From Thermoleptolyngbya sichuanensis A183 (GTDB lineage: Bacteria > Cyanobacteriota > Cyanobacteriia > Elainellales > Elainellaceae): a stretch of 64,000 nucleotides of DNA. Of the stretch, positions 1-64,000 are shown one piece after another. How positions within the stretch are numbered: position 1 is the stretch's first letter; each line of letters begins with the position of its first letter. Location: the NCBI RefSeq assembly GCF_013177315.1, contig NZ_CP053661.1, positions 372,001 through 436,000 on the forward strand, in the 5' to 3' direction. The position numbers were made by a program, and so were the translations under genes. The notes beneath the pieces were generated by a model, which saw nothing but the letters and a program-made list of their open reading frames with translations, did not search any database and had not been told where the DNA came from.

Positions 1-1380
1 TCTTTCAGTGCTTTGAGTCAGCCTGCTGGCGATGTCTCTCTCAATCTAGAGCAGCCTGTGTTGCTGGCTCATCGCGTTTCTGCTGGAGAAACCATTGAGC
101 AAATTGCGAGCGCCTACGGCGTATCGAAAGATGCTGTTGTAGAAGCCAGCGGTCTGCAAGATCCAGATGTAATTCAGATTGGTCAAGTCATTGCAGTTCC
201 TGCCGAGTCGTCTGAGCTAGTATCATCGGCCCGTCGCCAGTCTTCGGTCGTGCTGCCTCCGGCCGATTCTCGTCAGGTTGACGGGGCTTCTACGATGTTT
301 GAGCCGTCTGATGCGGTGCCCACGGTGGCTACTGGCAGTTCTGTTCTGTTTGCGACTGAGTTTGTTGGGGTTGGGGGTGTTGCTCCTGCCCGGAGCGAAG
401 CGGTACGTTCTGAGGTTTACCGACCCGGAGCAACTGAGGTGGCAGCAGTCGTATTGCCTGCTCAAAATCCTAGCCGCACCTTCGAGCATTTGCATCGACT
501 GATCAACGATGTTTCGCCTTTGCGATCGTCAGAGCCTTTAGAGCAACCAGGTTTAGATGGTCAACCTAGTAAGTTCGGTCAGGACAATCAGCCGTCTGTG
601 GTAGCAGCGCTCACTTTGAGAAGCGTTGGCTCGGCTCAAGACTTGGGCGATCGCTTTGTACCTTCTGTACCCACAGTTGAACCTGTTCTAGAGGCTCTCC
701 CGCATCTAACTCAGCCTCAACCTGAGGTCGTGTCTGAGTTAGATGCGGGAGAGTTTGCGGTAAAACCGGGAGCCTTAGATTCCTCTAATCCTTCTGCTGG
801 CGCTGAGCCTGAGCTAGTGGCTGCTGCTCCTGCTAGCGAATCTGCTCCTGCTGCCAGCAGCGGACAGCTTGTGGCAGTTGCCCCCCTCGGGTCAGAAAGC
901 TATGAGCCTCTTCTAGAGCCGCTGGTGGGTCGCATGGTTTCTCCTGAGCTACCTGCGCTGTCTCAGATGGATGCGTTTTTGCCAGAGGGAACTCCCGTTT
1001 CAAACGGTTTCATCTGGCCAGCGCGTGGAGTTCTGACCTCTGGATTTGGCTGGCGCTGGGGACGGATGCACCGGGGAATCGACATCGCAGCACCCGTTGG
1101 CACACCCATTGTGGCGGCGGCCGCTGGAGTCGTTGAGTTTTCCGGTTGGAACTCTGGTGGCTATGGCTACATGATTGACATTCGTCATGCGGATGGCACC
1201 CGCACTCGCTATGCCCACAATAGCCGTCTACTGGTGCGCGTTGGGGATCGAGTGGATCAAGGTCAGCATATCGCGGCGATGGGTAGCACGGGCTTTAGCA
1301 CTGGGCCCCACGTCCACTTCGAGATCCATGTCCCGAACCAGGGTACGGTTAATCCGATGTCTCTCTTGGCGCGTCGATAG
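1..1380 (+). CDS. LysM domain / M23 metallopeptidase, 5' truncated by window edge
   Basis: Peptidoglycan-binding and peptidoglycan-cleaving envelope protein, likely acting in cell-wall remodelling or cell separation. The frame is open to base 1, so the true start and any signal peptide lie outside the window; the TTG at 13 is only the first start-like codon inside it. A LysM repeat (about residues 18-65, with GETIEQIASAYGV and IQIGQVIAVP) is followed by a long low-complexity Ala/Pro/Glu/Val linker to about residue 335. The C-terminal M23 domain shows HRGIDIAAPVGTPI and the zinc-binding GPHVHFEIH motif. The order LysM, disordered linker, M23 is typical of cyanobacterial NlpD/EnvC-like proteins. 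The zinc ligands H (HRGID), D and H (HVH) all appear intact, so an active endopeptidase is likely. Confidence 0.9.
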   Translation, partial: SFSALSQPAGDVSLNLEQPVLLAHRVSAGETIEQIASAYGVSKDAVVEASGLQDPDVIQIGQVIAVPAESSELVSSARRQSSVVLPPADSRQVDGASTMFEPSDAVPTVATGSSVLFATEFVGVGGVAPARSEAVRSEVYRPGATEVAAVVLPAQNPSRTFEHLHRLINDVSPLRSSEPLEQPGLDGQPSKFGQDNQPSVVAALTLRSVGSAQDLGDRFVPSVPTVEPVLEALPHLTQPQPEVVSELDAGEFAVKPGALDSSNPSAGAEPELVAAAPASESAPAASSGQLVAVAPLGSESYEPLLEPLVGRMVSPELPALSQMDAFLPEGTPVSNGFIWPARGVLTSGFGWRWGRMHRGIDIAAPVGTPIVAAAAGVVEFSGWNSGGYGYMIDIRHADGTRTRYAHNSRLLVRVGDRVDQGQHIAAMGSTGFSTGPHVHFEIHVPNQGTVNPMSLLARR

Positions 1381-1679
1381 TCGGGTTCGAGAACTGGATA
1401 TCCCAAAAAGATTCAAGGGGTCGCTTTTGCAGCCATTTGCGAAGCGACTCTTTTGTCTGGAACGCAGCGTTCGGAACGCTGTGGATTGGACTATGCTTGA
1501 GTTTTGAATGGAGGGCTGAGCATTCGCGATTAGGAAAGCCAATTTGCAGCTCCCATCTGCCCTTGTCCCTTTAACGGTATGCGGGCGATCGCCCGATTTT
1601 CTTTTGGGCTTGGCTTTTACTTTGATGCTTTTTTAGGGAATATTGACCACAGCACCGCGACGCAGAGGATGGATTCACT
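1381..1679. other. Intergenic region, no gene seen
   Basis: No convincing coding frame was found between the M23 peptidase and the next small gene. A HIP1-type palindrome (GGGCGATCGCCC near 1584-1595) followed by a T-rich run could act as a weak terminator, but it lies about 200 bp after the stop. GCAGCGTTCGGAACGCTG near 1461-1480 is a short inverted repeat. Confidence 0.5.
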
Positions 1680-1931
1680 ATGCCCAGAACACCGAGCGAA
1701 TTTGCTGTTCACCTGTTGATGGACGGTGGACATCGAGAAGAAGTTCGTTTTTCAACGATTCAAGACTTTCAGAAATGGTACAGTGGCGAACTAGTTCCCA
1801 AAGCCACCTCGGATGACTTTATCAGCGTGCCGATCAAAAACATCCAGGGCGAGTATATGGTTGTCCGCCCCTCCAAGGTTTTGGCGCTGCGTGTCGAGCC
1901 GATTTTCTCTGGCAGCGTTGATCGATATTAA
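1680..1931 (+). CDS. Small conserved cyanobacterial-type protein, function unknown
   Basis: An 83-residue soluble protein beginning MPRTPSEFAVHLLMDGGHRE with an ATG start. No domain was recognised. The composition (alternating hydrophobic and charged residues, no membrane segment) fits a small alpha/beta fold. The motifs VRFSTIQDFQKWY and YMVVRPSKVLALRVEP suggest a conserved small-protein family. It stands alone on the plus strand and converges with the DUF2973 gene. A 21-bp imperfect tandem duplication begins 1 bp after its stop codon (1933-1974). No function can be inferred from the context. Confidence 0.6.
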   Translation: MPRTPSEFAVHLLMDGGHREEVRFSTIQDFQKWYSGELVPKATSDDFISVPIKNIQGEYMVVRPSKVLALRVEPIFSGSVDRY

Positions 1932-1932
1932 A

Positions 1933-2085
1933 CCGATATCAAGCAAGATTAAGCCAGTATCAAGCAAGGTTAGGGCGATGCAATTCGAGTCGGCGATCGC
2001 CCTCTCTGCCCTGCCTGACCCGCCTTAATTGAGGCCCAAGTTAGGTGAATGTGAAAGAGTTGTAGGTCGAAGAGTTGTAGGTCGT
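1933..2085. repeat. Two short tandem duplications after the 1680-1931 gene
   Basis: The first pair is a 21-bp unit (1933-1953 and 1954-1974) sharing TATCAAGCAAG and ending in a TAA- or TAG-like trinucleotide; it starts 1 bp past the stop codon. The second pair is a 15-bp unit (AGAGTTGTAGGTCGA at 2056-2070, and 2071-2085 with one change). Both look like slippage products. Confidence 0.8.
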
Positions 2086-2112
2086 CGCCGTTCCCACACT
2101 TCTAATGATGGG

Positions 2113-2418
2113 TTAAGCCTCTTCCTGAGGCTTTTCGGCAGAACTGGGCGATGCGTTGTATAGCGCATCGAGCTGTTCGCGGGCATCTTCAACCGAAATC
2201 GATCGCATCACCAAATACGGCTCGTTAATCAGGTTTCCCGTGTCGTCCAGCAGTTCTGGATGAGAGGTAGACTGAAGGCGACTGGAGCGATAGGGCTGTG
2301 CCGGGGGTGCATAGACACGCTGCGACTCTATACCCAGCGTCATCAGGCTGCGGATCAAGTTGCTGACTGCCAGCAGCGCCAGGATCGTAAAGGCAACGAC
2401 ATAAAGCAGATGTAGCAT
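2113..2418 (-). CDS. DUF2973 family small membrane protein
   Basis: A 101-residue protein beginning MLHLLYVVAFTILALLAVSN: one N-terminal membrane segment (about residues 3-24), then NLIRSLMTLG and a soluble acidic tail. The N-terminal pattern matches the cyanobacterial family DUF2973, whose function is unknown. The ATG at 2418 is preceded by AAGGAAAG as ribosome-binding site. The DUF2605 gene lies 249 bp upstream on the same strand, and these two families are commonly neighbours in cyanobacteria, so a shared role is plausible. Its 3' end faces the plus-strand gene ending at 1931. Confidence 0.75.
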   Translation of the reverse strand: MLHLLYVVAFTILALLAVSNLIRSLMTLGIESQRVYAPPAQPYRSSRLQSTSHPELLDDTGNLINEPYLVMRSISVEDAREQLDALYNASPSSAEKPQEEA

Positions 2419-2667
2419 AGTGCTTTCCTTCTAAATTGCGTAACCCCGCCAACCTGAACTGTTGGCATTAGTTTTGAAAGTTTTGAGCAGTCAGAGCAAT
2501 TAACCCGTCGAGCAACTTAAGTTGAATCGTCAGATGCTTAACAAGCAGACACAAACTTCTCAGGTTCTCTCATAATTGCAGTACACCATTGCAGCACACC
2601 AACGACGCTCAGAATATAAGTGCATTCAGACCCGTCTCCACTGCCGAGGAATCGCTCAGCGAAATCC

Positions 2668-3003
2668 TCAAGGCTCTGAGTCTTGCGACTGAATCCGCTC
2701 TAGACGAAAACGACTCGAAACCTGCCAACACTCCGTTACCAGCGAGTGCCAGGGAACCATGACGGCTGCCTCTACACCCACCTTCCCATCTGTTGCCCTA
2801 AGGAGCAGTTGGGCCGTTTGCACCTCTCGCTGAGCTTGCAAAACTCGCGCTAATAAATCTGCCTGTTGCTCATTGCTGAGAAACGAAATGGGCTGGGATT
2901 CTAGCAGGGTTTGCGATCGCTCAAACCAATACTGAAAGTCCTCTAGCAAAGGCTCTAATAGGGCTTTCAGCAAATCGGGTTCCGGTGTACTTGAACCAGA
3001 CAT
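2668..3003 (-). CDS. DUF2605 family protein
   Basis: A 111-residue soluble, mostly helical protein. The pattern PDLLKALLEPLLEDFQYWF near the N-terminus and LSNEQQADLLARVLQAQREV in the middle fits the cyanobacterial DUF2605 family (function unknown). It has an ATG start at 3003 and no membrane segment. It lies upstream of the DUF2973 gene and downstream of the DUF2854 gene, all on the minus strand, with gaps of 249 and 164 bp, so they may be separately transcribed. The family assignment rests on recognition of the sequence pattern, not on a database search. Confidence 0.7.
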   Translation of the reverse strand: MSGSSTPEPDLLKALLEPLLEDFQYWFERSQTLLESQPISFLSNEQQADLLARVLQAQREVQTAQLLLRATDGKVGVEAAVMVPWHSLVTECWQVSSRFRLERIQSQDSEP

Positions 3004-3167
3004 AGAGGGTTAACTGTATATAACTTTATCCTGTAATCTTAACGTGATTTACGTTTCGCAACAATTTTTGACACATAAAGTCAGACCCGCCCGATCGAAT
3101 TTACAACCGGACGGGGCTTGCTTGCGTTTAGGTCAGGGGATTAGCTTTGGGGGATTAACCCGGAAGG

Positions 3168-3725
3168 CTAAGCCTGGGCTGCTCCAGTCGAAATCAGCGC
3201 CACATCGATGTAATCTTCACCGGGCTGGCTGATCTCGACGCGCAGCCCTGGGCCAAAAAATCGCTCAATCTTTTCCCGCTTGCTGTTCCATTTTTCCAGC
3301 GAAACATATTCAGACTCGAATTCCAGAACGAGTGCATAGGCTCCGTCTCGATCTTCTTCCCGTAGGGCGACCAGCACCGGGCGCTCATCGTCCGTCGGCT
3401 CTAGCCCCAGGCTCTCTAGCGAACTATCGAGATGCGCTGACTGCCCGTAGCGATAGCGAGTCACGTCCTTGCGAATCTGATGCTGGGTTTCGGTTGCTTG
3501 CTGATCGCGCAGCGCCAAGGCAGCAGCCGAAGGCGGCTGAGAGTATGGAACTGGGGTCAACTCGGAAATTTTCAGCGCCAGCCCGCCCAACAGCAGGGGG
3601 ATTCCGTAGAAAAACCCTACCAAATTGAGCGTGGCGCTGCTGGAAAAATAGGCAATGAAGCCTACCACGGTAAGCAAACCGCCCACGACCAGTCCGACCG
3701 TCCCTAGCGAAATACGTCCAAGCAT
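3168..3725 (-). CDS. DUF2854 family membrane protein
   Basis: The ATG at 3725 gives 185 residues; an in-frame TTG at 3755 is less likely because the family normally begins MLG-ISLGT. Two membrane segments (about residues 6-28 and 34-52, with TLNLVGFFYGIPLLLGGLAL) are followed by a soluble domain of about 130 residues. DUF2854 is found in cyanobacteria and plastids and has no assigned reaction. It is divergent from the small gene at 3857, separated by 131 bp that hold TTGTTAACAA and an AACAAT/ATTGTT inverted pair. Confidence 0.8.
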   Translation of the reverse strand: MLGRISLGTVGLVVGGLLTVVGFIAYFSSSATLNLVGFFYGIPLLLGGLALKISELTPVPYSQPPSAAALALRDQQATETQHQIRKDVTRYRYGQSAHLDSSLESLGLEPTDDERPVLVALREEDRDGAYALVLEFESEYVSLEKWNSKREKIERFFGPGLRVEISQPGEDYIDVALISTGAAQA

Positions 3726-3745
3726 AGCCACCACAGATGAAAGGG

Positions 3746-3770
3746 TTGTTAACAATTATTCAACATTGTT
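3746..3770. promoter_or_regulatory. Palindromic site in a divergent promoter region
   Basis: TTGTTAACAA (3746-3755) is a perfect 10-bp palindrome. It overlaps AACAAT (3751-3756), which pairs with ATTGTT (3765-3770). It lies between the divergent DUF2854 gene and the small gene at 3857, where an operator would be expected. No regulator is identified. Confidence 0.3.
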
Positions 3771-3856
3771 GGAAGGGTTTGATAGGATGAAGCTTGTGTC
3801 TAGCTGAACGAAAGTTGTTTCGGAGTTTTCGGAGTTTATTGAGGAGTTTATTTCCC

Positions 3857-4042
3857 ATGCTGGATGCTCAAGTTTTGCGCGATCGCCTCAAGTTTCTGAT
3901 GAGCAAGCGCGACTCACTCGTGCGCCTGCTAGAGCAGCCAGATTTGGGGACGCTGCGGATCGATGTTAACCAGGCGCTAGAAGAGCTAGACGACCTGATT
4001 GATGAGTTTAAGCGCACCTTTCCCGACGCTGAACTGAGCTAG
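3857..4042 (+). CDS. Small acidic helical protein, function unknown
   Basis: A 61-residue protein starting MLDAQVLRDRLKFL and ending FPDAELS. The ATG at 3857 is preferred over the upstream in-frame start at 3794 because GAGGAG lies about 10 bp before it. It is rich in Leu, Asp and Glu and probably forms a helical hairpin (RDRLKFLMSKRDSLVRLLEQ then VNQALEELDDLIDEFKRTF). No family was recognised. The IS4-family element begins 26 bp after its stop, so any downstream partner has been separated from it. Confidence 0.6.
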   Translation: MLDAQVLRDRLKFLMSKRDSLVRLLEQPDLGTLRIDVNQALEELDDLIDEFKRTFPDAELS

Positions 4043-4058
4043 GGCGTGCTTTAAAACC

Positions 4059-5367
4059 CTTCGATCCCCTGCTTGACTGACAAAACTAAGAAGCTGGAAT
4101 ACGGCTGAGGACAGTGAATTCACGCTTTAGGGAGTCATCGTGTTGTCGCCTTGATGCGATGGCAGGTTGAGGGTCAGGTGAACAGGAGAGGAACTGATAA
4201 ACGTGAATCTTCCACTGGTGAGTGATAGCCAGCCGAATCCAATTCCAGCCCAGCTTGAGATAACTCATGCCGCGCTTCCAGTGAGCATCGACTTGGCGAC
4301 GCTTGCCGGATGCGACCACTTGCACCCCTTGGAGAACTAAGAACAGCATCGTCAAGGCGATTACCCCACACAACTGGGAAAGGGCAACCTTGTCTCTGAG
4401 TCTGGAGGCTTCGAGATTAAACCCGTTGGACTTCAAATCCAAAAACGACTCCTCCACCTGAAATCTCAGTCGATATTGGGCAAACGTCTGCAAGTTCGTC
4501 GGCTCATCACTCACAATTGTCCAATTCTCGCTGCTGAGTTTGTCGTGGGCAAAGGCAAGGTAAACATTGTCGTAGGGCTTTGTTCTACCCACCGACACTG
4601 CAGGCGTAAAGTAAGCTTGTCCTGGTTGCAATTGAACCGACGATACCTGGCGCCACTGCCCTTGGTGCTGAAATTGGAAGGAGCGTTTGATGCGGATGCG
4701 GAAATGCCAACCCAGATTCTCCCGGAGGTATTTCATCAACTTGCCATCGGCAAACCCTCGGTCTGCCAAAAGGACAATCGCGACACCCTCGGGCATCAGC
4801 CGTTGCGCTTGCCGCAGTACCCGTTGAATCGTCCACAACCTGACGGTGCTGCTTGATTGCGCCACCACTTTCCAAGCGACCGGAACCGTTCTTCCTCGGT
4901 ACACCACTGCGACCCAGACGATGCAGAAACAATTCCATACGACCGTTGTATCGAGGCTTAAGTAGAGTCGTTGGGTCTGCCAGTTGGACAGAGCCTGCCC
5001 AATCAGCGCATGATGAGCGGACGCGACATTGATCCGCCGATTCGACAACCAGCGGCGAAACCGGCGTTGGTGGGATTGAGCCATTTGAGCGCGACTCCTC
5101 ACATACACCCCAAATCCATTGAGATGAACGTTTTGGCTTCCAATCATGCCAATGATCATCCAGCACAGTGTTTGCAGATGGCGAGCATCCTGCCACTGAA
5201 TGTCGCATTGACGCAGAAAATCATTCAACGCATCATAAAGACGGGAAGTCGGTGACATTGATTTGACTGGTTTGTGTGGTTACTTCTCAGCCTAAATCAT
5301 GCTCTGCTTCCCGCATGGCTTTCGTTCCAGCTTTAACCTGTTTTGTCAGTCAAGCAGCTTCGATCCC
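4059..5367. mobile_element. IS4-family insertion sequence, intact, with target duplication
   Basis: The element spans 4069-5357 (1289 bp). The terminal inverted repeat CTGCTTGACTGACAAAAC occupies 4069-4086 and its exact complement occupies 5340-5357. A 10-bp direct repeat CTTCGATCCC flanks it (4059-4068 and 5358-5367), the target-site duplication length expected for IS4-family elements. The single transposase gene fills nearly the whole element and has no visible frameshift. The right-hand flank is a REP-like repeat (5362-5448), so the element landed at the edge of that repeat. Exact termini and an intact gene suggest a fairly recent insertion. Confidence 0.93.
4086..5258 (-). CDS. IS4-family DDE transposase
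   Basis: A 390-residue transposase that cuts and joins the element's ends. The DDE residues are visible: D103 (SLDTTVVW), D166 (LLADRGF) and E269. E269 lies in the IS4 signature Y-x2-R-x3-E-x6-K, which is matched exactly by Y262, R265, E269 and K276 (YRLRFQVEESFLDLK). The stop codon overlaps the inner edge of the left terminal repeat. The start ATG at 5258 leaves about 80 bp to the right repeat for the promoter. All catalytic residues are present, so the gene should be functional. The subgroup within IS4 was not determined. Confidence 0.93.
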   Translation of the reverse strand: MSPTSRLYDALNDFLRQCDIQWQDARHLQTLCWMIIGMIGSQNVHLNGFGVYVRSRAQMAQSHQRRFRRWLSNRRINVASAHHALIGQALSNWQTQRLYLSLDTTVVWNCFCIVWVAVVYRGRTVPVAWKVVAQSSSTVRLWTIQRVLRQAQRLMPEGVAIVLLADRGFADGKLMKYLRENLGWHFRIRIKRSFQFQHQGQWRQVSSVQLQPGQAYFTPAVSVGRTKPYDNVYLAFAHDKLSSENWTIVSDEPTNLQTFAQYRLRFQVEESFLDLKSNGFNLEASRLRDKVALSQLCGVIALTMLFLVLQGVQVVASGKRRQVDAHWKRGMSYLKLGWNWIRLAITHQWKIHVYQFLSCSPDPQPAIASRRQHDDSLKREFTVLSRIPAS

Positions 5368-5448
5368 CCCTAGCCCCCCTTAAAAAGGGGGGGAACCGAG
5401 CCGAACCACTCCGGAAGTCCCCTTTATTAAGGGGGATTTAGGGGGATC
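5362..5448. repeat. REP-like palindromic element, copy A
   Basis: Two CCCCCTTAA/TTAAGGGGG-type hairpins are separated by a short spacer, and the whole is bounded by GATCCCCC and GGGGGATC. The IS4 element is inserted at its left edge, and its first bases form part of the target duplication. Other copies are at 10607, 45635, 51416, 55030 and 55161. Confidence 0.85.
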
Positions 5449-5596
5449 AACTCAAGGCAATCAACAACCTAGAAAGTTTTAAGACACTGCCTAGGGCTAG
5501 TTTCCAAGCTTCGGCTTTTAACACGTCAGCCCACTTAGCGCGTCTTGCAAGAACCCATTCCTCCTACCTGTTCTAACGTTACGCACGACTGTCATC

Positions 5597-5920
5597 ATGA
5601 CCGACACTTATAGGGTTGAAATTCTTCACCAGGGAAACTCCCACACGATTACGGTTTCAGCAGATGAAACCGTGCTTGCTGCTGCTGCCGCTGCCGGACT
5701 GGAGCTGCCGTCCTCCTGCAATGCGGGGGTTTGCACAACCTGTGCCGCGCAATTGCTATCGGGCACGGTGGAGCAGGGCGACGGCATGGGCATTAGCCCG
5801 GAACTGCAAGCTCAGGGGTTTGCGCTGCTCTGTGTTGCCTATCCGCGATCGGATTTGAAACTGGAGACGGAGAAGGAAGATACAGTATATGAATTGCAGT
5901 TTGGTCAGTTCCAAAAATAG
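5597..5920 (+). CDS. Plant-type [2Fe-2S] ferredoxin
   Basis: A 107-residue soluble electron carrier. The cluster ligands are C41, C46 and C49 (CNAGVCTTC) and C79 (LLCVAYP), the C-x4-C-x2-C...C pattern of photosynthetic-type ferredoxins. The N-terminal beta-grasp half (YRVEILHQG...ADETVLAAA) is normal. The C-terminal tail (VYELQFGQFQK) is longer than in classic PetF, and the region around QGDGMGISPEL differs from the usual SSDQSFLDDDQ loop. A specialised ferredoxin is therefore more likely than the main photosystem I acceptor. The ATG is at 5597; the next gene begins within 60 bp. Confidence 0.9.
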   Translation: MTDTYRVEILHQGNSHTITVSADETVLAAAAAAGLELPSSCNAGVCTTCAAQLLSGTVEQGDGMGISPELQAQGFALLCVAYPRSDLKLETEKEDTVYELQFGQFQK

Positions 5921-5977
5921 GGATTGAGCATCGGCATCAGAAACCGAGAGTCAGGATTTAGCGGACTGGGGCTGGCA

Positions 5978-6178
5978 ATGAGGCTTGAGTTGGTAGCGAT
6001 CGAAGTTCATCTGGGCGACGAGTTGGGCGAGTTGCAGACGGCGATCGCCCAAGCTCTGCTGGCCTACGGTGAGCCGCTGCGGTGGGCGGTGACGCGGGTG
6101 GAGGGCGATTCGCGAAGCAATCCCTACGGGAATCGCCAGCTTGCCCACGTCGAGGCGGTTGTAATTGTCCCGTCATGA
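5978..6178 (+). CDS. Small protein of unknown function carrying an in-frame palindromic repeat
   Basis: The ATG at 5978 gives 66 residues (MRLELVAIEVHLGDELGELQ...); a TTG at 5924 would add 18 poorly conserved-looking residues. No domain was recognised, but EPLRWAVTRVE and AHVEAVVIVPS read like two strands of a small alpha/beta fold. Residues encoded by 6104-6136 (GDSRSNPYGNR) come from a 33-bp repeat that also occurs in frame in the methyltransferase at 34334. The core protein without it would be about 55 residues. It sits between the ferredoxin gene and hisIE, all on the plus strand. Confidence 0.55.
   Translation: MRLELVAIEVHLGDELGELQTAIAQALLAYGEPLRWAVTRVEGDSRSNPYGNRQLAHVEAVVIVPS
6104..6136 (+). 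repeat. 33-bp in-frame coding repeat, copy 1
   Basis: An imperfect palindrome whose outer arms are GGCGATTC and GAATCGCC; it encodes GDSRSNPYGNR. It is 30/33 identical to 34787-34819 (minus strand), which encodes GDSRSDPYGNR in an unrelated protein. Confidence 0.85.
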
Positions 6179-6319
6179 CTTTTAAATCCTTTTAGTTTAG
6201 ATAGCTTAGACAGAATTTTCGACAGGAATTGATCGATCACAACCATTGATTTACAAGTGATCTACAAGCATCGATCAATTACAAATTGACACAAATTGAC
6301 GCACGACGGGGTGGCGGTC

Positions 6320-6964
6320 ATGATTGGGCAACAGGCGCAGGACTCTCCAATTCCTTTAGATCAGATCCACTATAACGAGGCGGGGCTGGTGCCAGCTATT
6401 GTGCAGGACTATCTGGATGGCACGGTGCTGATGATGGCGTGGATGAACCGCGAGTCGCTGCAAAAAACTATCGAAACGGGCGAAACTTGGTTTTGGAGCC
6501 GTTCTCGCGCCGAGTTGTGGCACAAAGGCGCAACCTCTGGGCATCTACAACACGTCAAGGCGCTGCGATATGACTGCGACAGCGATGCGCTGCTGGTGAG
6601 CGTGGAACAGGTGGGCGACGTTGCCTGCCATACCGGGGAGCGCAGTTGTTTTCATCAAATCGACGGGGCGATCGCCCCTCCGCCCGCTGATACGCTGTCG
6701 CAGGTGTTTGAGGTGATTTGCGATCGCCGCGATCATCCCAACCCAGACTCTTACACCTGCAAGCTGTTGGCAGGTGGGGACAACAAAATTCTCAAAAAGA
6801 TTGGCGAGGAGGCCGCTGAAGTGGTGATGGCCTGCAAAGATGACGACCCAGGAGCGATCGCCGGAGAAGTAGCCGACCTGTTCTACCATACGCTGGTTGC
6901 CCTGGCCCACCATAACGTAGATCTGCGAGCGGTGTATCAAAAATTGCAGGAACGCCGCCGCTAA
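6320..6964 (+). CDS. hisIE: Bifunctional phosphoribosyl-AMP cyclohydrolase / phosphoribosyl-ATP pyrophosphatase
   Basis: Catalyses steps 2 and 3 of histidine biosynthesis in the cytosol. The ATG at 6320 gives 214 residues; a TTG at 6296 would add eight. The HisI half (about residues 12-115) shows [18 protein letters not shown] and the metal-ligand segment YDCDSDAL...[10 protein letters not shown]. The HisE half (about 125-214) shows [21 protein letters not shown] and EAAEVV. Fused HisIE is usual in cyanobacteria. A perfect 14-bp tandem duplication (6961-6988) begins at the last base before the TAA and so copies the stop codon. It converges with the MFS gene, 52 bp away. Confidence 0.95.
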
Positions 6965-6988
6965 ATCGCGTACTCTAAATCGCGTACT
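6961..6988. repeat. 14-bp tandem duplication including the hisIE stop codon
   Basis: CTAAATCGCGTACT is present twice without mismatch (6961-6974 and 6975-6988). The first copy contains the hisIE TAA. Confidence 0.95.
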
Positions 6989-7016
6989 AAGGCAGCCGTG
7001 GATTCCCCACATCACC

Positions 7017-8342
7017 CTAGCGCCCCACATCACTCCGGCGGTAGTGTCGTCCTTCCTGGCGAATCCGGTTATCCAAATATTGCAGCGTCAAGATGGAAGG
7101 TAGAATGCTGGCGGCGCAGGCGATCCAGAAACCGTGTGCGAGTTGAGCCGTGCCATCCATCGCCCAACCACCCAGAACCGGGCCAATGAAGTAGCCCGCT
7201 GCCCAGCAGAGTGAATTGACCGAAAGATACACTCCACGCAATTCTGCTGGAGCCAGCGCAACGACGAGCGAGGCGGCTCCTGGGGTATAGGCAGCCGTGG
7301 CGATCGCCATCAGCACCAGCGCCAGCACTGCCCAGCCCAGCGGCATCACTCGCGCTATACCCGTCGCCCAAACTAGCCCAAACCCCGCGCCCCAAAACAT
7401 CGCCGACACGATCAGCATTTGCGGCTGAGTTAGTCCTTGCAGCTTGCGAATCACCGGAAGCTGCGTCAGTGCTGTCAGCGCCACATAGCTCGAAAACAAA
7501 ACGCTAATGGTGCTGGTGGAAAATCCGCGTCCCGCCGCAGTCGGCACAAAGTTGGCGAAGTAAAGCGGCAAGGCGCTGTTGAGCAACGCCAGATAGGTGG
7601 TGAACAGCGTACACACCACGGTAAAAATCAGCAGACTGCCGTCGCTGAGGGCCTGCTTCCAGCTTTTCAGCATGGACTGATGCGCCTGGGCGGGATTGCG
7701 GGTTTCGGCGATCGCCCGATACACAATCCCAAAAAAGATGACGTAGGACATTGCGTCGATCACAAACAGCGCTCGATAGGAACCCGTTGCTGCAATCAGC
7801 CCGCCGCCCAGCGCCACGCCCACGCCCAGCCCCAGACTGTCGCCCAGCCGCGCCAGCGCGTAGGCTTCGTTTCGCTGGTCGATGGTGGTCAAATCTGCGA
7901 CGACCGTTTCGGTGGCTGGCCAATATAGCCCAATCCCCAGTCCCATCAGCAGGTTGCCGATCAGGAAGGTGGGGAAGTCGAATGTGACCGCCAGAATGGC
8001 CGAAGCCGCTGCCGACACCGCTGCCGACAGGAGCAGCGTCCGCCGTCGCCCAATCTTTGGGGAATCGGCAAACGACCCGCCCAAGACGCGCCCTAGCACT
8101 CCGGCGATCGCCCCGACCCCCAGCCCCACGCCCACCAGCGTCGCCGACAGCCCCACCCGGTTTACAAAGAAAATCGGCGCATAGAACAGCGTGAATCCGG
8201 TTCCCACCTGCGACAGCAGCCGCCCCGCAATCAAAATCCACACCCGAAAATCCAGATCCGGCAACCACCCCGCCAGTTTTCGTGCCAACACTCTCTCCAC
8301 CGCATTTATCAAGAACCTCTGTAGTGTAGGGTTCCCCACCAA
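7017..8342 (-). CDS. Major facilitator superfamily transporter
   Basis: A 441-residue inner-membrane protein with about 12 predicted hydrophobic segments. The MFS loop 2-3 signature appears as GGSFADSPKIGRRRTLLL (about residues 88-105), followed by the second half beginning after the central loop (ETRNPAQAHQ). It resembles bacterial drug or metabolite exporters of the MFS_1 type, but the substrate cannot be read from the sequence. The start is uncertain: the open frame begins with TTG at 8342 followed by GTG at 8339, and no ATG occurs before the first membrane segment. It is 74 bp downstream of the CHASE2 gene on the same strand. Confidence 0.85.
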   Translation of the reverse strand: MVGNPTLQRFLINAVERVLARKLAGWLPDLDFRVWILIAGRLLSQVGTGFTLFYAPIFFVNRVGLSATLVGVGLGVGAIAGVLGRVLGGSFADSPKIGRRRTLLLSAAVSAAASAILAVTFDFPTFLIGNLLMGLGIGLYWPATETVVADLTTIDQRNEAYALARLGDSLGLGVGVALGGGLIAATGSYRALFVIDAMSYVIFFGIVYRAIAETRNPAQAHQSMLKSWKQALSDGSLLIFTVVCTLFTTYLALLNSALPLYFANFVPTAAGRGFSTSTISVLFSSYVALTALTQLPVIRKLQGLTQPQMLIVSAMFWGAGFGLVWATGIARVMPLGWAVLALVLMAIATAAYTPGAASLVVALAPAELRGVYLSVNSLCWAAGYFIGPVLGGWAMDGTAQLAHGFWIACAASILPSILTLQYLDNRIRQEGRHYRRSDVGR

Positions 8343-8416
8343 GGGGATGCATCCCCTGCTTGGCGGAAGTGATGGAGGTTGGAGATGGCGCTTAGAGCGG
8401 CCTCCCGGTTATCCCA

Positions 8417-9895
8417 TCATGCCTTCCCGCTGTCTTCGCCTTCCCGCGCCCGCCGCTCTCGGATCTCCCGGGCCCGCTGCTGGAGGTCTTTGAAGTAGCT
8501 GCTTTCGGTGATTTCGGCGACTTGGCGGGCGCGTTTTTCCTGGTCGATTTCGACGGTGGGCTTGATCACGCCCTGCACTTTTTCTTTCATTTGCTCGAAC
8601 AGGGCTTCGGTGTAGCCACCTTTGGTGGCGCGATCCAGGATGACGACGGCAAGGGCCGTACTGAGGAGGGCGATCGCCGCTGGCGCAAGGGGCACCCAAC
8701 CGCCCTGCAGAAACAGCAGGTACGACAATCCCGCCAGCACCAGCACCGCCACGCCCTCAGCAATCAGGAACCAGTGGGCTTTGGTAATCAACCAGGCGAT
8801 CGCCCCGCCCACCAGCGACCAGCCCAGCATCCAGAGCATTTCCACTGCCAGCGGCCAATACCACACCAGGGCCCGCTCTCCCTTGGCCGCGCTGACCAAA
8901 TGGCTGGCAATTTGGGCATGGAGGATCGCACCAGGGGTGGGTTCGCCGCCGTCGCGGTCGCCGCTGTAGGGCGTTTGAAACAGGTCTTTCTTGATACTAG
9001 AGGTATAGCCGATGATGACCATGCGATCTCGGATCAGATCAGGGGGCACCTGGTGTTGCAATACCTCCATCAGGCTGACTACGGGCGCGGCATGTTGCGC
9101 CGAGCGATAGCGCAGCATAATCTGATAGTCCGTCGCGCCTGTACGCCGATACCCTGCGGTCTGTCCTGCTGCCAGGGGTTTCAGCAATGCCTGACCCAAC
9201 TGAATTTCGCCGTTGGGGGCAGGAGCAGCGGTAATATTCTCGTCCTGCAAGTAAAACAGCGCCATTGACAAGCCCAGAGAGACCAGCGGATTGTCGGCGG
9301 CGGGCGTGTTGCAGCGGTGTGCCGTTTCCTGGGGCAGCCGCAGCGGATCGGTAATCACCAAGCTGGCGCGGCGGATTATGCCCCTGGGGTCGAAGGGCAG
9401 GTCGGCAAAGGCTACCCGTTCGTCGGGCACACTGGGGGGCGGCGCAAGGCTGGGTTCACTGGCTTTGGTGAGGGTGCAGGCAGCAAGGATGCGATCGCTC
9501 TGTTGCAGCACGCGCAGCAGTTCCTCTCGCCCTTCGCCCACAGGCAAGTCGCGCCCCACATCCAGCGCAATCACGCGCGGTTCCCCCTGCTCCAGATTTT
9601 GCAATGCTTCTGCCAGTGTGCCGTCGTGGATATCGGGCTGGCTCAGCGATTGAATATCCTGGTCGGAAATGCCCACCACCAGCAGCCGCTCATCGGGCCC
9701 CAGATCGGGCGATCGCCGCACCAGCGCATCGTAGGTGTCTAACTCGGTGCTTTGCAACAGCCCCAACTGACGCACCGCCACAACTGCTCCCGTCACGACT
9801 AAACTTGCCACACCCAGCGTCGCCGCCAGTGCCCGTAGCGCCTTCAGCCGTTTGCGCGTTGAACCCGAAAGGCGATCGCCCGATGGAGGAGTCAT
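8417..9895 (-). CDS. CHASE2 domain membrane protein without an output domain
   Basis: The ATG at 9895 gives 492 residues; the longer open frame to 10039 lacks a good start. One membrane segment (about residues 24-44) leads into an extracytoplasmic CHASE2 sensor domain (about 45-320: ERLLVVGISDQDIQ, RVIALDVGRDLPVG, RMVIIGYTSSIKKDLFQTPY). Three more membrane segments follow (about 335-430), then a charged coiled tail ending in an Arg/Glu-rich stretch. CHASE2 normally feeds a kinase or cyclase; none is present here, so it may signal through a partner or be purely structural. Transcribed with the MFS gene 74 bp downstream. Confidence 0.85.
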   Translation of the reverse strand: MTPPSGDRLSGSTRKRLKALRALAATLGVASLVVTGAVVAVRQLGLLQSTELDTYDALVRRSPDLGPDERLLVVGISDQDIQSLSQPDIHDGTLAEALQNLEQGEPRVIALDVGRDLPVGEGREELLRVLQQSDRILAACTLTKASEPSLAPPPSVPDERVAFADLPFDPRGIIRRASLVITDPLRLPQETAHRCNTPAADNPLVSLGLSMALFYLQDENITAAPAPNGEIQLGQALLKPLAAGQTAGYRRTGATDYQIMLRYRSAQHAAPVVSLMEVLQHQVPPDLIRDRMVIIGYTSSIKKDLFQTPYSGDRDGGEPTPGAILHAQIASHLVSAAKGERALVWYWPLAVEMLWMLGWSLVGGAIAWLITKAHWFLIAEGVAVLVLAGLSYLLFLQGGWVPLAPAAIALLSTALAVVILDRATKGGYTEALFEQMKEKVQGVIKPTVEIDQEKRARQVAEITESSYFKDLQQRAREIRERRAREGEDSGKA

Positions 9896-10201
9896 GGTAC
9901 ATGCAGCAAGGGAACTGCCTCTCATCCTAGGGCGGAGTCTAGGGGACAAGCGCCAGAGATCAGAGAAAATTCTGAATTGAGGCCCAACGTCCTGCCAAAC
10001 GGAATGGGCAAAGCCCGCATTTGGCGGAGAAAACCACACTTGGGCTGGCTAGAAAGCCGTCTCCAGGAGCACTGCCATTTTTTGCAGAATGAATTTGCAG
10101 AATGAATGCGAATTGCCGGGGCGGATTGCGAACCCGCGAACCGCCACCCTGCAAACCATACGCCCTGCACCCTGCGAAACCCTATTGCACCCAAGGCAAG
10201 A
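9896..10201. other. Divergent intergenic region with a 13-bp tandem duplication
   Basis: This 306-bp region separates the CHASE2 gene (minus) and the TPR gene (plus) and should hold both promoters. TTTGCAGAATGAA is repeated perfectly at 10081-10093 and 10094-10106. No gene was recognised in it. Confidence 0.6.
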
Positions 10202-10597
10202 ATGACGATGAATCTGGATCACAATCAAAACCAACCGGAATTTTGGGACGGACATGGCTGCGCCCTGTGCGAAACGGAGCAATTTTCAGAAGCCGTGGCA
10301 GCCTTTGACCGGGCGATCGCCCTCGACCCCAGCTATTGCAAAGCCTGGAACAACCGTGGCAATGCCCTGTGCGGTCTGAAGCGCTACGCCGAAGCGCTGG
10401 ATTCCTACGACCGCGCCGTGGCGATGCAGCCCGACTATCATCAAACCTGGTTTAACCGGGGGCTGCTATTTGCCGAAATGCAGGCCTACGGCAACGCGCT
10501 GGAAAACTTTGAGCAGGCGATCGCCCTCAGCCCCGATCCGCGCTATCTCCACGCCCGCGAAGACATCTGGCTCAAGCGCAAACTGATCTCGGCATAA
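10202..10597 (+). CDS. Tetratricopeptide repeat protein
   Basis: The ATG at 10202 (AAGG shortly upstream) gives 131 residues; an ATG at 10208 is equally possible. Three TPR units occupy about residues 14-112, recognisable by EAVAAFDRAIALDPSYCKAW, RYAEALDSYDRAVAMQPDY and NALENFEQAIALSPDP. A protein-interaction scaffold is expected; partners are unknown. It has no signal peptide and should be cytoplasmic. A REP-like element begins 10 bp after its stop. Confidence 0.85.
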   Translation: MTMNLDHNQNQPEFWDGHGCALCETEQFSEAVAAFDRAIALDPSYCKAWNNRGNALCGLKRYAEALDSYDRAVAMQPDYHQTWFNRGLLFAEMQAYGNALENFEQAIALSPDPRYLHAREDIWLKRKLISA

Positions 10598-10606
10598 GTA
10601 AGAAAA

Positions 10607-10654
10607 GACCCCCTAATCAAAGTCCCCCTTAGCCAAGGGGGATTTAAGGGGGAT
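10607..10654. repeat. REP-like palindromic element, copy B (short)
   Basis: A single-hairpin version: GACCCCCTAATC, then AGTCCCCCTTA, a short loop, and AAGGGGGATTTAAGGGGGAT. It lies between the TPR gene and the membrane-protein gene at 10818. Confidence 0.8.
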
Positions 10655-10817
10655 TGGCTCAAACGCGCTACGACTCGATAACGGTAGCTTACTCGGTCTT
10701 GAGAGTCCATCAAGACTTGAGGGGTCATGGGCGGGTTCTCCGGAATCCCTGTTGCCTGATGCGTATTAGTCCCCGTAGTGCTTTCCGGCTCGATTTCCAG
10801 CACGAAGCATCTATCCC

Positions 10818-11738
10818 TTGACCAAAAACTCTGAACCTGGCGATTTGCCGCTGGAGGCTCCTGAGATGAAGCATTTTGCCGTGTTGCTGTCTCTGTTGCG
10901 CGATCGCCCAGATTTTATCGACGATATTCGCCGCAATTTCAAAGTCGAGCGCAAAAGCGTATCGCTGCTGATTTCAAGCTGCTTCTTTTTCGCAATTTAT
11001 GGTGCCATTATCGGCTCCTCCAGCAGTTGGATGCAGATGATTGCATCGGCGATTAAACTGCCCGCGCTGTATTTGCTGACGCTGGCTATCTGTCTGCCAA
11101 CGCTGTTTTTCTTTGATGTGCTGTTTGGTTCGCGGCTGAAATTTAGCCAGTACGTGGCGCTGTTGATGACGGCAATGGCGACCATCAGCGTGCTGCTGTT
11201 TAGCTTTGCGCCGATTACGCTATTTTTCCTGATTTCGGTTCATGACTATACCTTTTTCCAACTGCTGAATGTTGGCATCTTTGGGCTGACTGGGCTGGTA
11301 GGGATACGGCTGTTTTATCACGGAATGCGATCGCTTGCAGAGCAGGATGCGATTAGACTCCAGCCAGAGGGGCTGCCCAAGGGCGAACTGCCCGATTATG
11401 ATCCCTATTACAAATCAGGTGAACTAGATAAGATAGACGAACTGGACGAAGCGGGCGATCGCCCTGCCCAATTCCGAGACTTTGCGCCACCGGATGATGT
11501 GCGGGTTTCTGCCAAACACAGCAGCCTGGCTACCCAAAATAACAGCGACCTGCTCAACACCCGCCTCAAGTTGCTCCGCTTCTGGCTGGTGTTGTATGCA
11601 TTGGTGGGTAGTCAGTTGGGCTGGACGCTTCGACCCTTCTTTGGCGCACCGGGTCAAGCGTTTCAGTTGTTCCGCCAGATCGAGGGCAACTTTTACAGCG
11701 CAGTCTTTAACATAATTCTTAATTTCCTCGGCTTCTAG
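10818..11738 (+). CDS. Multi-pass membrane protein (cyanobacterial family often labelled actin-binding WH2 / Yip1-like)
   Basis: A 306-residue protein with a TTG start at 10818; an ATG at 10866 would give 290 residues. About five hydrophobic segments are visible: around residues 48-66, 78-98, 112-132, 138-165 and 255-275. A charged cytoplasmic loop with Asp/Glu-rich stretches (DEAGDRPAQF, containing a HIP1-encoded GDR) lies between the fourth and fifth. The pattern resembles cyanobacterial proteins annotated as WH2-domain or Yip1-like membrane proteins, but that name does not establish a function. The next membrane-protein gene follows after 49 bp, so the two are probably co-transcribed. Confidence 0.65.
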   Translation: MTKNSEPGDLPLEAPEMKHFAVLLSLLRDRPDFIDDIRRNFKVERKSVSLLISSCFFFAIYGAIIGSSSSWMQMIASAIKLPALYLLTLAICLPTLFFFDVLFGSRLKFSQYVALLMTAMATISVLLFSFAPITLFFLISVHDYTFFQLLNVGIFGLTGLVGIRLFYHGMRSLAEQDAIRLQPEGLPKGELPDYDPYYKSGELDKIDELDEAGDRPAQFRDFAPPDDVRVSAKHSSLATQNNSDLLNTRLKLLRFWLVLYALVGSQLGWTLRPFFGAPGQAFQLFRQIEGNFYSAVFNIILNFLGF

Positions 11739-11787
11739 CGCGTGGCTTCTGGCTCAATGCTTGCATTAACCCTCGACCCCTGGCACT

Positions 11788-12513
11788 ATGCCTTCTCTGA
11801 CAAACCTCCGGATTACCGAGGATGAACTCGAACGCCTGACGGGGCTGGATATTAGCGACACGTTTATGGGGCGGGCGATTCGTCCGTCGGTGCTGCGGTC
11901 GCGGCGACGGCTGCGATCGCTCTTGATGAGCGAAGTGCTAACGCTGGGGCTATCCATTATTTTTTGCCTGCCTGTCAGTTTGGTGATTGCTCGAAATCTG
12001 CCGGGGTTCACCGGAGAAGATCTGGGTAAATTCCTGGCGATTTCTCTGGGAATTGCCGTAGGCTTGTTTGCGCTGTGGAATGGCTATCTCTGGCGGCAGG
12101 GAAAGCAGTTGAGCCAGCTTTCGCATTTGCTCGATCAAGTCGATCGACACAACGAAATCATTGATGCGATCGCCCTAATGGAAGAGTTGGATTCCGTGCG
12201 GGCGAACAATCACGAACCTGTGGATCGACAGGAAATTTTTCAGGCTCTGGATGCGACTCGCTCCAGTTTGATCTGCGCCCTGACCACCGAAAGGATTGTG
12301 CGAAAGCACCAGAAGATGATTGCCAAACACGCAGAACTTGCAGAGGCGATCGCCCAGAATCTGGCTATGTTACAGACGCTTCAGGAAAATGCAACGGCGA
12401 ATAAATATGGACAGTTTTTAACTGAAGCGTTGAGCATTGGGATCATCGTACAGCAGGAGTTGTCTGAGTTCATGCCGAGTGAATCTCTCTCGAACCGATG
12501 GTCTAATGAGTGA
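11788..12513 (+). CDS. Membrane protein with helical cytoplasmic domain, function unknown
   Basis: A 241-residue protein with an ATG start. Residues 1-45 are charged and cytosolic (TEDELERLTGLDIS). Two membrane segments follow at about 46-67 and 80-102, then a long helical domain of about 130 residues (QLSHLLDQVDRHNEIIDAIA...HQKMIAKHAELAEAIAQNL) that probably forms coiled coils. No family was recognised. It lies 49 bp after the gene ending at 11738. Its stop codon TGA is the first unit of a 12-bp tandem repeat that opens another small reading frame. Confidence 0.65.
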   Translation: MPSLTNLRITEDELERLTGLDISDTFMGRAIRPSVLRSRRRLRSLLMSEVLTLGLSIIFCLPVSLVIARNLPGFTGEDLGKFLAISLGIAVGLFALWNGYLWRQGKQLSQLSHLLDQVDRHNEIIDAIALMEELDSVRANNHEPVDRQEIFQALDATRSSLICALTTERIVRKHQKMIAKHAELAEAIAQNLAMLQTLQENATANKYGQFLTEALSIGIIVQQELSEFMPSESLSNRWSNE

Positions 12514-12590
12514 ACGCCTGAGCGAACGTCTGAGTGAACGCCTGAGTGAACGCCTGAGTAAACGTCTCGGTGAACTTCTGGGTGAACGAT
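12506..12590. repeat. 12-bp tandem repeat, about seven units, starting at a stop codon
   Basis: Units resemble GAGTGAACGCCT. The first four are nearly identical and later ones are progressively diverged. The first unit contains the TGA of the 11788-12513 gene. Confidence 0.9.
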
Positions 12591-12670
12591 TGGGTAGACC
12601 TGAGCAAAGAATACTGGGTGGACTGAGAATAGCGTCATCGAATGCTGGACGGCTCTACGCCGGATGGTAA
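12506..12670 (+). CDS. Possible 54-residue [SERL]n repeat peptide
   Basis: The ATG at 12506 overlaps the end of the previous gene (AATGAGTGA), a geometry that would allow translational coupling. The frame is built from 12-bp tandem repeats (about 12506-12590) encoding SERLSERLSERLSERL, then decaying to SKRLGELLGERLG. It ends at TAA 12670, overlapping 16 bp of the convergent exchanger gene. A SERL repeat puts Leu every four residues and would form an amphipathic helix. It may equally be a non-coding slippage product that happens to stay open; no homologue was recognised. Confidence 0.3.
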   Translation: MSERLSERLSERLSERLSKRLGELLGERLGRPEQRILGGLRIASSNAGRLYAGW

Positions 12671-13731
12671 TAAAACGCTGCCGCCAGAATCGCGTAGGTC
12701 GCCAGCAGCAGCGTCCCGTCCAGCCAGTTCGATCGCCCGTTCAGGCTGATCAAGTTGACGATAAACACAGCGATCGCCACGGTAATCGCCTCAAATGGGT
12801 TGAAGTCCAGATCCATCGGCTGCCCCATCGCCTGCCCCACCAGCACCAACACCGGAGCCACAAACAGCGCCACCAGCAGGCTCGACCCCATCGCTACCGA
12901 CACAGGCAAATCCATATTATTTTTCATCGCCACGCGCACGGCAGTCACATAGCCAGACACATCGCCCAGCAGCGGCAGCAGCACCACGCCCGTAAACAGC
13001 GGCGTGAGCGCCCAGTCGGCAATCACCTCTTCCACCACGCCCACAAACAGTTCCGACTCGACGGCGATCCCTACTGTCGCCAGCAGCAGCACTCCTATCC
13101 ACACCCACAGCGGCGATCGCCCGTTTTCCTCTAGCTGTGGATCTTGCTTGGCCTTGCATACGTCGTAGAGGTAACTGTGGGTTTTTAGTGAAAACAGCAG
13201 CGTCAGCCCGTAGACCACAATCAGCACCACAGCCACAATGATCGACAGGTTGGCAATGTCCTGTGCATCCACGAAGTTGGACGTATTGATGACAATCGTG
13301 GGCAAGGCGATCGCCGTCACCGCCAGCGTCATGGATGAACCGTTCACCCGCACCACAATCGGCTCAAACGATTGCTCTTTATACTTCAGCCCGCCCAGCA
13401 GCATCGCCAGCCCCAGCACCAGCAGCAAATCGCCCAAAATGCTGCCCGTAATGCTCGCCTTGACCAGATCCACCAGCCCACGCCGCAGGGCCGCCAGCGA
13501 AATGATCAGTTCCGTCGCATTGCCAAACACAGCATTCATTAGCCCGCCCACCGTTGGCCCCAGCGCTAGGGCTAGCTCCTCAGTAGCGCGGCTGAGGAAG
13601 ATGGCCAGCGGGGCGATCGCCAGCGCCGAAGTCACAAACACCGCCGCATCGCCCCAGTCTTGCCCGTGCGCCAGCAGCGAAATCGGGATAAAGACCAGCA
13701 GCACCAGCGCAGGAAACCGTTTGAGCAGCAT
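12655..13731 (-). CDS. Calcium/cation-proton antiporter, CaCA/Cax family, with altered second signature
   Basis: A 358-residue inner-membrane exchanger with about 11 hydrophobic segments; the expected role is export of Ca2+ or Na+ against protons. The first alpha-repeat has the classic acidic signature (MNAVFGNATELIISLAAL, about residues 65-82). The second repeat, where Cax proteins carry GNAAEH, reads GDVSGY here (LLGDVSGYVTAVRVAMKN), so the conserved Glu is Gly while Asp replaces Asn. This may change ion specificity or transport. The ATG is at 13731. It is divergent from the ABC exporter at 14021. Confidence 0.85.
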   Translation of the reverse strand: MLLKRFPALVLLVFIPISLLAHGQDWGDAAVFVTSALAIAPLAIFLSRATEELALALGPTVGGLMNAVFGNATELIISLAALRRGLVDLVKASITGSILGDLLLVLGLAMLLGGLKYKEQSFEPIVVRVNGSSMTLAVTAIALPTIVINTSNFVDAQDIANLSIIVAVVLIVVYGLTLLFSLKTHSYLYDVCKAKQDPQLEENGRSPLWVWIGVLLLATVGIAVESELFVGVVEEVIADWALTPLFTGVVLLPLLGDVSGYVTAVRVAMKNNMDLPVSVAMGSSLLVALFVAPVLVLVGQAMGQPMDLDFNPFEAITVAIAVFIVNLISLNGRSNWLDGTLLLATYAILAAAFYYHPA

Positions 13732-14020
13732 AGAGAGGAGAGGAAGAGGTTGGTTGGGGTATAGAGCCGGGGATTAGGAGGGAGAATGTTGATTCTCGAT
13801 TTTGGATTTTGTTTTGGATTTGCGATTTTGGATTGACCGCCGAGCGTTTGTGGCGCTTCCGTCCACTTCATCTGCCACTGAATCCGTAGCACTACTGAGG
13901 AACGGTAAGGGACGGGCGGAGTGCTATCTCATCATCCCCACGCCTCCCTGCCTTACCCATCATTCTCTCCCTACACTACGCTACAGTTAAGCTTGTGCAT
14001 TTCTCACCTTGCCCCAATCC

Positions 14021-15865
14021 ATGACCCCATCCTCCGCAGACCCTTCCGAATGGGAGCGAAGCCCGACCCGTCGCCCCCAGCGCCCGACGGACTGGCGACT
14101 GCTCAAGATGCTCCTGCCCTACGCTATGCGGCATCAGCGGCTGCTGCTGATTTCGCTAATCATGTTGATTCCGACGGCGATTGGGGATGCGGTGCAGCCG
14201 ATCTTGGTGGGGCAGGCGATTTCGCTGATTCGCAATGAGCCAGTGCTAGGCTTTTTGCGGGGATTGACCCTGGCACAAGGGCTGAATCTGCTGGTGGTGC
14301 TGTTGTTAATCACCATTGTGGTGCGGCTGACGTTCGATGGGTTGCAGAGTTTTCTAGTGCAAAAGGTGGGCCAGCGCATTACTGCTGACATTCGCAATGA
14401 CTTGTTTTTCCACGTCACGTCGCTGGCCACTCGCTTTTTCGATCGCACTCCCGTGGGCAAGCTGATTACGCGCCTGACCAGTGATGTAGATGCGCTAGGT
14501 GACGTGTTTTCTACAGGAGCGATCGGGATCATCGGCAATCTTTTTTCCATCATTGTAATTGCGCTGACGATGTTCACGCTGGAATGGCGGCTAGCATCCA
14601 TGCTGATTGCCATGCTGATTCCCATTACCATCCTCACAATCTACTTTCAGCGGAAATATCGGCAGGCCAACTATCGGGCCCGCGAAGAGTTGTCGTCGCT
14701 CAATGCCACGCTGCAAGAGAATATTGTCGGCATTAACGTGGTGCAACTGTTTCGGCGGGAGGCGTTTAATGCCGAACTCTTTCGCACCATCAACCAGCGC
14801 TACATCAAAGAAGTCGATCGCACGATTGTGTTCGACTCGCTGGTGTCGGCGACGCTGGAATGGATTTCGCTCGTGGCGATCGCCGCTGTGCTTTGGCTGG
14901 GGGGCGTGCTGGTGCTGCAACAGTCCCTCCTGTTTGGCACCCTAGCGTCCTTTATCCTCTTTGCCCAGCGCCTCTTCGATCCCCTGCGCGAATTTGCTGA
15001 ACAGTTCACCGCCATCCAGGCAGGCTTTACTGCCTTGGAGCGAGTCAGCGATATCCTGGTCGAGCCAATCGAAATCCGCGATCCGGAGGTCGGGGAGCAA
15101 GGAGTCCCGTCTGTTTTCCCTGCTTCTACCCAAACCCCCGGCGAAATCCGATTCGATTGCGTCTCTTTCGGCTACAAAGCGGATGAACTGGTGCTGCGCG
15201 ATCTGGACTTCACCATTGCTCCGGGCGAGAAGGTGGCGCTGGTGGGGCCGACGGGCGCGGGCAAAAGCTCGATCATTCGCCTGCTGTGTCGGCTGTATGA
15301 AGTAACGAGCGGGCGCATTCTGCTGGATGGCATAGACATTCGCGAAATGCCCCAGGCAGAACTGCGGCGGCGGATGGCGGTAATTTTGCAAGACGGATTT
15401 TTGTTTGCGGGCGATGTGAAGGGCAATATTGCGCTGGGCGAAAACTACTCAATGGCGGACATCCAGCGGGCGGCAGAGCAGACGAACGTGGCAAAATTTA
15501 TCGAGCAGTTGCCCCAAGGCTACAACACAGAGCTGCGGCAGCGCGGCACAAACCTGTCGGGTGGGCAAAAGCAGCTTCTAGCCTTTGCGCGGGCTGCCAT
15601 CCGCAATCCGCCAATTCTGGTGCTGGATGAGGCGACTGCAAACCTGGACGTGGGTACGGAATCCCTGATTCAGGAAGCATTGGAAACTCTGCTAGAAGGG
15701 CGCACCGCCATTATCATCGCGCATCGCCTCTCGACGATTCGCAGCGTGGACCGGATTCTGGTGCTGAAGCGAGGACAACTGGTGGAATCGGGCAGCCATG
15801 AGGATCTGCTGGCACAAAACGGGTTGTATGCCAGTTTGTATCGGCTGCAAATGCTGGAAGGTTAA
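14021..15865 (+). CDS. ABC exporter, fused membrane and ATPase domains (MsbA/LmrA-like)
   Basis: The ATG at 14021 gives 614 residues; a TTG lies 12 bp upstream. Six membrane segments (about residues 35-320) form the type-1 exporter domain. The ATPase has Walker A GPTGAGKSS, Q-loop ILQDGFLFAGDV, signature LSGGQKQL, Walker B ILVLDEAT and the H-loop IIAHRLSTI, all intact. Half-transporters of this layout dimerise to export lipids, drugs or peptides; the substrate is unknown. It ends 62 bp from the convergent GNAT gene. A repetitive GATTTTGG-rich stretch lies in the 289-bp divergent region upstream. Confidence 0.92.
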   Translation: MTPSSADPSEWERSPTRRPQRPTDWRLLKMLLPYAMRHQRLLLISLIMLIPTAIGDAVQPILVGQAISLIRNEPVLGFLRGLTLAQGLNLLVVLLLITIVVRLTFDGLQSFLVQKVGQRITADIRNDLFFHVTSLATRFFDRTPVGKLITRLTSDVDALGDVFSTGAIGIIGNLFSIIVIALTMFTLEWRLASMLIAMLIPITILTIYFQRKYRQANYRAREELSSLNATLQENIVGINVVQLFRREAFNAELFRTINQRYIKEVDRTIVFDSLVSATLEWISLVAIAAVLWLGGVLVLQQSLLFGTLASFILFAQRLFDPLREFAEQFTAIQAGFTALERVSDILVEPIEIRDPEVGEQGVPSVFPASTQTPGEIRFDCVSFGYKADELVLRDLDFTIAPGEKVALVGPTGAGKSSIIRLLCRLYEVTSGRILLDGIDIREMPQAELRRRMAVILQDGFLFAGDVKGNIALGENYSMADIQRAAEQTNVAKFIEQLPQGYNTELRQRGTNLSGGQKQLLAFARAAIRNPPILVLDEATANLDVGTESLIQEALETLLEGRTAIIIAHRLSTIRSVDRILVLKRGQLVESGSHEDLLAQNGLYASLYRLQMLEG

Positions 15866-15927
15866 GCGCGTGGTTTGGTGTGGTTTGCCAAACGCAATCC
15901 GCCTGCAAGGATGATGCGCCTGCAATC

Positions 15928-16410
15928 TCAAGCGAGATATTTCACATAGACGCGATCGCACCTTGCGGTTTCTACCCCACTGGCGGGTTCGTAGCCCTGT
16001 CGCTCGTAGAGCAGGACGGCTTCTTTCAAGACGCTGGCGGTTTCGATCCAGATTTGCGTATAGCCGCTGCGGGCGATCGCCCCCTCCAGTTCCATCAGCA
16101 AAAACTTGCCCAAGCCCTGGCCGCGCACGCTGGGATGCAGGTACATTTTGCGAATCTCGACGGCATTTTCACCCCGGCGAATGGGGTAGTAGCCCGCCGT
16201 GCCGACGAGGCTGCTCGCTTGCTCCACCACCCAAAATTCGCCACCCGTTGCCCAATACGCCGTTTCCACCTGAAGCACGTCCTGGTCGGCTCCGTTAGGT
16301 TCGCTGCCGAGTCCGTACTCCGCCAGCACCGTGTAAATTAGCTCGGCAGCAACGGCGCGGTCACCTGGCTGCCAATCTCGAATCCGAAAGGTTTTGTAGA
16401 TTGCGTCCAT
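15928..16410 (-). CDS. GNAT-family N-acetyltransferase
   Basis: A 160-residue cytosolic acyltransferase using acetyl-CoA; the acceptor is unknown. The acetyl-CoA-binding motif is RGQGLGKFLL (about residues 94-103), preceded by the strand VEIRKMYLHPSV and followed by LYERQGYEPA, the standard GNAT order. The ATG at 16410 lies inside an 11-bp tandem repeat (16408-16450), so three further ATGs occur upstream at 11-nt steps. The one at 33 nt is in frame but is stopped after four codons. The start is therefore well defined by the repeat itself. Confidence 0.85.
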   Translation of the reverse strand: MDAIYKTFRIRDWQPGDRAVAAELIYTVLAEYGLGSEPNGADQDVLQVETAYWATGGEFWVVEQASSLVGTAGYYPIRRGENAVEIRKMYLHPSVRGQGLGKFLLMELEGAIARSGYTQIWIETASVLKEAVLLYERQGYEPASGVETARCDRVYVKYLA

Positions 16411-16450
16411 TGCTCAGTCATCGCTCAGTCATGGCTCAGTCATGGCTCAG
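16408..16450. repeat. 11-bp tandem repeat duplicating a start codon
   Basis: The unit is CATNGCTCAGT, present almost four times (16408, 16419, 16430, 16441). CAT is the start codon of the minus-strand GNAT gene, so each unit carries an ATG in that orientation. Confidence 0.9.
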
Positions 16451-16658
16451 GCAAAGAGACTCAGTTAAAGAGACCCCAGGCAAAGAAGCTCAGCTAAAAA
16501 GAGGGGTTAGCGCTGTTCCATCAGGCGAGCGGAAAAGTTAAGGAGTCGTAGGGGCGATAAGTCCATAACTTTTCAGTATCGCGCTGCCAGAGGCGATCGC
16601 CGTATAACAGAGACATCAAACGAGGCGCACCCCGCTTCACCCTCTAGGAGACACAACC

Positions 16659-16874
16659 ATGCAACTGACCTATCGCGGCACCGAATATACCCCCTGCGCC
16701 GAACTGCCTGCTACCAGCCAATCTTTTTACGGACACTATCGCGGCGCTGAGATGACGATGCGCCACTCCTCTGAACTGCCAGTTCAGCCTTTCGTCAACC
16801 TCACCTATCGTGGCGCACAGTATCGCCCTGAAGCGGCTCCTCTCTTCAGCAACACAGCGGCGATCGCCCTCTAA
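16659..16874 (+). CDS. DUF4278 family small protein
   Basis: A 71-residue protein with an ATG start preceded by AGGAGA. It carries the family's paired motif twice: LTYRGTEYTP at the N-terminus and LTYRGAQYRP at about residues 47-56, so it looks like an internal duplication. DUF4278 proteins are small, mainly cyanobacterial and of unknown function. It is a single-gene unit, with a HIP1-based hairpin (16959-16992) about 85 bp downstream as a possible terminator. Confidence 0.75.
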   Translation: MQLTYRGTEYTPCAELPATSQSFYGHYRGAEMTMRHSSELPVQPFVNLTYRGAQYRPEAAPLFSNTAAIAL

Positions 16875-17197
16875 AGCTTCACTAGATCTACTTCAGGATC
16901 TCTCAGCTTGGTCTGCCTAGCGACTCTCTCCTGACTTAACCAAATCTAGCTGCACTTGGAGCGATCGCACTTTCACTCACTGGCGATCGCTCTTCCTTAT
17001 CTCAACTGACCCAGTGTTACTTTTGGATCGTATCAGACAGGCTGAAAAATTACCTGGCAACCCCTCAGCTTATCTGCGTCACAAAAGCCGCTGATCCTCG
17101 GCAAGCACTGTCACTGTCACAACCGTTACGGCGGCCTCAGCTTATCTGCGTCACCAAAGCCGCTAATCCCCCCTCAGGCATTCAGTTCAGATTTCTA
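16875..17197. other. Intergenic region with a HIP1 hairpin and a 35-bp direct repeat
   Basis: GAGCGATCGC (16959-16968) and GCGATCGCTC (16983-16992) can pair and are followed by TTCCTTAT. A 35-bp direct repeat (17063-17097 and 17135-17169, two mismatches, 72 bp apart) shares CTCAGCTTATCTGCGTCAC. No coding frame was recognised. Confidence 0.7.
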
Positions 17198-17434
17198 TCA
17201 AGTTTCCAACTGTCGCTTTTCGGGACGAAAATTGAGGAACGGGCTGATCAGCAGCAATCCCGGAAACAGGAAAAACACCAGGAAATAGAGCAGTAGCCGC
17301 TCAATGGAGCCAGCCGTATACCACCGCTGCTTGAGATACAGCATCGTCAGCAGCGGTAGCGCCAGCAGATAAGCACCTGCCAGCGCGACATAGAGCAGGG
17401 GAACCAGCGGCAAGGAGTCGGAAATGGTGAGCAT
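17198..17434 (-). CDS. ndhL: NAD(P)H-quinone oxidoreductase subunit L
   Basis: A small membrane subunit of the NDH-1 complex in thylakoid membranes, which supports cyclic electron flow, respiration and CO2 uptake. The ATG at 17434 gives 78 residues; the longer open frame to 17509 lacks a family-like N-terminus. Two membrane segments (about residues 10-32 and 44-66) carry the NdhL hallmarks [19 protein letters not shown] and [15 protein letters not shown]. Length and ending match the family. The NTF2-like gene lies 306 bp upstream on the same strand. Confidence 0.88.
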
Positions 17435-17740
17435 CGGCTTTCGATTTTGGGTTTCGATAGTTTCGCGATTTTGGCTTGCAGCAGACAAGCGGGCAGGGCA
17501 GCTTGCCAAAGAAGCTTAACCTAAGCTCTCCAAATTCTATCGCCTCTAATCTGTGAAAACCGTGACCGGGCAACTCGTTTTCCCTAGAGGTTCCATAAGA
17601 ATTTTGGATGATGAGCGCTTCGGGCGTAATCAGGCTTGGAACGCAGGATGGCTCTGCGGGAGGCAGATCCTCTGCCAGCGCAATGACCCAGTTTAAGGCT
17701 GCCGGTTCTAAAGCTGCCGGTTCAAAGCTCAGAGGATTGC
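17435..17740. other. Intergenic region with short repeats
   Basis: CGATTTTGGGTTTCGATAG and a second CGATTTTGG lie just upstream of ndhL. A 15-bp tandem duplication (17695-17709 and 17710-17724, sharing GCTGCCGGTTC) lies 16 bp after the stop of the NTF2-like gene. No gene was recognised. Confidence 0.6.
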
Positions 17741-18718
17741 TTATCGCAGGCGAGGCAGGCGGCGGCGCGGCGCAGGCGTTGGCGTGGTAATCAGGGACGG
17801 ATCATCCACGACTTGCAGACGACGAGTATGCTGCACAATGCCGTCTTCGCGAACCAGCACGCCGGTAATCCAGCGATCGCTCGGTAGCGCAGGAGCCTGC
17901 CCCGTTTTGAACAAACCCCCTGCCGACAGCAGTTCCAAGTTCAACGGCGCGGCGCTGAGATAGCCCTGAGCATTCACAGTTTCCTCAATGGCTGCGCCCA
18001 GCAAGAGGCGATCGCCCAGCGGCTCCTGCACGATCACGTCAAAATCAAAGCTTTGCCCCACAAGCACCTGCGCCGGAAGCTGAACCTGCACGCTGGGCGG
18101 AAAATCTCCACTGGAGACTTCGGTACGCTCGGATAGCACTGATTGAGACACAATGCGTCCGTTTTCATAGCGCTGGCGCGTAGACATCACGGAATTCAGC
18201 GTCACGATGCGTCCGTTGATATCGCGAGTGCCTGTAATCGTCGTGGTGGTGTTGGCAACCAGCGCATTGCCATCCCGCTCCCAGGAATCCAGCACGGTTT
18301 GATAAGTCAGGCTGCGGTAGGGCTGCCAAAACCGCTGGAGCGCAGTGCTGAGTGTGTCATAGGTCAGCCCGTCGGCATGGGTAAAGTTGCGGCTGAAGAG
18401 GCGCATCACATCTCGCAGGTTGCGGCTGCTGGCGGCGGCATCCAAGCGGGCGATCGCCTCCGTCAGTTCCTCCGGCGCAGGCCGCACAGCGGGCGCGGGT
18501 GCAGCAGGCTCCGCCGGCGCAGGTGGAGTCTGGGCCCCCACGCGACCCGCCCAACTGAGCAACACCCCCAGCAGCACCGCCGGAATCACCAAATTTGCCC
18601 GCCGCCAGTCTCGGCGCGTCAGGCCCAGCCGCAAAGCTACTGCCCGCCCGACGGGGCGCACCAATAGCCCATTCAGGCGATTCATCTGGGGCAATGGAAA
18701 TTCAGGGGGTTTCTGCAT
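17741..18718 (-). CDS. NTF2/SnoaL-like protein with N-terminal membrane anchor
   Basis: The ATG at 18718 gives 325 residues (MQKPPEFPLPQMN...); the longer open frame is not family-like. A hydrophobic segment at about residues 45-62 (LVIPAVLLGVLLSWAGRVGA) followed by a Pro/Ala-rich linker suggests a membrane anchor or signal peptide. The NTF2-like domain (about 80-195) shows IARLDAAASSRNLRDVMRLF and LTYDTLSTALQRFW. A C-terminal beta-rich domain (about 205-310: VQVQLPAQVLVGQSFDFDV) may be an envelope-binding module. Function unknown. It is divergent from murG by 192 bp. Confidence 0.65.
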   Translation of the reverse strand: MQKPPEFPLPQMNRLNGLLVRPVGRAVALRLGLTRRDWRRANLVIPAVLLGVLLSWAGRVGAQTPPAPAEPAAPAPAVRPAPEELTEAIARLDAAASSRNLRDVMRLFSRNFTHADGLTYDTLSTALQRFWQPYRSLTYQTVLDSWERDGNALVANTTTTITGTRDINGRIVTLNSVMSTRQRYENGRIVSQSVLSERTEVSSGDFPPSVQVQLPAQVLVGQSFDFDVIVQEPLGDRLLLGAAIEETVNAQGYLSAAPLNLELLSAGGLFKTGQAPALPSDRWITGVLVREDGIVQHTRRLQVVDDPSLITTPTPAPRRRLPRLR

Positions 18719-18910
18719 AAGGATGGGGTAGGATACTAAAACGTTTGGGCTGCAAGCCTTTCTCAAGCCACGCTCGAAACCTAGAACCTTCGAGCAACTC
18801 ACTGAATTTTAGAGGCGCTGCAATTCCAGACACAGTGTAGACGCTATCCACGCTGTTCGTCACGAAATCCGGAACTTCTCCTAACCCACCCCCACCCCAC
18901 CCCACCCTCC

Positions 18911-19981
18911 ATGAAGCTCCTGATCGCGGCCAGCGGCACGGGCGGACACCTGTTTCCGGCGATCGCCACCGCTGAGCAACTCTCCCGTCATCAGACTCCC
19001 TGCCATATCGAATGGCTGGGCGTGCCCAACCGTCTGGAGACGCAGCTAGTGCCAGGAAAATATCCCCTGCACACGATTCAGGTGGAGGGCTTTCAGGGGA
19101 AGCCGGGCCTGGGCACGCTAAAGACCCTGGCGCGGCTGTTGGGGTCGGTGGTGCAGGTGCGATCGCTCTTGCAAAAGGGCAACTTTCAGGGCGTGTTTAC
19201 CACAGGCGGCTACATTGCGGCTCCGGCCATCCTGGCAGCGCGATCGCTTGGGTTGCTCACAGTTCTGCACGAATCCAACGCCCTACCTGGCAAAGTGACG
19301 CGGCTGCTGAGTCCCTGGTGCAGCGTCGTGGCAGTGGGCTTTGAGGAGACGATCCAGCGGCTGCCCCGCGCCAAGGCGGTTCACGTTGGAACGCCCGTGC
19401 GCGACGCTTTTCGACTCGCGCCCTCGGCCCTGCCGCCGCTGCAACTGCCGATTCCCGATGACGTGCCGCTGATTGTGGTTGTCGGTGGCAGCCAAGGCGC
19501 AGTGGCGGTGAACCGCTTGGTGCGCGAGTGTGCGCCCGCCTGGTTTGAGGCAGGCTTCTGGATCGTCCATCTGACAGGCGACTCGGACCCCGATGCCAAA
19601 AGCCTCAGCCACCCGCAATATCTGGCGCTGCCCTTTTATGACAACATGGCGGCGCTGTTCCATCGGGCAACCTTGGCTATCAGTCGCTCCGGCGCAGGCA
19701 CCCTGACAGAACTGGCGATCGCCCATCTGCCCGCCATTCTGATTCCCTATCCCTTCGCAGCCGAAGACCACCAGACTGTCAACGCCGCTGCTTTCGTCCG
19801 GGCGGGTGCGGCCAAAGTGTTTCAGCAAAAGGATCTCACGACCGAAATGCTCACGACCGAGGTGCTGGATCTGATGCGATCGCCCCAACGGACAGAAATG
19901 GCTGAAGCCGCTGGACGACTGGCGATCGCCGACAGCGCCGAACAGCTTGCCAAGCTCATTCAAAAGACCGTTGGCATATAG
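18911..19981 (+). CDS. murG: UDP-N-acetylglucosamine-lipid II transferase MurG
   Basis: Adds GlcNAc to lipid I to make lipid II at the cytoplasmic face of the inner membrane. The 356-residue length is normal. GT28 landmarks are present: N-terminal GTGGHLFPA (residues 9-17), the membrane-association stretch around GFQGKPGLGTL, GGSQGA, SRSGAGTLTE and PFAAEDHQTVNA, which bind the UDP-GlcNAc donor. The ATG is at 18911. Near the C-terminus a 15-bp in-frame duplication gives DLTTEMLTTEV. Confidence 0.95.
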   Translation: MKLLIAASGTGGHLFPAIATAEQLSRHQTPCHIEWLGVPNRLETQLVPGKYPLHTIQVEGFQGKPGLGTLKTLARLLGSVVQVRSLLQKGNFQGVFTTGGYIAAPAILAARSLGLLTVLHESNALPGKVTRLLSPWCSVVAVGFEETIQRLPRAKAVHVGTPVRDAFRLAPSALPPLQLPIPDDVPLIVVVGGSQGAVAVNRLVRECAPAWFEAGFWIVHLTGDSDPDAKSLSHPQYLALPFYDNMAALFHRATLAISRSGAGTLTELAIAHLPAILIPYPFAAEDHQTVNAAAFVRAGAAKVFQQKDLTTEMLTTEVLDLMRSPQRTEMAEAAGRLAIADSAEQLAKLIQKTVGI

Positions 19982-20248
19982 TTTTTGGCTCAATGTGAAC
20001 CAAATGTGAACCATAAGTCTGGCACCAGTTTCAACAGGACACCCTCACAACTGTCCTTTTGGGAGATCAGTTCCAAGGGCGATCGCCCTAAGCTATGAAC
20101 AGTTGCGTTTTGCCCTCGCTTGCATCGGGTTCATAGCGCGATCGGGAGCATTCTTCCGTCGAACTTGGTGCAGGCAGGCGAACGCAGAGCTTAGTTTTTG
20201 GCTCAATCCAAATCATCCCTGCTGTTTTTGCTGGTTTTTTCCTGCTCT

Positions 20249-21007
20249 ATGGTTTTACATCGCCCAACCGACGACCCTTTGACTGCCTCTGTCACAAATC
20301 GAGAAAGCAAAGTGAATTCAAAGGTGTCGCCCTGGCTGTCGGCGATCGCCTATCCTTTGGGGAATCGCCTGCTGCTGCCGGCCTACTTCGGCAAAATCGA
20401 GATTCATGGGCAACACCACTTGCCTGCTGAAGGGCCGGTCATCCTTGCGCCGCTCCATCGGGCGCGGTGGGATGCGCTGCTCGTTCCCCATGCCACTGGG
20501 CCAAGTGTCACAGGTCGCCTTCCGCGATTCATGGTGACGGCCGACGAAGTGAAAGGGCTTCAGGGCTGGTTCATTCGCCGCTTGGGCGGCTTTCCGGTCA
20601 ATCCCCGCCAGCCAGGGGTTGCCAGCCTGCGGTTTGGGCTAGAACTGTTGCAGCAGGGCGAAATGCTGGTGATTTTCCCAGAAGGCGGCATTTTCCGCGA
20701 TCGGCTGGTGCATTCGCTCAAGCCTGGGCTGGCTCGCCTCGCCCTCCAGGCAGAACAAAGCCAGCCCGGACTGGGCCTACAGGTCGTACCGATTCATTTG
20801 CATTACGACGAGCCGCTTCCCCGGTGGGGCTGTCAGGTTTCGATTAACATTGGTGCCCCCATCCGAGTTGAGCCTTATCTCCAGGAGCCGCCCAAGCAGG
20901 GGGCAAAACGGCTGACTGCCGATCTCCGCCATGCGCTAGAGCGCCTCAGCCCCAGCCCAGAAACTCGGAGCCTGATAGCCACCCACAAGTCTGAAATGGC
21001 GGCTTAG
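20249..21007 (+). CDS. Lysophospholipid acyltransferase (PlsC-like)
   Basis: A 1-acyl-glycerol-3-phosphate acyltransferase family member, likely acting at the membrane in phospholipid or glycolipid synthesis. The ATG at 20249 gives 252 residues; a TTG at 20198 would add a short hydrophobic N-terminus. The catalytic H-x4-D motif is HRARWD, and the substrate-binding motif is FPEGGIFRD. IRRLGGFPVN and VVPIHLHYDE correspond to other PlsC blocks. It follows murG by 267 bp; a functional link is not implied. Confidence 0.85.
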   Translation: MVLHRPTDDPLTASVTNRESKVNSKVSPWLSAIAYPLGNRLLLPAYFGKIEIHGQHHLPAEGPVILAPLHRARWDALLVPHATGPSVTGRLPRFMVTADEVKGLQGWFIRRLGGFPVNPRQPGVASLRFGLELLQQGEMLVIFPEGGIFRDRLVHSLKPGLARLALQAEQSQPGLGLQVVPIHLHYDEPLPRWGCQVSINIGAPIRVEPYLQEPPKQGAKRLTADLRHALERLSPSPETRSLIATHKSEMAA

Positions 21008-21119
21008 GCGCGGAGTAGCAAGATTTTCTGCAAATTCTTCCACTATAACTTCTTCCACCGCGACCGGTTTCACTGCAGAGGATTCCACAGCATCTCATTG
21101 CAACCGATTCCACTGCAGC

Positions 21120-22505
21120 CTATCTCACAGCGCTGGCAATCGCCTGCACGGTTTGGTTTCGCCCCTGCTGCTTGGCCCGATAGAGCGCACCGTCAGCCTC
21201 CATGAGCAAGGTTTCTGGCGACCCGTCTGGATGGGGAATCAGGGTGGCAAGACCAATGCTGAGGGTGACGCGATCGCTAATGTCGGACTGGCAATGGGCA
21301 ATGGCCAGATCGCGCACCGCAGCCTGAATTAGCGCGGCAATTTGGGCGGCTCCGTCGGCAGTAGTATTGGGCAACAAGACTGCAAACTCTTCTCCCCCGT
21401 AGCGGGCAACCAGGTCAGCCGGACGCTTGGCAGCCTGGGCGATCGCCCCAGCAATTTGCCTCAGGCAGTCATCCCCCGCCTGATGTCCATAGGCATCGTT
21501 GTAGCGCTTGAAATAGTCCACATCGCACAGCAGCAGAGACAGCGACTGCTGCTCGCGGGCACACCGTCGCCACTCCTGTTCCAAGCACACATCCCAGCGG
21601 CGGCGATTGGCCACCTGCGTCAGCCCGTCCAGATTCGCCAAGATTTCTAGCTTTTCATTCGCGGCTTGCAGGGCTAGCTCAATCTGCTTGCGGCTGGTGA
21701 TGTCGCGCACCGTCACTGCAAAGCCGTCGCCCAGCTTTACTGCAATGTAGTGATACCAGCGATCGCCCTCTGAGGTGGAATAGGCCAGGTCGCTCTCCAG
21801 CGTTTCGCCCGTCTCCACCACGTCCACAAACTTCTGAAACAGCCCCGGATCAATCTGCTGCACCAGTCGCCGCAGAGCCAAGTTGCCAATCAGTTCCTCA
21901 CGGGTTTTGCCCAGCATCTTCGCCACCACCGGATTCACCACCAGGCAGCGAAAATCGCCAATCGTGCCGCCCACATCGCGCACCGCCTGCATCGCCGCAA
22001 TGCCATCGAGGGAACTGTTCAAAATGCTAGACAGCAGCGCCCGCGATTGGTAGAGAATTTCTTCTGTCTCGCGACGGATGAGAACTTCCTGCTGAAGTTG
22101 CTGCTTTTGCCGCTGAATCGTAAGCTGGCTTTCGAGGCGGGCGACGACTTCCTCCACCTGAAACGGCTTGGTAATGTAGTCCACCCCGCCCACCTGAAAC
22201 GCCTCGACCTTATCCAGCAGATCGTCGAGGGCGCTGATAAAAATCACCGGGATGTCCCGCGTCGTCTCGTTTGCTTTGAGCGACTCACAAACCTGATAGC
22301 CATCCATGTCGGGCATTTTGATATCCAGCAAGATGGCATCGGGGGGTTTGGCGACGGCCGTGCGCAGGGCCATCGCGCCGCTGGTGACGCTCCGCACCTG
22401 ATACCCCTGCTGGGTCAGGATATCGGTCAGCAGCCGCAGGTTTTCGGGGATATCGTCTACAAGGAGGACGCTGCCTTTGGGTTCAGCCTTGGGACTAGGG
22501 TTCAT
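21120..22505 (-). CDS. Response regulator with PAS and GGDEF: diguanylate cyclase
   Basis: A 461-residue cytosolic signalling enzyme making c-di-GMP from GTP. The receiver domain (about residues 12-128) has phospho-acceptor D61 in LLDIKMPDMDG and K113 in ITKPF. A PAS-like domain (about 155-275) follows, then GGDEF (about 290-455). The active site is intact (GGEEF 370-374), and the allosteric I-site RxxD lies five residues upstream (R361-D364), so product inhibition is expected. The start codon overlaps the stop of the hybrid kinase gene by 4 bp (ATGA), so the pair is translationally coupled and probably forms a phosphorelay to c-di-GMP output. Confidence 0.92.
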   Translation of the reverse strand: MNPSPKAEPKGSVLLVDDIPENLRLLTDILTQQGYQVRSVTSGAMALRTAVAKPPDAILLDIKMPDMDGYQVCESLKANETTRDIPVIFISALDDLLDKVEAFQVGGVDYITKPFQVEEVVARLESQLTIQRQKQQLQQEVLIRRETEEILYQSRALLSSILNSSLDGIAAMQAVRDVGGTIGDFRCLVVNPVVAKMLGKTREELIGNLALRRLVQQIDPGLFQKFVDVVETGETLESDLAYSTSEGDRWYHYIAVKLGDGFAVTVRDITSRKQIELALQAANEKLEILANLDGLTQVANRRRWDVCLEQEWRRCAREQQSLSLLLCDVDYFKRYNDAYGHQAGDDCLRQIAGAIAQAAKRPADLVARYGGEEFAVLLPNTTADGAAQIAALIQAAVRDLAIAHCQSDISDRVTLSIGLATLIPHPDGSPETLLMEADGALYRAKQQGRNQTVQAIASAVR

Positions 22506-25327
22506 AGCTGCTCAGCATCAGGAATAGGGGCGGTTGAACCAGGAAGTGCTTCAACCCACTCCAGGATTTTGTCAAAGCGAAACTGGTGACTCCATTGGCT
22601 CAGATCTTGGGCTAGGGCGGCATGGGTCATGGAAACTTGGGCGATCAGCGCCTCAACTTGGGCACTGTCAGCCTCTAGGGCTGCGGTGTACAGGGCAGCC
22701 TTCCAGGCATCCGGCAGATCCTGCAAATCTGGCGAGTGCAGGTCGGCTGGCGGTTCCTGCTCTCGGCTGCCCGACTCACTTTCGTCATACAGGAAGACCA
22801 CGCCGAGGTGCTTGGAGATCGCATCAAAAATGTTCTGTTCGTGAAACGGCTTGCGAAGAAAATCATCGCAGCCCGCCGACAAAATCACCACTTTTTCCTC
22901 TTCTAGCACACTGGCCGTCAGAGCAATCACGGCGGTTGCCTGACCTTTGGTCGTCGCCTTGATCCGCTGGGTTGCCTCGTAGCCATCCATCACGGGCATT
23001 CGCATATCCATCCAGATCAGATGCGGTTCCCAATCATTCCAGATTTCGATGCCCTCCAGACCGTTGCTGGCTTCGCGGACTTCAAACCCTAGCGGACTCA
23101 GCAGCTTCACCAGCAGACGGCGGTTCACCTCTTTGTCGTCTACCACCAGGATGCGGTAGGTGGGTTGTCCCGAAGCCAGCCCCCGCACACGCCGCCGAGC
23201 AGGTTGCAGATCGAGCGGGGCCGCCTCCGAGAGGCTGGCTTGGATATAGAAGGCGATCGCCGTGCCCACTCCCAGTTCACTACTCACAGCAATATCGCCG
23301 CCCATAAGATGGATAAACTTGCGGCTAATCGCCAGCCCCAGCCCCGTGCCTTCCTGCGACTCCTTGCCCGCCTGAGTTTGGGTAAAGGCTTCAAACAGAT
23401 GGGACAATTCCTCCGGTGCGATGCCAACGCCTGTATCACGCACTTCAAAGTAAATCGGCAGAGTGGCGGCAGGCAGCGTCTGAGCCGGAAGCACTAGCGG
23501 CGTAGGGCTGGGCGGATGGGTAGAGACATGCAGCGATACGGAACCTGCCTGCGTAAACTTGATGCCGTTGCTCAGCAGATTGATCAATACCTGGCGCAGT
23601 TTCATTTCATCGGTTTGGATATATTGCGGCAGGTCATCGCTGCGGGTGACCGTCAGCAGCACATCTTTGCTCTCAGCCCGCAAGTAGAGCATGTCTTCCA
23701 AATCGCTGAGCAGCCGATGCAGGTTAAAACTCTTGAGATTAAGCGTGGTTTTGCCCGCTTCGATTTTGGAGATGTCCAGAATGTTGTTGATCAGCGTTAG
23801 CAGATATTCGCCGCTGCGATAGATGATGCCCACATTTTCGCGCTGGTCTGGCGGCAGACTGCTAGAGCGCAGGGTCAGTTGCGAAAAGCCCAGCACTGCA
23901 TTCAGGGGCGATCGCAGTTCGTGGCTCATGTTGGCGATAAAGGTGCTTTTGGCTTCGTTTGCCACCTCTGCCTTTTCTTTGGCCAATTCCAACTGCCGGT
24001 TTGATTCGGCCAGTTCTGCGGTGCGCTCCTGCACCCGCTGCTCCAGCGTATCGAAGGAGTCGCGCAACTGGTGTCCCATCTGGTTAAAGGATTGGGCCAG
24101 AGTTTCCAGTTCGGCAATGCCGTTGACCTCGACCGTTTGCGCCAGATCACCCTCGGCGATCGCCTGGGCTGCCTGATTCAGCTTCAAAATCGGGCGAGCA
24201 ATCCAGCGGCTAGTCAGCACACCGATGCCCGCTGCCAGCACCAGGGCCCCTAGCGAGAGCCACCGCGTCAGACGGTTGTTGGCGTTGATCTCAGCCATGA
24301 AGTCGGATTCGGGTATGGCAACCACAATCAGCCAGTCCAGCCCATACTCGTCATGAAACGGCGATACTTGGGCAAACTGGCGATCGCCCCCCAGCAGCCG
24401 AAACTCAAGCTGCTGCACTTGGTCGATCTGCCGCAAATCATCAAACTGTTGTTCCAAGTAGTGAGCCGTTGCGCTAACCAGGGGATTCTGACTATCACGG
24501 GCAGGCAAAAGTTGAATGTCTTCTCCAGCATTAATCAGCAGATTCTCTTCGTCGGCAGTAGAGCTAGCGATTAGCTCACCTTTTCGGGAGAGAATAAAGG
24601 TTTCCCCGGTCTTGCCGACTTTCAGTTGACTCAAAAAATGGTTTAACTCCAAAGAGGGAACCAGGTCTGTAGCGCAGACTCCCAATAGCCGTCCTGAGCC
24701 TTCCTCGTACACGGGCGTGCTAGCCGTTAGCACGGGCACTTGATCGTCAAAGTCCAGGTAAATGTTGCTCCAGTTTGGCTTTTGCTGTCGCTTCGCCTTT
24801 TGATACCAAGGGCGGGTGCGGGGATCATATTCCCAGTCTAGCGACCCAACTGGGCTACTTCGATTACCGACCTCATCAATCTGGTAGTAGTGGTAAAAAC
24901 GCTGGGGACTTGGCTTAGATATTAGAACGTATACACCTTGATTGCCCCTAAACTGCCCTAATCCCATAAAGGAGCCGTCTTCAACGCCGCAGTAAATCAG
25001 GTTGTTCGCTGGAAAGCTGCGGCTCTGCTTCCAAAATATGTACACCCCTTTGGCGCGAGAAGGGTCTAAGTCCCCCTGTCGAAGGGCGATTGTATTCAGG
25101 TCATTGATTACAAAAGGCGACTCGACATAGGTACTTACCTCCTGCTGAATGCGGGCAGTCAGCTCATTGCGTAGCTCCAGTGCCAAATGATTGACCGCTC
25201 TCTGGCTATTGCGATAGGACAGGTAGCCGATGAGCGCAGTCGTTCCAGCAAGCTGTAGCAAAAAGGGTAAAACCAAGAGTGCCTGAAGCGGCAGTTTGCG
25301 TCCAAGGCGCGAATTAAAAACACCCAT
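22502..25327 (-). CDS. Hybrid sensor histidine kinase, Cache-HAMP-HisKA-HATPase-REC
   Basis: A 941-residue membrane sensor. It has TM1 at about residues 14-38, a periplasmic double-Cache ligand domain at about 40-345 (RTRPWYQKAK and PVYEEGSGRLLGV), TM2 at 354-376, HAMP at 375-425, a short coiled coil, HisKA with H469 (FIANMSHELRSPLN), HATPase with DTGVGIAPEE and GTGLGLAISRK, and a receiver with D774 (WMDMRMPVMDG). The C-terminal 80 residues may be an HPt-like remnant, but no HPt histidine motif is clear. The 4-bp overlap with the downstream diguanylate cyclase gene indicates one operon. The Cache ligand is unknown. Confidence 0.92.
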   Translation of the reverse strand: MGVFNSRLGRKLPLQALLVLPFLLQLAGTTALIGYLSYRNSQRAVNHLALELRNELTARIQQEVSTYVESPFVINDLNTIALRQGDLDPSRAKGVYIFWKQSRSFPANNLIYCGVEDGSFMGLGQFRGNQGVYVLISKPSPQRFYHYYQIDEVGNRSSPVGSLDWEYDPRTRPWYQKAKRQQKPNWSNIYLDFDDQVPVLTASTPVYEEGSGRLLGVCATDLVPSLELNHFLSQLKVGKTGETFILSRKGELIASSTADEENLLINAGEDIQLLPARDSQNPLVSATAHYLEQQFDDLRQIDQVQQLEFRLLGGDRQFAQVSPFHDEYGLDWLIVVAIPESDFMAEINANNRLTRWLSLGALVLAAGIGVLTSRWIARPILKLNQAAQAIAEGDLAQTVEVNGIAELETLAQSFNQMGHQLRDSFDTLEQRVQERTAELAESNRQLELAKEKAEVANEAKSTFIANMSHELRSPLNAVLGFSQLTLRSSSLPPDQRENVGIIYRSGEYLLTLINNILDISKIEAGKTTLNLKSFNLHRLLSDLEDMLYLRAESKDVLLTVTRSDDLPQYIQTDEMKLRQVLINLLSNGIKFTQAGSVSLHVSTHPPSPTPLVLPAQTLPAATLPIYFEVRDTGVGIAPEELSHLFEAFTQTQAGKESQEGTGLGLAISRKFIHLMGGDIAVSSELGVGTAIAFYIQASLSEAAPLDLQPARRRVRGLASGQPTYRILVVDDKEVNRRLLVKLLSPLGFEVREASNGLEGIEIWNDWEPHLIWMDMRMPVMDGYEATQRIKATTKGQATAVIALTASVLEEEKVVILSAGCDDFLRKPFHEQNIFDAISKHLGVVFLYDESESGSREQEPPADLHSPDLQDLPDAWKAALYTAALEADSAQVEALIAQVSMTHAALAQDLSQWSHQFRFDKILEWVEALPGSTAPIPDAEQL

Positions 25328-25712
25328 AGAGTCTGAAGCGGTTGCAATGAGTCAGCGGGGCCAGAGAGGGGGGACGGATGAAGACAGCGCGGTCAAAATG
25401 GCAGGGCTTGCAACGGACTGCCAGTAGACTGGACAGGTCAATCAAAACAGACCGATAAGGCTAGATGCCAAGGTTCGAGATAGAGGTAATAGAGATACCC
25501 GTATATTTCCCGAATTTAGCAACGGGCTAACGTTGTTTCTAGCAACCAGATTGGCAGTCTTGCGGTTGTCAATGAACCCAATCTGTGGGTTCAATTTGTA
25601 GCCCCAATCTGTCTGGAGAAAGTCAGCGCAGCGGCTCGCAGCTTAAACCGTGGCTAGAGGCATGGCGCGGTATGATCTTGCTTTGATGCAGAATCCGGAT
25701 CGAAGAAAGCTT
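25328..25712. other. Divergent region between kinase and murF with a possible operator hairpin
   Basis: It holds the inverted repeat GAACCCA (25574-25580) / TGGGTTC (25586-25592) with a 5-nt loop, and CCCAATCTGT is repeated 27 bp further on. It could be a regulatory hairpin or operator for murF. No gene was recognised. Confidence 0.4.
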
Positions 25713-27062
25713 ATGCCGTTTTCAATGCCGCTGGGCAGGTTAGCGCAAAATCTGGGCGCTCGGTTGCACCACTGGTCTGCGCAGGTGAATCAAACGCCGA
25801 TCGCCCAGGTGACGACCGACAGCCGCAGCCTCAGTCCGGGGGATCTATTTTTGGCGCTGCGAGGCGATCGCTTCGATGGTCATGCCTTTGTCAAGCAGGT
25901 TCTAGCGCAGGGGGCGATCGCCGCTGTCGTGTCTGACCTTCCCCCCAATGCAGTCGGGCCGATGCTCCAGGTCAGCGACACGCTGTCGGCCTATCAGCAG
26001 CTAGGCACGCTCTGGCGGCGGCAGTTTTCTGGGCCCGTCGTGGCTATCACGGGTTCCGTCGGCAAGACGACCACTAAGGAGCTAATTGCCGCCGTGCTGG
26101 AAACCCGCGGCCCTGTCCTCAAAACCCGCGCCAACTATAACAACGAAATCGGCGTTCCCAAAACCCTGCTGGAACTGGGGCCCGAGCATCAGTTTGCCGT
26201 GATCGAAATGGGAATGCGGGCGGCAGGCGAAATTGCACTGCTAGGACAAATCGCGGAACCCGATATTGCGGTGATTACCAACGTCGGCACGTCCCACATC
26301 GGGCGGCTGGGGTCTGAGCAGGCGATCGCCGAGGCCAAATGTGAACTGCTCCACGAGCTAGACTCAGCGGGCGCAGCCGTGCTGAACCACGACAATCTGC
26401 GGCTGATGGACACGGCCGCCCGCGTGTGGCGCGGCAAAACAATCACCTACGGGCTAGAAGGCGGCGACCTGCGGGGCGAACTGGTCGATGCTCACACGCT
26501 GCGGGTTGACGACACCCTGCTGCCCCTGCCGCTGCCGGGCCGCCACAACGCGCTGAACTATCTGGCAGCGCTGGCGGTTGCAAAACTGCTGGGGCTAAGC
26601 TGGCAGCCGCTCACCGCTGGGTTGACCGTGGAATTGCCCCAAGGACGGGCGCGGCGGCTAGACTTGCCCAATGATGTAGTGATTCTGGATGAAACCTACA
26701 ACGCGGGGCTGGAGTCTATGCTGGCGGCGCTGCGGCTGCTGGCAGATACGCCCGGTTCTCGCCGAATTGCGGTGCTGGGCACGATGAAGGAACTGGGCGA
26801 TCGCTCCCTCGAATTTCACCAGCAGGTCGGCGCGGCGGTGCAAGACCTCAAGCTAGACGCGCTTTTAATCCTGGCTGACCCCGCCGAAGCCGAGGCCCTC
26901 GCTGTCGGAGCCAGGGGCATTCCCACCGAGCGCTTCACCACCCATGCCGAAGTCGTAGACTGGCTGAGGCAGAACGTGACTGCGGGCGATCGCCTCCTGT
27001 TCAAAGCCTCCCGCGCCGTTGGGCTAGATCAGGTGGTAAGTTGGTTTTTGGACACGCCATGA
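25713..27062 (+). CDS. murF: UDP-N-acetylmuramoyl-tripeptide-D-alanyl-D-alanine ligase MurF
   Basis: Adds D-Ala-D-Ala to the UDP-MurNAc-tripeptide, the last cytosolic step of peptidoglycan precursor synthesis. The ATG at 25713 (GAAGAAAG upstream) gives 449 residues; an ATG at 25686 and a GTG at 25650 are also in frame. Mur ligase landmarks: N-terminal TTDSRSLSPGDLFLALRG, ATP-binding GSVGKTTTKEL, the motif NYNNEIGVP, and C-terminal LDETYNAGLESMLAAL with GTMKELGDRS. It converges with the GGDEF-EAL gene 69 bp away. Confidence 0.95.
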   Translation: MPFSMPLGRLAQNLGARLHHWSAQVNQTPIAQVTTDSRSLSPGDLFLALRGDRFDGHAFVKQVLAQGAIAAVVSDLPPNAVGPMLQVSDTLSAYQQLGTLWRRQFSGPVVAITGSVGKTTTKELIAAVLETRGPVLKTRANYNNEIGVPKTLLELGPEHQFAVIEMGMRAAGEIALLGQIAEPDIAVITNVGTSHIGRLGSEQAIAEAKCELLHELDSAGAAVLNHDNLRLMDTAARVWRGKTITYGLEGGDLRGELVDAHTLRVDDTLLPLPLPGRHNALNYLAALAVAKLLGLSWQPLTAGLTVELPQGRARRLDLPNDVVILDETYNAGLESMLAALRLLADTPGSRRIAVLGTMKELGDRSLEFHQQVGAAVQDLKLDALLILADPAEAEALAVGARGIPTERFTTHAEVVDWLRQNVTAGDRLLFKASRAVGLDQVVSWFLDTP

Positions 27063-27131
27063 AGACGATACTCGCTTCCGCAACGCACAATCTTACGAAT
27101 CACAGGTCTTTGACGGCTGCTAAAGCTGGCT

Positions 27132-29468
27132 CTAAAGCTGCTTCTTGAGCAGCAGCGACTCCGCCATTGCTCGATCAACCGGAGACGAGAACAAATAGCC
27201 CTGGCCGTATTCACAGCCCATTGCCATCAGTTGCACCAGTTGTTCCAGCGTCTCCACGCCCTCAGCAATGACGCTCATCCGCAGGGTTTCCGCCAAGCTC
27301 AAAATGGTTTTCACGATTGCCTGACTTTCTACGCTGATGCCCGCCTGGTGAATAAAGGAGCGGTCGATCTTGACGCTGTGGATGGGCAGGCTGTGAAGCT
27401 GGCTGAGGGATAAAAAGCCCATGCCAAAGTCGTCAATGCAAAGCTGCACGCCCAGATCGGTCAATCCGTACAGGTTTTGGGCAATCGCCTCTATATCCGC
27501 TCGCAGCAGCGCCTCCGCAAACTCCAGACGCAAACAGTTGGGCCGCAACCCGGTTTCCGACAAAATTCGCCCCACCTGTCCAATCAGCTTGGGCTGGACG
27601 AACTGCTTTTCCGTCAGGTTGACGCTCATCGTCATCGACCCATCCGCCAATCCCTGCCTCTGCCACTGCTGCATTTGCTGACACGCCTGACGCAGCACCC
27701 ATTCCTCCAGCATCAGAATCAGCCCCGTTTCGGTGGCAATGTCGATGAACTTGCCGGGTGGCACAAGTCCCTGGGTGGGATGCTGCCACCGCATCAGCAC
27801 CTCAAACCCTCGCACCCGGCGACTTTGCAGCGCCACAATCGGCTGATAGTGCAGCTCCAGTTCCTGCTGATCTAGGGCCCGCCGCAAATCTGCTTCGAGT
27901 TGCACCTGGGTAAACACCTGGGTTTGGCGCGTGCCGTCAAACAATTCGTGGCAAGCTTTGCCCCGATGCTTAGCGCGATACATCGCAATGTCGGCATCCC
28001 GCAGCAAGTCTTCCAAGTTTTGGTAAGGCTGACCGGTTTCCCGGTGATGGCTCAGTGCAATGCCGACGCTGGCGCTAATGTGAACCTGATGCCCCTGGAG
28101 GCAAAAAGCCCAGCCGAGTTGCTCCTGAATCCTTTCTGCAACATGGATCGCGTCGTCGGCACTTTGAATGTCTTCTAGCAGGATAGCAAACTCATCGCCA
28201 CCCAGTCGTGCCACGGTGTCGCCGCCCCGCACGCAGTCTTGCAGCCGCTGGCTAACCTGGATCAGCAATTGGTCGCCCAGCAAATGACCAAGGCTGTCAT
28301 TCACCTGCTTGAACCGATCCAGATCGACAAACAGCACAGCAAACTGGTGCCCCGGACGGCGCGGCAGCGCATTCAGGGCGGTCTTCAGTCGGTTCATAAA
28401 CAGGGCCCGGTTGGGCAGACTGGTCAACGAATCATGGAAGGCGTTGAGAAAAAGCTGCTCTTCGGACTGCTTGCGGGTGGTGATATCTTCGACAGTGCCT
28501 TCGTAATACAGCAGGTCGCCGCGACTGTTGTAGACGCAGTGGGCATTTTCCGAGATCCAGATGGGCGTGCCATCGCGCCGATAAATCAGCGATTCAAAAT
28601 TGGAGACGCGCCCGTGTTCCTGCATGAGCCGGATGAATTCGCTGCGGCGGTTTGGATCGACGTAGATTTGGTGCTGAATGCTGTGGATGTTAGCGATTAG
28701 GTCTTCTGGAGACTTGAAGCCGTAGATGCGAACCAAGGCGGGGTTGACGTTGAGATAGCGTCCTTCCGGTGTGGTTTGAAAGATGCCCTCAATGGCATTT
28801 TCAAAAATGCTGCGGTAGCGGGCTTCGGCTTCTCGCAGGGCGGCTTCGGCCCGTTTGCGATCGCTAATATCTCGGCAGATACACACCAGATGGCTGTCGG
28901 CGATGCGCGTCAGGCTGATTTCCTGCGGAAACGTGGTGCCGTCTGGCCGCAGGGCGATCGCCTCACCACGCCACTGGGGCTGTCGGCTGAGGCTGGGCCA
29001 GATTTCAAGCTGAAACCGCCGCACTTCGCTGGGAATGTAGAACTGCTGCCAAGTCTGGCGGCTGAGGGTCTCATCGGGTGGATAACCAAACTGGCGCAGA
29101 TAGGCCGGGTTGGCATAGCGAAAGGCTCCTTTTGCATCGAATACGGCTATTCCGTCGGCTGCTGCCTCAATCGCCGCTCGCTGCCACCACAGATCCGCCA
29201 GGTTATCCAGCGCGGCGTTGGCGCAGAGAAGTTCCCGCTGGCTATTGAGCAGGGCGATCGCCTGAGATACTTTTCCCAAAAGGGAGGATAGGTCTTGCGC
29301 CAGTGCATCGGTCTGTGTTCGGACTTGAAAGCAGTGTGCCGGGAGCCAGGTGTCGCGGAAGTGGAACTCGTCTGACTCAGGGAACGCGGACTCTGACAGC
29401 CGCTCCTGAAAATTCGATTGCCCAAATTGCATCTCAACTAGCCTCGATCCTGGGAAAAAGGAAATCAC
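27132..29468 (-). CDS. PAS-PAS-GGDEF-EAL dual c-di-GMP enzyme
   Basis: A 778-residue protein without membrane segments. PAS domains lie at about residues 95-205 and 215-335, GGDEF at about 340-500 and EAL at about 520-775. The cyclase active site is intact (RLGGDEF 421-427). The phosphodiesterase signature reads EVL instead of EAL (FEVLMRW 555-561). The other catalytic blocks are present: SVNLTEKQF, LEFAEALL, IDDFGMGF, VKIDRSFI, IAEGVE and QGYLFSSPV. Phosphodiesterase activity is therefore likely. The stop codon is copied in a 12-13-bp tandem duplication (27115-27139). The start could also be the in-frame ATG 12 codons on. Confidence 0.92.
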   Translation of the reverse strand: MISFFPGSRLVEMQFGQSNFQERLSESAFPESDEFHFRDTWLPAHCFQVRTQTDALAQDLSSLLGKVSQAIALLNSQRELLCANAALDNLADLWWQRAAIEAAADGIAVFDAKGAFRYANPAYLRQFGYPPDETLSRQTWQQFYIPSEVRRFQLEIWPSLSRQPQWRGEAIALRPDGTTFPQEISLTRIADSHLVCICRDISDRKRAEAALREAEARYRSIFENAIEGIFQTTPEGRYLNVNPALVRIYGFKSPEDLIANIHSIQHQIYVDPNRRSEFIRLMQEHGRVSNFESLIYRRDGTPIWISENAHCVYNSRGDLLYYEGTVEDITTRKQSEEQLFLNAFHDSLTSLPNRALFMNRLKTALNALPRRPGHQFAVLFVDLDRFKQVNDSLGHLLGDQLLIQVSQRLQDCVRGGDTVARLGGDEFAILLEDIQSADDAIHVAERIQEQLGWAFCLQGHQVHISASVGIALSHHRETGQPYQNLEDLLRDADIAMYRAKHRGKACHELFDGTRQTQVFTQVQLEADLRRALDQQELELHYQPIVALQSRRVRGFEVLMRWQHPTQGLVPPGKFIDIATETGLILMLEEWVLRQACQQMQQWQRQGLADGSMTMSVNLTEKQFVQPKLIGQVGRILSETGLRPNCLRLEFAEALLRADIEAIAQNLYGLTDLGVQLCIDDFGMGFLSLSQLHSLPIHSVKIDRSFIHQAGISVESQAIVKTILSLAETLRMSVIAEGVETLEQLVQLMAMGCEYGQGYLFSSPVDRAMAESLLLKKQL

Positions 29469-29984
29469 AACGGTCTGATATTGTGGAAATTTGAATCTTC
29501 TCTGAAAGCGACTCGCGTCAAAAATATTGCGAGTCGCAAAGACTGCCCCCAGAGATTCTCAATTGCAAAATCAGCAGTTTTTCTGGAAAACTTGGAAGCA
29601 ATCAGAACAATACTTCAGAGCAGTCGAAATATTGCTTCCTTACTTCAGTTTTAGGAATAAAATTCTCTCTTCTCCGTCCGTTTGAAAGCCCATATCTATC
29701 GGCAACATAACGGAGCCACTCCTCCGTATTGATGCCTACGTAGCCAGATAGTTGCTTCTCTCAAAAAGTTAGAATTTTGATTAACTGATCTTCTTATTTT
29801 TGAAAAATTACATTTGAAGAATTATTCTTGAGAGATGTATATCGGACTCGAATAAGTGATTCTTTGAGCAGTCAAACGGCTAAGACTTCAAAAGGATTTC
29901 GCGCTAAATACAGCCTAGAGCGATCGCATCCGGCACGATTAACAAGGAGGATTTATTATTTTTTAAATACAGGTAAAGAGCGAA
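29469..29984. other. AT-rich intergenic region with an orphan Shine-Dalgarno sequence
   Basis: This 516-bp region divides the GGDEF-EAL gene from the DUF2358 gene and is clearly more AT-rich than its surroundings. AAGGAGGA at 29944-29951 is a strong ribosome-binding sequence, but the next ATG is 33 bp further, too far for normal use, and no intervening start codon opens a frame. It could mark a processed leader or a lost small gene. No RNA gene was recognised. Confidence 0.5.
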
Positions 29985-30377
29985 ATGGACATCCTAGAAA
30001 TCCTCAGACAGGACTACCGTAATTTCCCCAAATCTCAGACCTTCAGCGCCTATGCAGAGGACGTTTATTTTCGCGATCCAATGACAGAGTTTCGCGGGCG
30101 CGATCGCTACGAACGCATGATCGGCTTTATTCAGACCTGGTTCCTCGACCCCCAGCTCGATCTGCACCAGATTCAGCAAACGGGCGCAGATATCCGCACC
30201 GATTGGACGCTCAGTTGGACGACACCGCTGCCCTGGAAGCCCCGCATCGCCATCACAGGCTGGAGCGAAATGACCGTCAATGAACAGGGGCTAATCACGT
30301 CCCACATCGACTACTGGCACTGTTCGCGGCTCGACGTGCTGCGGCAGCATTTCAGCGTTCGCCAGAGATCCTCATGA
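29985..30377 (+). CDS. DUF2358 family protein
   Basis: A 130-residue soluble protein. YAEDVYFRDPMTEFRGRDRYERM and the WHCSRLDVL ending fit DUF2358, an NTF2-like fold found in cyanobacteria and plastids with unknown function. The ATG at 29985 lacks a close Shine-Dalgarno (the strong one is 33 bp upstream). The ArsA-type ATPase follows after 159 bp on the same strand; co-transcription is possible. Confidence 0.8.
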   Translation: MDILEILRQDYRNFPKSQTFSAYAEDVYFRDPMTEFRGRDRYERMIGFIQTWFLDPQLDLHQIQQTGADIRTDWTLSWTTPLPWKPRIAITGWSEMTVNEQGLITSHIDYWHCSRLDVLRQHFSVRQRSS

Positions 30378-30536
30378 ACCTCTGAACAGGTCTTTAGCGG
30401 AGCATCTGGCGCGTTGACAAGGGGCGATCGCCCTACTGACCGACTCGCTCCAATCCCGCGCCAAACGCCCCATCTGCCTGCAAAACCCGATACATTAGAG
30501 GAATGTAACCATTCTTCACGAAATCGCTGGGCACTC

Positions 30537-31712
30537 ATGCGCGTAATCTTAATGACCGGAAAGGGCGGCGTTGGCAAAACTTCGGTGGCTGCCGCAACAG
30601 GCTTGCGGTGTGCAGAACTGGGCTACCGTACCCTTGTGCTCAGCACTGATCCCGCCCACTCCCTGGCCGACAGCTTCGACATGGAACTGGGGCACGACCC
30701 GCGCCCGGTCAAGCCAAACCTCTGGGGCGCAGAGCTAGACGCGCTGATGGAGCTAGAGGGCAACTGGGGAGCCGTGAAGCGCTATATTACGCAGGTACTC
30801 CAGGCGCGGGGTCTGGAAGGCGTAGAGGCGGAAGAACTGGCGATTCTCCCTGGCATGGACGAAATCTTCAGCCTGGTGCGGATGAAGCGCCACTATGACG
30901 AAGGCGATTTCGATGTCCTGATTATCGACTCTGCACCAACGGGTACAGCCCTGCGGCTGCTGAGTCTGCCGGAGGTGGCGGGCTGGTATATGCGCCGATT
31001 CTACAAGCCCTTGCAAGCGGTGTCTGCGGCGCTGCGGCCGCTGGTAGAGCCGCTGTTTCGTCCCGTTGCGGGCTTTTCCCTGCCCAACCAGGAAGTGATG
31101 GACGCGCCCTACGAGTTTTATCAGCAGATCGAAGCCCTGGAAAAGGTGCTGACCGACAACACCCAGACCTCAGTGCGTCTGGTCACGAATCCCGAAAAGA
31201 TGGTGATAAAGGAATCCCTGCGGGCCCATGCGTACCTCAGCCTCTACAACGTGGCAACCGACATGGTGGTGGCCAACCGCATCATCCCCAACGAGGTGAG
31301 CGATCCCTTCTTTCAGCGCTGGAAGGAAAATCAGCAGCAATATCGCCAGGAAATTCACGAAAACTTTCACCCACTGCCTGTGAAAGAAGTGCCGCTCTAT
31401 TCTGAGGAACTTTGCGGATTGGCGGCGCTGGAGCGACTGAAGGAAACGCTCTATGCCGACGAAGACCCGGCCCAGGTCTACTACAAAGAGACGACGATGC
31501 GCGTGGTGCAGGAACAGAACCAATACAGCCTGGAGCTTTACTTACCCGGCATTCCCAAAGACAAGATCGAACTCAGCAAGTCGGCCGACGAGCTAAACGT
31601 CCGCATTGGCAACCATCGCCGAAATCTGGTGCTGCCCCAGGCATTGGCAGCGCTGCAACCCGCCGGGGCAAAGATGGAAGAGGATTACTTGAAAATTCGC
31701 TTTGCTAACTAG
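30537..31712 (+). CDS. ArsA/Get3-family ATPase with C-terminal Hsp20-like domain
   Basis: The ATG at 30537 gives 391 residues; the longer open frame upstream is not family-like. The deviant P-loop is [14 protein letters not shown] (about residues 6-19), switch I shows [14 protein letters not shown], and switch II shows [14 protein letters not shown]. These fit the ArsA/Get3 family of dimeric ATPases. The last 80 residues ([20 protein letters not shown]...) form a small-heat-shock-like beta domain, a common cyanobacterial and plastid arrangement. No CxC client-binding motif or arsenic gene neighbour is visible, so an anion pump is unlikely; membrane-protein targeting or chaperoning is more plausible. 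Confidence 0.88.
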
Positions 31713-31800
31713 CCGCACCCCCCCCAGCCACGAAATAGCCCAAAATAGCCGCAAGCCACGAAATAGACCCTGTAGAGCGACAGCCACTTTACACAGCCAT

Positions 31801-31891
31801 AGGACTTACGCAGTTGGACGATTTCTCGCGGGCTGCGCCCGCGAGAAATCGTCCAAACCCCAGAAACCTTAATTGCAAGTGCGTAAGTCCT
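31801..31891. mobile_element. 91-bp MITE-like element with a perfect 20-bp internal hairpin
   Basis: Terminal inverted repeats are AGGACTTACGCA (31801-31812) and TGCGTAAGTCCT (31880-31891), both flanked by TA. Inside, TTGGACGATTTCTCGCGGGC (31814-31833) pairs perfectly with 31837-31856 across a 3-nt loop. There is no coding capacity. A decayed copy of the same length lies at 59701-59790. The hairpin lies between two convergent genes and may also stop transcription. Confidence 0.85.
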
Positions 31892-31963
31892 AAGCCACTC
31901 TCCAGGGTCTAGCTTTTGGTTCAGGAACCGGGTTCAGGAACCAAGCGTCCTGGTTCCCTTGAA

Positions 31964-32008
31964 GCTTGCTCACATGAAGCTCGCTCACATAAACTAGCTC
32001 ACATAAAA
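31964..32008. repeat. 15-bp tandem repeat copying the end of gdhA
   Basis: Three units (31964, 31979 and 31994) share GCTCACAT-AA. The unit at 31994-32008 is the gdhA stop codon plus its last four codons (minus strand), so the other two are duplicated gene ends. Confidence 0.9.
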
Positions 32009-33364
32009 GTCCCGTGTGCCCTTGGCGCGGATAGCATCGTCGAGCCGGTTCAGCGCGTGGACGTAGGCGGCGGTGCGGAGGTCGATGTCTTGCTCTTGGG
32101 CGATCGCCCAGATATGTTCCGTCTCCTGCTTCATGGCAAACTCCAGCCGATGGTTCACCTTGTCGGCCGACCAGTAGAAGCCGTTTCGATTTTGCACCCA
32201 CTCGAAGTAGCTTACCGTCACGCCGCCCGCGTTCACTAGGATATCGGGAAAGACCTGGATGCCACGATTTTCCAAAATGGCATCGGCATCAGAAGTGACA
32301 GGGCCATTGGCGACCTCAAAGATATAGCGAGCCTGGATGCGGCCGGCGTTTTCAGCGGTAATCTGATTTTCCAGTGCAGCGGGCACCAGCACGTCTACAT
32401 CCAGCTCCAACAACTGCTCGTTGGTAATGGTGGAATGCTCCTGGTCGTTGCACACGCTGCCTTCACAGTAAACCGCCTTGAGCCTGCGGCTAGACTCCTT
32501 AATTTGCCGCACGCTGGGAATATCGAGTCCTTGGGAAGCGTACACCCCGCCCTGGGAATCGCTAACGGCGACCACTTTATAGCCCGCCTTATAAAGCAGT
32601 TCTGCAATGATCGACCCGGCATTGCCAAAGCCCTGCACCGCAACGGTCGTGTTTTCGGGCGATTTTCCCAGACGCGGCAAAACGGTTTGCATCACAAAGA
32701 ATGCGCCCATTGCGGTGGCCGACTCGCGCCCCTGGCTGCCGCCCATCGTGATTGGCTTGCCCGTCACCACCGCAGGCGTAATCTTGCGCTGAATAATGCT
32801 GTACTGATCCATCATCCAGCCCATCACCATTGGGTTCGTGTAGACATCGGGGGCGGGGATGTCGATGTCGGGGCCAATAAAGTCGGCGATCGCATCTACA
32901 TAGCCCCGCGTCAGCCGCTCCAGTTCAAACTTCGACAGTTCCTTGGGGTTGAGCGTGATGCCACCCTTTGCGCCGCCAAAGGGCAGGTTCAGCACGGCGC
33001 ACTTAAAGGTCATCCAAAACGCCAGCGATTGCACTTCGTCCAGCGTCACGCCGGGGTGATAGCGCACGCCGCCTTTGGTGGGGCCACGGCTGTCGTCGTA
33101 GCGCACGCGATAGCCCTGGAAGATTCGCAGCGAACCGTCATCCATCCGCACTGGAATCGACACCACCAAGCTGGACTTGGGATAGCGCAGCCGCTCCGCC
33201 ACATCCTCGTTGATCGAGACATATTTCAGCGCCTTTTCCAGTCGTCGATTGGCATCCGACAGCGTGCTGTGGGCGGCCCCATCGAGGAGACTCTTGCCTG
33301 CGCTGCCGTTGAGGGCGGCGTGAGTAGCAGAGTCTGCTGCGGCGTTGGACAGCAAGTTAACCAT
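31994..33364 (-). CDS. gdhA: Glutamate dehydrogenase (Glu/Leu/Phe/Val dehydrogenase family)
   Basis: Reversible amination of 2-oxoglutarate to glutamate in the cytosol. The ATG at 33364 with GGAG 8 bp upstream gives 456 residues. Catalytic landmarks: RYDDSRGPTKGGVRYHPGV, the substrate-lysine motif PFGGAKGGI, PAPDVYTNPMVMGWMMDQY, and the Rossmann motif VQGFGNAGS. An N-terminal extension of about 35 Ala/Ser-rich residues precedes the catalytic core. The stop region is triplicated as a 15-bp repeat. It is the last gene before the lipid-like cluster on the same strand, 129 bp after the HAD gene, and probably has its own promoter. Confidence 0.92.
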   Translation of the reverse strand: MVNLLSNAAADSATHAALNGSAGKSLLDGAAHSTLSDANRRLEKALKYVSINEDVAERLRYPKSSLVVSIPVRMDDGSLRIFQGYRVRYDDSRGPTKGGVRYHPGVTLDEVQSLAFWMTFKCAVLNLPFGGAKGGITLNPKELSKFELERLTRGYVDAIADFIGPDIDIPAPDVYTNPMVMGWMMDQYSIIQRKITPAVVTGKPITMGGSQGRESATAMGAFFVMQTVLPRLGKSPENTTVAVQGFGNAGSIIAELLYKAGYKVVAVSDSQGGVYASQGLDIPSVRQIKESSRRLKAVYCEGSVCNDQEHSTITNEQLLELDVDVLVPAALENQITAENAGRIQARYIFEVANGPVTSDADAILENRGIQVFPDILVNAGGVTVSYFEWVQNRNGFYWSADKVNHRLEFAMKQETEHIWAIAQEQDIDLRTAAYVHALNRLDDAIRAKGTRDFYVS

Positions 33365-33493
33365 AAATTTCTCCTTTTGGGACGGGCAGTAAGGGATTTG
33401 AGGCGATCGCCCTGTCCGCATCTGTTTCTATAATGCCCAATAAACGGTATATTTCGCTACTTTTTAATATTTCAACAAGATTGGCGAAGTGTT

Positions 33494-34204
33494 TCAGGCC
33501 GCAGCCAATTTCGAGAAGACCCGACGCACATAATCCAAATCCAGGTCATTAAAATAGTCGATCGCCCAGTTGGCACGGCGCTGCATCATGTGAAACGGGT
33601 AGGTATTGGCAATGCCGACGACCTGCATTCCTGCCCGTTTCGCCGCTTCGATGCCTGCGAACGTGTCTTCAATCGCAAGACATTCTGATGGTTGCAGATT
33701 GAGTCCAGAAATGGCTTCGTTCAGCCGCTGCACCCCCAGCAAGTAGCCGTCTGGCTCTGGCTTGCTGGCGGCAATTTCGTCACCCGCCACAATGACTTTG
33801 AAATAGTCCGCCAGGTTTAGCCGGGCCAGCACCGTTTCAATTTCTGCTCGCACGGCTCCGCTGACGATCGCCATCGGCAGTTGCGCCGCTCGAATTTGAA
33901 AGATCAAATCCTCCAGTCCCGGATAGCTGGGCAGCTTTTCAATTTCCTCAATCTGCAACTGGTAATAGCGCGACTTGCGGGCTACTAGCTCATCCAGGTA
34001 CGTGTCGGTGACGATGCGCCCGCGCCGCGACAGCAGTTCTCGAATGCAAGCGCGATCGCTCCGCCCCACACAGATTTCCCGATACTCCTCTGGCTTCGGG
34101 CGCAGGTTCTCTTCCACCAGCAGCTTTTCTAGCAGCCGTTGGTGCAGCGGTTCGTCGTTGATAATGACACCGTTGAAGTCGAAGAGAATCGCGCGGAGAG
34201 ACAT
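33494..34204 (-). CDS. HAD-superfamily hydrolase, phosphoglucomutase-like
   Basis: The ATG at 34204 gives 236 residues; another in-frame ATG lies two codons upstream. Motif I is ILFDFNGVIINDE (about residues 6-18), with Asn where most HAD phosphatases have the second Asp (DxDG). Motif II is AIVSGA, motif III surrounds SKPEPDGYL, and motif IV is LAIEDTFAGIEAA. The helical cap resembles beta-phosphoglucomutase or sugar-phosphate phosphatases. The nucleophile Asp is present, but the changed general acid could limit phosphatase turnover. Substrate unknown. It is the last gene of the co-directional cluster; a purine/pyrimidine tract precedes its start. Confidence 0.8.
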   Translation of the reverse strand: MSLRAILFDFNGVIINDEPLHQRLLEKLLVEENLRPKPEEYREICVGRSDRACIRELLSRRGRIVTDTYLDELVARKSRYYQLQIEEIEKLPSYPGLEDLIFQIRAAQLPMAIVSGAVRAEIETVLARLNLADYFKVIVAGDEIAASKPEPDGYLLGVQRLNEAISGLNLQPSECLAIEDTFAGIEAAKRAGMQVVGIANTYPFHMMQRRANWAIDYFNDLDLDYVRRVFSKLAAA

Positions 34205-34320
34205 GGGCAAAGAGAGAGGAACAAAGAGGGAAGAGAGAAGAACGAAGACGGAAGAACGAAGAGGGAAGAGGTTGCGTTTTTCGTTTTTCGTTCTTCGTTT
34301 TTAGTTTTTTCCGTCACTTC
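34205..34320. repeat. Purine-to-pyrimidine low-complexity tract, copy 1
   Basis: On the plus strand about 70 bases of nearly pure purine (GAAGAACGAAGA-like units) switch to about 45 bases of pyrimidine-rich TTTCGTTCTTCG units. The halves are partly complementary and could fold into a long hairpin. The tract fills the gap between the HAD and methyltransferase genes. Confidence 0.8.
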
Positions 34321-34333
34321 TTCTCACATCATC

Positions 34334-35257
34334 TCATCCTCCCCTCACCGCCTCGCTGCGCCAATTCCATGCCCACTGGCGATCGCCCTCTCCTAGCGGC
34401 GTGGCAAACTCCACCGAGCGCACCTGCTGCCCTGGCAGCGGTTTTACGCCCTGCGTGATTTGGTGAATCACCCACAGGCTGTCGGTTTGCACCGCGCCAA
34501 ACCCGGCCTTGCCCATCCAGGCATCGACGCTGCCTGCGGCGTAGGCTTTGATGTAGGGTTCTTCAAAAATTTCCGCGAGCCACTCGGTCTGGCGGATCAC
34601 GCTCTGGTTGCCGTCTAGCACCAGCACTTGTCCGCCGACGGTCAGCAAGCGAAAGGCTTCCCGCAGGATGGTCTGGGCGACTTCGGGCGGCGTTTCGTGG
34701 AACAGTAGCGTGGCGGTAACGAGATCGAAGCTGGCATCGGGAAAGCCCGTCTGCTCAGCGTTTTGATGGACAAACTGGATATCGAGACGATTCCCGTAGG
34801 GATCGCTGCGCGAATCGCCCTTCGCTTTATCTTCTGCCACCGCCAGCATGTAGGGCGACAGATCCAGCCCGATCACCTCTGCCTGGGGGAACGCCCGCTT
34901 TAGCATCCGCGTCGAGGTGCCCGTGCCGCAGCCCAAGTCCAGAATTCGCCGGGGACTGCCCTGCACTCGCTCCAGCAGCGCCTTGCGAACCCAGGTTTCG
35001 TTCGGCGGCAGTGCGTATTGCGTAATCGGGTCGTAGGACAGCGCCGCTTCTAGGCTGAGATAGCCACCCTCGATGCTGTGAAAATTCTGGCTGCTGTAAT
35101 AGCTGGGGTATTCTACCGCTGGGTTGCGGAGGCGATCGCTCTCTTGCTGCCAATCGCGACTCTGGTAATAGCGCAGAATCGCGTCCCGGTCGATCAGGAA
35201 GGTTTTGACGACCGGAGCCAGAAATCGCTCAAAAATGGTGTCATTGCGGACAGGCAT
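34334..35257 (-). CDS. Class I SAM-dependent methyltransferase with inserted in-frame repeat
   Basis: The ATG at 35257 gives 307 residues. The SAM-binding motif I is ILDLGCGTGTSTRML (about residues 108-122). Motif II follows as AEVIGLDLSPYML, and FDLVTATLLFHE matches the motif IV region. Between the motif II helix and the next strand, bases 34787-34819 insert GDSRSDPYGNR, an in-frame copy of a repeat also found at 6104. The family looks like small-molecule or lipid methyltransferases. Directly downstream of the BtaA-like gene, it could methylate that enzyme's aminocarboxypropyl product, as BtaB does in betaine-lipid synthesis. That role is inferred from context only. Confidence 0.82.
   Translation of the reverse strand: MPVRNDTIFERFLAPVVKTFLIDRDAILRYYQSRDWQQESDRLRNPAVEYPSYYSSQNFHSIEGGYLSLEAALSYDPITQYALPPNETWVRKALLERVQGSPRRILDLGCGTGTSTRMLKRAFPQAEVIGLDLSPYMLAVAEDKAKGDSRSDPYGNRLDIQFVHQNAEQTGFPDASFDLVTATLLFHETPPEVAQTILREAFRLLTVGGQVLVLDGNQSVIRQTEWLAEIFEEPYIKAYAAGSVDAWMGKAGFGAVQTDSLWVIHQITQGVKPLPGQQVRSVEFATPLGEGDRQWAWNWRSEAVRGG
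34787..34819 (-). repeat. 33-bp in-frame coding repeat, copy 2
   Basis: 30/33 identical to 6104-6136, same reading frame, encoding GDSRSDPYGNR inside the methyltransferase. Confidence 0.85.
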
Positions 35258-35399
35258 AGGGCGATCGCGCCTCAAACGCGCCTCCAGGAGTTGAGTGCAG
35301 TCGTTTCGATTCTTGTTTGTAACGAATTGTTATATCAAGATTGTACCCCGATTCTACGGGTCAACAAGCAGGCTCCAGCACCCTTGCAAGCCTCTAGAA

Positions 35400-36593
35400 C
35401 TAGCAGATTTCCTCGACCACGAAAGCACTGTAGAAAAAGGCTTTGTCTTGGCGGTGCAGGGCTTCGGCCAGTTCGGGCAGGGGGCGCAGTTGATCTGCCA
35501 TCCCCTCTGGTCGGCTGCGGGGAGCCAGCATATTCCAATACACCAAGCGGCCGCCCGGTTTGCCCACTTGCGCCAGCCGATGCAGCAGGTGGTAATAGTT
35601 GGGCAGCGACAGATACTCGAAAATGTCGCTTAGGTTAAAGCGGGCGATCGCCCCGTGGGGCAGGCGCTTCAGATAATCTTCTACCGAGCAGCAGTGCCAC
35701 TCCAGTCGATGCAGGTTGGCCCGAATCGTGTCAAAGTGTTCGGGCTGAAGCGCGAGGGGTAGCGCCGTCAGATGTTGACCCGTAAGAATCCATTGCAAAT
35801 AGGGATTTTCAGCGGGGTCGAGCTGGGTGAGGGCGTAGCGGGTGCGGCTGAGGATGCGGCTAGCCACGTCGCCGTCTACATACTTGAAGAAGCTGGGGTC
35901 GCGCCCCATCCGCCCCATCACCAGCCGCGAAAAGAAAATCCGAAACATCAGCCGCCAGCGCCAAGTGTCCCACTCGCGCCGATAAAACCGCTCACACTGC
36001 TCCGGCGGGCCGCCCTCTAACAGCCGCATCACTTGGCGGCGCGAGTGAACCAGCGGCAGCACGCGGCGGCGAAACAGGTCAAAATAGCGCTCGAATTTGC
36101 CTGCGTGCCCGATACCCCGCTCGATCTCGGCTGGATGGGTATCCCAGAAGTAGCACACATCTGGCGAAAGCTGGCTGCGGCAGCGCTGGTAAAGTTCCGG
36201 TCGGTTGCGGCCCGGACGCGAGCCAATCAGCACCAGCAGTTCCTCATGCTCTAGCTCACGGTAGGCCGCGACCCGCAGTTCCAAACACGCCAACTGCGCC
36301 GGGCTGAGGTCGAGAGCGATGACTCGCGCCGGGTCTTGGGTAAGCATGGCCAGGGCATTGTCTCCCGCAGAGGCGATCGCCAGACAAGTGTCGCCGGGGC
36401 GGATATCCAGCGCCTCCAGCAAAATTTCGGCATCTTCCCAACACTGGGCGTAGCGGATATAGGAAAAGTCGGCCCGGCGCTGCACCTCTGAGGCAGCCTG
36501 GGGCAGGGGAGCCTGCGGTATGGATTTTCGGGGCGCATGGCCACTCAAGTCGCCCGTTGGTTCCTCGGTTTCGTCGTCTACTCTACTCAACAT
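35400..36593 (-). CDS. DUF3419 / BtaA-like 3-amino-3-carboxypropyltransferase
   Basis: A 397-residue protein. YIRYAQCWEDAEILLEALDI (about residues 45-64) and CLAIASAGDNALAML, followed by VIALDLSPAQLACLELR, are the BtaA/DUF3419 SAM-binding landmarks. BtaA transfers the 3-amino-3-carboxypropyl group of SAM to diacylglycerol in betaine-lipid synthesis. Conserved blocks FYRREWDTWRWR, FNLSDIFEYLS and LVYWNMLAPR also fit. The ATG overlaps the stop of the PPDK-like gene by 7 bp (ATGTTGA), so the two are translationally coupled. The methyltransferase follows by 142 bp. The acceptor lipid is unknown; classical betaine lipids are not a standard cyanobacterial component. Confidence 0.85.
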   Translation of the reverse strand: MLSRVDDETEEPTGDLSGHAPRKSIPQAPLPQAASEVQRRADFSYIRYAQCWEDAEILLEALDIRPGDTCLAIASAGDNALAMLTQDPARVIALDLSPAQLACLELRVAAYRELEHEELLVLIGSRPGRNRPELYQRCRSQLSPDVCYFWDTHPAEIERGIGHAGKFERYFDLFRRRVLPLVHSRRQVMRLLEGGPPEQCERFYRREWDTWRWRLMFRIFFSRLVMGRMGRDPSFFKYVDGDVASRILSRTRYALTQLDPAENPYLQWILTGQHLTALPLALQPEHFDTIRANLHRLEWHCCSVEDYLKRLPHGAIARFNLSDIFEYLSLPNYYHLLHRLAQVGKPGGRLVYWNMLAPRSRPEGMADQLRPLPELAEALHRQDKAFFYSAFVVEEIC

Positions 36594-39145
36594 ACACCTG
36601 CGCCCTCCTGAGACGCTTCGACGGTGGAAGCCCGCAAGATGGTTCCCGTGCTGCCGTCCATTTCCACCCAGTCGCCCGTTTGCAGCGCCGTGGTCACGCC
36701 GGGAATCGACACAATTGCTGGAATGCCCATCTCCCGCGCCACAATTGCCGCATGGGACAGCAGACTGCCCCTTTCCACCAATACGCCCGCCGCCGCCGGA
36801 AACAGCATGATCCAGCCCGGATCGGTGCGTTCGGCCACCAGGATGCTGCCCGGTTTTAGTACGGCGGTTTTGGGGTCGGTAATGACCTGCACCGGAGCGC
36901 GGACGCGGCCAGGGCAGCAGCCCAACCCTTGCAGGGTGCTGGCGTTTTGCGGCATTTGGGAACTGGCGGGTTGGGGAGTTGGCAACTGGAGGCGATCGCC
37001 CGGTGGGGGCAATTCTCGATAGCGGTCGAATTCGGCGCGACGGACATGCACCAGTCCCTTCAGGTCGTGGCAGGTGGCCGTGCCGTCGAGCTTGCCCAAG
37101 AGTTCCTCTAGCTCTAGATAAAAGACATCGCGGGGATCATCCAGCCAGCCCTCGGCATAAAAGCGGCGACCCAGTTCCACGGCGATGCGCCGCACCCGCC
37201 CAAACACGCGAGTCCGCTCGAAGCGCAAATTTTCGCGATCGCGCACCCGTGCCCTCGCGTTCTGAAGCACCCAGTTGAACAGGAACCGCCTCAGGGGAGC
37301 AGCCCGGAGGGACTGCTGCACCTGAGCTTCGGCGCGATGGCGCAGGGAGGGCTGGGGGACTGGGGCGATTGGCTCCATGCCGCCCTCCATGCCGCCGGAT
37401 GCTTGCCCCCTGACGGCTGCCAAACTGCCCACAGAGCGCAGGAGCATCAGCGGATCGTCCTGCAATGTGGGGCTTTCAAGCTTTAGTTCTTCTAGGCAGC
37501 GATCGCCAAATTTGGCCAAGTAATCCTCATATTGCGCCTGAAATGCAGGAAAGGCAGAGAGCTTGGCGCGAATGTCCCAGAGGGAACCCCGTTGCAGCAA
37601 CTCGACAAGGGCAGGCGACTGGGCAGCGGTGTGGGCCATCTGCTGAATGCGGCGGGCGGGTTCGGCGCTGATCATGCCGCCTTCGCCGCTGATCAGGTCG
37701 TTTTGCAGGGTTCCGGCAGCGTCGCCACACCAAGCGGCGGTGAGCTTTCGCAGCACGCCGTAAAAGATCATGGCGAAGAAGTCGTTCACAAGGGGCGCAT
37801 CCCAGCGGGTCAAAAGCTGGCGCTCTAGATCGTAGTAATGGGCGACGAGTTCTTCGGCACTGCGAGTGTCTAGCGAGGCAGCGGGCAGGCTGAGGGCCGC
37901 ATCCAGACGAGCATAAAATCGGCGAATCTGATCCGGTAAGGTTAGATAATTTTTCACCAGACCCAGCAGCGTTTTGACCAGACGCAGGCTATCGCGAATC
38001 TTATCCTGGGCAGTGGCCTGCTGGAGCGTGGCGAGGACATCGGCAGGAAGCTCCTCCTTCACGCCCATCATCTGTTCCATAAAGCGGCGATTTACCTGGA
38101 ATCCGGGCAGCAGCGCCAGCACGCGATACCAGTTCAGCAAGTTGTAGTAAATCCGCCCCTGCACCAGCCCCAGCAGACAGCGGAAGGTGGAGTCCTGCTG
38201 GGCGATCGCCCCTTCCGCAACGCCCATCATCCGGCAAAATTCTCGATACACCGCTTCGTAGGCGCGGCGGGCAAAGGAAAAGGTGAGCGGCGTGGTGATG
38301 CCACCGTAGCTCTCAGCAATGTTGCTGTTGTCCCAGATGACCAAGCGGCTGTCGGGGTCGGGCTGGCCGCGCAGGGTAGTGATGGGGCGCGATTGCAGGA
38401 GGTAAAGCCGGCCCTGGGCGATCGCCCATTCGATATCCTGCGGGCAGGCAAAGTGGCGCTCGGCGCAGCGGGCAAGCTGGGCAATGTCGCGCACCTGCGC
38501 CAGAGTCAGCACTGGGTTTGCGGGGTCTTGCGGTTGCGCGGAGAGAATTTCGCCGCCCCGATTCACCGTCCAGGTGTCTGCATCCGACTCGCCAGAGACG
38601 AGGGTTTCGCCCACGCCCCGCACCGCCGACACCACCGCCACGCCCCGCTGATGGGTAATCGGGTTGGCGCTGAACGCCACGCCAGCCAGCTCTGCACTCA
38701 CCATGCGCTGCACCAGCACGGCCGGCGGTGGGGGCGGTTCCGTTAGCCCATGCTCGCGGCGATAGGCGAGCAGGCGATCGCTCGTCGCCGATTGCCACAC
38801 CTGCACAATGCGATCGCCCACTTGCTCCGGCGGCACAAACAAATAGCTCTCTAGCTGCCCCGCAAACGACAGCGTTGCGCCATCCTCCTCCACCGCCGAT
38901 GAGCGCACGGCGACGAGTTCCCCCTGGGGACACAAGCGGGCGATCGCCGCCCCCAGTTCTGCCCTCACCGCCTCGGTCAGCGCGACTCCCTGCCCTGCGG
39001 TGAACGCTTCCGGCGACACCACAAACCAGTCGGGAATCGGAAACTCGCCCGTTGCGGAATGCTGCAAATCGTAGAGCGATCGCGCCTTGCCGCCGAGTTG
39101 ATCAGGCGGGAGGTCGGGGTCAGCAGAAAAGAGGATAAAAGACAT
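36587..39145 (-). CDS. PEP-synthase/rifampin-phosphotransferase-like enzyme (PPDK_N + His mobile domain)
   Basis: The ATG at 39145 gives 852 residues; an upstream in-frame start would add a low-complexity segment from the purine/pyrimidine tract. The N-terminal ATP-grasp domain (about residues 1-290) shows LGGKARSLYDL, VRSSAVEEDG, VQRMV and LLQSRPITT. A central domain of about 430 residues, without a recognised fold, could bind an acceptor. The C-terminal swivelling domain carries catalytic H798 (GSLLSHAAIVAREMGIPAIV). The layout and length match rifampin phosphotransferases, which use ATP and a phospho-His to phosphorylate a hydroxyl acceptor. It overlaps the BtaA-like gene by 7 bp. Confidence 0.85.
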   Translation of the reverse strand: MSFILFSADPDLPPDQLGGKARSLYDLQHSATGEFPIPDWFVVSPEAFTAGQGVALTEAVRAELGAAIARLCPQGELVAVRSSAVEEDGATLSFAGQLESYLFVPPEQVGDRIVQVWQSATSDRLLAYRREHGLTEPPPPPAVLVQRMVSAELAGVAFSANPITHQRGVAVVSAVRGVGETLVSGESDADTWTVNRGGEILSAQPQDPANPVLTLAQVRDIAQLARCAERHFACPQDIEWAIAQGRLYLLQSRPITTLRGQPDPDSRLVIWDNSNIAESYGGITTPLTFSFARRAYEAVYREFCRMMGVAEGAIAQQDSTFRCLLGLVQGRIYYNLLNWYRVLALLPGFQVNRRFMEQMMGVKEELPADVLATLQQATAQDKIRDSLRLVKTLLGLVKNYLTLPDQIRRFYARLDAALSLPAASLDTRSAEELVAHYYDLERQLLTRWDAPLVNDFFAMIFYGVLRKLTAAWCGDAAGTLQNDLISGEGGMISAEPARRIQQMAHTAAQSPALVELLQRGSLWDIRAKLSAFPAFQAQYEDYLAKFGDRCLEELKLESPTLQDDPLMLLRSVGSLAAVRGQASGGMEGGMEPIAPVPQPSLRHRAEAQVQQSLRAAPLRRFLFNWVLQNARARVRDRENLRFERTRVFGRVRRIAVELGRRFYAEGWLDDPRDVFYLELEELLGKLDGTATCHDLKGLVHVRRAEFDRYRELPPPGDRLQLPTPQPASSQMPQNASTLQGLGCCPGRVRAPVQVITDPKTAVLKPGSILVAERTDPGWIMLFPAAAGVLVERGSLLSHAAIVAREMGIPAIVSIPGVTTALQTGDWVEMDGSTGTILRASTVEASQEGAGVC

Positions 39146-39310
39146 AAGGGAGAGGGAGAGGGAGAGGGAAAAATGGAATAAAGAAAAACGAAAAAGGAAA
39201 AATGGATCTTCGCTCTTCATTCTTCATTCTTCGCTTTTCTCTCTTCGTTCTTCGTTCTTCGTTCTTCATTCTTCTCTCTTCGTTCTTCATTCTTCTCTCT
39301 TTCCCCCTCC
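39146..39310. repeat. Purine-to-pyrimidine low-complexity tract, copy 2
   Basis: Plus-strand GAGAGGGAGAGGGA and AAAAACGAAAAAGGAAAAA units change to TTCTTCGTTCTTCG units over about 165 bp. The organisation is the same as at 34205-34320. It fills the gap between the UbiA and PPDK-like genes and places its purine-rich part just upstream of the PPDK-like start. Confidence 0.8.
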
Positions 39311-39318
39311 AACACTCC

Positions 39319-40215
39319 CTACCTGACCCAGAACGGCACCAGGCCCAGAATCAGGCACACGCCCAGCACCCAAAAGCCCGTCACGCCCTGAAAGGCATCG
39401 GCCCAGGCGGGAACAGGGCGGGCAAGGAAGCGCCAGGAAGCGACCATCGCCAGGGTGAGCAGGGGCAGCACGGCCAGAACCCCCAGGGGCAGGATGCCGA
39501 CGGCGCGGGCGGCCATGAGCGTGGCGATCGCCATCAGCCAGATCACCGTCAACCATGCGATCGCGGCTCGCTGCACCCCCCACAGCGCCGTGTAGGTTTC
39601 CACACCAGGTTCCTCGTCCTGGGGAGCGCGAATTTTGCGGCCGATTTCGATGGACAGACTAATGAAATAGCTGACCCCGCAAAACCAGAGCATTCGCCAG
39701 TCGGGCAGAGCCTGGGCGATCGCCCAGTCACACGCCATTGCAAACCCCGCCATCAGCGGCAAAATCACCGCGTGGGATAGCAGATACACTACAGGACGCG
39801 CCTTGAGCCAGCGCGGGGCAAAAAACTCGCGGGTCATCAGCCCCAGATATGCCCACACCAGTCCTAGCATTCCCACCAGCGATCGCCCGACTGCAAGTGA
39901 CAGTCCCAATTGCAGCACACCTGCGGCGATCGCCACCCAACCCAACTCCGTCAGCGTCACCAAACCGCGCGGCACGGGGCGATAGGGGCGAAACTGGCGA
40001 TCGGTGTCAGCATCTTTGAACTCATCCGCAACGCGCAATTGCAGGAAAAACAGAAACAGACAAGGGAAGGCGATCGCCCATGCACCCACTGGAAACGCCG
40101 CCGCGCCCCGCACCAGCGCCCCATAGCCCACCGCCCCCGCCGCAAACGCCGCAATCAGCAGCCCGTTGGTCAGTAGGGGAAAGCGTTCTTTTTGGTAAGT
40201 CCACCAGCGGTTCAT
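39319..40215 (-). CDS. UbiA-family prenyltransferase
   Basis: A 298-residue membrane enzyme with about eight or nine hydrophobic segments. The first Asp-rich prenyl-diphosphate/Mg2+ motif is ADEFKDADTDRQFRPYRPVP (about residues 63-82), and the second is around EIGRKIRAPQDEEPGVETY (about 190-208). The family attaches prenyl groups to aromatic or polar acceptors (quinones, chlorophyll, heme, archaeal lipids). The acceptor here is unknown; the second motif differs from those of the chlorophyll and menaquinone enzymes as remembered. Its start is 15 bp after the DUF72 stop, so they are co-transcribed. Confidence 0.88.
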   Translation of the reverse strand: MNRWWTYQKERFPLLTNGLLIAAFAAGAVGYGALVRGAAAFPVGAWAIAFPCLFLFFLQLRVADEFKDADTDRQFRPYRPVPRGLVTLTELGWVAIAAGVLQLGLSLAVGRSLVGMLGLVWAYLGLMTREFFAPRWLKARPVVYLLSHAVILPLMAGFAMACDWAIAQALPDWRMLWFCGVSYFISLSIEIGRKIRAPQDEEPGVETYTALWGVQRAAIAWLTVIWLMAIATLMAARAVGILPLGVLAVLPLLTLAMVASWRFLARPVPAWADAFQGVTGFWVLGVCLILGLVPFWVR

Positions 40216-40230
40216 GGCAAAACAGGCTCA

Positions 40231-41091
40231 TCAAAACAAACTCAACTGCTGCGGTTCTTCGGGGGGTTGGGCGATCGCATCCCAGGGCAAAGGGGGCACC
40301 GGTGCGCCCGCCTGCTCTAGCCAGTATTGAAACTGTCTGGCATTGCGGGGAGAATGTTCCTCCACGGGGCAATGGATAAATAAGTAAACTCGCTTGTCGG
40401 CTTGCAGCCATTCGGTGATTTGCCGTGCCCAGTCCTGAAAGTAAGGTTCGTTGAAGTCGAGGCTGGGATGGCTAATGTAGCGAATCAGCGCCGTGTCGGT
40501 GGTGAGGGTTTTGTGGAGCGGAACACGGGGCTTTTTGCGCTCCGACCGGATCTGGGGGTCGTCGGGGCAGTCGTAAATCGGGCGCGTGTCGAGTAAGACG
40601 CGGCTCGTGTGGTAGCCTGCCAGCAGATACGTTAGCTCGATGGTATTGACCTCTCGAAACCAGTCCAAATGCCGGACTTCAACGGCCAGCTCGGCGCGGT
40701 CGTGGGGCCAGCCCGCCAGAAATGCCCGCAGGTCGTCTTGCTGGGCAGGGCCATAGCTGGGCGGAAGCTGGAGAAACATCGGGCCGAGGCGATCGCCCAG
40801 TCCTGCCATGCGATCCAAAAAGGCGATCGCCGCTGGCAGTTGCGGAGCCAGCAAGCCCTGATGCGACACATCGCGCGGCAGCTTAGGGCAAAAGTGAAAC
40901 CCCGCAGGCGTGTCCATCACCCAACGCTGCACGGTCTGCTCGTCGGGCGTGGAATAAAAGGTGGTGTTGCCTTCCACGGTTGTAAACCGCTGCCCATAAA
41001 GCCGCAGAAAATCCGCCGACCGACTCCCGCTGGGATACAATCCGCCCACCCAGGCTTTATATGCCCAAATCGCGCAGCCAATCCGAAACAT
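40231..41091 (-). CDS. DUF72 (YecE-like) TIM-barrel protein
   Basis: A 286-residue soluble protein. FRIGCAIWAYKAWVGGLYP at the N-terminus, TTVEGNTTFYSTPDEQTVQRW, and PAGFHFCPKLPRDVSH are DUF72 landmarks. The family has a TIM-barrel fold and an unestablished reaction. The ATG is at 41091. It is the first gene of the minus-strand cluster (15 bp to the UbiA gene). It may be a passenger, since DUF72 proteins are widespread outside lipid clusters. Confidence 0.87.
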   Translation of the reverse strand: MFRIGCAIWAYKAWVGGLYPSGSRSADFLRLYGQRFTTVEGNTTFYSTPDEQTVQRWVMDTPAGFHFCPKLPRDVSHQGLLAPQLPAAIAFLDRMAGLGDRLGPMFLQLPPSYGPAQQDDLRAFLAGWPHDRAELAVEVRHLDWFREVNTIELTYLLAGYHTSRVLLDTRPIYDCPDDPQIRSERKKPRVPLHKTLTTDTALIRYISHPSLDFNEPYFQDWARQITEWLQADKRVYLFIHCPVEEHSPRNARQFQYWLEQAGAPVPPLPWDAIAQPPEEPQQLSLF

Positions 41092-41416
41092 AGCGAAACC
41101 GCAGGGGTTGCGAGTAGGTTAAGTATTCAAGAACAGTATTCAAGAATAAAACGGCCCTCTGCTTTTTAACGCTAACATCTGATTCAGACGGAATGAGCGA
41201 TCGCCCTTCTTTCAATCGCTATATCCTTGGCGCAGCCTTTTGGCGATCGCCCTCATTTTGCAGCACCAACACTTCTGGGCGATCGCCCCCATTGATTTTG
41301 ACTGATTTTGATTTTGACTGATTTTGACCCCGGACTGCGAAATGTTCGTCCACAAGGGCTTTGTGAGGTTCATCCTCCACGATTGGCTCAGTGCCACAAA
41401 CGGCTCTGGAAGTCTT
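41092..41416. other. Intergenic region rich in HIP1 and GATTTTGA repeats
   Basis: It contains several HIP1 sites, and a tandem GATTTTGACTGATTTTGA duplication lies around 41296-41330. No gene was recognised between dnaN and DUF72. The promoter of the cluster is expected here. Confidence 0.5.
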
Positions 41417-42568
41417 TCAACTCCGGATCTGAATGGGCATCACCAGATAGGTCATTTTCAGTCCACCCAGCGGCGTTAGAATTGCCGGACTCGTCGCCGT
41501 GTTGCACTGCATCTGCACCTCACTCGTGTTCAGCGCCTTCAGCCCTTCCAGCAGATAGCGGACGTTGAAGGCAATATCTAAACTATCGCCAGAGATCTGG
41601 GCCGGAAGCGCCTCGCGACCGCTACCCACGTCTGGCGCATCGACAGAAATCACCACTTCTTGCCCCGCAGTATCCAGGCTAAATTTCACGATGTTGTTTT
41701 TCTTGTCGGCCAGTACAGAAATACGCTCCAGCGCCCCAATCAGCAGCTTGCGCTCGACGGTCATCTGGCGCGAAAACTGACGAGGAATCAACTGGCGATA
41801 GTTGGGATACTGCCCTTCCAGCAGGCGACTGGTGAGGCGCTGATTGTCCCATTGAAACAGCAGTTGTCCCTGGTCAAATCGGAGGGCGATCGCCTCTCCT
41901 GCTGGGTGCAGTTGCAGCATCCGCTCCAGTTCCCGCAGTGCCTTGCCAGGAACCGTGACATCAAACGCCGTTTCAGCCCCACCATCTGCGGCCCCGTCTG
42001 CTGCGTCCGACTTCACGGTATTCACCACCGATAGCCGGTGTCCATCCGTCGCCGCAAACTCCATCTCATCAGCGGCTACTGCGATATGCACCCCCGTCAG
42101 CACTTGCTTGGTTTCATCTGTGCTAGCCGCAAACAGCGCCCCCCGCAGCCCATCGATCAATTGCTCCACCGGCAAATAGACCGCTTCCCCTGACTCCACC
42201 GTCGGCAATTCTGGATATTCGGTCGCGTCGAGGCCCTGCACCTGGTAGCGGCCCAGCGCCGAAGTCAGTGTGGCAAGGCTGCTGTCTGCCTCTGTACTGA
42301 GGGTGATTTCCTCATTGGGCAGGCGCGATACGATATCGCTCAGCAGCTTGGCGGGTAGCGTCAGCAGGCCCCCCTCTTCCACCTGCGCCGAAAAGCTCGT
42401 CTGCACCCCCAGGCTCAGGTCAAACCCTGTCAGGCTGATTTCCTGCTTGTCTTCGTCCGCGTGCATCAGCACGTTTGCTAGCACCGGATGACTCGGATTT
42501 GAGGGCACAGCACGGCTCACCAACGACAAGTGGGCATTGAGTTCGCTCTGTGGGCAGATAAGTTTCAT
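41417..42568 (-). CDS. dnaN: DNA polymerase III beta subunit (sliding clamp)
   Basis: A 383-residue ring-forming processivity clamp. The N-terminus MKLICPQSELNAHLSLVSRAVPS and the blocks ATDGHRLSVV and LIGALERISVLADKKNNIVKF are typical. The C-terminal LTPLGGLKMTYLVMPIQI is the family end that forms the peptide-binding pocket. A 16-residue Ala/Gly/Asp-rich loop (SDAADGAADGGAETA) after HRLSVV looks like an insertion. The ATG is at 42568. It is transcribed away from the DnaA-box cluster, as dnaN is in cyanobacteria with a known origin. Confidence 0.95.
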   Translation of the reverse strand: MKLICPQSELNAHLSLVSRAVPSNPSHPVLANVLMHADEDKQEISLTGFDLSLGVQTSFSAQVEEGGLLTLPAKLLSDIVSRLPNEEITLSTEADSSLATLTSALGRYQVQGLDATEYPELPTVESGEAVYLPVEQLIDGLRGALFAASTDETKQVLTGVHIAVAADEMEFAATDGHRLSVVNTVKSDAADGAADGGAETAFDVTVPGKALRELERMLQLHPAGEAIALRFDQGQLLFQWDNQRLTSRLLEGQYPNYRQLIPRQFSRQMTVERKLLIGALERISVLADKKNNIVKFSLDTAGQEVVISVDAPDVGSGREALPAQISGDSLDIAFNVRYLLEGLKALNTSEVQMQCNTATSPAILTPLGGLKMTYLVMPIQIRS

Positions 42569-43275
42569 GGCGGGAACAAAAAAGAACTCAGCAGGCAGGT
42601 TTGCGGAGCAGTGAACTGGGGAACCCTTTGGGAACCTTATAGCTAAAGCAGCTAAAGCGCCAATCGATAGCCGATCTCCAAAAGGGCTGGAACGTCATCC
42701 TAGCACCGTTGCCCGTCAGGTTTAAACTGGGCAAACAGGTGTGCAAACAGGCTCTCTTTTTGAGCGGGTTCGGAAAATTCTTTAAAGATAGAGAGGATAG
42801 TAGTAGAGGCTGTGGAAAGTGTGGAAAAAATTGGGGATCACAGGCCGACTCGTGATCAGAATCTGATCTCACCTGTGGAAAACTTGTGGAAAACGCCAGT
42901 CTTTTTCCACAGCATCCTTGAGATTCCCAGACTTTTCCACGATCGAAACCCGCTTTCCACGATCGTTTCAACAGGTTTTCCACAGAAATCCACAGGTTTT
43001 CCACAGGGTGAGGGTGGTAAGTTTTTTCCTTTCTTTAGAATCCTTTTAAGCACGGTTGGAAAACTTTGAAAAAATTGACCTGCTTCAGGGAAACCTGATT
43101 TTAGAGTATTGGAGGTATTCCAAGCCGGATACTAGTGGCATAAGGGTGTAAGCATTAGGGGTAGGTGTTGTCCGCTGGGCTCGACCCGCGATCAGGACTT
43201 GATTTCCCTCGACGCGACTGAACAGAGACGCGACTGAACAGATTTACATGACGACCGCATCCTGGAACCTAAGCC
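42569..43275. other. Putative chromosomal replication origin (oriC)
   Basis: Six exact copies of the cyanobacterial DnaA box TTTTCCACA (either strand) lie within 186 bp: 42820-42828, 42874-42882, 42885-42893, 42903-42911, 42976-42984 and 42997-43005. Near-matches occur at 42811-42819, 42933-42941 and 42953-42961. AT-rich stretches that could unwind flank the cluster (about 42770-42800 and 43020-43115). It lies directly upstream of dnaN, the known position of oriC in some cyanobacteria. Gene orientations diverge from it on both sides. A perfect 16-bp tandem duplication lies at 43211-43242, upstream of the kinase gene. No coding frame here is credible. Confidence 0.85.
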
Positions 43276-45102
43276 GTGTCAGACTTGCCTGAGCCTATTT
43301 CTACGTCTCGGTTGCATCCAGATGCCGACGGACTGTCTGATTTGGGTGCGGCTTCCGATGCCGTGCTGCGGGAGCAGGAGCAGTTTCTCCGCAGTATCTA
43401 CGAGGGTGTGAACTTCTCGGTGTTTGTGTGCGACGTGCGGGAGAATGGCGACCTGTACGTGGCAGGGTGGAACCCCATCAGCGAGATGGATGTGGGCAAG
43501 CGCTCGGCGGATGTGGTTGGCAAGACGCTAGAAGAAGTGTTTGGCCCGGAGCAGGGTGGCGCGATCGCCCAGCGGTTTCGCACCTGCGTTGAACGAGCAG
43601 ATGTATACACCTATGAGGAACTGCGGGTCTTTCAAGGGAAGGAACGCTGGTTTTTGACGACGCTGAATCCGCTGAAGGATTGCAAGGGGCGGGTGTATCG
43701 ACTGGTGGGCACGGCGATGGATATCACCGATCGCCGTTTGGCTGAGGCGGCGCAGCGGGAGAGCGAGGAGCGGTTTCGACTGGTGGCTGAGCGCACGGGC
43801 CAGTTGATTTATGATTGCGATTTTCAGACGGGGCAGATTCTCTGGGCGGGGGCGATCGCCAGCATGACCGGGCACAGCCCCGAAGCGTTTCACCAATTTG
43901 GCTTTGAAGGCTGGAAAGAGCGGGTGCATCCTGAGGATTTGCCGGATGTGATGTCGCGGCTAGAGCGATCGCTGCAACTGCGGCTGCCCTATCAGGTGGA
44001 GGAATATCGCTTTCGCAAAGCAGACGGCAGCTATATCTACGTGCAGGACAGCGGCGCGTTTGTGGAAAACGAGGCGGGCGAGGTCTATCGCATGGTGGGC
44101 ACCATTAGCGATATCACCGAGCGCAAGCAGGCCCAGGTGAAACTGCAACAGTCGGAAACCGAACTGCGGCAAAAGACGCAGGATTTGCAAGAAACGCTGA
44201 TCGAGCTACAGCGCACCCAGAGCCAGATGATTCAAAACGAAAAAATGTCGAGTCTGGGGCAGCTCGTGGCGGGGGTGGCGCATGAAATCAACAACCCGGT
44301 GAACTTTATCTATGGCAACCTCACCTACGCCAGCCAATACATCCGGGAACTGCTAGACATTATCCATCTCTATCAGCAACACTATCCCGAACCACATTCC
44401 ACGATCCAGGAACGTGCAGAAAAGGTGGATCTGGATTTTCTGATGCAGGATTTGCCGAAGCTGCTGGCCTCGATGAAGGTGGGGGCGGATCGCATTCAAA
44501 AGATTGTCGCGTCTCTGCGGACGTTTTCCCGCATGGACGAAGCCGAGATGAAGGTGGTGGACTTGCATGAGGGGATTGATAGTACGCTGATGATTTTGCA
44601 GCATCGGCTGAAGCCGCGCCCTGTGCCAGGAACCAAGGGGGAAGAGTGTGTGGCGATCGCCATTGAAAAAGACTATGGCGACCTGCCAGAAATTGAGTGC
44701 TACGCGGGTCAGATCAATCAGGTCTTTATGAACCTGCTGAGCAACGCGATGGATGCCCTGGAAGAAGAACTGGAGCGGCGACCGGGGTTTGAGCCGAAAA
44801 TTTTGATTCGGACGCAGCGGGTGGGCGCAGATCGGGTGTGTGTGGCGATCGCCGACAATGGCCCCGGCATTCCGCCAGCCGTTCAGCAGCGGCTATTTGA
44901 CCCGTTTTTTACCACAAAGCCCGTCGGTAAAGGAACGGGGCTGGGGCTGGCGATCAGCTATCAGGTGGTGGTCGAAAAGCATGGCGGCGATCTGCGCTGC
45001 CTCTCTGCCCCCGGCGAGGGCACCACGTTTGAAATTGAGATTCCCCTCGTTTCGGGGCAAACTCCAGAGTCTACCCAAAATTCGGCCCCCCCGGTAAACT
45101 AG
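43276..45102 (+). CDS. PAS-PAS sensor histidine kinase
   Basis: A 608-residue soluble kinase with a GTG start at 43276. Two PAS/PAC units lie at about residues 35-155 (ending VGTAMDITDRR) and 160-285 (ending VGTISDITERKQA). A coiled coil (285-325) follows, then HisKA with H336 (GVAHEINNPVNF) and an HATPase domain with NLLSNAMDALEE, IADNGPGIPP, FDPFFTTKPVGKGTGLGL. There is no receiver or membrane segment, so it senses a cytosolic signal or a PAS-bound cofactor. No response regulator is adjacent. It is the first gene to the right of oriC. Confidence 0.92.
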   Translation: MSDLPEPISTSRLHPDADGLSDLGAASDAVLREQEQFLRSIYEGVNFSVFVCDVRENGDLYVAGWNPISEMDVGKRSADVVGKTLEEVFGPEQGGAIAQRFRTCVERADVYTYEELRVFQGKERWFLTTLNPLKDCKGRVYRLVGTAMDITDRRLAEAAQRESEERFRLVAERTGQLIYDCDFQTGQILWAGAIASMTGHSPEAFHQFGFEGWKERVHPEDLPDVMSRLERSLQLRLPYQVEEYRFRKADGSYIYVQDSGAFVENEAGEVYRMVGTISDITERKQAQVKLQQSETELRQKTQDLQETLIELQRTQSQMIQNEKMSSLGQLVAGVAHEINNPVNFIYGNLTYASQYIRELLDIIHLYQQHYPEPHSTIQERAEKVDLDFLMQDLPKLLASMKVGADRIQKIVASLRTFSRMDEAEMKVVDLHEGIDSTLMILQHRLKPRPVPGTKGEECVAIAIEKDYGDLPEIECYAGQINQVFMNLLSNAMDALEEELERRPGFEPKILIRTQRVGADRVCVAIADNGPGIPPAVQQRLFDPFFTTKPVGKGTGLGLAISYQVVVEKHGGDLRCLSAPGEGTTFEIEIPLVSGQTPESTQNSAPPVN

Positions 45103-45152
45103 GGAAGGGAAATATTACGTCTTGCTTAACGTAGAGCTTAATCGCGAGTTTT

Positions 45153-45479
45153 ATGCTGATGACTGCCTCTTTCGCACCGATGGCGATGGCTGCTGCGCCC
45201 ACGATCGCCCCCGATAAGACAAGTCAGACAGTCCGCAAACCCTACCCAAATTACAAAGTCATTGTGCTAAACGACGACTTCAATACGTTCCAGCATGTGG
45301 CCGAATGCCTGATGAAGTACATTCCGGGCATGTCGGGCGATCGCGCTTGGGATTTGACCAATCAGGTTCACTATGAAGGGCAGGCTACGGTCTGGGTGGG
45401 CCCGCAAGAGCAAGCCGAACTCTATCACCAGCAGCTTCGCCGCGAAGGGCTGACGATGGCTCCCCTGGAAGCCGTGTAG
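45153..45479 (+). CDS. clpS: ATP-dependent Clp protease adaptor ClpS
   Basis: A 108-residue adaptor that delivers N-degron substrates to ClpC/ClpP in the cytosol. The core begins at KPYPNYKVIVLNDDFNTFQH (about residues 29-48), whose NDD segment binds the substrate N-terminus. MKYIPGMSGDRAWDLTNQVHYEGQA follows. The YHQQLRREGLTMAPLE ending looks like the cyanobacterial ClpS2-type variant rather than the E. coli-like ClpS1. A hydrophobic N-terminal stretch (MLMTASFAPMAMAAAP) is probably a flexible extension. An 11-bp triplicated repeat starts 6 bp after the stop. Confidence 0.9.
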   Translation: MLMTASFAPMAMAAAPTIAPDKTSQTVRKPYPNYKVIVLNDDFNTFQHVAECLMKYIPGMSGDRAWDLTNQVHYEGQATVWVGPQEQAELYHQQLRREGLTMAPLEAV

Positions 45480-46026
45480 GTGGTGGGATGCCTGTGGAAT
45501 GCCTGTGGAATGCCCGTAAGACGACGGGTGAGTGCCGGGATACCCGGCCCCGGCTGGTTGCTCCTTCTGCAATAAACCTGTAACTCCATAGAGGGTGTTT
45601 GAAAAGGTATCGACTGTAATGTTAGGCACTCAGAGATCCCCCCTTAGCCCCCCTTTTCAAGCGGGGAACCGCCTTAAAGTGCCCCTTTTTAAGGGGGGTT
45701 TAGGGGGATGTTGCACGCTTTGCTACAAACAGTAGGACTTTTCAAACATCCTCTTAGGGCAATTCCCTAGAGCAATTCCTCAGGGCAATTCCTCAGCGTG
45801 GCCACCGTCTTCCCCTAAAATGCTATTCGGGGAGCGGGTGTTGGGTCAATGCATCCTGTAATCCGCTTTCATGCAGGGAAAGAGTAAACGTGAGAACCGA
45901 AAGCAAGCCTGTTAACCTGTATTAGGCTGGCTCTCCGTTCTGGTTTCTATTTCGTTAGCAAGGTGGGGCGATCGCCCTACCCTCTGACCCCTGCAACAAC
46001 TGAACCCTTGCGCTGGAGAAAGAACA
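45480..46026. other. Repeat-rich intergenic region after clpS
   Basis: It contains an 11-bp triplet repeat (45485-45517, GGAATGCCTGT), REP-like copy C (45635-45709) and a 13-bp triplet repeat (45755-45793, CAGGGCAATTCCT). A HIP1 site lies near 45968, about 60 bp before the pyrophosphatase start. No gene was recognised. Confidence 0.8.
45635..45709. repeat. REP-like palindromic element, copy C
   Basis: Begins GATCCCCCCTTAGCCCCCC and ends AAGGGGGGTTTAGGGGGAT: the same double-hairpin architecture as copy A. Confidence 0.85.
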
Positions 46027-46536
46027 GTGGATTTATCGCGTATTCCCCCTCAGCCAAAGCCCGGCCTGATCAACGTGCTGATCGAGATTCCGGCGGGCAG
46101 CAAAAACAAGTACGAGTTTGACAAAGATCTGAACGCCTTCGCGCTGGATCGGGTGCTGTACGCCTCGGTGCATTATCCCTATGACTATGGCTTTGTGCCC
46201 AACACGCTGGCGGATGATGGCGACCCGCTCGACGGCATGGTGATTATGGATCAGCCCACTTTTCCCGGTTGCGTAATTGCGGCGCGGCCGATTGGGATGC
46301 TGGAAATGGTGGATGGGGGCGATCGCGACGAGAAGATCCTCTGTGTGCCCGACAAAGATCCCCGCTACGCAGGGGTCAAGTCCCTGGCAGACCTAGCTCC
46401 CCACCGCCTAGACGAAATCGCCGAGTTCTTCCGCACCTACAAGAACCTGGAGAAAAAGGTGACGGAAATTTTGGGCTGGAAGGATGTTGATCAGGTGTTG
46501 CCGCTGGTGGAACAGTGCGTCGCAGCTTATAAGTAG
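46027..46536 (+). CDS. ppa: Inorganic pyrophosphatase (family I)
   Basis: Hydrolyses pyrophosphate to phosphate, driving biosynthesis in the cytosol. It is 169 residues with a GTG start at 46027 and GGAG upstream. Active-site blocks are present: [26 protein letters not shown] and the metal-binding DGDPLDGMV; the later VPDKDPRY segment is also normal. A 12-bp repeat of four units (46543-46590) begins just after the stop, and a likely terminator hairpin follows at 46637-46668. Confidence 0.95.
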
Positions 46537-46542
46537 CCTGAA

Positions 46543-46590
46543 GACGATTCACTAGACGATTCACTAAATGACCCACTAGACGACTCATTG
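46543..46590. repeat. 12-bp tandem repeat, four units, after ppa
   Basis: Units GACGATTCACTA (46543 and 46555), AATGACCCACTA (46567) and GACGACTCATTG (46579) begin 7 bp past the stop codon. Confidence 0.9.
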
Positions 46591-46636
46591 AGGGATAGTC
46601 CGGGGCGATCGCCCTTGTGCGCCAATCTCATGCAGC

Positions 46637-46668
46637 AACCCGTTTGGAGTTCATACTCTGGGCGGGTT
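46637..46668 (+). terminator. Probable rho-independent terminator of ppa
   Basis: AACCCGTTTGGAGT (46637-46650) pairs with ACTCTGGGCGGGTT (46655-46668) through a TCAT loop. In RNA all 14 positions pair, four as G-U. Only a short T run follows (TTTT including the stem end). Confidence 0.55.
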
Positions 46669-46715
46669 TTGCCTGTGGGGGGGCACCCACGCTGAACCCG
46701 GTTTGCAACGCCTGA

Positions 46716-46744
46716 TTGCGTCAATCATCTGCAAGTGTTATAAT
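46716..46744 (+). promoter_or_regulatory. Sigma70-type promoter for the solute-binding protein gene
   Basis: -35 TTGCGT (46716-46721), a 17-bp spacer and -10 TATAAT (46739-46744), about 50 bp before the ATG at 46794. Confidence 0.65.
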
Positions 46745-46793
46745 CTGTTCCCCAAGACTGAACCCTTGCCCCCACCTAAATATACTTATACTC

Positions 46794-47930
46794 ATGACCT
46801 CCAACCGCTTTTCCCGCACCACACGCCGCCGCTTTTTGCAATTTTCTGCTGCTGCCGTTTCGGGTGTGGCTCTGAGCAACTGCGGCCGCAGCCCGTCGGA
46901 GTCTGGTGCAGCGCCCGGAGCCGCACCAGACTCCGACAGCAGCCCCGCCACCACGGCCGCTGGTTCGCTGTACCTCTACACCTGGGCAGACTATTCTAGC
47001 CCCGCGCTCTACCAGCGGTTTCAGGAGAAAACGGGTATTGAGGTGATTGCCGATGTGTATGACGGCAACGAAGTCATGCTGGCCAAGATGCAGGCAGGCG
47101 GCGGCAACCAGTACAGCATTCTGTATCCGTCGGACTATATGGTGCGGCAGATGATCGAGTTGGAGATGCTGACCAAGATTGATCAGTCGCGGTTGCCGGG
47201 GCTGGCAAACTTGCGCGATCGCTGGCAAGACCCGCTCTACGATTCCAAAAACGCGCACAGCGTCCCCGTTAGTTGGGGCACGACCGGATTGATCTACAAC
47301 AGTAACGTACTCAATCCGGGCCCCGAAGATTGGGACTATCTCTGGGAAAATAAGGATAAGCTAGCCCGCAAGATGACGCTGCTCGATGACCCCCGCGAAA
47401 CGATGGGCGCAGTGCTGAAGTCTCTGGGGCATTCCTACAATTCCACCAATCCCGCTGAGCTACAGGAAGCCTACCAAAAGCTGCGGGAGCTAAAGCCTGC
47501 GGTGCGGGCGTTCGAGTCCTTTGGGTGGGAAGATCGGCTGATCGCGGGCGATCTGGTGCTGTGCATGACCTACTCGATTTTGGGCAATGCGCTGCCCGCA
47601 GAACATCCCGAACTGAAATACGTGATTCCCAAGAGCGGCACCTCAGTTTGGACTGATACGATGGTGATTCCTACGACTGCGCCGAATGTGGACGCGGCCT
47701 ACGAGTGGATGAACTTCATGCTCGACCCCGAAACGGCTGCTTTTGCATCCAGCGAACTGAAGTTTGCCACGCCCAACCAAAAGGCGTTTGACCTGCTGCC
47801 TGCGGAACTTCGGTCTAATACGAACTTGTACCCTGACGATGCGATGATGGCCACGTTTGAGGGCATTAAGGATTTGGGTGCAGACAATGAGCAGTATGAC
47901 AAGCTGTGGACTCAGTTGAAAGCAGGTTAG
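46794..47930 (+). CDS. Extracellular solute-binding lipoprotein, PotD-like (polyamine type)
   Basis: The ATG at 46794 gives 378 residues. The N-terminus has a twin-arginine segment (TRRRFLQFSAAAV) ending in a lipobox (ALSNC), so it is predicted to be a Tat-exported lipoprotein. The mature domain begins LYLYTWADYSSPALYQRF, the usual start of spermidine/putrescine-binding proteins. It continues with VSWGTTGLIYNSN and YEWMNFMLDPE. The substrate is probably a polyamine or related cation. The permease and ATPase genes are not in the window, so it is an orphan here. A strong promoter precedes it and a perfect hairpin terminator follows. Confidence 0.88.
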   Translation: MTSNRFSRTTRRRFLQFSAAAVSGVALSNCGRSPSESGAAPGAAPDSDSSPATTAAGSLYLYTWADYSSPALYQRFQEKTGIEVIADVYDGNEVMLAKMQAGGGNQYSILYPSDYMVRQMIELEMLTKIDQSRLPGLANLRDRWQDPLYDSKNAHSVPVSWGTTGLIYNSNVLNPGPEDWDYLWENKDKLARKMTLLDDPRETMGAVLKSLGHSYNSTNPAELQEAYQKLRELKPAVRAFESFGWEDRLIAGDLVLCMTYSILGNALPAEHPELKYVIPKSGTSVWTDTMVIPTTAPNVDAAYEWMNFMLDPETAAFASSELKFATPNQKAFDLLPAELRSNTNLYPDDAMMATFEGIKDLGADNEQYDKLWTQLKAG

Positions 47931-47936
47931 GGTTCA

Positions 47937-47978
47937 GTTCAGGCTTTGGGTGCAATATGACGTGCCCAAAGCCTGAAC
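47937..47978. terminator. Terminator between convergent genes
   Basis: GTTCAGGCTTTGGG (47937-47950) and CCCAAAGCCTGAAC (47965-47978) form a perfect 14-bp stem with a 14-nt loop, followed by a T-rich stretch. It lies 6 bp after the solute-binding gene and faces the convergent gene ending at 47996, so it may serve both. Confidence 0.8.
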
Positions 47979-47995
47979 CTTTCTCCTGAATTTTT

Positions 47996-48304
47996 CTATA
48001 GCCGATAGCGCTCTTCCAGCCAGACGCGCACTTCGGCTTCCGAGGCAAAGGTGGCGGAGCGGTTGCTGGTGGGATCGTAGACATGCCAGACGATGTTGCC
48101 AGCGCGATCGCCCGTTTGCCAGACGCGGGGTTCGGGTTCGCTGCCAAAGCGGTTGAGGACTGCTTCGATGCGCTTGCTCAGGGCCTGCATTTTCTGCAAC
48201 CGGGTCTTTGTGGTGAGGCGTTCCAGGCTATCGAGGCTGCTGAGGCTGTCGATATTAATCAGATCCAGGCAGGGCTGATTCAAGGATTCGGATGGGCTAC
48301 GCAT
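47996..48304 (-). CDS. Small cytosolic protein of unknown function
   Basis: A 102-residue protein with an ATG at 48304. The N-terminal half is helical (KTRLQKMQALSKRIEAVLNR). The C-terminal half is a small beta domain (RVWQTGDRAGNIVWHVYDPTSNRSATFASE) ending VRVWLEERYRL. No family was recognised. It is divergent from the LysR gene, and the 263-bp region between them has two ATTCATGRAT palindromes, so it may be the regulator's target. Confidence 0.6.
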   Translation of the reverse strand: MRSPSESLNQPCLDLINIDSLSSLDSLERLTTKTRLQKMQALSKRIEAVLNRFGSEPEPRVWQTGDRAGNIVWHVYDPTSNRSATFASEAEVRVWLEERYRL

Positions 48305-48410
48305 GGCGGATTCTCCAAGGGGGATAGTGGGTTGGGAAGGGTTCTCTAGATAGCGAATGCTCCCACTCTAGGCAGCGCGACTTGGAGAATCAAAAGTTTA
48401 TATGAATCCA

Positions 48411-48433
48411 ATTCATGAATGAAATTCATGGAT
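48411..48433. promoter_or_regulatory. Paired ATTCATGRAT palindromes, candidate LysR operator
   Basis: ATTCATGAAT (48411-48420) is a perfect palindrome and ATTCATGGAT (48424-48433) a near copy; their centres are 13 bp apart. They lie between the LysR gene and the divergent small gene, the usual location for LysR control. Confidence 0.5.
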
Positions 48434-48567
48434 GAATGGAGGCAGAGCGGATAATCTGAGAGGGTCAGGAGATAGGTGACAGCGGCTTAGGAATTGCTCG
48501 TCCTGGCCGATTCAAACTCGTCCCAATCTGCACTTCACTCCATTACCCACTCACGCAGGCAATTGCC

Positions 48568-49557
48568 ATGAACCAGGACAATATCAAGCTTTCGCAACTG
48601 CGGGCGCTGGTAGCCGTGGCAGAATCGGGCAACTTTGGCGAAGCGGGGCTGCAACTGGGCGTGTCGCAGTCGGCGGTGAGCCATGCGATCGCCACTTTGG
48701 AGTCTGAATTGGGCGTGATCTTGTTCACGCGGGGGCGGCGCGGGGCGCATCTAACACCCGTGGGCGATCGCATCTTGGGCCATGCCCGCCAAATGCTGCA
48801 CCTGCTGGAGGTGATGGATAAGGAAGCCAACCTGGCGAAGGGACTCCAGGGCGGTCAGGTGCGGGTGGCCTCGTTTCGCAGCGCGGCAACGCACCTGCTG
48901 CCCGACATCATCGCCGAGTTTCGCCAGGACTATCCCGGCATCACCGTCAGCATTGAGGAATTTCGCGGAGCCGCCGAGATTGAGCAAAGCCTGCGCGAGG
49001 GGCGCGTTGATATTGCCCTGTTTTGCTGGGGCGCGTCGGTGGAAGAGTTCGACACCTGGACGCTGTGCCAGGATGAATACGTGGCGCTGCTGCCGCCCGA
49101 TGCCGAGTTGCAGCACCGACCGCTGACCTGGGAGGAACTGACGAGCTTTCCGATGATCATGCCCGTCGATACCGACCACTGCTATTACCTGATTCGTACC
49201 CACCTGGCGGTGCAGAAGGTTCCTATTCAGCCTGCCTACAAGATCAGCGAAGATTCCACCATCGTCAGCATGGTGATGCGGGGGCTGGGCGCGACGATCA
49301 TGGCGCAACTGGCAGCCGAACCGCTGCCGCCGGGAATTCAGGTGTATCCGCTGCCTGTGCCGCTGATGCGCGAATTTCAGGTGGCGGTTCGCAAAGACGC
49401 GCTACATCCGCCTGCGGTCTACGCCTTTTTGGATGCGCTGAGGCGGTCAGCCCCGCCAGAACAGCAGCCAAATTCCGGCGATCGCCACCAGCACCCCCAG
49501 CACCGCCCGGAGACTCACGCGATCGCCCAGCGCAACGGCAATCGGAATCACAAATAG
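48568..49557 (+). CDS. LysR-family transcriptional regulator
   Basis: A 329-residue DNA-binding protein. The N-terminal helix-turn-helix is at about residues 5-64 (LRALVAVAESGNFGEAGLQL and VSQSAVSHAIATLESELGV). The effector domain (about 95-298) shows VRVASFRSAATHLLPDIIAEF and EGRVDIALF. The last 30 or so residues are Gln/His/Arg-rich, lack family character, and are read from the strand opposite the 3' end of the EamA gene (111-bp overlap). They are probably a read-through extension. Targets are unknown. Confidence 0.9.
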   Translation: MNQDNIKLSQLRALVAVAESGNFGEAGLQLGVSQSAVSHAIATLESELGVILFTRGRRGAHLTPVGDRILGHARQMLHLLEVMDKEANLAKGLQGGQVRVASFRSAATHLLPDIIAEFRQDYPGITVSIEEFRGAAEIEQSLREGRVDIALFCWGASVEEFDTWTLCQDEYVALLPPDAELQHRPLTWEELTSFPMIMPVDTDHCYYLIRTHLAVQKVPIQPAYKISEDSTIVSMVMRGLGATIMAQLAAEPLPPGIQVYPLPVPLMREFQVAVRKDALHPPAVYAFLDALRRSAPPEQQPNSGDRHQHPQHRPETHAIAQRNGNRNHK

Positions 49558-50361
49558 CGGGCTGGTGGCCAGCAGCGATTGGGCGACACCTGCTGGCGCG
49601 AACTTTAGGGCGGTTTGCTGGAGCCAAATGCCCAGAAACGTGCTGGCAAAGGCCGTCCCGGCGACGATGCTCAAAAAGCGGGGCGATCGCAACTGACTCA
49701 TCTCCTTGCCCACGCTGCGAAACTGCGCCGGTTTGACCAAGAGCCACAGCAGCACCACCCCCAGCCCCGCCACCAGCCGAATCAGCGTGCCCCACAGCGG
49801 GCTGATGTCGGTGGTCGAAAGCGCCGCCCGCGAGAGGACAGCCCCGCTGGCCTGGCTGAGTGCCGCAATCAGTCCAAAGACCAGGCCGCGTAGGGGGCGA
49901 TCGCGGGGAATTCCTGGGTCGGGCGATCGCTCCACAATCACCCACGCCACGCCGCCCACCGTCAGCCCAATGCCCAGCCACGCCGCCCCGCTCAGCCGCT
50001 CTTGCAAAACCAGCAGCGCTAGCAGCGCCGTCAGCGGGGGAGCCAGCGATTCTAGCAAGAGGCCCCGCCGCGCCCCAAGGCAGTTCAGCGATGCAAAATA
50101 GGCCGTGTCGCCCAGCCCAATGCCGATCGCCCCGCTCAGCCCCAGCAGCCAAATAGCTGACCCGTTTGCCGCTGGCGGCCCCGCCCCCCGCAGCCCCAGC
50201 GTCAGCCCAATCAGCCCAATGGAAATCAGCCCCTTAGACACATTCAGCGCCGTGGGCGAGAGCCGCCGACCGAGTTTTGTGAACGCGATGGAGGCGATCG
50301 CCCAGATCAGGGCCGCCGCCAGCGCCGCCAGTTCTCCCCGAAACGCCGTCAACCCCGTCAC
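49447..50361 (-). CDS. EamA/DMT-superfamily transporter
   Basis: A 304-residue inner-membrane protein with about ten hydrophobic segments in two EamA repeats (about residues 10-140 and 160-300). The start is a GTG at 50361 that overlaps the amidase stop by 4 bp (GTGA), so the two are coupled. Substrate unknown; the family exports metabolites or amino acids. The 3' end overlaps the convergent LysR gene by 111 bp. Confidence 0.88.
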   Translation of the reverse strand: MTGLTAFRGELAALAAALIWAIASIAFTKLGRRLSPTALNVSKGLISIGLIGLTLGLRGAGPPAANGSAIWLLGLSGAIGIGLGDTAYFASLNCLGARRGLLLESLAPPLTALLALLVLQERLSGAAWLGIGLTVGGVAWVIVERSPDPGIPRDRPLRGLVFGLIAALSQASGAVLSRAALSTTDISPLWGTLIRLVAGLGVVLLWLLVKPAQFRSVGKEMSQLRSPRFLSIVAGTAFASTFLGIWLQQTALKFAPAGVAQSLLATSPLFVIPIAVALGDRVSLRAVLGVLVAIAGIWLLFWRG

Positions 50362-51212
50362 CCGGCAAACTGCCCCAGCAGCGCCAGAAACCGCTCCCGG
50401 TCAAAACTGCGCGGGTCGCTGCGGCTGCCAGAGCGATCGACGGCTCGATGGGTGGTGATGCGGTTGGTCGGGATGCCCGTGCGGGCAGTCAGCCAGGCCA
50501 AGGATTGATACTGAGCCGACGTATAGCCGCTGTGTCGCGCTTGGTTACCGCGTCCGTCGCCGGGGGTTTCCAGAGAAATGTGATAGGCGAAGTTATTCAC
50601 CGAGGGCGGAAACTGCGGATTGGTATTCACCGTCTCTCGACCGTTTGGCCCGTCAAACACCGAATTTCCCGCCCCAAAAGCGCGATACTCCGGCGGCACG
50701 ATATACACCACCGTCCCGTTTAGCCGGATCAGGGCGTGATAGCTGCGCTGGTCGGCATCGTTGGGATGGGGCGTGCGGAAGGTGTTGATGGCGCTGCTGG
50801 CCGAGCCAACCGTTTCATGTAGCACGATAATTGGGTCATTGTTGACGGGGCGACCCGCAGCATCCGTCAAAAATCGATAGCCAAAGTTGGTCGGGTGGGG
50901 CGGCGCAATTTCCTGGCGCGGCGTATAGCTGGAAGCCACCTCGCGCATGATGGGATAGGGCACGCGCACGCTGGACAAATCCGCTTTGCCAGGAACCAGA
51001 ACCTGCCGCTGGTCGTTGGGGATGGGGTCGGGCGGCACGGGCAGCGGCACGCGATCGGGCGGAATAGCAGGGTCGGCAGCGGCGGGAACCTCCGGCGCTA
51101 GGGGACGGGGCGCAGGCTCTGGCCGCGAAAACCGGGGAATTGCCGCTGCCCCGTTCATCAGCAAGACCACCAGTAGCGTGGCCACCATTGCCTGCAATAG
51201 CCGTTGTGCCAT
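50358..51212 (-). CDS. N-acetylmuramoyl-L-alanine amidase (Amidase_2)
   Basis: A 284-residue envelope enzyme cleaving the bond between MurNAc and the stem peptide. An N-terminal signal or anchor (about residues 6-24: LQAMVATLLVVLLMNGAAA) precedes a Pro-rich linker (25-65). The catalytic domain (about 115-280) shows IIVLHETVG (zinc His), SYHALIRLNG, YHISLETPG and RITTHRAVDRSGSRSDP, with the His/Asp ligands in place. The ATG is at 51212. It is translationally coupled to the EamA gene downstream. An 11-bp degenerate repeat (about 51228-51271) lies upstream. Confidence 0.88.
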   Translation of the reverse strand: MAQRLLQAMVATLLVVLLMNGAAAIPRFSRPEPAPRPLAPEVPAAADPAIPPDRVPLPVPPDPIPNDQRQVLVPGKADLSSVRVPYPIMREVASSYTPRQEIAPPHPTNFGYRFLTDAAGRPVNNDPIIVLHETVGSASSAINTFRTPHPNDADQRSYHALIRLNGTVVYIVPPEYRAFGAGNSVFDGPNGRETVNTNPQFPPSVNNFAYHISLETPGDGRGNQARHSGYTSAQYQSLAWLTARTGIPTNRITTHRAVDRSGSRSDPRSFDRERFLALLGQFAG

Positions 51213-51843
51213 AGTTCAGTTCTCTGAAAGCGTTCGGAAAGTGTTCGGAAAGTGTTCTAAACGTTCTCTAACGCGACGTACAACGTTCATCTGCCCTCAT
51301 CCCCCAATCCCTTTTCCCAAATCGGGAGAAGGGGAGCAAGAGCGACTTAAAGTCCCTCTCCTGCTTTGGGCTACTGTGTACACACAAGTCTTGTATGCTC
51401 AGGCGGCAATGCTTTGATCCCCCCTTACCCCCCTTAAACAAGGGGGGAACCAAACCCGGAGTGCCTCGCATCAGGGCGACCTGGCTCGAAAGTCCCCCTT
51501 CCCAAGGGGGATTTAGGGGGATCTTTCACAGCCGGGCGACCTGGCTCGAAAGTCCCCCTTCCCAAGGGGGATCTAGGGGGATCTTTCAGAACCTGACGCA
51601 AACAATCGAGACGTGTATACACAGTAGCCTTGGGGAAAGGAATTTAGGGCGAGGCTGCAAGACGCTCAAGCACGAGAACCGTACTTCTGTTTGGCAACGT
51701 CCCAAATCCCTCATGCAGAGCTATCCCAATCTAATGCCTTCTGACCCGCTTCGCAAAGGGGAAGCCAGATTTGGAGAGTTTGCAGTCATTTCAGTTTTGG
51801 AATGCCATATTAGAGCCATTATGCTCCCTCCACAATTCATTCC
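51213..51843. other. REP-like array region, no credible gene
   Basis: This 631-bp region between the amidase and NACHT genes is divergent promoter territory. The open frames here are produced by the repeats. It contains copy D (51416-51583) with two 60-bp tandem units. A MITE-free, unremarkable 250 bp precedes the NACHT start. Confidence 0.75.
51416..51583. repeat. REP-like element, copy D, with 60-bp tandem units
   Basis: The left arm begins GATCCCCCCTTACCCCCC. The right arm is duplicated as two 60-bp units (51474-51533 and 51534-51593), each containing GGCGACCTGGCTCGAAAGTC, CCCTTCCCAAGGGGG and AGGGGGATCTTTCA. The units differ at very few positions, which points to a recent duplication. Confidence 0.9.
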
Positions 51844-54162
51844 ATGTCGTCGCCCTACCAGCCAGAACGCAATCCTGAACTAAAGTCAGAACCCAGCACC
51901 GAACATCAATTCGTCCAAAAAGCAGTCAACCTCATCATCCAGTGGAGTCCGCTGGGCGGCAGCCTGGGCATCCTAGCACACTCAATTTTGCAGCAAAACT
52001 GGGTAATAGCAGTACTCACATTTCCCGTCATGCTGGTGACGGTCGTTTGGGCAAAATATACCGAAAACTTCACCGCCCGCGTGGGCGACTGGGCCGGCGA
52101 AAAAGGCAAGCGCGATGCCGATTCTTTTACCAGCTGGCTAGACCAGATTGATCAAGCCCTGCGGATGCAGCTTTCTGGGTTTGACGGCAAGTTTCTGAAG
52201 GCGCAGTCAAGCGCCTGTCGGCTATGTGTCACCGACAACGAAGTGCCCATTCCCTTGGGGCTGACTAACCCTGACCTGGATGATGTGTATGTGCCGCTCC
52301 AGCTCAGCAGAGACTTCTTTCGCAGCCGCGATGGGGAAATGCTGCCCAACTTGCCAGGGTTGCAGCGGCGCGATGCCGAAGCGCTGCTCGAAGCCGCCGA
52401 AAACCGCAAACCCTTCGACATTTGGGACATTCTGACTCGCTTGCAAACCTCGCCCAACCTTCGGAGTTTCGCGATCTTGGCCTGGGGCGGCTATGGCAAA
52501 ACCACGCTGCTGCGCCACCTCACCTATTGCTATTGCACTCGTCCCCACGCTACCCGCCGCCGCCACCAAACGCCCGAATTCATCCCCGTGCTGCTGATGC
52601 TGCGAACCTGGCGCGACGAAATCGCCCAGCCCGACCCGCCCAGCCTGCCCGACCTGATTACCCAGCACCACATTCCCAAGCTGCCCGGTGGCAAAAATCT
52701 GACGATTCCCGCTGCCTGGGCCACGCGGCTGCTGCACAGCGACCGAGCGCTGATCATGTTTGACGGGTTTGACGAAGTGGCCGATGAGCAGCGCGTCGCC
52801 GTCAGCCGCTGGATCGCCGAGCAGATGCAGACCTATGACCGCTGCACCTTCATCCTCACGTCGCGGCCCAATGCCTACAGCCAGGACTACGCCGCAGAGC
52901 GACCCCAGCTAGAGCTGAAGGTGGAGCCGTTTGATGAAGATCGCCGGGAAAAGTTTGTGAAGCAGTGGTATCTGGTGCAGGAGCGCAACGCCGTGCCCGC
53001 CGCCAGCCGCAACGCCGCCGCCGTGGAGGAAACAGCCGATCGCCGCGCCACCGATCTACTATCCCAGATTGAGCAGCGAGAAGAACTGGCCGATCTGGCA
53101 GAAAATCCGCTCATGCTCAGCATGATTGCCATGTTTCACCGCTCACTGCCCAACAGCCAACTGCCCACCCGCCGCACCGAGCTATACCGAGAGATTTGCG
53201 GTTTGCAGCTTGGATTCCGCCCGATAGCCAAACGTATCGACCTGCTGTTGGATGCAGAACCCAGTCAAAAAATTCTGCAAACGCTGGCGCTGGCCATGAC
53301 CGAGCAAGAGAAAACCAGCCTTGCCGAACCAGATTTATTGACCCACATTGCCGAGCAACTGCGGCGGCTAGACGAAGCAGTTGCGCCTGCGAAATGGCTA
53401 GCGCAGATTGTGCAGGTGAGCGAACTGCTGGTGAAGCGCGATGAGGACTATGAATTTGCCCATCGCAGCTTTCAGGAATATCTGACGGCGGTGGAGCTGA
53501 AGGAACAGCAAGAGGCGGGCGAGGCGCAAGTGCTGGAACATTTCACCGCCGAGTTTTGGCAAAACACGATTTTGCTGTACGTGTCGCTGTTGCAAAACCC
53601 TAGCGGGCTGATTCGCGCGGCCTGCGGACAGGGAGCCGACGCCATCGCCTTTGCCTACGACTGTTGCAAAATGAACCGCCGGGTGGAAGATGCCGTAAAA
53701 GCAGAGGTGAACCAGTTGCGCTATGGGCGGCTGGAGAACTTGTTAGCAACCGGGCAGTGGAAAGCGGCAGACCAGGAAACTTTTAATCTGATGTATCAAA
53801 CGCTGGATCGCCAGTGGACGGTAAAAGGGCTACTCAACTATCCTTGCGAAGACCTGCGGTGGCTGAATGACCTATGGCTAAATTACAGCAACGGGCGATT
53901 TGGCTTTAGCGTGCAAAAAGAAATTTACGTGGCGTGCGGCGGCATCCTAGACGGGAAGTATCATAGGGAGGCGTGGGAAACCTTTTGCGATCGCGTCGGC
54001 TGGCGACAGGAAGGAAAATACGTGTACTACGGCAAGCTCACCCTCGACCCGCTTCATTCTCCTGTTGGAAAATTACCATGCGTGTGGGTGTTTGGGGGGG
54101 GAGGGGGTGGGTTTGTTTCTCTCGCACAGAGACTTGTGAACTGTAGCACGAGCCAGTTCTAG
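51844..54162 (+). CDS. NACHT-type NTPase fused to a C-terminal GUN4 domain
   Basis: A 772-residue STAND-family protein. A hydrophobic segment (about residues 54-70) may anchor it to a membrane. The NTPase has Walker A GGYGKTT (215-221), Walker B LIMFDGFDE (303-311) and a sensor-like LTSRPNAYS. A helical NACHT-associated region follows (about 400-600), then GUN4 (about 630-772: LLATGQWKAADQET, YPCEDLRWLNDLW, FGFSVQKEIY, DRVGW). GUN4 binds porphyrins such as Mg-protoporphyrin, so tetrapyrrole sensing by a STAND switch is plausible; an antiphage role is possible for the NACHT class but unproven. A G8-A-G5 run (near 54089-54110) lies in the last 30 codons. Confidence 0.88.
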   Translation: MSSPYQPERNPELKSEPSTEHQFVQKAVNLIIQWSPLGGSLGILAHSILQQNWVIAVLTFPVMLVTVVWAKYTENFTARVGDWAGEKGKRDADSFTSWLDQIDQALRMQLSGFDGKFLKAQSSACRLCVTDNEVPIPLGLTNPDLDDVYVPLQLSRDFFRSRDGEMLPNLPGLQRRDAEALLEAAENRKPFDIWDILTRLQTSPNLRSFAILAWGGYGKTTLLRHLTYCYCTRPHATRRRHQTPEFIPVLLMLRTWRDEIAQPDPPSLPDLITQHHIPKLPGGKNLTIPAAWATRLLHSDRALIMFDGFDEVADEQRVAVSRWIAEQMQTYDRCTFILTSRPNAYSQDYAAERPQLELKVEPFDEDRREKFVKQWYLVQERNAVPAASRNAAAVEETADRRATDLLSQIEQREELADLAENPLMLSMIAMFHRSLPNSQLPTRRTELYREICGLQLGFRPIAKRIDLLLDAEPSQKILQTLALAMTEQEKTSLAEPDLLTHIAEQLRRLDEAVAPAKWLAQIVQVSELLVKRDEDYEFAHRSFQEYLTAVELKEQQEAGEAQVLEHFTAEFWQNTILLYVSLLQNPSGLIRAACGQGADAIAFAYDCCKMNRRVEDAVKAEVNQLRYGRLENLLATGQWKAADQETFNLMYQTLDRQWTVKGLLNYPCEDLRWLNDLWLNYSNGRFGFSVQKEIYVACGGILDGKYHREAWETFCDRVGWRQEGKYVYYGKLTLDPLHSPVGKLPCVWVFGGGGGGFVSLAQRLVNCSTSQF

Positions 54163-54247
54163 CCGATCCTAAAGTTTTGTAACCAAGCCTGTTTCTACAT
54201 AAAAACCTACCTTTCAGCGATCCGTTACCTGGCACCTGACGTTTTTT

Positions 54248-55027
54248 CTACGTCGAGTCGATTATTTCCTCAAACTGGAGCTTCATCACCTCCGGGTCAT
54301 AGCAATTCGCCAACACAAACTTCTTCGCCACCTGCCGGATTTCCGCTGCGGGGGTTTCCCAGTCGTCCCACAGGCTCTTTTGTCCGGGGCTGCTCTTTTT
54401 CTTTAGCCTGCTCCGCGCCTTGATTTGCGCCAGCAGTTTGGTTCCCCAGTGGTTGCGCTTCTCCGGCTTCGGCTTCGGCTGATATTTTTTGCAAAACTGG
54501 CGATAGATCGCCGCACACAGATCCAGCGTTCTGCCCAGCGCCAAAAACGCCGGATGCCACTGCGTCAGCCCGTCCTGCGTCAGTCGGTCATAGCTGCCAT
54601 AGTTGCTGTAGTCATAGAAAAATCCCTGCTGCATTCCCGCTGCCTTGGGGTTGGCGTGGATATAGCGCAGCGTGTTCAGCGCCCGCCGCTTGTCGCTAAT
54701 GGGAAACTCTGTGCTGTGATAGCGCTTCTCCCAAAAGTGTCCGGTGCGGTTCAGTATTCGGTTGAGGCACATGGCGCTATACCAGTTCAGCCAGTGCATG
54801 ATTTTTGGCAGGTCTTCCGGCTGCGGCGGCTCCAGCAAATAATGCACATGGTTGCTCATGATGCACAGGGCATACAGCTTGAAGCCGTATTTCTCCTGGC
54901 ATTTTTGGATGGCGTAGAGCAACACTTCGCGGTATTCGGGTTTCGTGAGGCGAAACTCGCGGTTGTTGCAGCGAATGGTGACGTGGTGGCAATAGCCGGG
55001 ATGGAGTTGGCGAGGTTGGCGTGGCAT
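54248..55027 (-). CDS. REP-associated tyrosine transposase (RAYT, Y1_Tnp)
   Basis: A 259-residue single-strand DNA transposase related to IS200/IS605 TnpA. The HUH motif is MSNHVHYLL (about residues 58-66), and the candidate catalytic Tyr is in LNWYSAMCLN. The N-terminus RQPRQLHPGYCHHVTIRCNN and YIHANPKAAG are typical of RAYTs. The basic C-terminus (KPKPEKRNHWGTKLLAQIKARSRLKKK) probably binds DNA. REP-like copies E and F begin 2 bp upstream of its start, the classic REPtron arrangement in which the enzyme handles its own palindromes. Confidence 0.88.
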   Translation of the reverse strand: MPRQPRQLHPGYCHHVTIRCNNREFRLTKPEYREVLLYAIQKCQEKYGFKLYALCIMSNHVHYLLEPPQPEDLPKIMHWLNWYSAMCLNRILNRTGHFWEKRYHSTEFPISDKRRALNTLRYIHANPKAAGMQQGFFYDYSNYGSYDRLTQDGLTQWHPAFLALGRTLDLCAAIYRQFCKKYQPKPKPEKRNHWGTKLLAQIKARSRLKKKSSPGQKSLWDDWETPAAEIRQVAKKFVLANCYDPEVMKLQFEEIIDST

Positions 55028-55029
55028 GA

Positions 55030-55137
55030 GATCCCCCCTTAGCCCCCCTTTAGGAGGGGGGGAACCGGGCCGCTGCCGGAAAAAGTCCCCCTTGTTTCTA
55101 GCGAAGCGGCGCGTCAGCGCGGGGATTTAGGGGGATC
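55030..55137. repeat. REP-like element, copy E, interrupted by a small GC-rich repeat
   Basis: Left arm GATCCCCCCTTAGCCCCCC, right arm ending GATTTAGGGGGATC. The right hairpin is split by about 25 bp containing TAGCGAAGCGGCGCGTCAGC (near 55099-55120), so one repeat is nested in another. Confidence 0.8.
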
Positions 55138-55160
55138 GGTTTGGGTGCGAGGCTTTTGGA

Positions 55161-55193
55161 GATCTCCCTAGCCCCCCTTAAGCTAAGGGGGGA
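55161..55193. repeat. REP-like element, copy F (half element)
   Basis: GATCTCCCTAGCCCCCCTTA, a short loop, then TAAGGGGGGAA. It supplies the last codons and the stop of the lipase gene on the minus strand. Confidence 0.8.
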
Positions 55194-55840
55194 ATCGATT
55201 CCACACTGCTGGTGGCAGAACGCAGCGGCTCTGATAGCGCCTGGGCGATCGCCCTTAAGCTTCTGGGATCACTGAGCATCCAGGCGTGGGCGGGCACGTT
55301 CAGCACCACTTCGCGCCCCACGCCCAGACAAGAACTGCGGGCGGGCAAAATCATCAAATCTAGCGGTGTCCAGATTGAGGTGAAGTTTAGCTGTTCTAGA
55401 CAGTCCACATCGCGGTTGAGGTCGCATAGAAAGGGACTTTTGATGGACATCTGGCTGGCTCCGATGTTGGGGCGCAGGTAGGCCGTCCAGGTGCCGCAGT
55501 GGGGCGAGGAGATGGTGACAAAGCGGCGCACGCGCTCTAGCCCGCCGAGGCGCTGCACGAAATAGCGGCTGATGATGCCGCCCATGCTAAAGCCGACCAG
55601 ATCGAAGGGCTGCCCCGGCGGGATTACCTGCTGGGCATAGTCGGCAAGCTGTGCTGCTAGCACATCCAGCCCTACGTCGCCGTTGCTGGGTGTCAGGTTG
55701 GGGTGGTGAACCTGCCAGCCCTGCGAGGTGAGATAGGGAGCCATCCTGCGAAACACGGCGGCGGTGTCGTCGATCCCGTGAACCAAAATGACCGGATGGC
55801 GATCGCCCGATGGAGAGGATATTTCGTGAAGGCGGGTCAT
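55178..55840 (-). CDS. Alpha/beta-hydrolase, lipase/esterase type
   Basis: A 220-residue protein. The N-terminal HPVILVHGIDDTAAVFRRM carries the oxyanion HG motif, and the nucleophile is the Ser in GFSMGG (about residue 85). The likely acid is Asp in TPLDLMILP and the His is in NVPAHAWML. The family includes triacylglycerol lipases and carboxylesterases. There is no signal peptide. The C-terminus (SIPPLA, stop) is encoded by REP-like copy F, so its native end was probably replaced when the repeat arrived. The ATG is at 55840. Confidence 0.88.
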   Translation of the reverse strand: MTRLHEISSPSGDRHPVILVHGIDDTAAVFRRMAPYLTSQGWQVHHPNLTPSNGDVGLDVLAAQLADYAQQVIPPGQPFDLVGFSMGGIISRYFVQRLGGLERVRRFVTISSPHCGTWTAYLRPNIGASQMSIKSPFLCDLNRDVDCLEQLNFTSIWTPLDLMILPARSSCLGVGREVVLNVPAHAWMLSDPRSLRAIAQALSEPLRSATSSVESIPPLA

Positions 55841-55954
55841 GGTGGGAGGCTAGCGCTTGATTGGCTTAGATTTTTTTAGAGTTTTAGAGAACCGTACAGC
55901 AAACTTCCTGTTTCAAGGGTAGCGGGGGGCGATCGCCCTCTGTGGGGCTGGTGT

Positions 55955-56112
55955 GCCAGTTTGCTGTGCCAATTTTCTGCACTAATTCGCCGAGCCAGTT
56001 TATCGCGCCAGCTTGCTGCACCAGTTTGCCGCGCCATTCTTTCGTATCCATTTTGCCCAGCCAGTTTTGCCCAGCCAGTTTTGCCCAGCCAATTTTGCAG
56101 ACCAGTTTCCGA
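55955..56112. repeat. Degenerate 13-14-bp tandem repeat array
   Basis: About twelve units related to GCCAGTTTTGCCCA. The three units at about 56059-56100 are almost identical, and earlier ones are increasingly diverged. It lies between the lipase and the small gene at 56268; the open frames here come from the repeat. Confidence 0.85.
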
Positions 56113-56267
56113 TCAAACGCTTTTGGGAACGCTAGATGAAAACCTGGCTGATTGACGTTGACTCGAATAGAATATTAAAGAAATATTAAACTCGCCTTTA
56201 ACTGAACCCCGGACTTTGCTGCTGGAACGAAAGCCTGAATTACCCACACCTGCACTTCCCCCAACAG

Positions 56268-56546
56268 ATGGATTGGAACTACTTCGACATTGCAATCGGA
56301 ACAGTCATGGAGGGCGATCGCTGGCATTGGCGGGCAACCCTGCCCACGGGCATGACGATTACCTCAAACCAAGGCTATACCACACCCGTCCAGGCCATTA
56401 GCTGTGCGCGGCTGTGGATTGCCACAGAGTCGATGCGCCGGGCGTTTGAGGGTTGCCTAGTTGAACTGCGCGATCGCGGCACGATTCAAGCCCAGGAATT
56501 TTTCAACCTGATGCGATCGCTAGAGCAGCAGATCCAGCAAGGGTGA
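56268..56546 (+). CDS. Small protein of unknown function
   Basis: A 92-residue soluble protein beginning MDWNYFDIAIGTVMEGDRWH. A beta-rich first half (HWRATLPTGMTITSNQGYTTP) is followed by helices (LWIATESMRRAFEGCLVELRDR). No family was recognised. It converges with the M3 oligopeptidase gene (111 bp apart). Confidence 0.55.
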   Translation: MDWNYFDIAIGTVMEGDRWHWRATLPTGMTITSNQGYTTPVQAISCARLWIATESMRRAFEGCLVELRDRGTIQAQEFFNLMRSLEQQIQQG

Positions 56547-56657
56547 CACAGGGCTGGGGCGACCGGGCAACAAAGTGGGAAATTAAAGTGGGAAATTCCT
56601 GATCCATTCATCGCCTGATCTCCCCGTCCCGACACCCGTGCCCTACACGCCAAGGTT

Positions 56658-58748
56658 CTACGCCGCCAGCCCATTGTGCCGCAGCAGCGGTTCCGTATCT
56701 GGTTCGCGGCCGCGGAAGGCTTTGAAGACTTCCATCGGGTGCTTGCTGCCGCCGAGGGAAAGGATAGTGTTGCGGAAGCGGCGGCCCGTTTCGGCGATGG
56801 CGGCTTCGTTATCCAGACCGGCTTCTTCAAAGGCGGAGAAGGCATCAGCGCTGAGGACTTCTGCCCACTTGTAGCTGTAGTAGCCTGCCGCGTAGCCGCC
56901 GCCAAAGATGTGTCCAAAGGAGCAGAGGAAGGCATCTTCGGGCAGAGGCGGCAGGACGGTCGTGGTTTTGACGAGGCGATCGCGCACGTCCTTGGGAGTT
57001 TCGGCTCCACCGGGCACATAGCGGTGATGCAGTTCGATATCCAGCAGGCTGAAGTGTATCTGCCGTAGCATGGCGCTGCCGCTCATAAAGTTGCGGGCCG
57101 CCAGCAAGCGCTGATAGAACATTTCGGGCAGTGGTTCGCCCGTTTGATAGTGCTTCGCCAGACTAAACAGGGTTGCCCGGTCGTAGCACCAGTTCTCCAT
57201 AAACTGGCTGGGCAGTTCCACCGCGTCCCACTCGACGTTGTTAATGCCCGCCGCGCCGGAATAGTCCACCGTCGTCAGCATGTGCTGCAAGCCGTGGCCA
57301 AACTCGTGGAACAGCGTTTCTACCTCATAGAAGTTCATCAGGCTGGGTTTGCCGTCTACGGGCGGCGACTGGTTGCAGACGAGGTAGGCAACGGGCAGAC
57401 GCACCTTGGACACGCCCGCTTCGACGTAGCGCTTGCGGTTGATGGCAAAGTCCATCCAGGCTCCGCCGCGCTTTTCGGCAGGACGGCTGTAGGGGTCGAG
57501 ATAAAAATAGGCGATCGCCCCACCGTCTTCATCACTCACCCGAAAATAGCGCACGTCGGGATGCCACACGGGCGCTTCCCCATCGGCAGGCGTAATCACA
57601 ATCCCAAAAATCCGCTTCGCCAGCCCAAACAATCCGTCTAGCACTTGCTCTAGTGGAAAATAGGGTCGCAGTTCCTCTGCATTCAGCGCATACTTCTCTT
57701 CGCGCATCCGCTCCGACCAAAAGGCCGAATCCCACGGCTGAAAGTCTTCGGCTTCGGGTGCGCCGTGGCTGCGGGCAAACGCCTTCAGCGCGGCCAGGTC
57801 TTGCTGAGCGGCGGCATAGCTCGATGCACGCAGTGACTCCAGCAGGTGTTCTACTGCGTCTACGCCAGGGGCCATTTTGCTAGCGAGGCTGAGTTCGGCA
57901 TAGCTGCCAAAGCCAAGAATGCCCGCCATCTCTTTTCGCAGCGTCAAAATGCGCTCGATGATTGGCTGATTGTCGTGCTCGCCAGACGAAGCGCGGGTGA
58001 TGTAGGCACGATACAGCGTTTCGCGCAGGTCGCGGCGGCGGCTGTGTTGCATGAAGGGCAAGTAGCTAGGCATATCCAGCGTGATGCGCCAGGGCCCTGC
58101 TTCGGGCGTGGCGGCTTCTGCCCCGGCTGCGCGGGCTGCCTGGGCCGCTTGGGCCAGCAGCGTTGGCGGCAGTCCTTCTACCTCGCTGGGCTGTGTCAGC
58201 GTCAGGCTAAAGGCCTTGGTTTCATCTAGCAGATTGTTGGAAAACTGGGTAGACAGGTTCGCTAGCTCAAGCTGGATTTCGTTGAAGCGATCGCGCCTTT
58301 CGCCTTCTAGCCCCACGCCCGCTAACTCTGCCTCGCGGATGGATGACTCGATAATCCGCTGCTGGGCTTCGCTGAGGGTGCCCCAGGCGGCGCTGTTGCG
58401 AATTGCCTTATACCCCTCATAGAGCGGCTTGCTCTGGCTCACGCGCATCCCAAATTTCACCACTTCGGGCTGCATGGCTTCCTGGGCCTCGCGCAGTTCC
58501 GGGCTATTCTTCACGCCCATCAGGTGGTTCACTACGCCCCACACCCAAAACACAGGTTCGGTCAGGGCTTCTAATGGCTCGATCAGTCCTTCCCAGGTTG
58601 GCTTGGTGTTTGTTTCCAGATGCGTCAGGGCATCGGTCGCCTTGGCCAGCAGTTCGGTCATGGCTGGCACGACGTGTTCAGGACGAATTTGGTCGAAGGG
58701 GGGAAGACCTTTGCCAACCAGGAGGGGATTCGCGGTAGTTGCAATCAT
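56658..58748 (-). CDS. Oligopeptidase A-like M3 metallopeptidase
   Basis: A 696-residue cytosolic zinc peptidase that degrades short peptides, including cleaved leader peptides. The zinc motif is LFHEFGHGLQHML (H-E-x-x-H), with the third ligand region downstream (VEWDAVELPSQFMENW). The N-terminal ANPLLVGKGLPPFDQIRPEHV and the length are typical of the oligopeptidase A branch. The ATG is at 58748. It appears to be a single-gene unit. Confidence 0.94.
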   Translation of the reverse strand: MIATTANPLLVGKGLPPFDQIRPEHVVPAMTELLAKATDALTHLETNTKPTWEGLIEPLEALTEPVFWVWGVVNHLMGVKNSPELREAQEAMQPEVVKFGMRVSQSKPLYEGYKAIRNSAAWGTLSEAQQRIIESSIREAELAGVGLEGERRDRFNEIQLELANLSTQFSNNLLDETKAFSLTLTQPSEVEGLPPTLLAQAAQAARAAGAEAATPEAGPWRITLDMPSYLPFMQHSRRRDLRETLYRAYITRASSGEHDNQPIIERILTLRKEMAGILGFGSYAELSLASKMAPGVDAVEHLLESLRASSYAAAQQDLAALKAFARSHGAPEAEDFQPWDSAFWSERMREEKYALNAEELRPYFPLEQVLDGLFGLAKRIFGIVITPADGEAPVWHPDVRYFRVSDEDGGAIAYFYLDPYSRPAEKRGGAWMDFAINRKRYVEAGVSKVRLPVAYLVCNQSPPVDGKPSLMNFYEVETLFHEFGHGLQHMLTTVDYSGAAGINNVEWDAVELPSQFMENWCYDRATLFSLAKHYQTGEPLPEMFYQRLLAARNFMSGSAMLRQIHFSLLDIELHHRYVPGGAETPKDVRDRLVKTTTVLPPLPEDAFLCSFGHIFGGGYAAGYYSYKWAEVLSADAFSAFEEAGLDNEAAIAETGRRFRNTILSLGGSKHPMEVFKAFRGREPDTEPLLRHNGLAA

Positions 58749-59091
58749 AAAAGTGAATGGGGGATGGAGTGAATGGAGGATGAATGGGGTGCCTGAGCGT
58801 TTAAGAAAATACAGGTAAGAATCTACTAAGAATCTACAGTCGAAGTCATATCAACTACGCCCTAGGCATTCGATCTTAAGCGATCGCCCCCAGAGTTGCC
58901 ATCCAGCTTTCTCGCTCAATCCTGAAATCTATCGGTTTTTCTGCAAAAAAGCAAAACAGGACGCAAGTATACACTTACGCCCTTCTTCTGAACTAGGCTC
59001 AATCTAAGGCTCGTCTGACACCTACAGGCCCAGTCTGACACCTGCCTGACAAATCCTATAAATCAGCCGCTAAAGTTTAGATCAGCCGCGG
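58749..59091. other. Intergenic region, no gene seen
   Basis: It holds GATGGAGTGAATGGAGGATG-like short repeats just upstream of the M3 gene, one HIP1 site near 58880, and a GTCTGACACCT direct repeat (about 59012 and 59033). No coding frame or RNA gene was recognised. Confidence 0.5.
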
Positions 59092-59376
59092 CTAGCTCCA
59101 AAACTGCCCGAAATAGGTCGATGCCGTTTTAGCGTAAGCGGCCCAGCCCGCCTCTTCTGGTTCCGAAGCCCAACAGCGCTCTAGGTGGCTGACGGCCTGC
59201 TCTAGGGTGCTGTCTTCCAAGAAAAACCACGCCAGCGCACGCGGGGCGATCGCCATCCCTGTGGCAAAGGGAACCGTAGGCAAATCGAGGGCGATCGTCG
59301 CCTTGTCTCCCGGCTCTCGATGCCGATAAGACTCCCACGCAAAGAACTCGCCGAACCTATGGGTGAACCATTTCAT
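59092..59376 (-). CDS. Small protein of unknown function
   Basis: The ATG at 59376, with GGAGG 9-10 bp upstream, gives 94 residues; a longer frame to 59394 lacks such a site. The sequence MKWFTHRFGEFFAWESYRHR with a central hydrophobic stretch (TGMAIAPRALAWFFL) and an acidic helix (EQAVSHLERCWASEPEE) has no recognised family. It stands alone. Confidence 0.6.
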   Translation of the reverse strand: MKWFTHRFGEFFAWESYRHREPGDKATIALDLPTVPFATGMAIAPRALAWFFLEDSTLEQAVSHLERCWASEPEEAGWAAYAKTASTYFGQFWS

Positions 59377-60312
59377 ATCAAAAAACCTCCACAATTACAC
59401 TGGGGAGGCACTTCAAAACCTGTCACCATTACCACCTCGAAGGTATGCCAAAGGCAATGCATGGGGTGGATATGTCCGAATCTTTTTCCGTGCCCTACGC
59501 TACCATTTGGGATCACACTTTTACTATAACACCCTCGGATCAGAGCGCGTGTACCGCAGCTAACATCTCCCAGATACAAATCGTCCCAGGTACAGGCCGC
59601 CTGACCCGCAACAGTTCACCCCTGGGTTCACGCCTGTCTATTTTGGGGGCAGCCTTCGCTCACTGCAAAAAATACTAAGAAACACCAAGAAGCGCTTCGT
59701 GGGACTTACGCACCTGCGACGAGCTGCCTGTGTTTCGGACGATTGCTCGCGGGTGCATCTCGATATAGATTCTCCAACGACGCAAGCCCTAACTTAGTTT
59801 CATCAAAACAACACAAAGTCCGTATAGTTGATGTTTCGTATGTAAAGAGTAGGCGAAAGATCAAACAAAATCGCTCTAGATCCTGGAATCTTCGGAGAGA
59901 TACAAGTGCTTTGACCTACCAATCTTCATGAACGTAGGCACATCTTTAAAGCCTGCGTAAGCCCTTCACAAGTTCCAGGCAGAGTTTGAATTCTTTGTAA
60001 GTTGAGAACCAATCCACTGTAAGTGACAACCCTCATTCTGTATCTTAAGACATATGGGTTCAGTGCATTTACCAGTATCTCTCAGCGACATCTCAGTGGT
60101 TTCTAGGGGTTGATTCTGTGGTGATGCTCTGGGAGTTGTAAGGTCAGTCTCTGATGCCTAGATGCCTTAGAGCTACCCTAGCGCTGATTCATTCATATCA
60201 GCATTGTCCGATGAGACTGATGCCAGGATATGCAAGAAGTTCACAAATCACTCACGAATTTCTCAGGATTCTGCGGTATCAGAAGAATCCAGCTTGGTTA
60301 GGCTCAGCTTCT
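59377..60312. other. Long non-coding gap before the polysaccharide genes
   Basis: About 930 bp with no credible open frame. It contains the decayed MITE copy (59701-59790) and is more AT-rich from about 59800 on. The promoter for the glycosyltransferase cluster should lie in its last few hundred bases. A long untranslated leader is possible. Confidence 0.6.
59701..59790. mobile_element. Decayed copy of the 91-bp MITE-like element
   Basis: The left end GGGACTTACGCA (59701-59712), internal CGGACGATTGCTCGCGGGTG and right end CGCAAGCCCT (59781-59790) align with the copy at 31801-31891 at the same spacing. The hairpin arms are largely lost. Confidence 0.6.
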
Positions 60313-60765
60313 ATGAAATTAATGCTTGTTTGCACATCTGGCGGTCATTTCTCAACCATGAGAGACATGGAGTCATTTTGGTCTCAGCACGAGAGAGTCT
60401 GGGTAACGGACTTTAAGAAAGATACGAGTCTTCTAAATGGCTTGAATGAACGAGTTTTCTGGCTGCCCTATCAGGGCCCAAGAGACTGGAAGCGTTTTCT
60501 AATGAACCTGCCCAGATCTCTGAGAGTTCTGCTTCTAGAGCGACCTGATATGGTGCTTTCGACGGGTGCAAGTATAGCAGTGAATTTCGCGATCCTGTCC
60601 AAGCTGTTAGGAATTCGCTTCTTATATATCGAGAGTATTTCTCGTTCGGATGAACTGAGCCTGTCTGGTAAATTCATTTACCCGCTTGCCGATGAGTTTT
60701 ATGTTCAGTGGCAGGAGTTGACCGAAAAATACCCAAGAGCAATCTTTAGAGGAACTGTGGCTTGA
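60313..60765 (+). CDS. Alg14/PssD-like glycosyltransferase membrane-anchoring subunit
   Basis: The ATG at 60313 gives 150 residues; the longer open frame upstream is not family-like. MKLMLVCTSGGHFSTM is the typical Alg14/PssD N-terminal nucleotide-site loop, and DMVLSTGASIAVNFAILSKLLGI corresponds to the GT28 core. With the next gene (Alg13/PssE-like) it should form a two-subunit sugar-nucleotide transferase acting on a lipid-linked sugar at the inner membrane in exopolysaccharide assembly. The next gene starts 72 bp downstream. Confidence 0.8.
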   Translation: MKLMLVCTSGGHFSTMRDMESFWSQHERVWVTDFKKDTSLLNGLNERVFWLPYQGPRDWKRFLMNLPRSLRVLLLERPDMVLSTGASIAVNFAILSKLLGIRFLYIESISRSDELSLSGKFIYPLADEFYVQWQELTEKYPRAIFRGTVA

Positions 60766-60837
60766 CTCTAAATTAAAACACTCTCGGTCATGCTCGTTTA
60801 GTGATTTCAAAGTTGTTCCTGAAGATCCCAGAACACG

Positions 60838-61365
60838 ATGATTATTCTCACTCTTGGCACGATTCCGTACTCTTTCGATAGAGCGATTACTTGGCTACAC
60901 TTGCTGCTAGAGCAGCAGGTTATCTCTGAACCTGTTTTTATTCAGAGCGGGGTCACTGATACCTCTCTTGTTGATCGCCATCCCCTTACAACAGTGGTCA
61001 AGACGATTGAGTCTAAAAAGCTGGTTGCCTTGGTCAAAGAAGCCAGACTAGTGATTTCTCATGGCGGCCAGGGTTCAACGCGGATGCTGGCTTCGCAACA
61101 GGCTTGCTTCGTTTTGCTGCCGCGGCTGGCTCGCTTTGAGGAGCATATTGATGACCATCAGCTTCTATTTGCTAAAAGTATGCAGCGATTCGGTGTCAAG
61201 CACTGTTTGGCCCTAGATGAGCTTCGACAGTTTGTGCTAGAACCACCGCCGCCATTCCGAGGACAGTTATTTAACGGGCCAAAGCTGGCGGATCATCTTA
61301 GTGCAAAGTATCCGGGACTGAAAGAAGTTGCCTTTAAGCAGGCGGGTTGTCTAGAGACAGTTTGA
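60838..61365 (+). CDS. Alg13/PssE-like glycosyltransferase catalytic subunit
   Basis: A 175-residue protein. MIILTLGTIPYSFDRAITWL matches the Alg13/PssE start, and the GT28 C-terminal donor-binding motif is VISHGGQGSTRMLASQQ. EEHIDDHQLLFA corresponds to the conserved HQ segment that contacts the sugar nucleotide. It needs the Alg14-like partner encoded immediately upstream to reach the membrane. Together they mirror the two halves of MurG, present here separately at 18911. The sugar and acceptor are unknown. Confidence 0.83.
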   Translation: MIILTLGTIPYSFDRAITWLHLLLEQQVISEPVFIQSGVTDTSLVDRHPLTTVVKTIESKKLVALVKEARLVISHGGQGSTRMLASQQACFVLLPRLARFEEHIDDHQLLFAKSMQRFGVKHCLALDELRQFVLEPPPPFRGQLFNGPKLADHLSAKYPGLKEVAFKQAGCLETV

Positions 61366-61412
61366 GTCGAACCCGTTGAGCTTCCTTCACCCGGTCTCCG
61401 TATAAATCAGCA

Positions 61413-62477
61413 ATGAGTTGTATGTACCCGCTGGTCAGCATCATTATCAACAACTATAACTACGGTCGTTTTCTAAGGCAGGCTATCGATAGCAGCCTCA
61501 ATCAAACCTACTCTGAAATAGAGGTGATTGTGGTTGATGATGGCTCTCAGGATGGTTCCCAAGAGATTATTCTGAGCTATGGCGATCGCATTATTCCGGT
61601 TCTGAAGCCCAATGGCGGACAGGCCTCTGCGATGAATGCAGGATTTCGAGTCAGCAAGGGAGAAATTATCGTTTTCCTAGATGCGGATGATTATTTCTTT
61701 CCTCATGCAGTGGATACGATTGTTGCTCAATGGACCCCCGACACTGCCCAAATGCAGGCTCGACTGGAATCACGAGATGCAGAGGGAAATTACATTGACC
61801 TGTATCCTGCGCCGGAGATTACTTTCAATACTGGAGATGTCACCCCATTATTGCTCACAAAAGGGCGATATAACACGACTGTGACCAGCGGCACTAGCTT
61901 TAGTCGGATGGTGCTAGAAAAAATTTTGCCCATTCCCGAAGCGGACTTTCGGATTTCTGCGGATGGCTATTTGGTGTCTGTTTCGCCTTTTTATGGTCAG
62001 GTATTTGCAATTGAAACTCCAATTGGGGTTCGTCGGAAGCATGGTGAAAATCTTTGGGCTGCGTCTAGTCAGGAAATCGACGTTTCTCGCTTTCGGAAAT
62101 CATTGCGGCATGACCGCTTGAGATATCAGGCGATCGCTCGAACGGCAAAGAGTCTGGGGCGATCGCTCGATGGTGATCCCGGCTTGAAGGACACCCTGCA
62201 TTTGACCGATCGAATGGTTTCGCTCAAGGTCGATCCCCAGGGGCATCTATATCCAACAGATTCCTGCGTGATGCTTGCCTGGAAGGGATTTTGGGCGGTT
62301 TGGAAATATTCCACCTATTCCAAGAAACGAAAGCTGATTCTGAGCCTGTGGTTTCTATGGGTAGGCTATCTGCCTGTGGCGTTGGCAAAGCCTGCGATCG
62401 CCTGGTTCCTATTAGGAAAATCTCGCCCTCGATTTGTAGACAAGCTTGTAAAGCAGATCAGAGCAGCCACCAGCTAG
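61413..62477 (+). CDS. Family 2 glycosyltransferase
   Basis: A 354-residue GT-A enzyme. The nucleotide site begins LVSIIINNYNYGRFLRQAID (about residues 7-26), IVVDDGSQDGS follows, and the DxD-type metal motif is FLDADDYF. The C-terminal third has hydrophobic stretches (about 280-335) suggesting membrane association. It probably adds one sugar of an exopolysaccharide repeat. The ATG at 61413 is used; another lies three codons on. The next glycosyltransferase starts 18 bp after its stop. Confidence 0.87.
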   Translation: MSCMYPLVSIIINNYNYGRFLRQAIDSSLNQTYSEIEVIVVDDGSQDGSQEIILSYGDRIIPVLKPNGGQASAMNAGFRVSKGEIIVFLDADDYFFPHAVDTIVAQWTPDTAQMQARLESRDAEGNYIDLYPAPEITFNTGDVTPLLLTKGRYNTTVTSGTSFSRMVLEKILPIPEADFRISADGYLVSVSPFYGQVFAIETPIGVRRKHGENLWAASSQEIDVSRFRKSLRHDRLRYQAIARTAKSLGRSLDGDPGLKDTLHLTDRMVSLKVDPQGHLYPTDSCVMLAWKGFWAVWKYSTYSKKRKLILSLWFLWVGYLPVALAKPAIAWFLLGKSRPRFVDKLVKQIRAATS

Positions 62478-62495
62478 GTTTATGAGGAGCCTGTT

Positions 62496-63416
62496 ATGCG
62501 GGTCACTATTTGCGTCATCACGTATCAACGACCTGAAGGCTTAAAACGTCTTTTAGAAGGGCTGAGAAAACTGGAGTTTAAGCAGCTTCAGCCTAAGATT
62601 CATGTCGTGGTAGTGGACAACGATGAATCTGGACAGGCGTTTCGCTTTTGCAATCAGTTATCCCCAGATTATCCCTGGAGGTTAACAGCTTGCATGGAGC
62701 CGCGTCGCGGAATTTCCTATGCTCGAAACCGGGCGATCGCCACTGCTCCTCTAGACAGCGATTTCATTGCCTTTATTGACGATGATGAAGTGCCCGAATC
62801 GGACTGGCTAGAGCAACTTTTATTGACTCAAATCCAGTATCAAGCAGATGTGGTGCATGGGCCGGTTCTCCCCCATTTTCAGCCTGACGCACCGACCTGG
62901 GCAATCCAAGGTCGATTTTTTGAAAATCGACGCTATCCAACGGGGCATCTTTTGGAAGCGGCTTACACCAACAATGTCCTGATGCGAGCAGAGTTGGTCA
63001 AGGATCAGAAAAACATTTTCCAAGAGCGATTTGCATTGACGGGTGGAGAAGACTCCTACTTTTTCAGGTGTCTTCATCAGTCAGGAAAAAAGCTGGTTTG
63101 GGCCGATGAAGCGATTGTTTATGAGTGGATTCCCGACAGCCGTACTACAGTGCAGTGGATTTTGCGGCGGGGCTATCGCAGTTGTTTAAGCTACTCTATC
63201 TGGGAAAAAGAAGCGAAGCCATCGGCTCGAGTTCGTCTGTTATCTAGCGCTAAGGCATTGCTCCAAATGATTTATGGACTGATGACCATTCCGTTGGGGC
63301 TGATTCAAAAGCGTTTGGCGATCGCATCGCTGCTGAGAATCTTTCGGGGTGCTGGTCGCTTGGCTGGGCTTTTAGGCTTCACTTATCAGGAATATAAGAC
63401 CATTCACAAGGTGTAG
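62496..63416 (+). CDS. Family 2 glycosyltransferase
   Basis: A 306-residue enzyme whose ATG at 62496 is preceded by GAGGAG. VTICVITYQRPEGLKRLLE, VVDNDESGQAFRFC and the metal-site IDDDEVPESDWLEQ define the GT-A core; ALTGGEDSYFFRCL is a second conserved acidic block. A hydrophobic C-terminal segment (about 250-270) may attach it to the membrane. It belongs to the same operon as its neighbours (18 bp from the previous gene, 77 bp to the next). Confidence 0.87.
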   Translation: MRVTICVITYQRPEGLKRLLEGLRKLEFKQLQPKIHVVVVDNDESGQAFRFCNQLSPDYPWRLTACMEPRRGISYARNRAIATAPLDSDFIAFIDDDEVPESDWLEQLLLTQIQYQADVVHGPVLPHFQPDAPTWAIQGRFFENRRYPTGHLLEAAYTNNVLMRAELVKDQKNIFQERFALTGGEDSYFFRCLHQSGKKLVWADEAIVYEWIPDSRTTVQWILRRGYRSCLSYSIWEKEAKPSARVRLLSSAKALLQMIYGLMTIPLGLIQKRLAIASLLRIFRGAGRLAGLLGFTYQEYKTIHKV

Positions 63417-63493
63417 AAACGGGCTTTGGAGCAGCTTTGAACTTGGAAAATCATCATCAAGACAGCTTGTGGCAGTCTGTGGACGCAAAAACT

Positions 63494-64000
63494 ATGAATC
63501 CTCAAATTTCTGTTGTCATCCCACATTTCAATGACTTGGAAAATCTGAAAATTTGTCTGAGCTGCTTGATGAATCAAACGCTACCACTAGATCAATTTGA
63601 AATTATTGTGGCTGATAATAATTCGAGTCTGGGTTTGGATGCTGTACGCAGCGTCGTTGCAGAGATAACCAATCGCAAAGCAAAAGTAATTTCTGCCCCG
63701 ATTCAAGGTGCAGCAGAAGCAAGAAACGCAGGGGTTTTAGTATCCCAATCTGAAATTTTGGCATTCATAGACTCTGACTGTCAGCCCTCAGAGGACTGGC
63801 TCGAAAATGGATTGAGAGCGATGAAGCAAGCCAAGCTTGTAGGGGGTCGCGTCCGGGTTCTTTTGAATAATCCGGATGATCCTCATCCTGTGGAAGCTTT
63901 CGAGTCTGTTTTTGCATTTAATAATCAGTCCTATGTTCTGAAAAAGCAATTTTCTGTAACCGCAAATCTGTGGGTTTCCAGAGAGATTTTCAATGTAGTG
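63494..64000 (+). CDS. Family 2 glycosyltransferase, 3' truncated by window edge
   Basis: At least 169 residues with the frame open at the window end. ISVVIPHFNDLENLKICLSC, IIVADNNSS and AFIDSDCQPSEDWLENGL (metal motif DSD) define a GT2 core distinct from the two preceding ones. The ATG at 63494 is favoured; a TTG at 63437 in the same frame would add 19 residues. It continues the exopolysaccharide gene cluster. Confidence 0.85.
   Translation, partial: MNPQISVVIPHFNDLENLKICLSCLMNQTLPLDQFEIIVADNNSSLGLDAVRSVVAEITNRKAKVISAPIQGAAEARNAGVLVSQSEILAFIDSDCQPSEDWLENGLRAMKQAKLVGGRVRVLLNNPDDPHPVEAFESVFAFNNQSYVLKKQFSVTANLWVSREIFNVV

Follow-up and report, generated by a model that had tools for sequence, protein, structure and literature searches.

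Six same-strand genes at the locus

The locus lies within a 64,000-nucleotide window of the Thermoleptolyngbya sichuanensis A183 genome, the whole stretch of DNA analysed here, and comprises six open reading frames that run in one direction on the minus strand, each at the place given in a first-pass annotation. From low to high coordinates they encode a HAD hydrolase (33494-34210; Pfam HAD_2, 2.3e-30), a class I SAM methyltransferase (34334-35275; Methyltransf_25, 2.6e-23), a BtaA-like DUF3419 protein predicted to be a SAM-dependent 3-amino-3-carboxypropyl transferase (35400-36593; PF11899, 4.7e-70), an Rph-like, PPDK-like dikinase (36587-39145, with an open reading frame that opens at 39220; PPDK_N, 3.2e-48 and PEP-utilizers, 8.9e-26), a UbiA-family membrane prenyltransferase (39319-40215; UbiA, 4.3e-12) and a DUF72 protein (40231-41091; DUF72, 1.3e-56). 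All six family calls were upheld by Pfam, and both the 15-bp gap between the DUF72 and UbiA genes and the 7-bp overlap of the dikinase and DUF3419 genes (36587-36593) are exact. Codons 1-25 of the dikinase reading frame (39146-39220) lie in a TTC/CTT-rich simple repeat, and comparison with homologues points to 39145 as the start; the gap between UbiA and the dikinase would therefore be about 170 bp.

The three genes in the middle (UbiA, dikinase and DUF3419) are the window's share of a larger module of up to seven genes. Where the first-pass annotation had proposed a cluster of six, these three proved to be a co-conserved unit, while the methyltransferase, HAD and DUF72 genes are judged to lie outside it. 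The search for the gene set across genomes recovered the middle three as a conserved group but found none of the outer three beside the module at any other locus examined, and the HAD and DUF72 genes were rejected as pathway genes for want of such neighbours elsewhere. Adjacency on the same strand is the sole tie of the outer genes to the module, and DUF72 is excluded despite its short distance from UbiA. Methyltransferase orthologues (50-70% identity) occur in many cyanobacteria, including genomes without DUF3419 (G058, G005, G024, G002, G133, G183 and G169), and in G008 the gene is on another contig. A BtaB query found nothing in the four module loci searched, its matches adjoining rhizobial btaA, and a co-conserved N-methyltransferase is absent from the module loci. 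The methyltransferase is thus a common cyanobacterial gene that is found without the module, and there is therefore no DGTS operon here; the earlier argument that a BtaA followed by a methyltransferase reproduces the gene logic of DGTS synthesis does not hold.

A module spread across many phyla

The full set consists of UbiA, the Rph-like dikinase, DUF3419, a GNAT acyltransferase and an AMP-forming acyl ligase, to which a VTE5-like kinase is usually, and an HMGR-like reductase often, added; we regard it as almost certainly one functional unit. A scan of the genome collection retrieved 511 DUF3419 relatives, the best 80 of which come from about 16 phyla, and with the module present in so many of them the original cyanobacterial framing was too narrow. 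UbiA and the dikinase lie close to DUF3419 in 56 of the 59 loci whose sequence extends 5 kb or more upstream, all seven genes are present in 25 of the 42 loci that are open on both sides, and the median intergenic gaps of the four gene pairs measured range from -6 to +8 bp. Loci with the complete set include those of Methylomonas sp. SURF-1 and Alkalilimnicola ehrlichii AK92, both culturable. Because the order is conserved in about 16 phyla, the arrangement of the middle three genes is not due to chance. A Roseinatronobacter plasmid carries an annotated minimal module of six adjoining or overlapping genes, two of them labelled 'hypothetical protein'. The HMGR and VTE-like genes are not universal, and some cyanobacterial loci have a radical-SAM gene and two unknown genes in their place; the culturable Calothrix PCC 7716 has a locus that lacks both the HMGR and the VTE-like gene. 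In genomes G007 and G029 the HMGR, UbiA, dikinase and GNAT genes are clustered, and no close DUF3419 was found in either. The module is spread horizontally. We found no published description of it in the open-access literature; the Lipocone paper, which names UbiA and HMG-CoA reductase, was rejected as a match since its gene neighbourhoods differ.

The genome that contains the window has all seven module genes, four of them scattered elsewhere on the chromosome, and orthology together with co-occurrence suggests that these four belong to the same pathway. The VTE5-like, GNAT, acyl ligase and HMGR-like genes lie outside the window and are invisible from it alone. Of 89 genomes sampled from its class, G000 and G008 alone had strong matches to DUF3419, UbiA, dikinase, HMGR, VTE-like protein and GNAT; the acyl ligase was sought in the window's own genome only, while the other six families were profiled across all 89. 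The five core families co-evolve: their distance matrices correlate across 49 genomes with rho of 0.76-0.90, a level reached in 0 of 500 permutations, although these correlations reflect in part a shared species history.

Catalytic features of the module enzymes

The catalytic motifs of the module enzymes are intact in homologue alignments. The first Asp motif of UbiA (D64-E65-x-x-D68-x3-D72) and residues E190, R193, K194, E201 and Y208 are nearly invariant among 71 homologues, with D64, D68 and D72 present in every one, and a profile of 32 homologues matches the archaeal digeranylgeranylglyceryl-phosphate (DGGGP) synthase 6m31 at 7.8e-06. The dikinase has the order ATP-grasp, central substrate domain and C-terminal swivel domain with the phospho-histidine. 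Its layout had been likened to that of rifampin phosphotransferase, and structural comparison bears this out: the protein matches Rph 5hv1 along its whole length (Z 29.4, 751 residues); HpeI is a further structural match. The catalytic S797-H798 and the ATP-grasp residues vary little or not at all among 72 homologues (numbering from 39145), H798 being found in all 72. Pfam detects only PPDK_N and the mobile domain, with no C-terminal PEP/pyruvate barrel, and the protein scores below the cut-off of every NCBIfam PEP-synthase model listed. Against the RIF_Ptrans_rph model it reaches 251.7 bits, under the curated cut-off of 999; antibiotic self-resistance of the Rph type was rejected on this score and because no antibiotic genes were recognised.

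The DUF3419 domain is complete (positions 4-382 of 385), and its AlphaFold model (pLDDT 92) has the class I SAM-transferase fold with Z of about 13. Alignment with BtaA showed that the SAM-site motifs shared with that enzyme are kept, among them Y-x3-WED and SxGxN. Of 75 highly conserved positions, 36 are identical in a rhizobial BtaA (L152) that is encoded beside BtaB, and these include Y48, WED 52-54, S75/G77/N79, D95, N263, D383 and Y388. These features argue for BtaA-family activity, that is, a predicted transfer of the aminocarboxypropyl group from SAM. No convincing direct relative in the PDB was found by sequence. A GNAT-like gene also stands beside DUF3419 in an unrelated desaturase cluster.

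The VTE-like protein contains a membrane kinase domain with the RKxxH, DxxAAxVGxxxG and KSxEG motifs of VTE5/dolichol-kinase-like CTP-dependent kinases. Its N-terminal half aligns with the genome's own VTE5-type paralogue, itself recognised by motif, at an hhalign probability of 99.6%, and one homologue matches CTP_transf_1 at 5e-4, slightly under the gathering score; no match of the second half to VTE6/DUF92 was detectable. The nearest model to the acyl ligase is the fatty-acid-CoA ligase PRK09274, under its cut-off; no solved structure is closely related to the GNAT, nor did sequence reveal a convincing PDB relative of it. The HMGR-like protein conserves the catalytic E119, K250, D324 and H415 in 42 of 42 sequences. 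In the column of human Arg590, the basic residue with which HMG-CoA reductase holds the HMG acid, all 42 have A, V, I, C, Q or T; the Lys735 column is not safely alignable.

Predicted product and relation to known systems

The module is well supported as a unit, and its chemistry is what we infer from its enzymes; the substrates, the sequence of reactions and the product are all predictions. The overall reading that it builds a prenylated lipid or lipid-like compound with a SAM-derived amino-acid head group seems to us plausible, in the balance between doubt and confidence. A primary alcohol would first be made from some acyl-CoA, though not HMG-CoA, by the HMGR-like reductase; this or another isoprenoid alcohol would then be phosphorylated by the VTE5-like kinase, which uses CTP. 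UbiA would transfer the activated chain to an acceptor, a hydroxyl of which the dikinase might phosphorylate or activate, passing phosphate from ATP through the phospho-histidine to the substrate. The BtaA-like protein would then transfer 3-amino-3-carboxypropyl from SAM to a hydroxyl, and the GNAT would amidate the amine so introduced with a fatty or similar acid that the ligase has activated. What results may thus be a prenylated core with N-acyl-homoserine attached as an ether, and not a trimethylated betaine lipid. A methylated head group had been proposed at first, but the VTE-like, GNAT, ligase and HMGR-like genes point to N-acylation in place of N-methylation. More tentatively, a five-to-seven-gene mobile module in about 16 phyla might make a new class of membrane lipid or lipid-like compound, whose SAM-derived homoserine bears a single isoprenoid chain and, through an amide bond, a single acyl chain, and for which the HMGR homologue would reduce a non-HMG acyl-CoA.

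An aromatic or pigment product fits the UbiA and dikinase resemblances equally well. A serious though rather unlikely alternative is that the product is small and diffusible: a meroterpenoid, a pigment or a redox cofactor. In that case UbiA would prenylate an aromatic ring, the dikinase would phosphorylate a phenol or drive a condensation like that of PigC, and the amino-acid and acyl parts would be tailoring. The dikinase scores 1e-80 to 1e-90 against the prodigiosin ligases PigC and RedH, yet below the curated cut-off of every model listed for them; its structural relatives are Rph and HpeI, and the HpeHI kinases phosphorylate phenols (PMC12167813). In a Verrucomicrobia variant the module has two dikinases, together with a PigE-like aminotransferase and a weak match to KR, and a few loci have P450-like genes nearby (cluster 12), a family recognised from sequence without a profile search. 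On the other hand, dedicated aromatic or pyrrole-forming enzymes were not recognised in most loci, MMPL-type transporters adjoin the module in a few (Pfam-confirmed in L086), and the BtaA relatives of known function act on lipids.

That DUF3419 uses SAM for some other reaction, transferring methyl or another group to give a product without aminocarboxypropyl, appears improbable. Its Foldseek and VIA matches are ordinary class I methyltransferases, and identity to rhizobial DUF3419 proteins is just 26-29%, but the full-length domain match, the retained BtaA residues and a tree in which rhizobial BtaA is the nearest outgroup, weakly (90/77), favour the BtaA family. Supply of isoprenoid precursors through mevalonate to ordinary prenyl lipids or quinones is very improbable, even with an HMGR-like gene of intact catalytic residues beside UbiA and the VTE5-like kinase: a search of 20 genomes, 17-18 of which carry the module, gave no HMG-CoA synthase over cut-off, the HMG-acid arginine is replaced throughout, and some modules have no HMGR; a place for this enzyme in the classical route is unlikely on the first two grounds. 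Scarcely credible is that these genes form an operon for a betaine lipid of the DGTS type in which the neighbouring methyltransferase acts as BtaB; the order of DUF3419 and methyltransferase in the window would suggest this, and the comparative genomics of that methyltransferase has already contradicted it.

Whether the prenylated, N-acylated lipid or something else, the product would come from a pathway that occurs in hundreds of sequenced genomes from many phyla, where the module genes have generic names or are called 'hypothetical protein'. Should it be a membrane lipid, it may match an unassigned peak in environmental lipidomes. For the BtaA, Rph and HMGR families the module suggests a new role that can be tested.

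Like BtaA/BtaB DGTS synthesis, the module has a DUF3419 enzyme with the BtaA-shared SAM-site motifs and a presumed aminocarboxypropyl transfer to a hydroxyl, but it lacks a co-conserved BtaB and has instead UbiA, the dikinase, a polyprenol-kinase-like protein, the GNAT and the acyl ligase; on the acceptor side, LLDAQD of BtaA becomes NLSDIF. The module UbiA shares its domain and first Asp-rich motif with DGGGP synthase, the nearest solved structure by sequence profile, and chlorophyll synthase, while its second motif is changed to E-x2-RK-x-R...E...TY. The Rph, HpeHI and PpsAB dikinases and the PigC/RedH ligases resemble the module dikinase in domain order and swivel histidine, which is intact here; unlike them, it falls below the curated cut-offs of all Rph, PEP-synthase and PigC/RedH models listed and is conserved inside a biosynthetic module. 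The HMGR-like enzyme, finally, has the catalytic Glu, Lys, Asp and His of class I HMG-CoA reductase without the arginine for the HMG carboxylate, and its gene is either scattered or clustered with the acyl ligase and the kinase.

Genes that belong together

The six minus-strand genes that the first-pass annotation had joined into one lipid-modification cluster (HAD, methyltransferase, DUF3419, PPDK-like dikinase, UbiA and DUF72) were confirmed in the sequence at the positions claimed, with 15 bp between DUF72 and UbiA and a 7-bp overlap between the dikinase and DUF3419 genes, and each family call agrees with Pfam. The dikinase ORF starts inside a simple repeat, and the true start of the gene is probably at 39145. 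This TTC/CTT-rich repeat (window 39150-39330) lies in the UbiA-dikinase interval and was read as the first codons of the ORF.

When the six proteins and two further neighbours were used as tblastn queries on loci of other genomes in the same phylum, UbiA, dikinase and DUF3419 were found together, also in other classes, whereas HAD, methyltransferase and DUF72 showed no co-occurrence at those loci; co-conservation there holds for the former three only. Scanning a genome collection with a DUF3419 alignment retrieved 511 relatives, of which the 80 best matches belong to Cyanobacteriota, Deinococcota, Planctomycetota, Verrucomicrobiota, Chloroflexota, Pseudomonadota, Geobacter-type bacteria, Gemmatimonadota, Acidobacteriota, Bacteroidota/Rhodothermales, Latescibacterota, Rokuibacteriota, Krumholzibacteriia, Armatimonadota, Bacillota and Acidimicrobiia; contamination may account for a few single records (for example that of Brevibacillus). 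Where a locus extends 5 kb or more upstream (59 loci), both UbiA and dikinase lie close to DUF3419 in 56 cases.

A BtaA-like enzyme beside a methyltransferase had been read as the gene logic of DGTS betaine-lipid synthesis, which would make the methyltransferase the BtaB partner of DUF3419. Its orthologues occur across the class at 50-70% identity, including sampled genomes that all lack DUF3419 (G058, G005, G024, G002, G133, G183 and G169), and in G008 the orthologue is on a separate contig. On this distribution, the DGTS gene logic fails here.

A larger module and its variants

Clustering of neighbouring ORFs gave four more recurrent families: an HMG-CoA reductase (HMGR) homologue, a VTE-like membrane protein (~450 aa) with a VTE5-type polyprenol-kinase-like domain as its first half, a GNAT protein (~330 aa) and an AMP-forming acyl ligase (~526 aa). 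All seven genes are present in 25 of the 42 loci open on both sides. The HMGR and VTE-like genes are associated (both in 27 loci, neither in 10, one only in 5; Fisher p ~1e-5, uncorrected for shared ancestry). Several filamentous cyanobacteria have a radical-SAM gene and two unknown genes in their place; upstream of UbiA at L074, L112, L113, L115 and L122 these encode a radical-SAM/SPASM protein and conserved proteins of 342 and 161 aa. The Verrucomicrobia variant has a PigE-like aminotransferase, which also shows a weak KR match, and a second dikinase, with a SnoaL-like protein also within the module at L054:4706-9989 and L069:4653-9922. MMPL transporters accompany some loci, and six module genes form a single tight run on a Roseinatronobacter plasmid, two of them annotated 'hypothetical protein'.

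The window's own genome has one clear orthologue each of GNAT (153385-154365), ligase (274357-275907), HMGR (2620467-2621738) and the VTE-like gene (3640122-3641504), dispersed on its 5.5-Mb contig. Among 89 sampled genomes of the class, only this genome and G008 gave strong matches for all six of DUF3419, UbiA, dikinase, HMGR, VTE-like and GNAT; the five core families also co-evolve (rho 0.76-0.90, 49 genomes). Co-occurrence of the six profiled genes without co-location is strong evidence for a single pathway uniting the dispersed and window genes. By eye, a gene resembling a homogentisate-type UbiA prenyltransferase adjoins the dispersed HMGR homologue (L159:2606-3655).

No published description of the module was found in the open-access literature; one may exist in subscription papers or preprints. 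The enzyme families are already known; their combination, spread and probable product are without description in the open-access literature searched.

Proposed pathway and comparison with known enzymes

We infer every substrate of the following pathway. An isoprenoid or alkyl alcohol would be phosphorylated and then loaded by UbiA, the dikinase would activate a hydroxyl, and the BtaA-like DUF3419 would add a four-carbon amino acid unit taken from SAM. In place of the trimethylation by BtaB, ligase and GNAT would amidate this unit, which is the most distinctive prediction of the proposal. Another DUF3419 cluster, in three cyanobacteria (L036:9562-12357, L037:8643-11282 and L041 ~9532-10497), encodes in conserved order a fatty-acid desaturase, a haem-oxygenase-like iron enzyme, DUF3419 and a GNAT-like protein, the last lending some added weight to the amidation step.

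The closest solved relative of UbiA is DGGGP synthase (7.8e-06), an archaeal member of the family. The HMGR homologue retains all of the catalytic E/K/D/H, and its HMG-binding arginine column holds A/V/I/C/Q/T in 42 of 42 sequences; HMG-CoA synthase was not found over the cut-off in the 20 genomes searched (17-18 carriers; G089 and G024 non-carriers). Among named models, the acyl ligase comes closest to a fatty-acid CoA ligase family, with a score below that model's cut-off.

The dikinase, with its catalytic His invariant among homologues, matches rifampin phosphotransferase over its whole length (Z 29.4, 751 residues), the large rmsd presumably reflecting a different position of the swivel domain. 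It is also close in sequence to PigC/RedH, and related two-part dikinases phosphorylate phenols (PMC12167813).

On Rhizobium plasmids (L154:1-6254 and L153) a CoF synthetase adjoins DUF3419, with KASIII, an oxidoreductase and an MBL-fold protein also at L154; a Sinorhizobium meliloti pSymB record holds an unannotated btaA-like reading, apparently split over two frames (L151:2348-3627). The confident DUF3419 model (pLDDT 92) predicts a class I SAM-transferase fold (Z ~13) that carries a helical insertion. The Y-x3-WED, SxGxN and D-x4-Y motifs of a rhizobial BtaA whose gene lies next to that for BtaB are retained in the protein, but it has an NLSDIF stretch where BtaA has LLDAQD.
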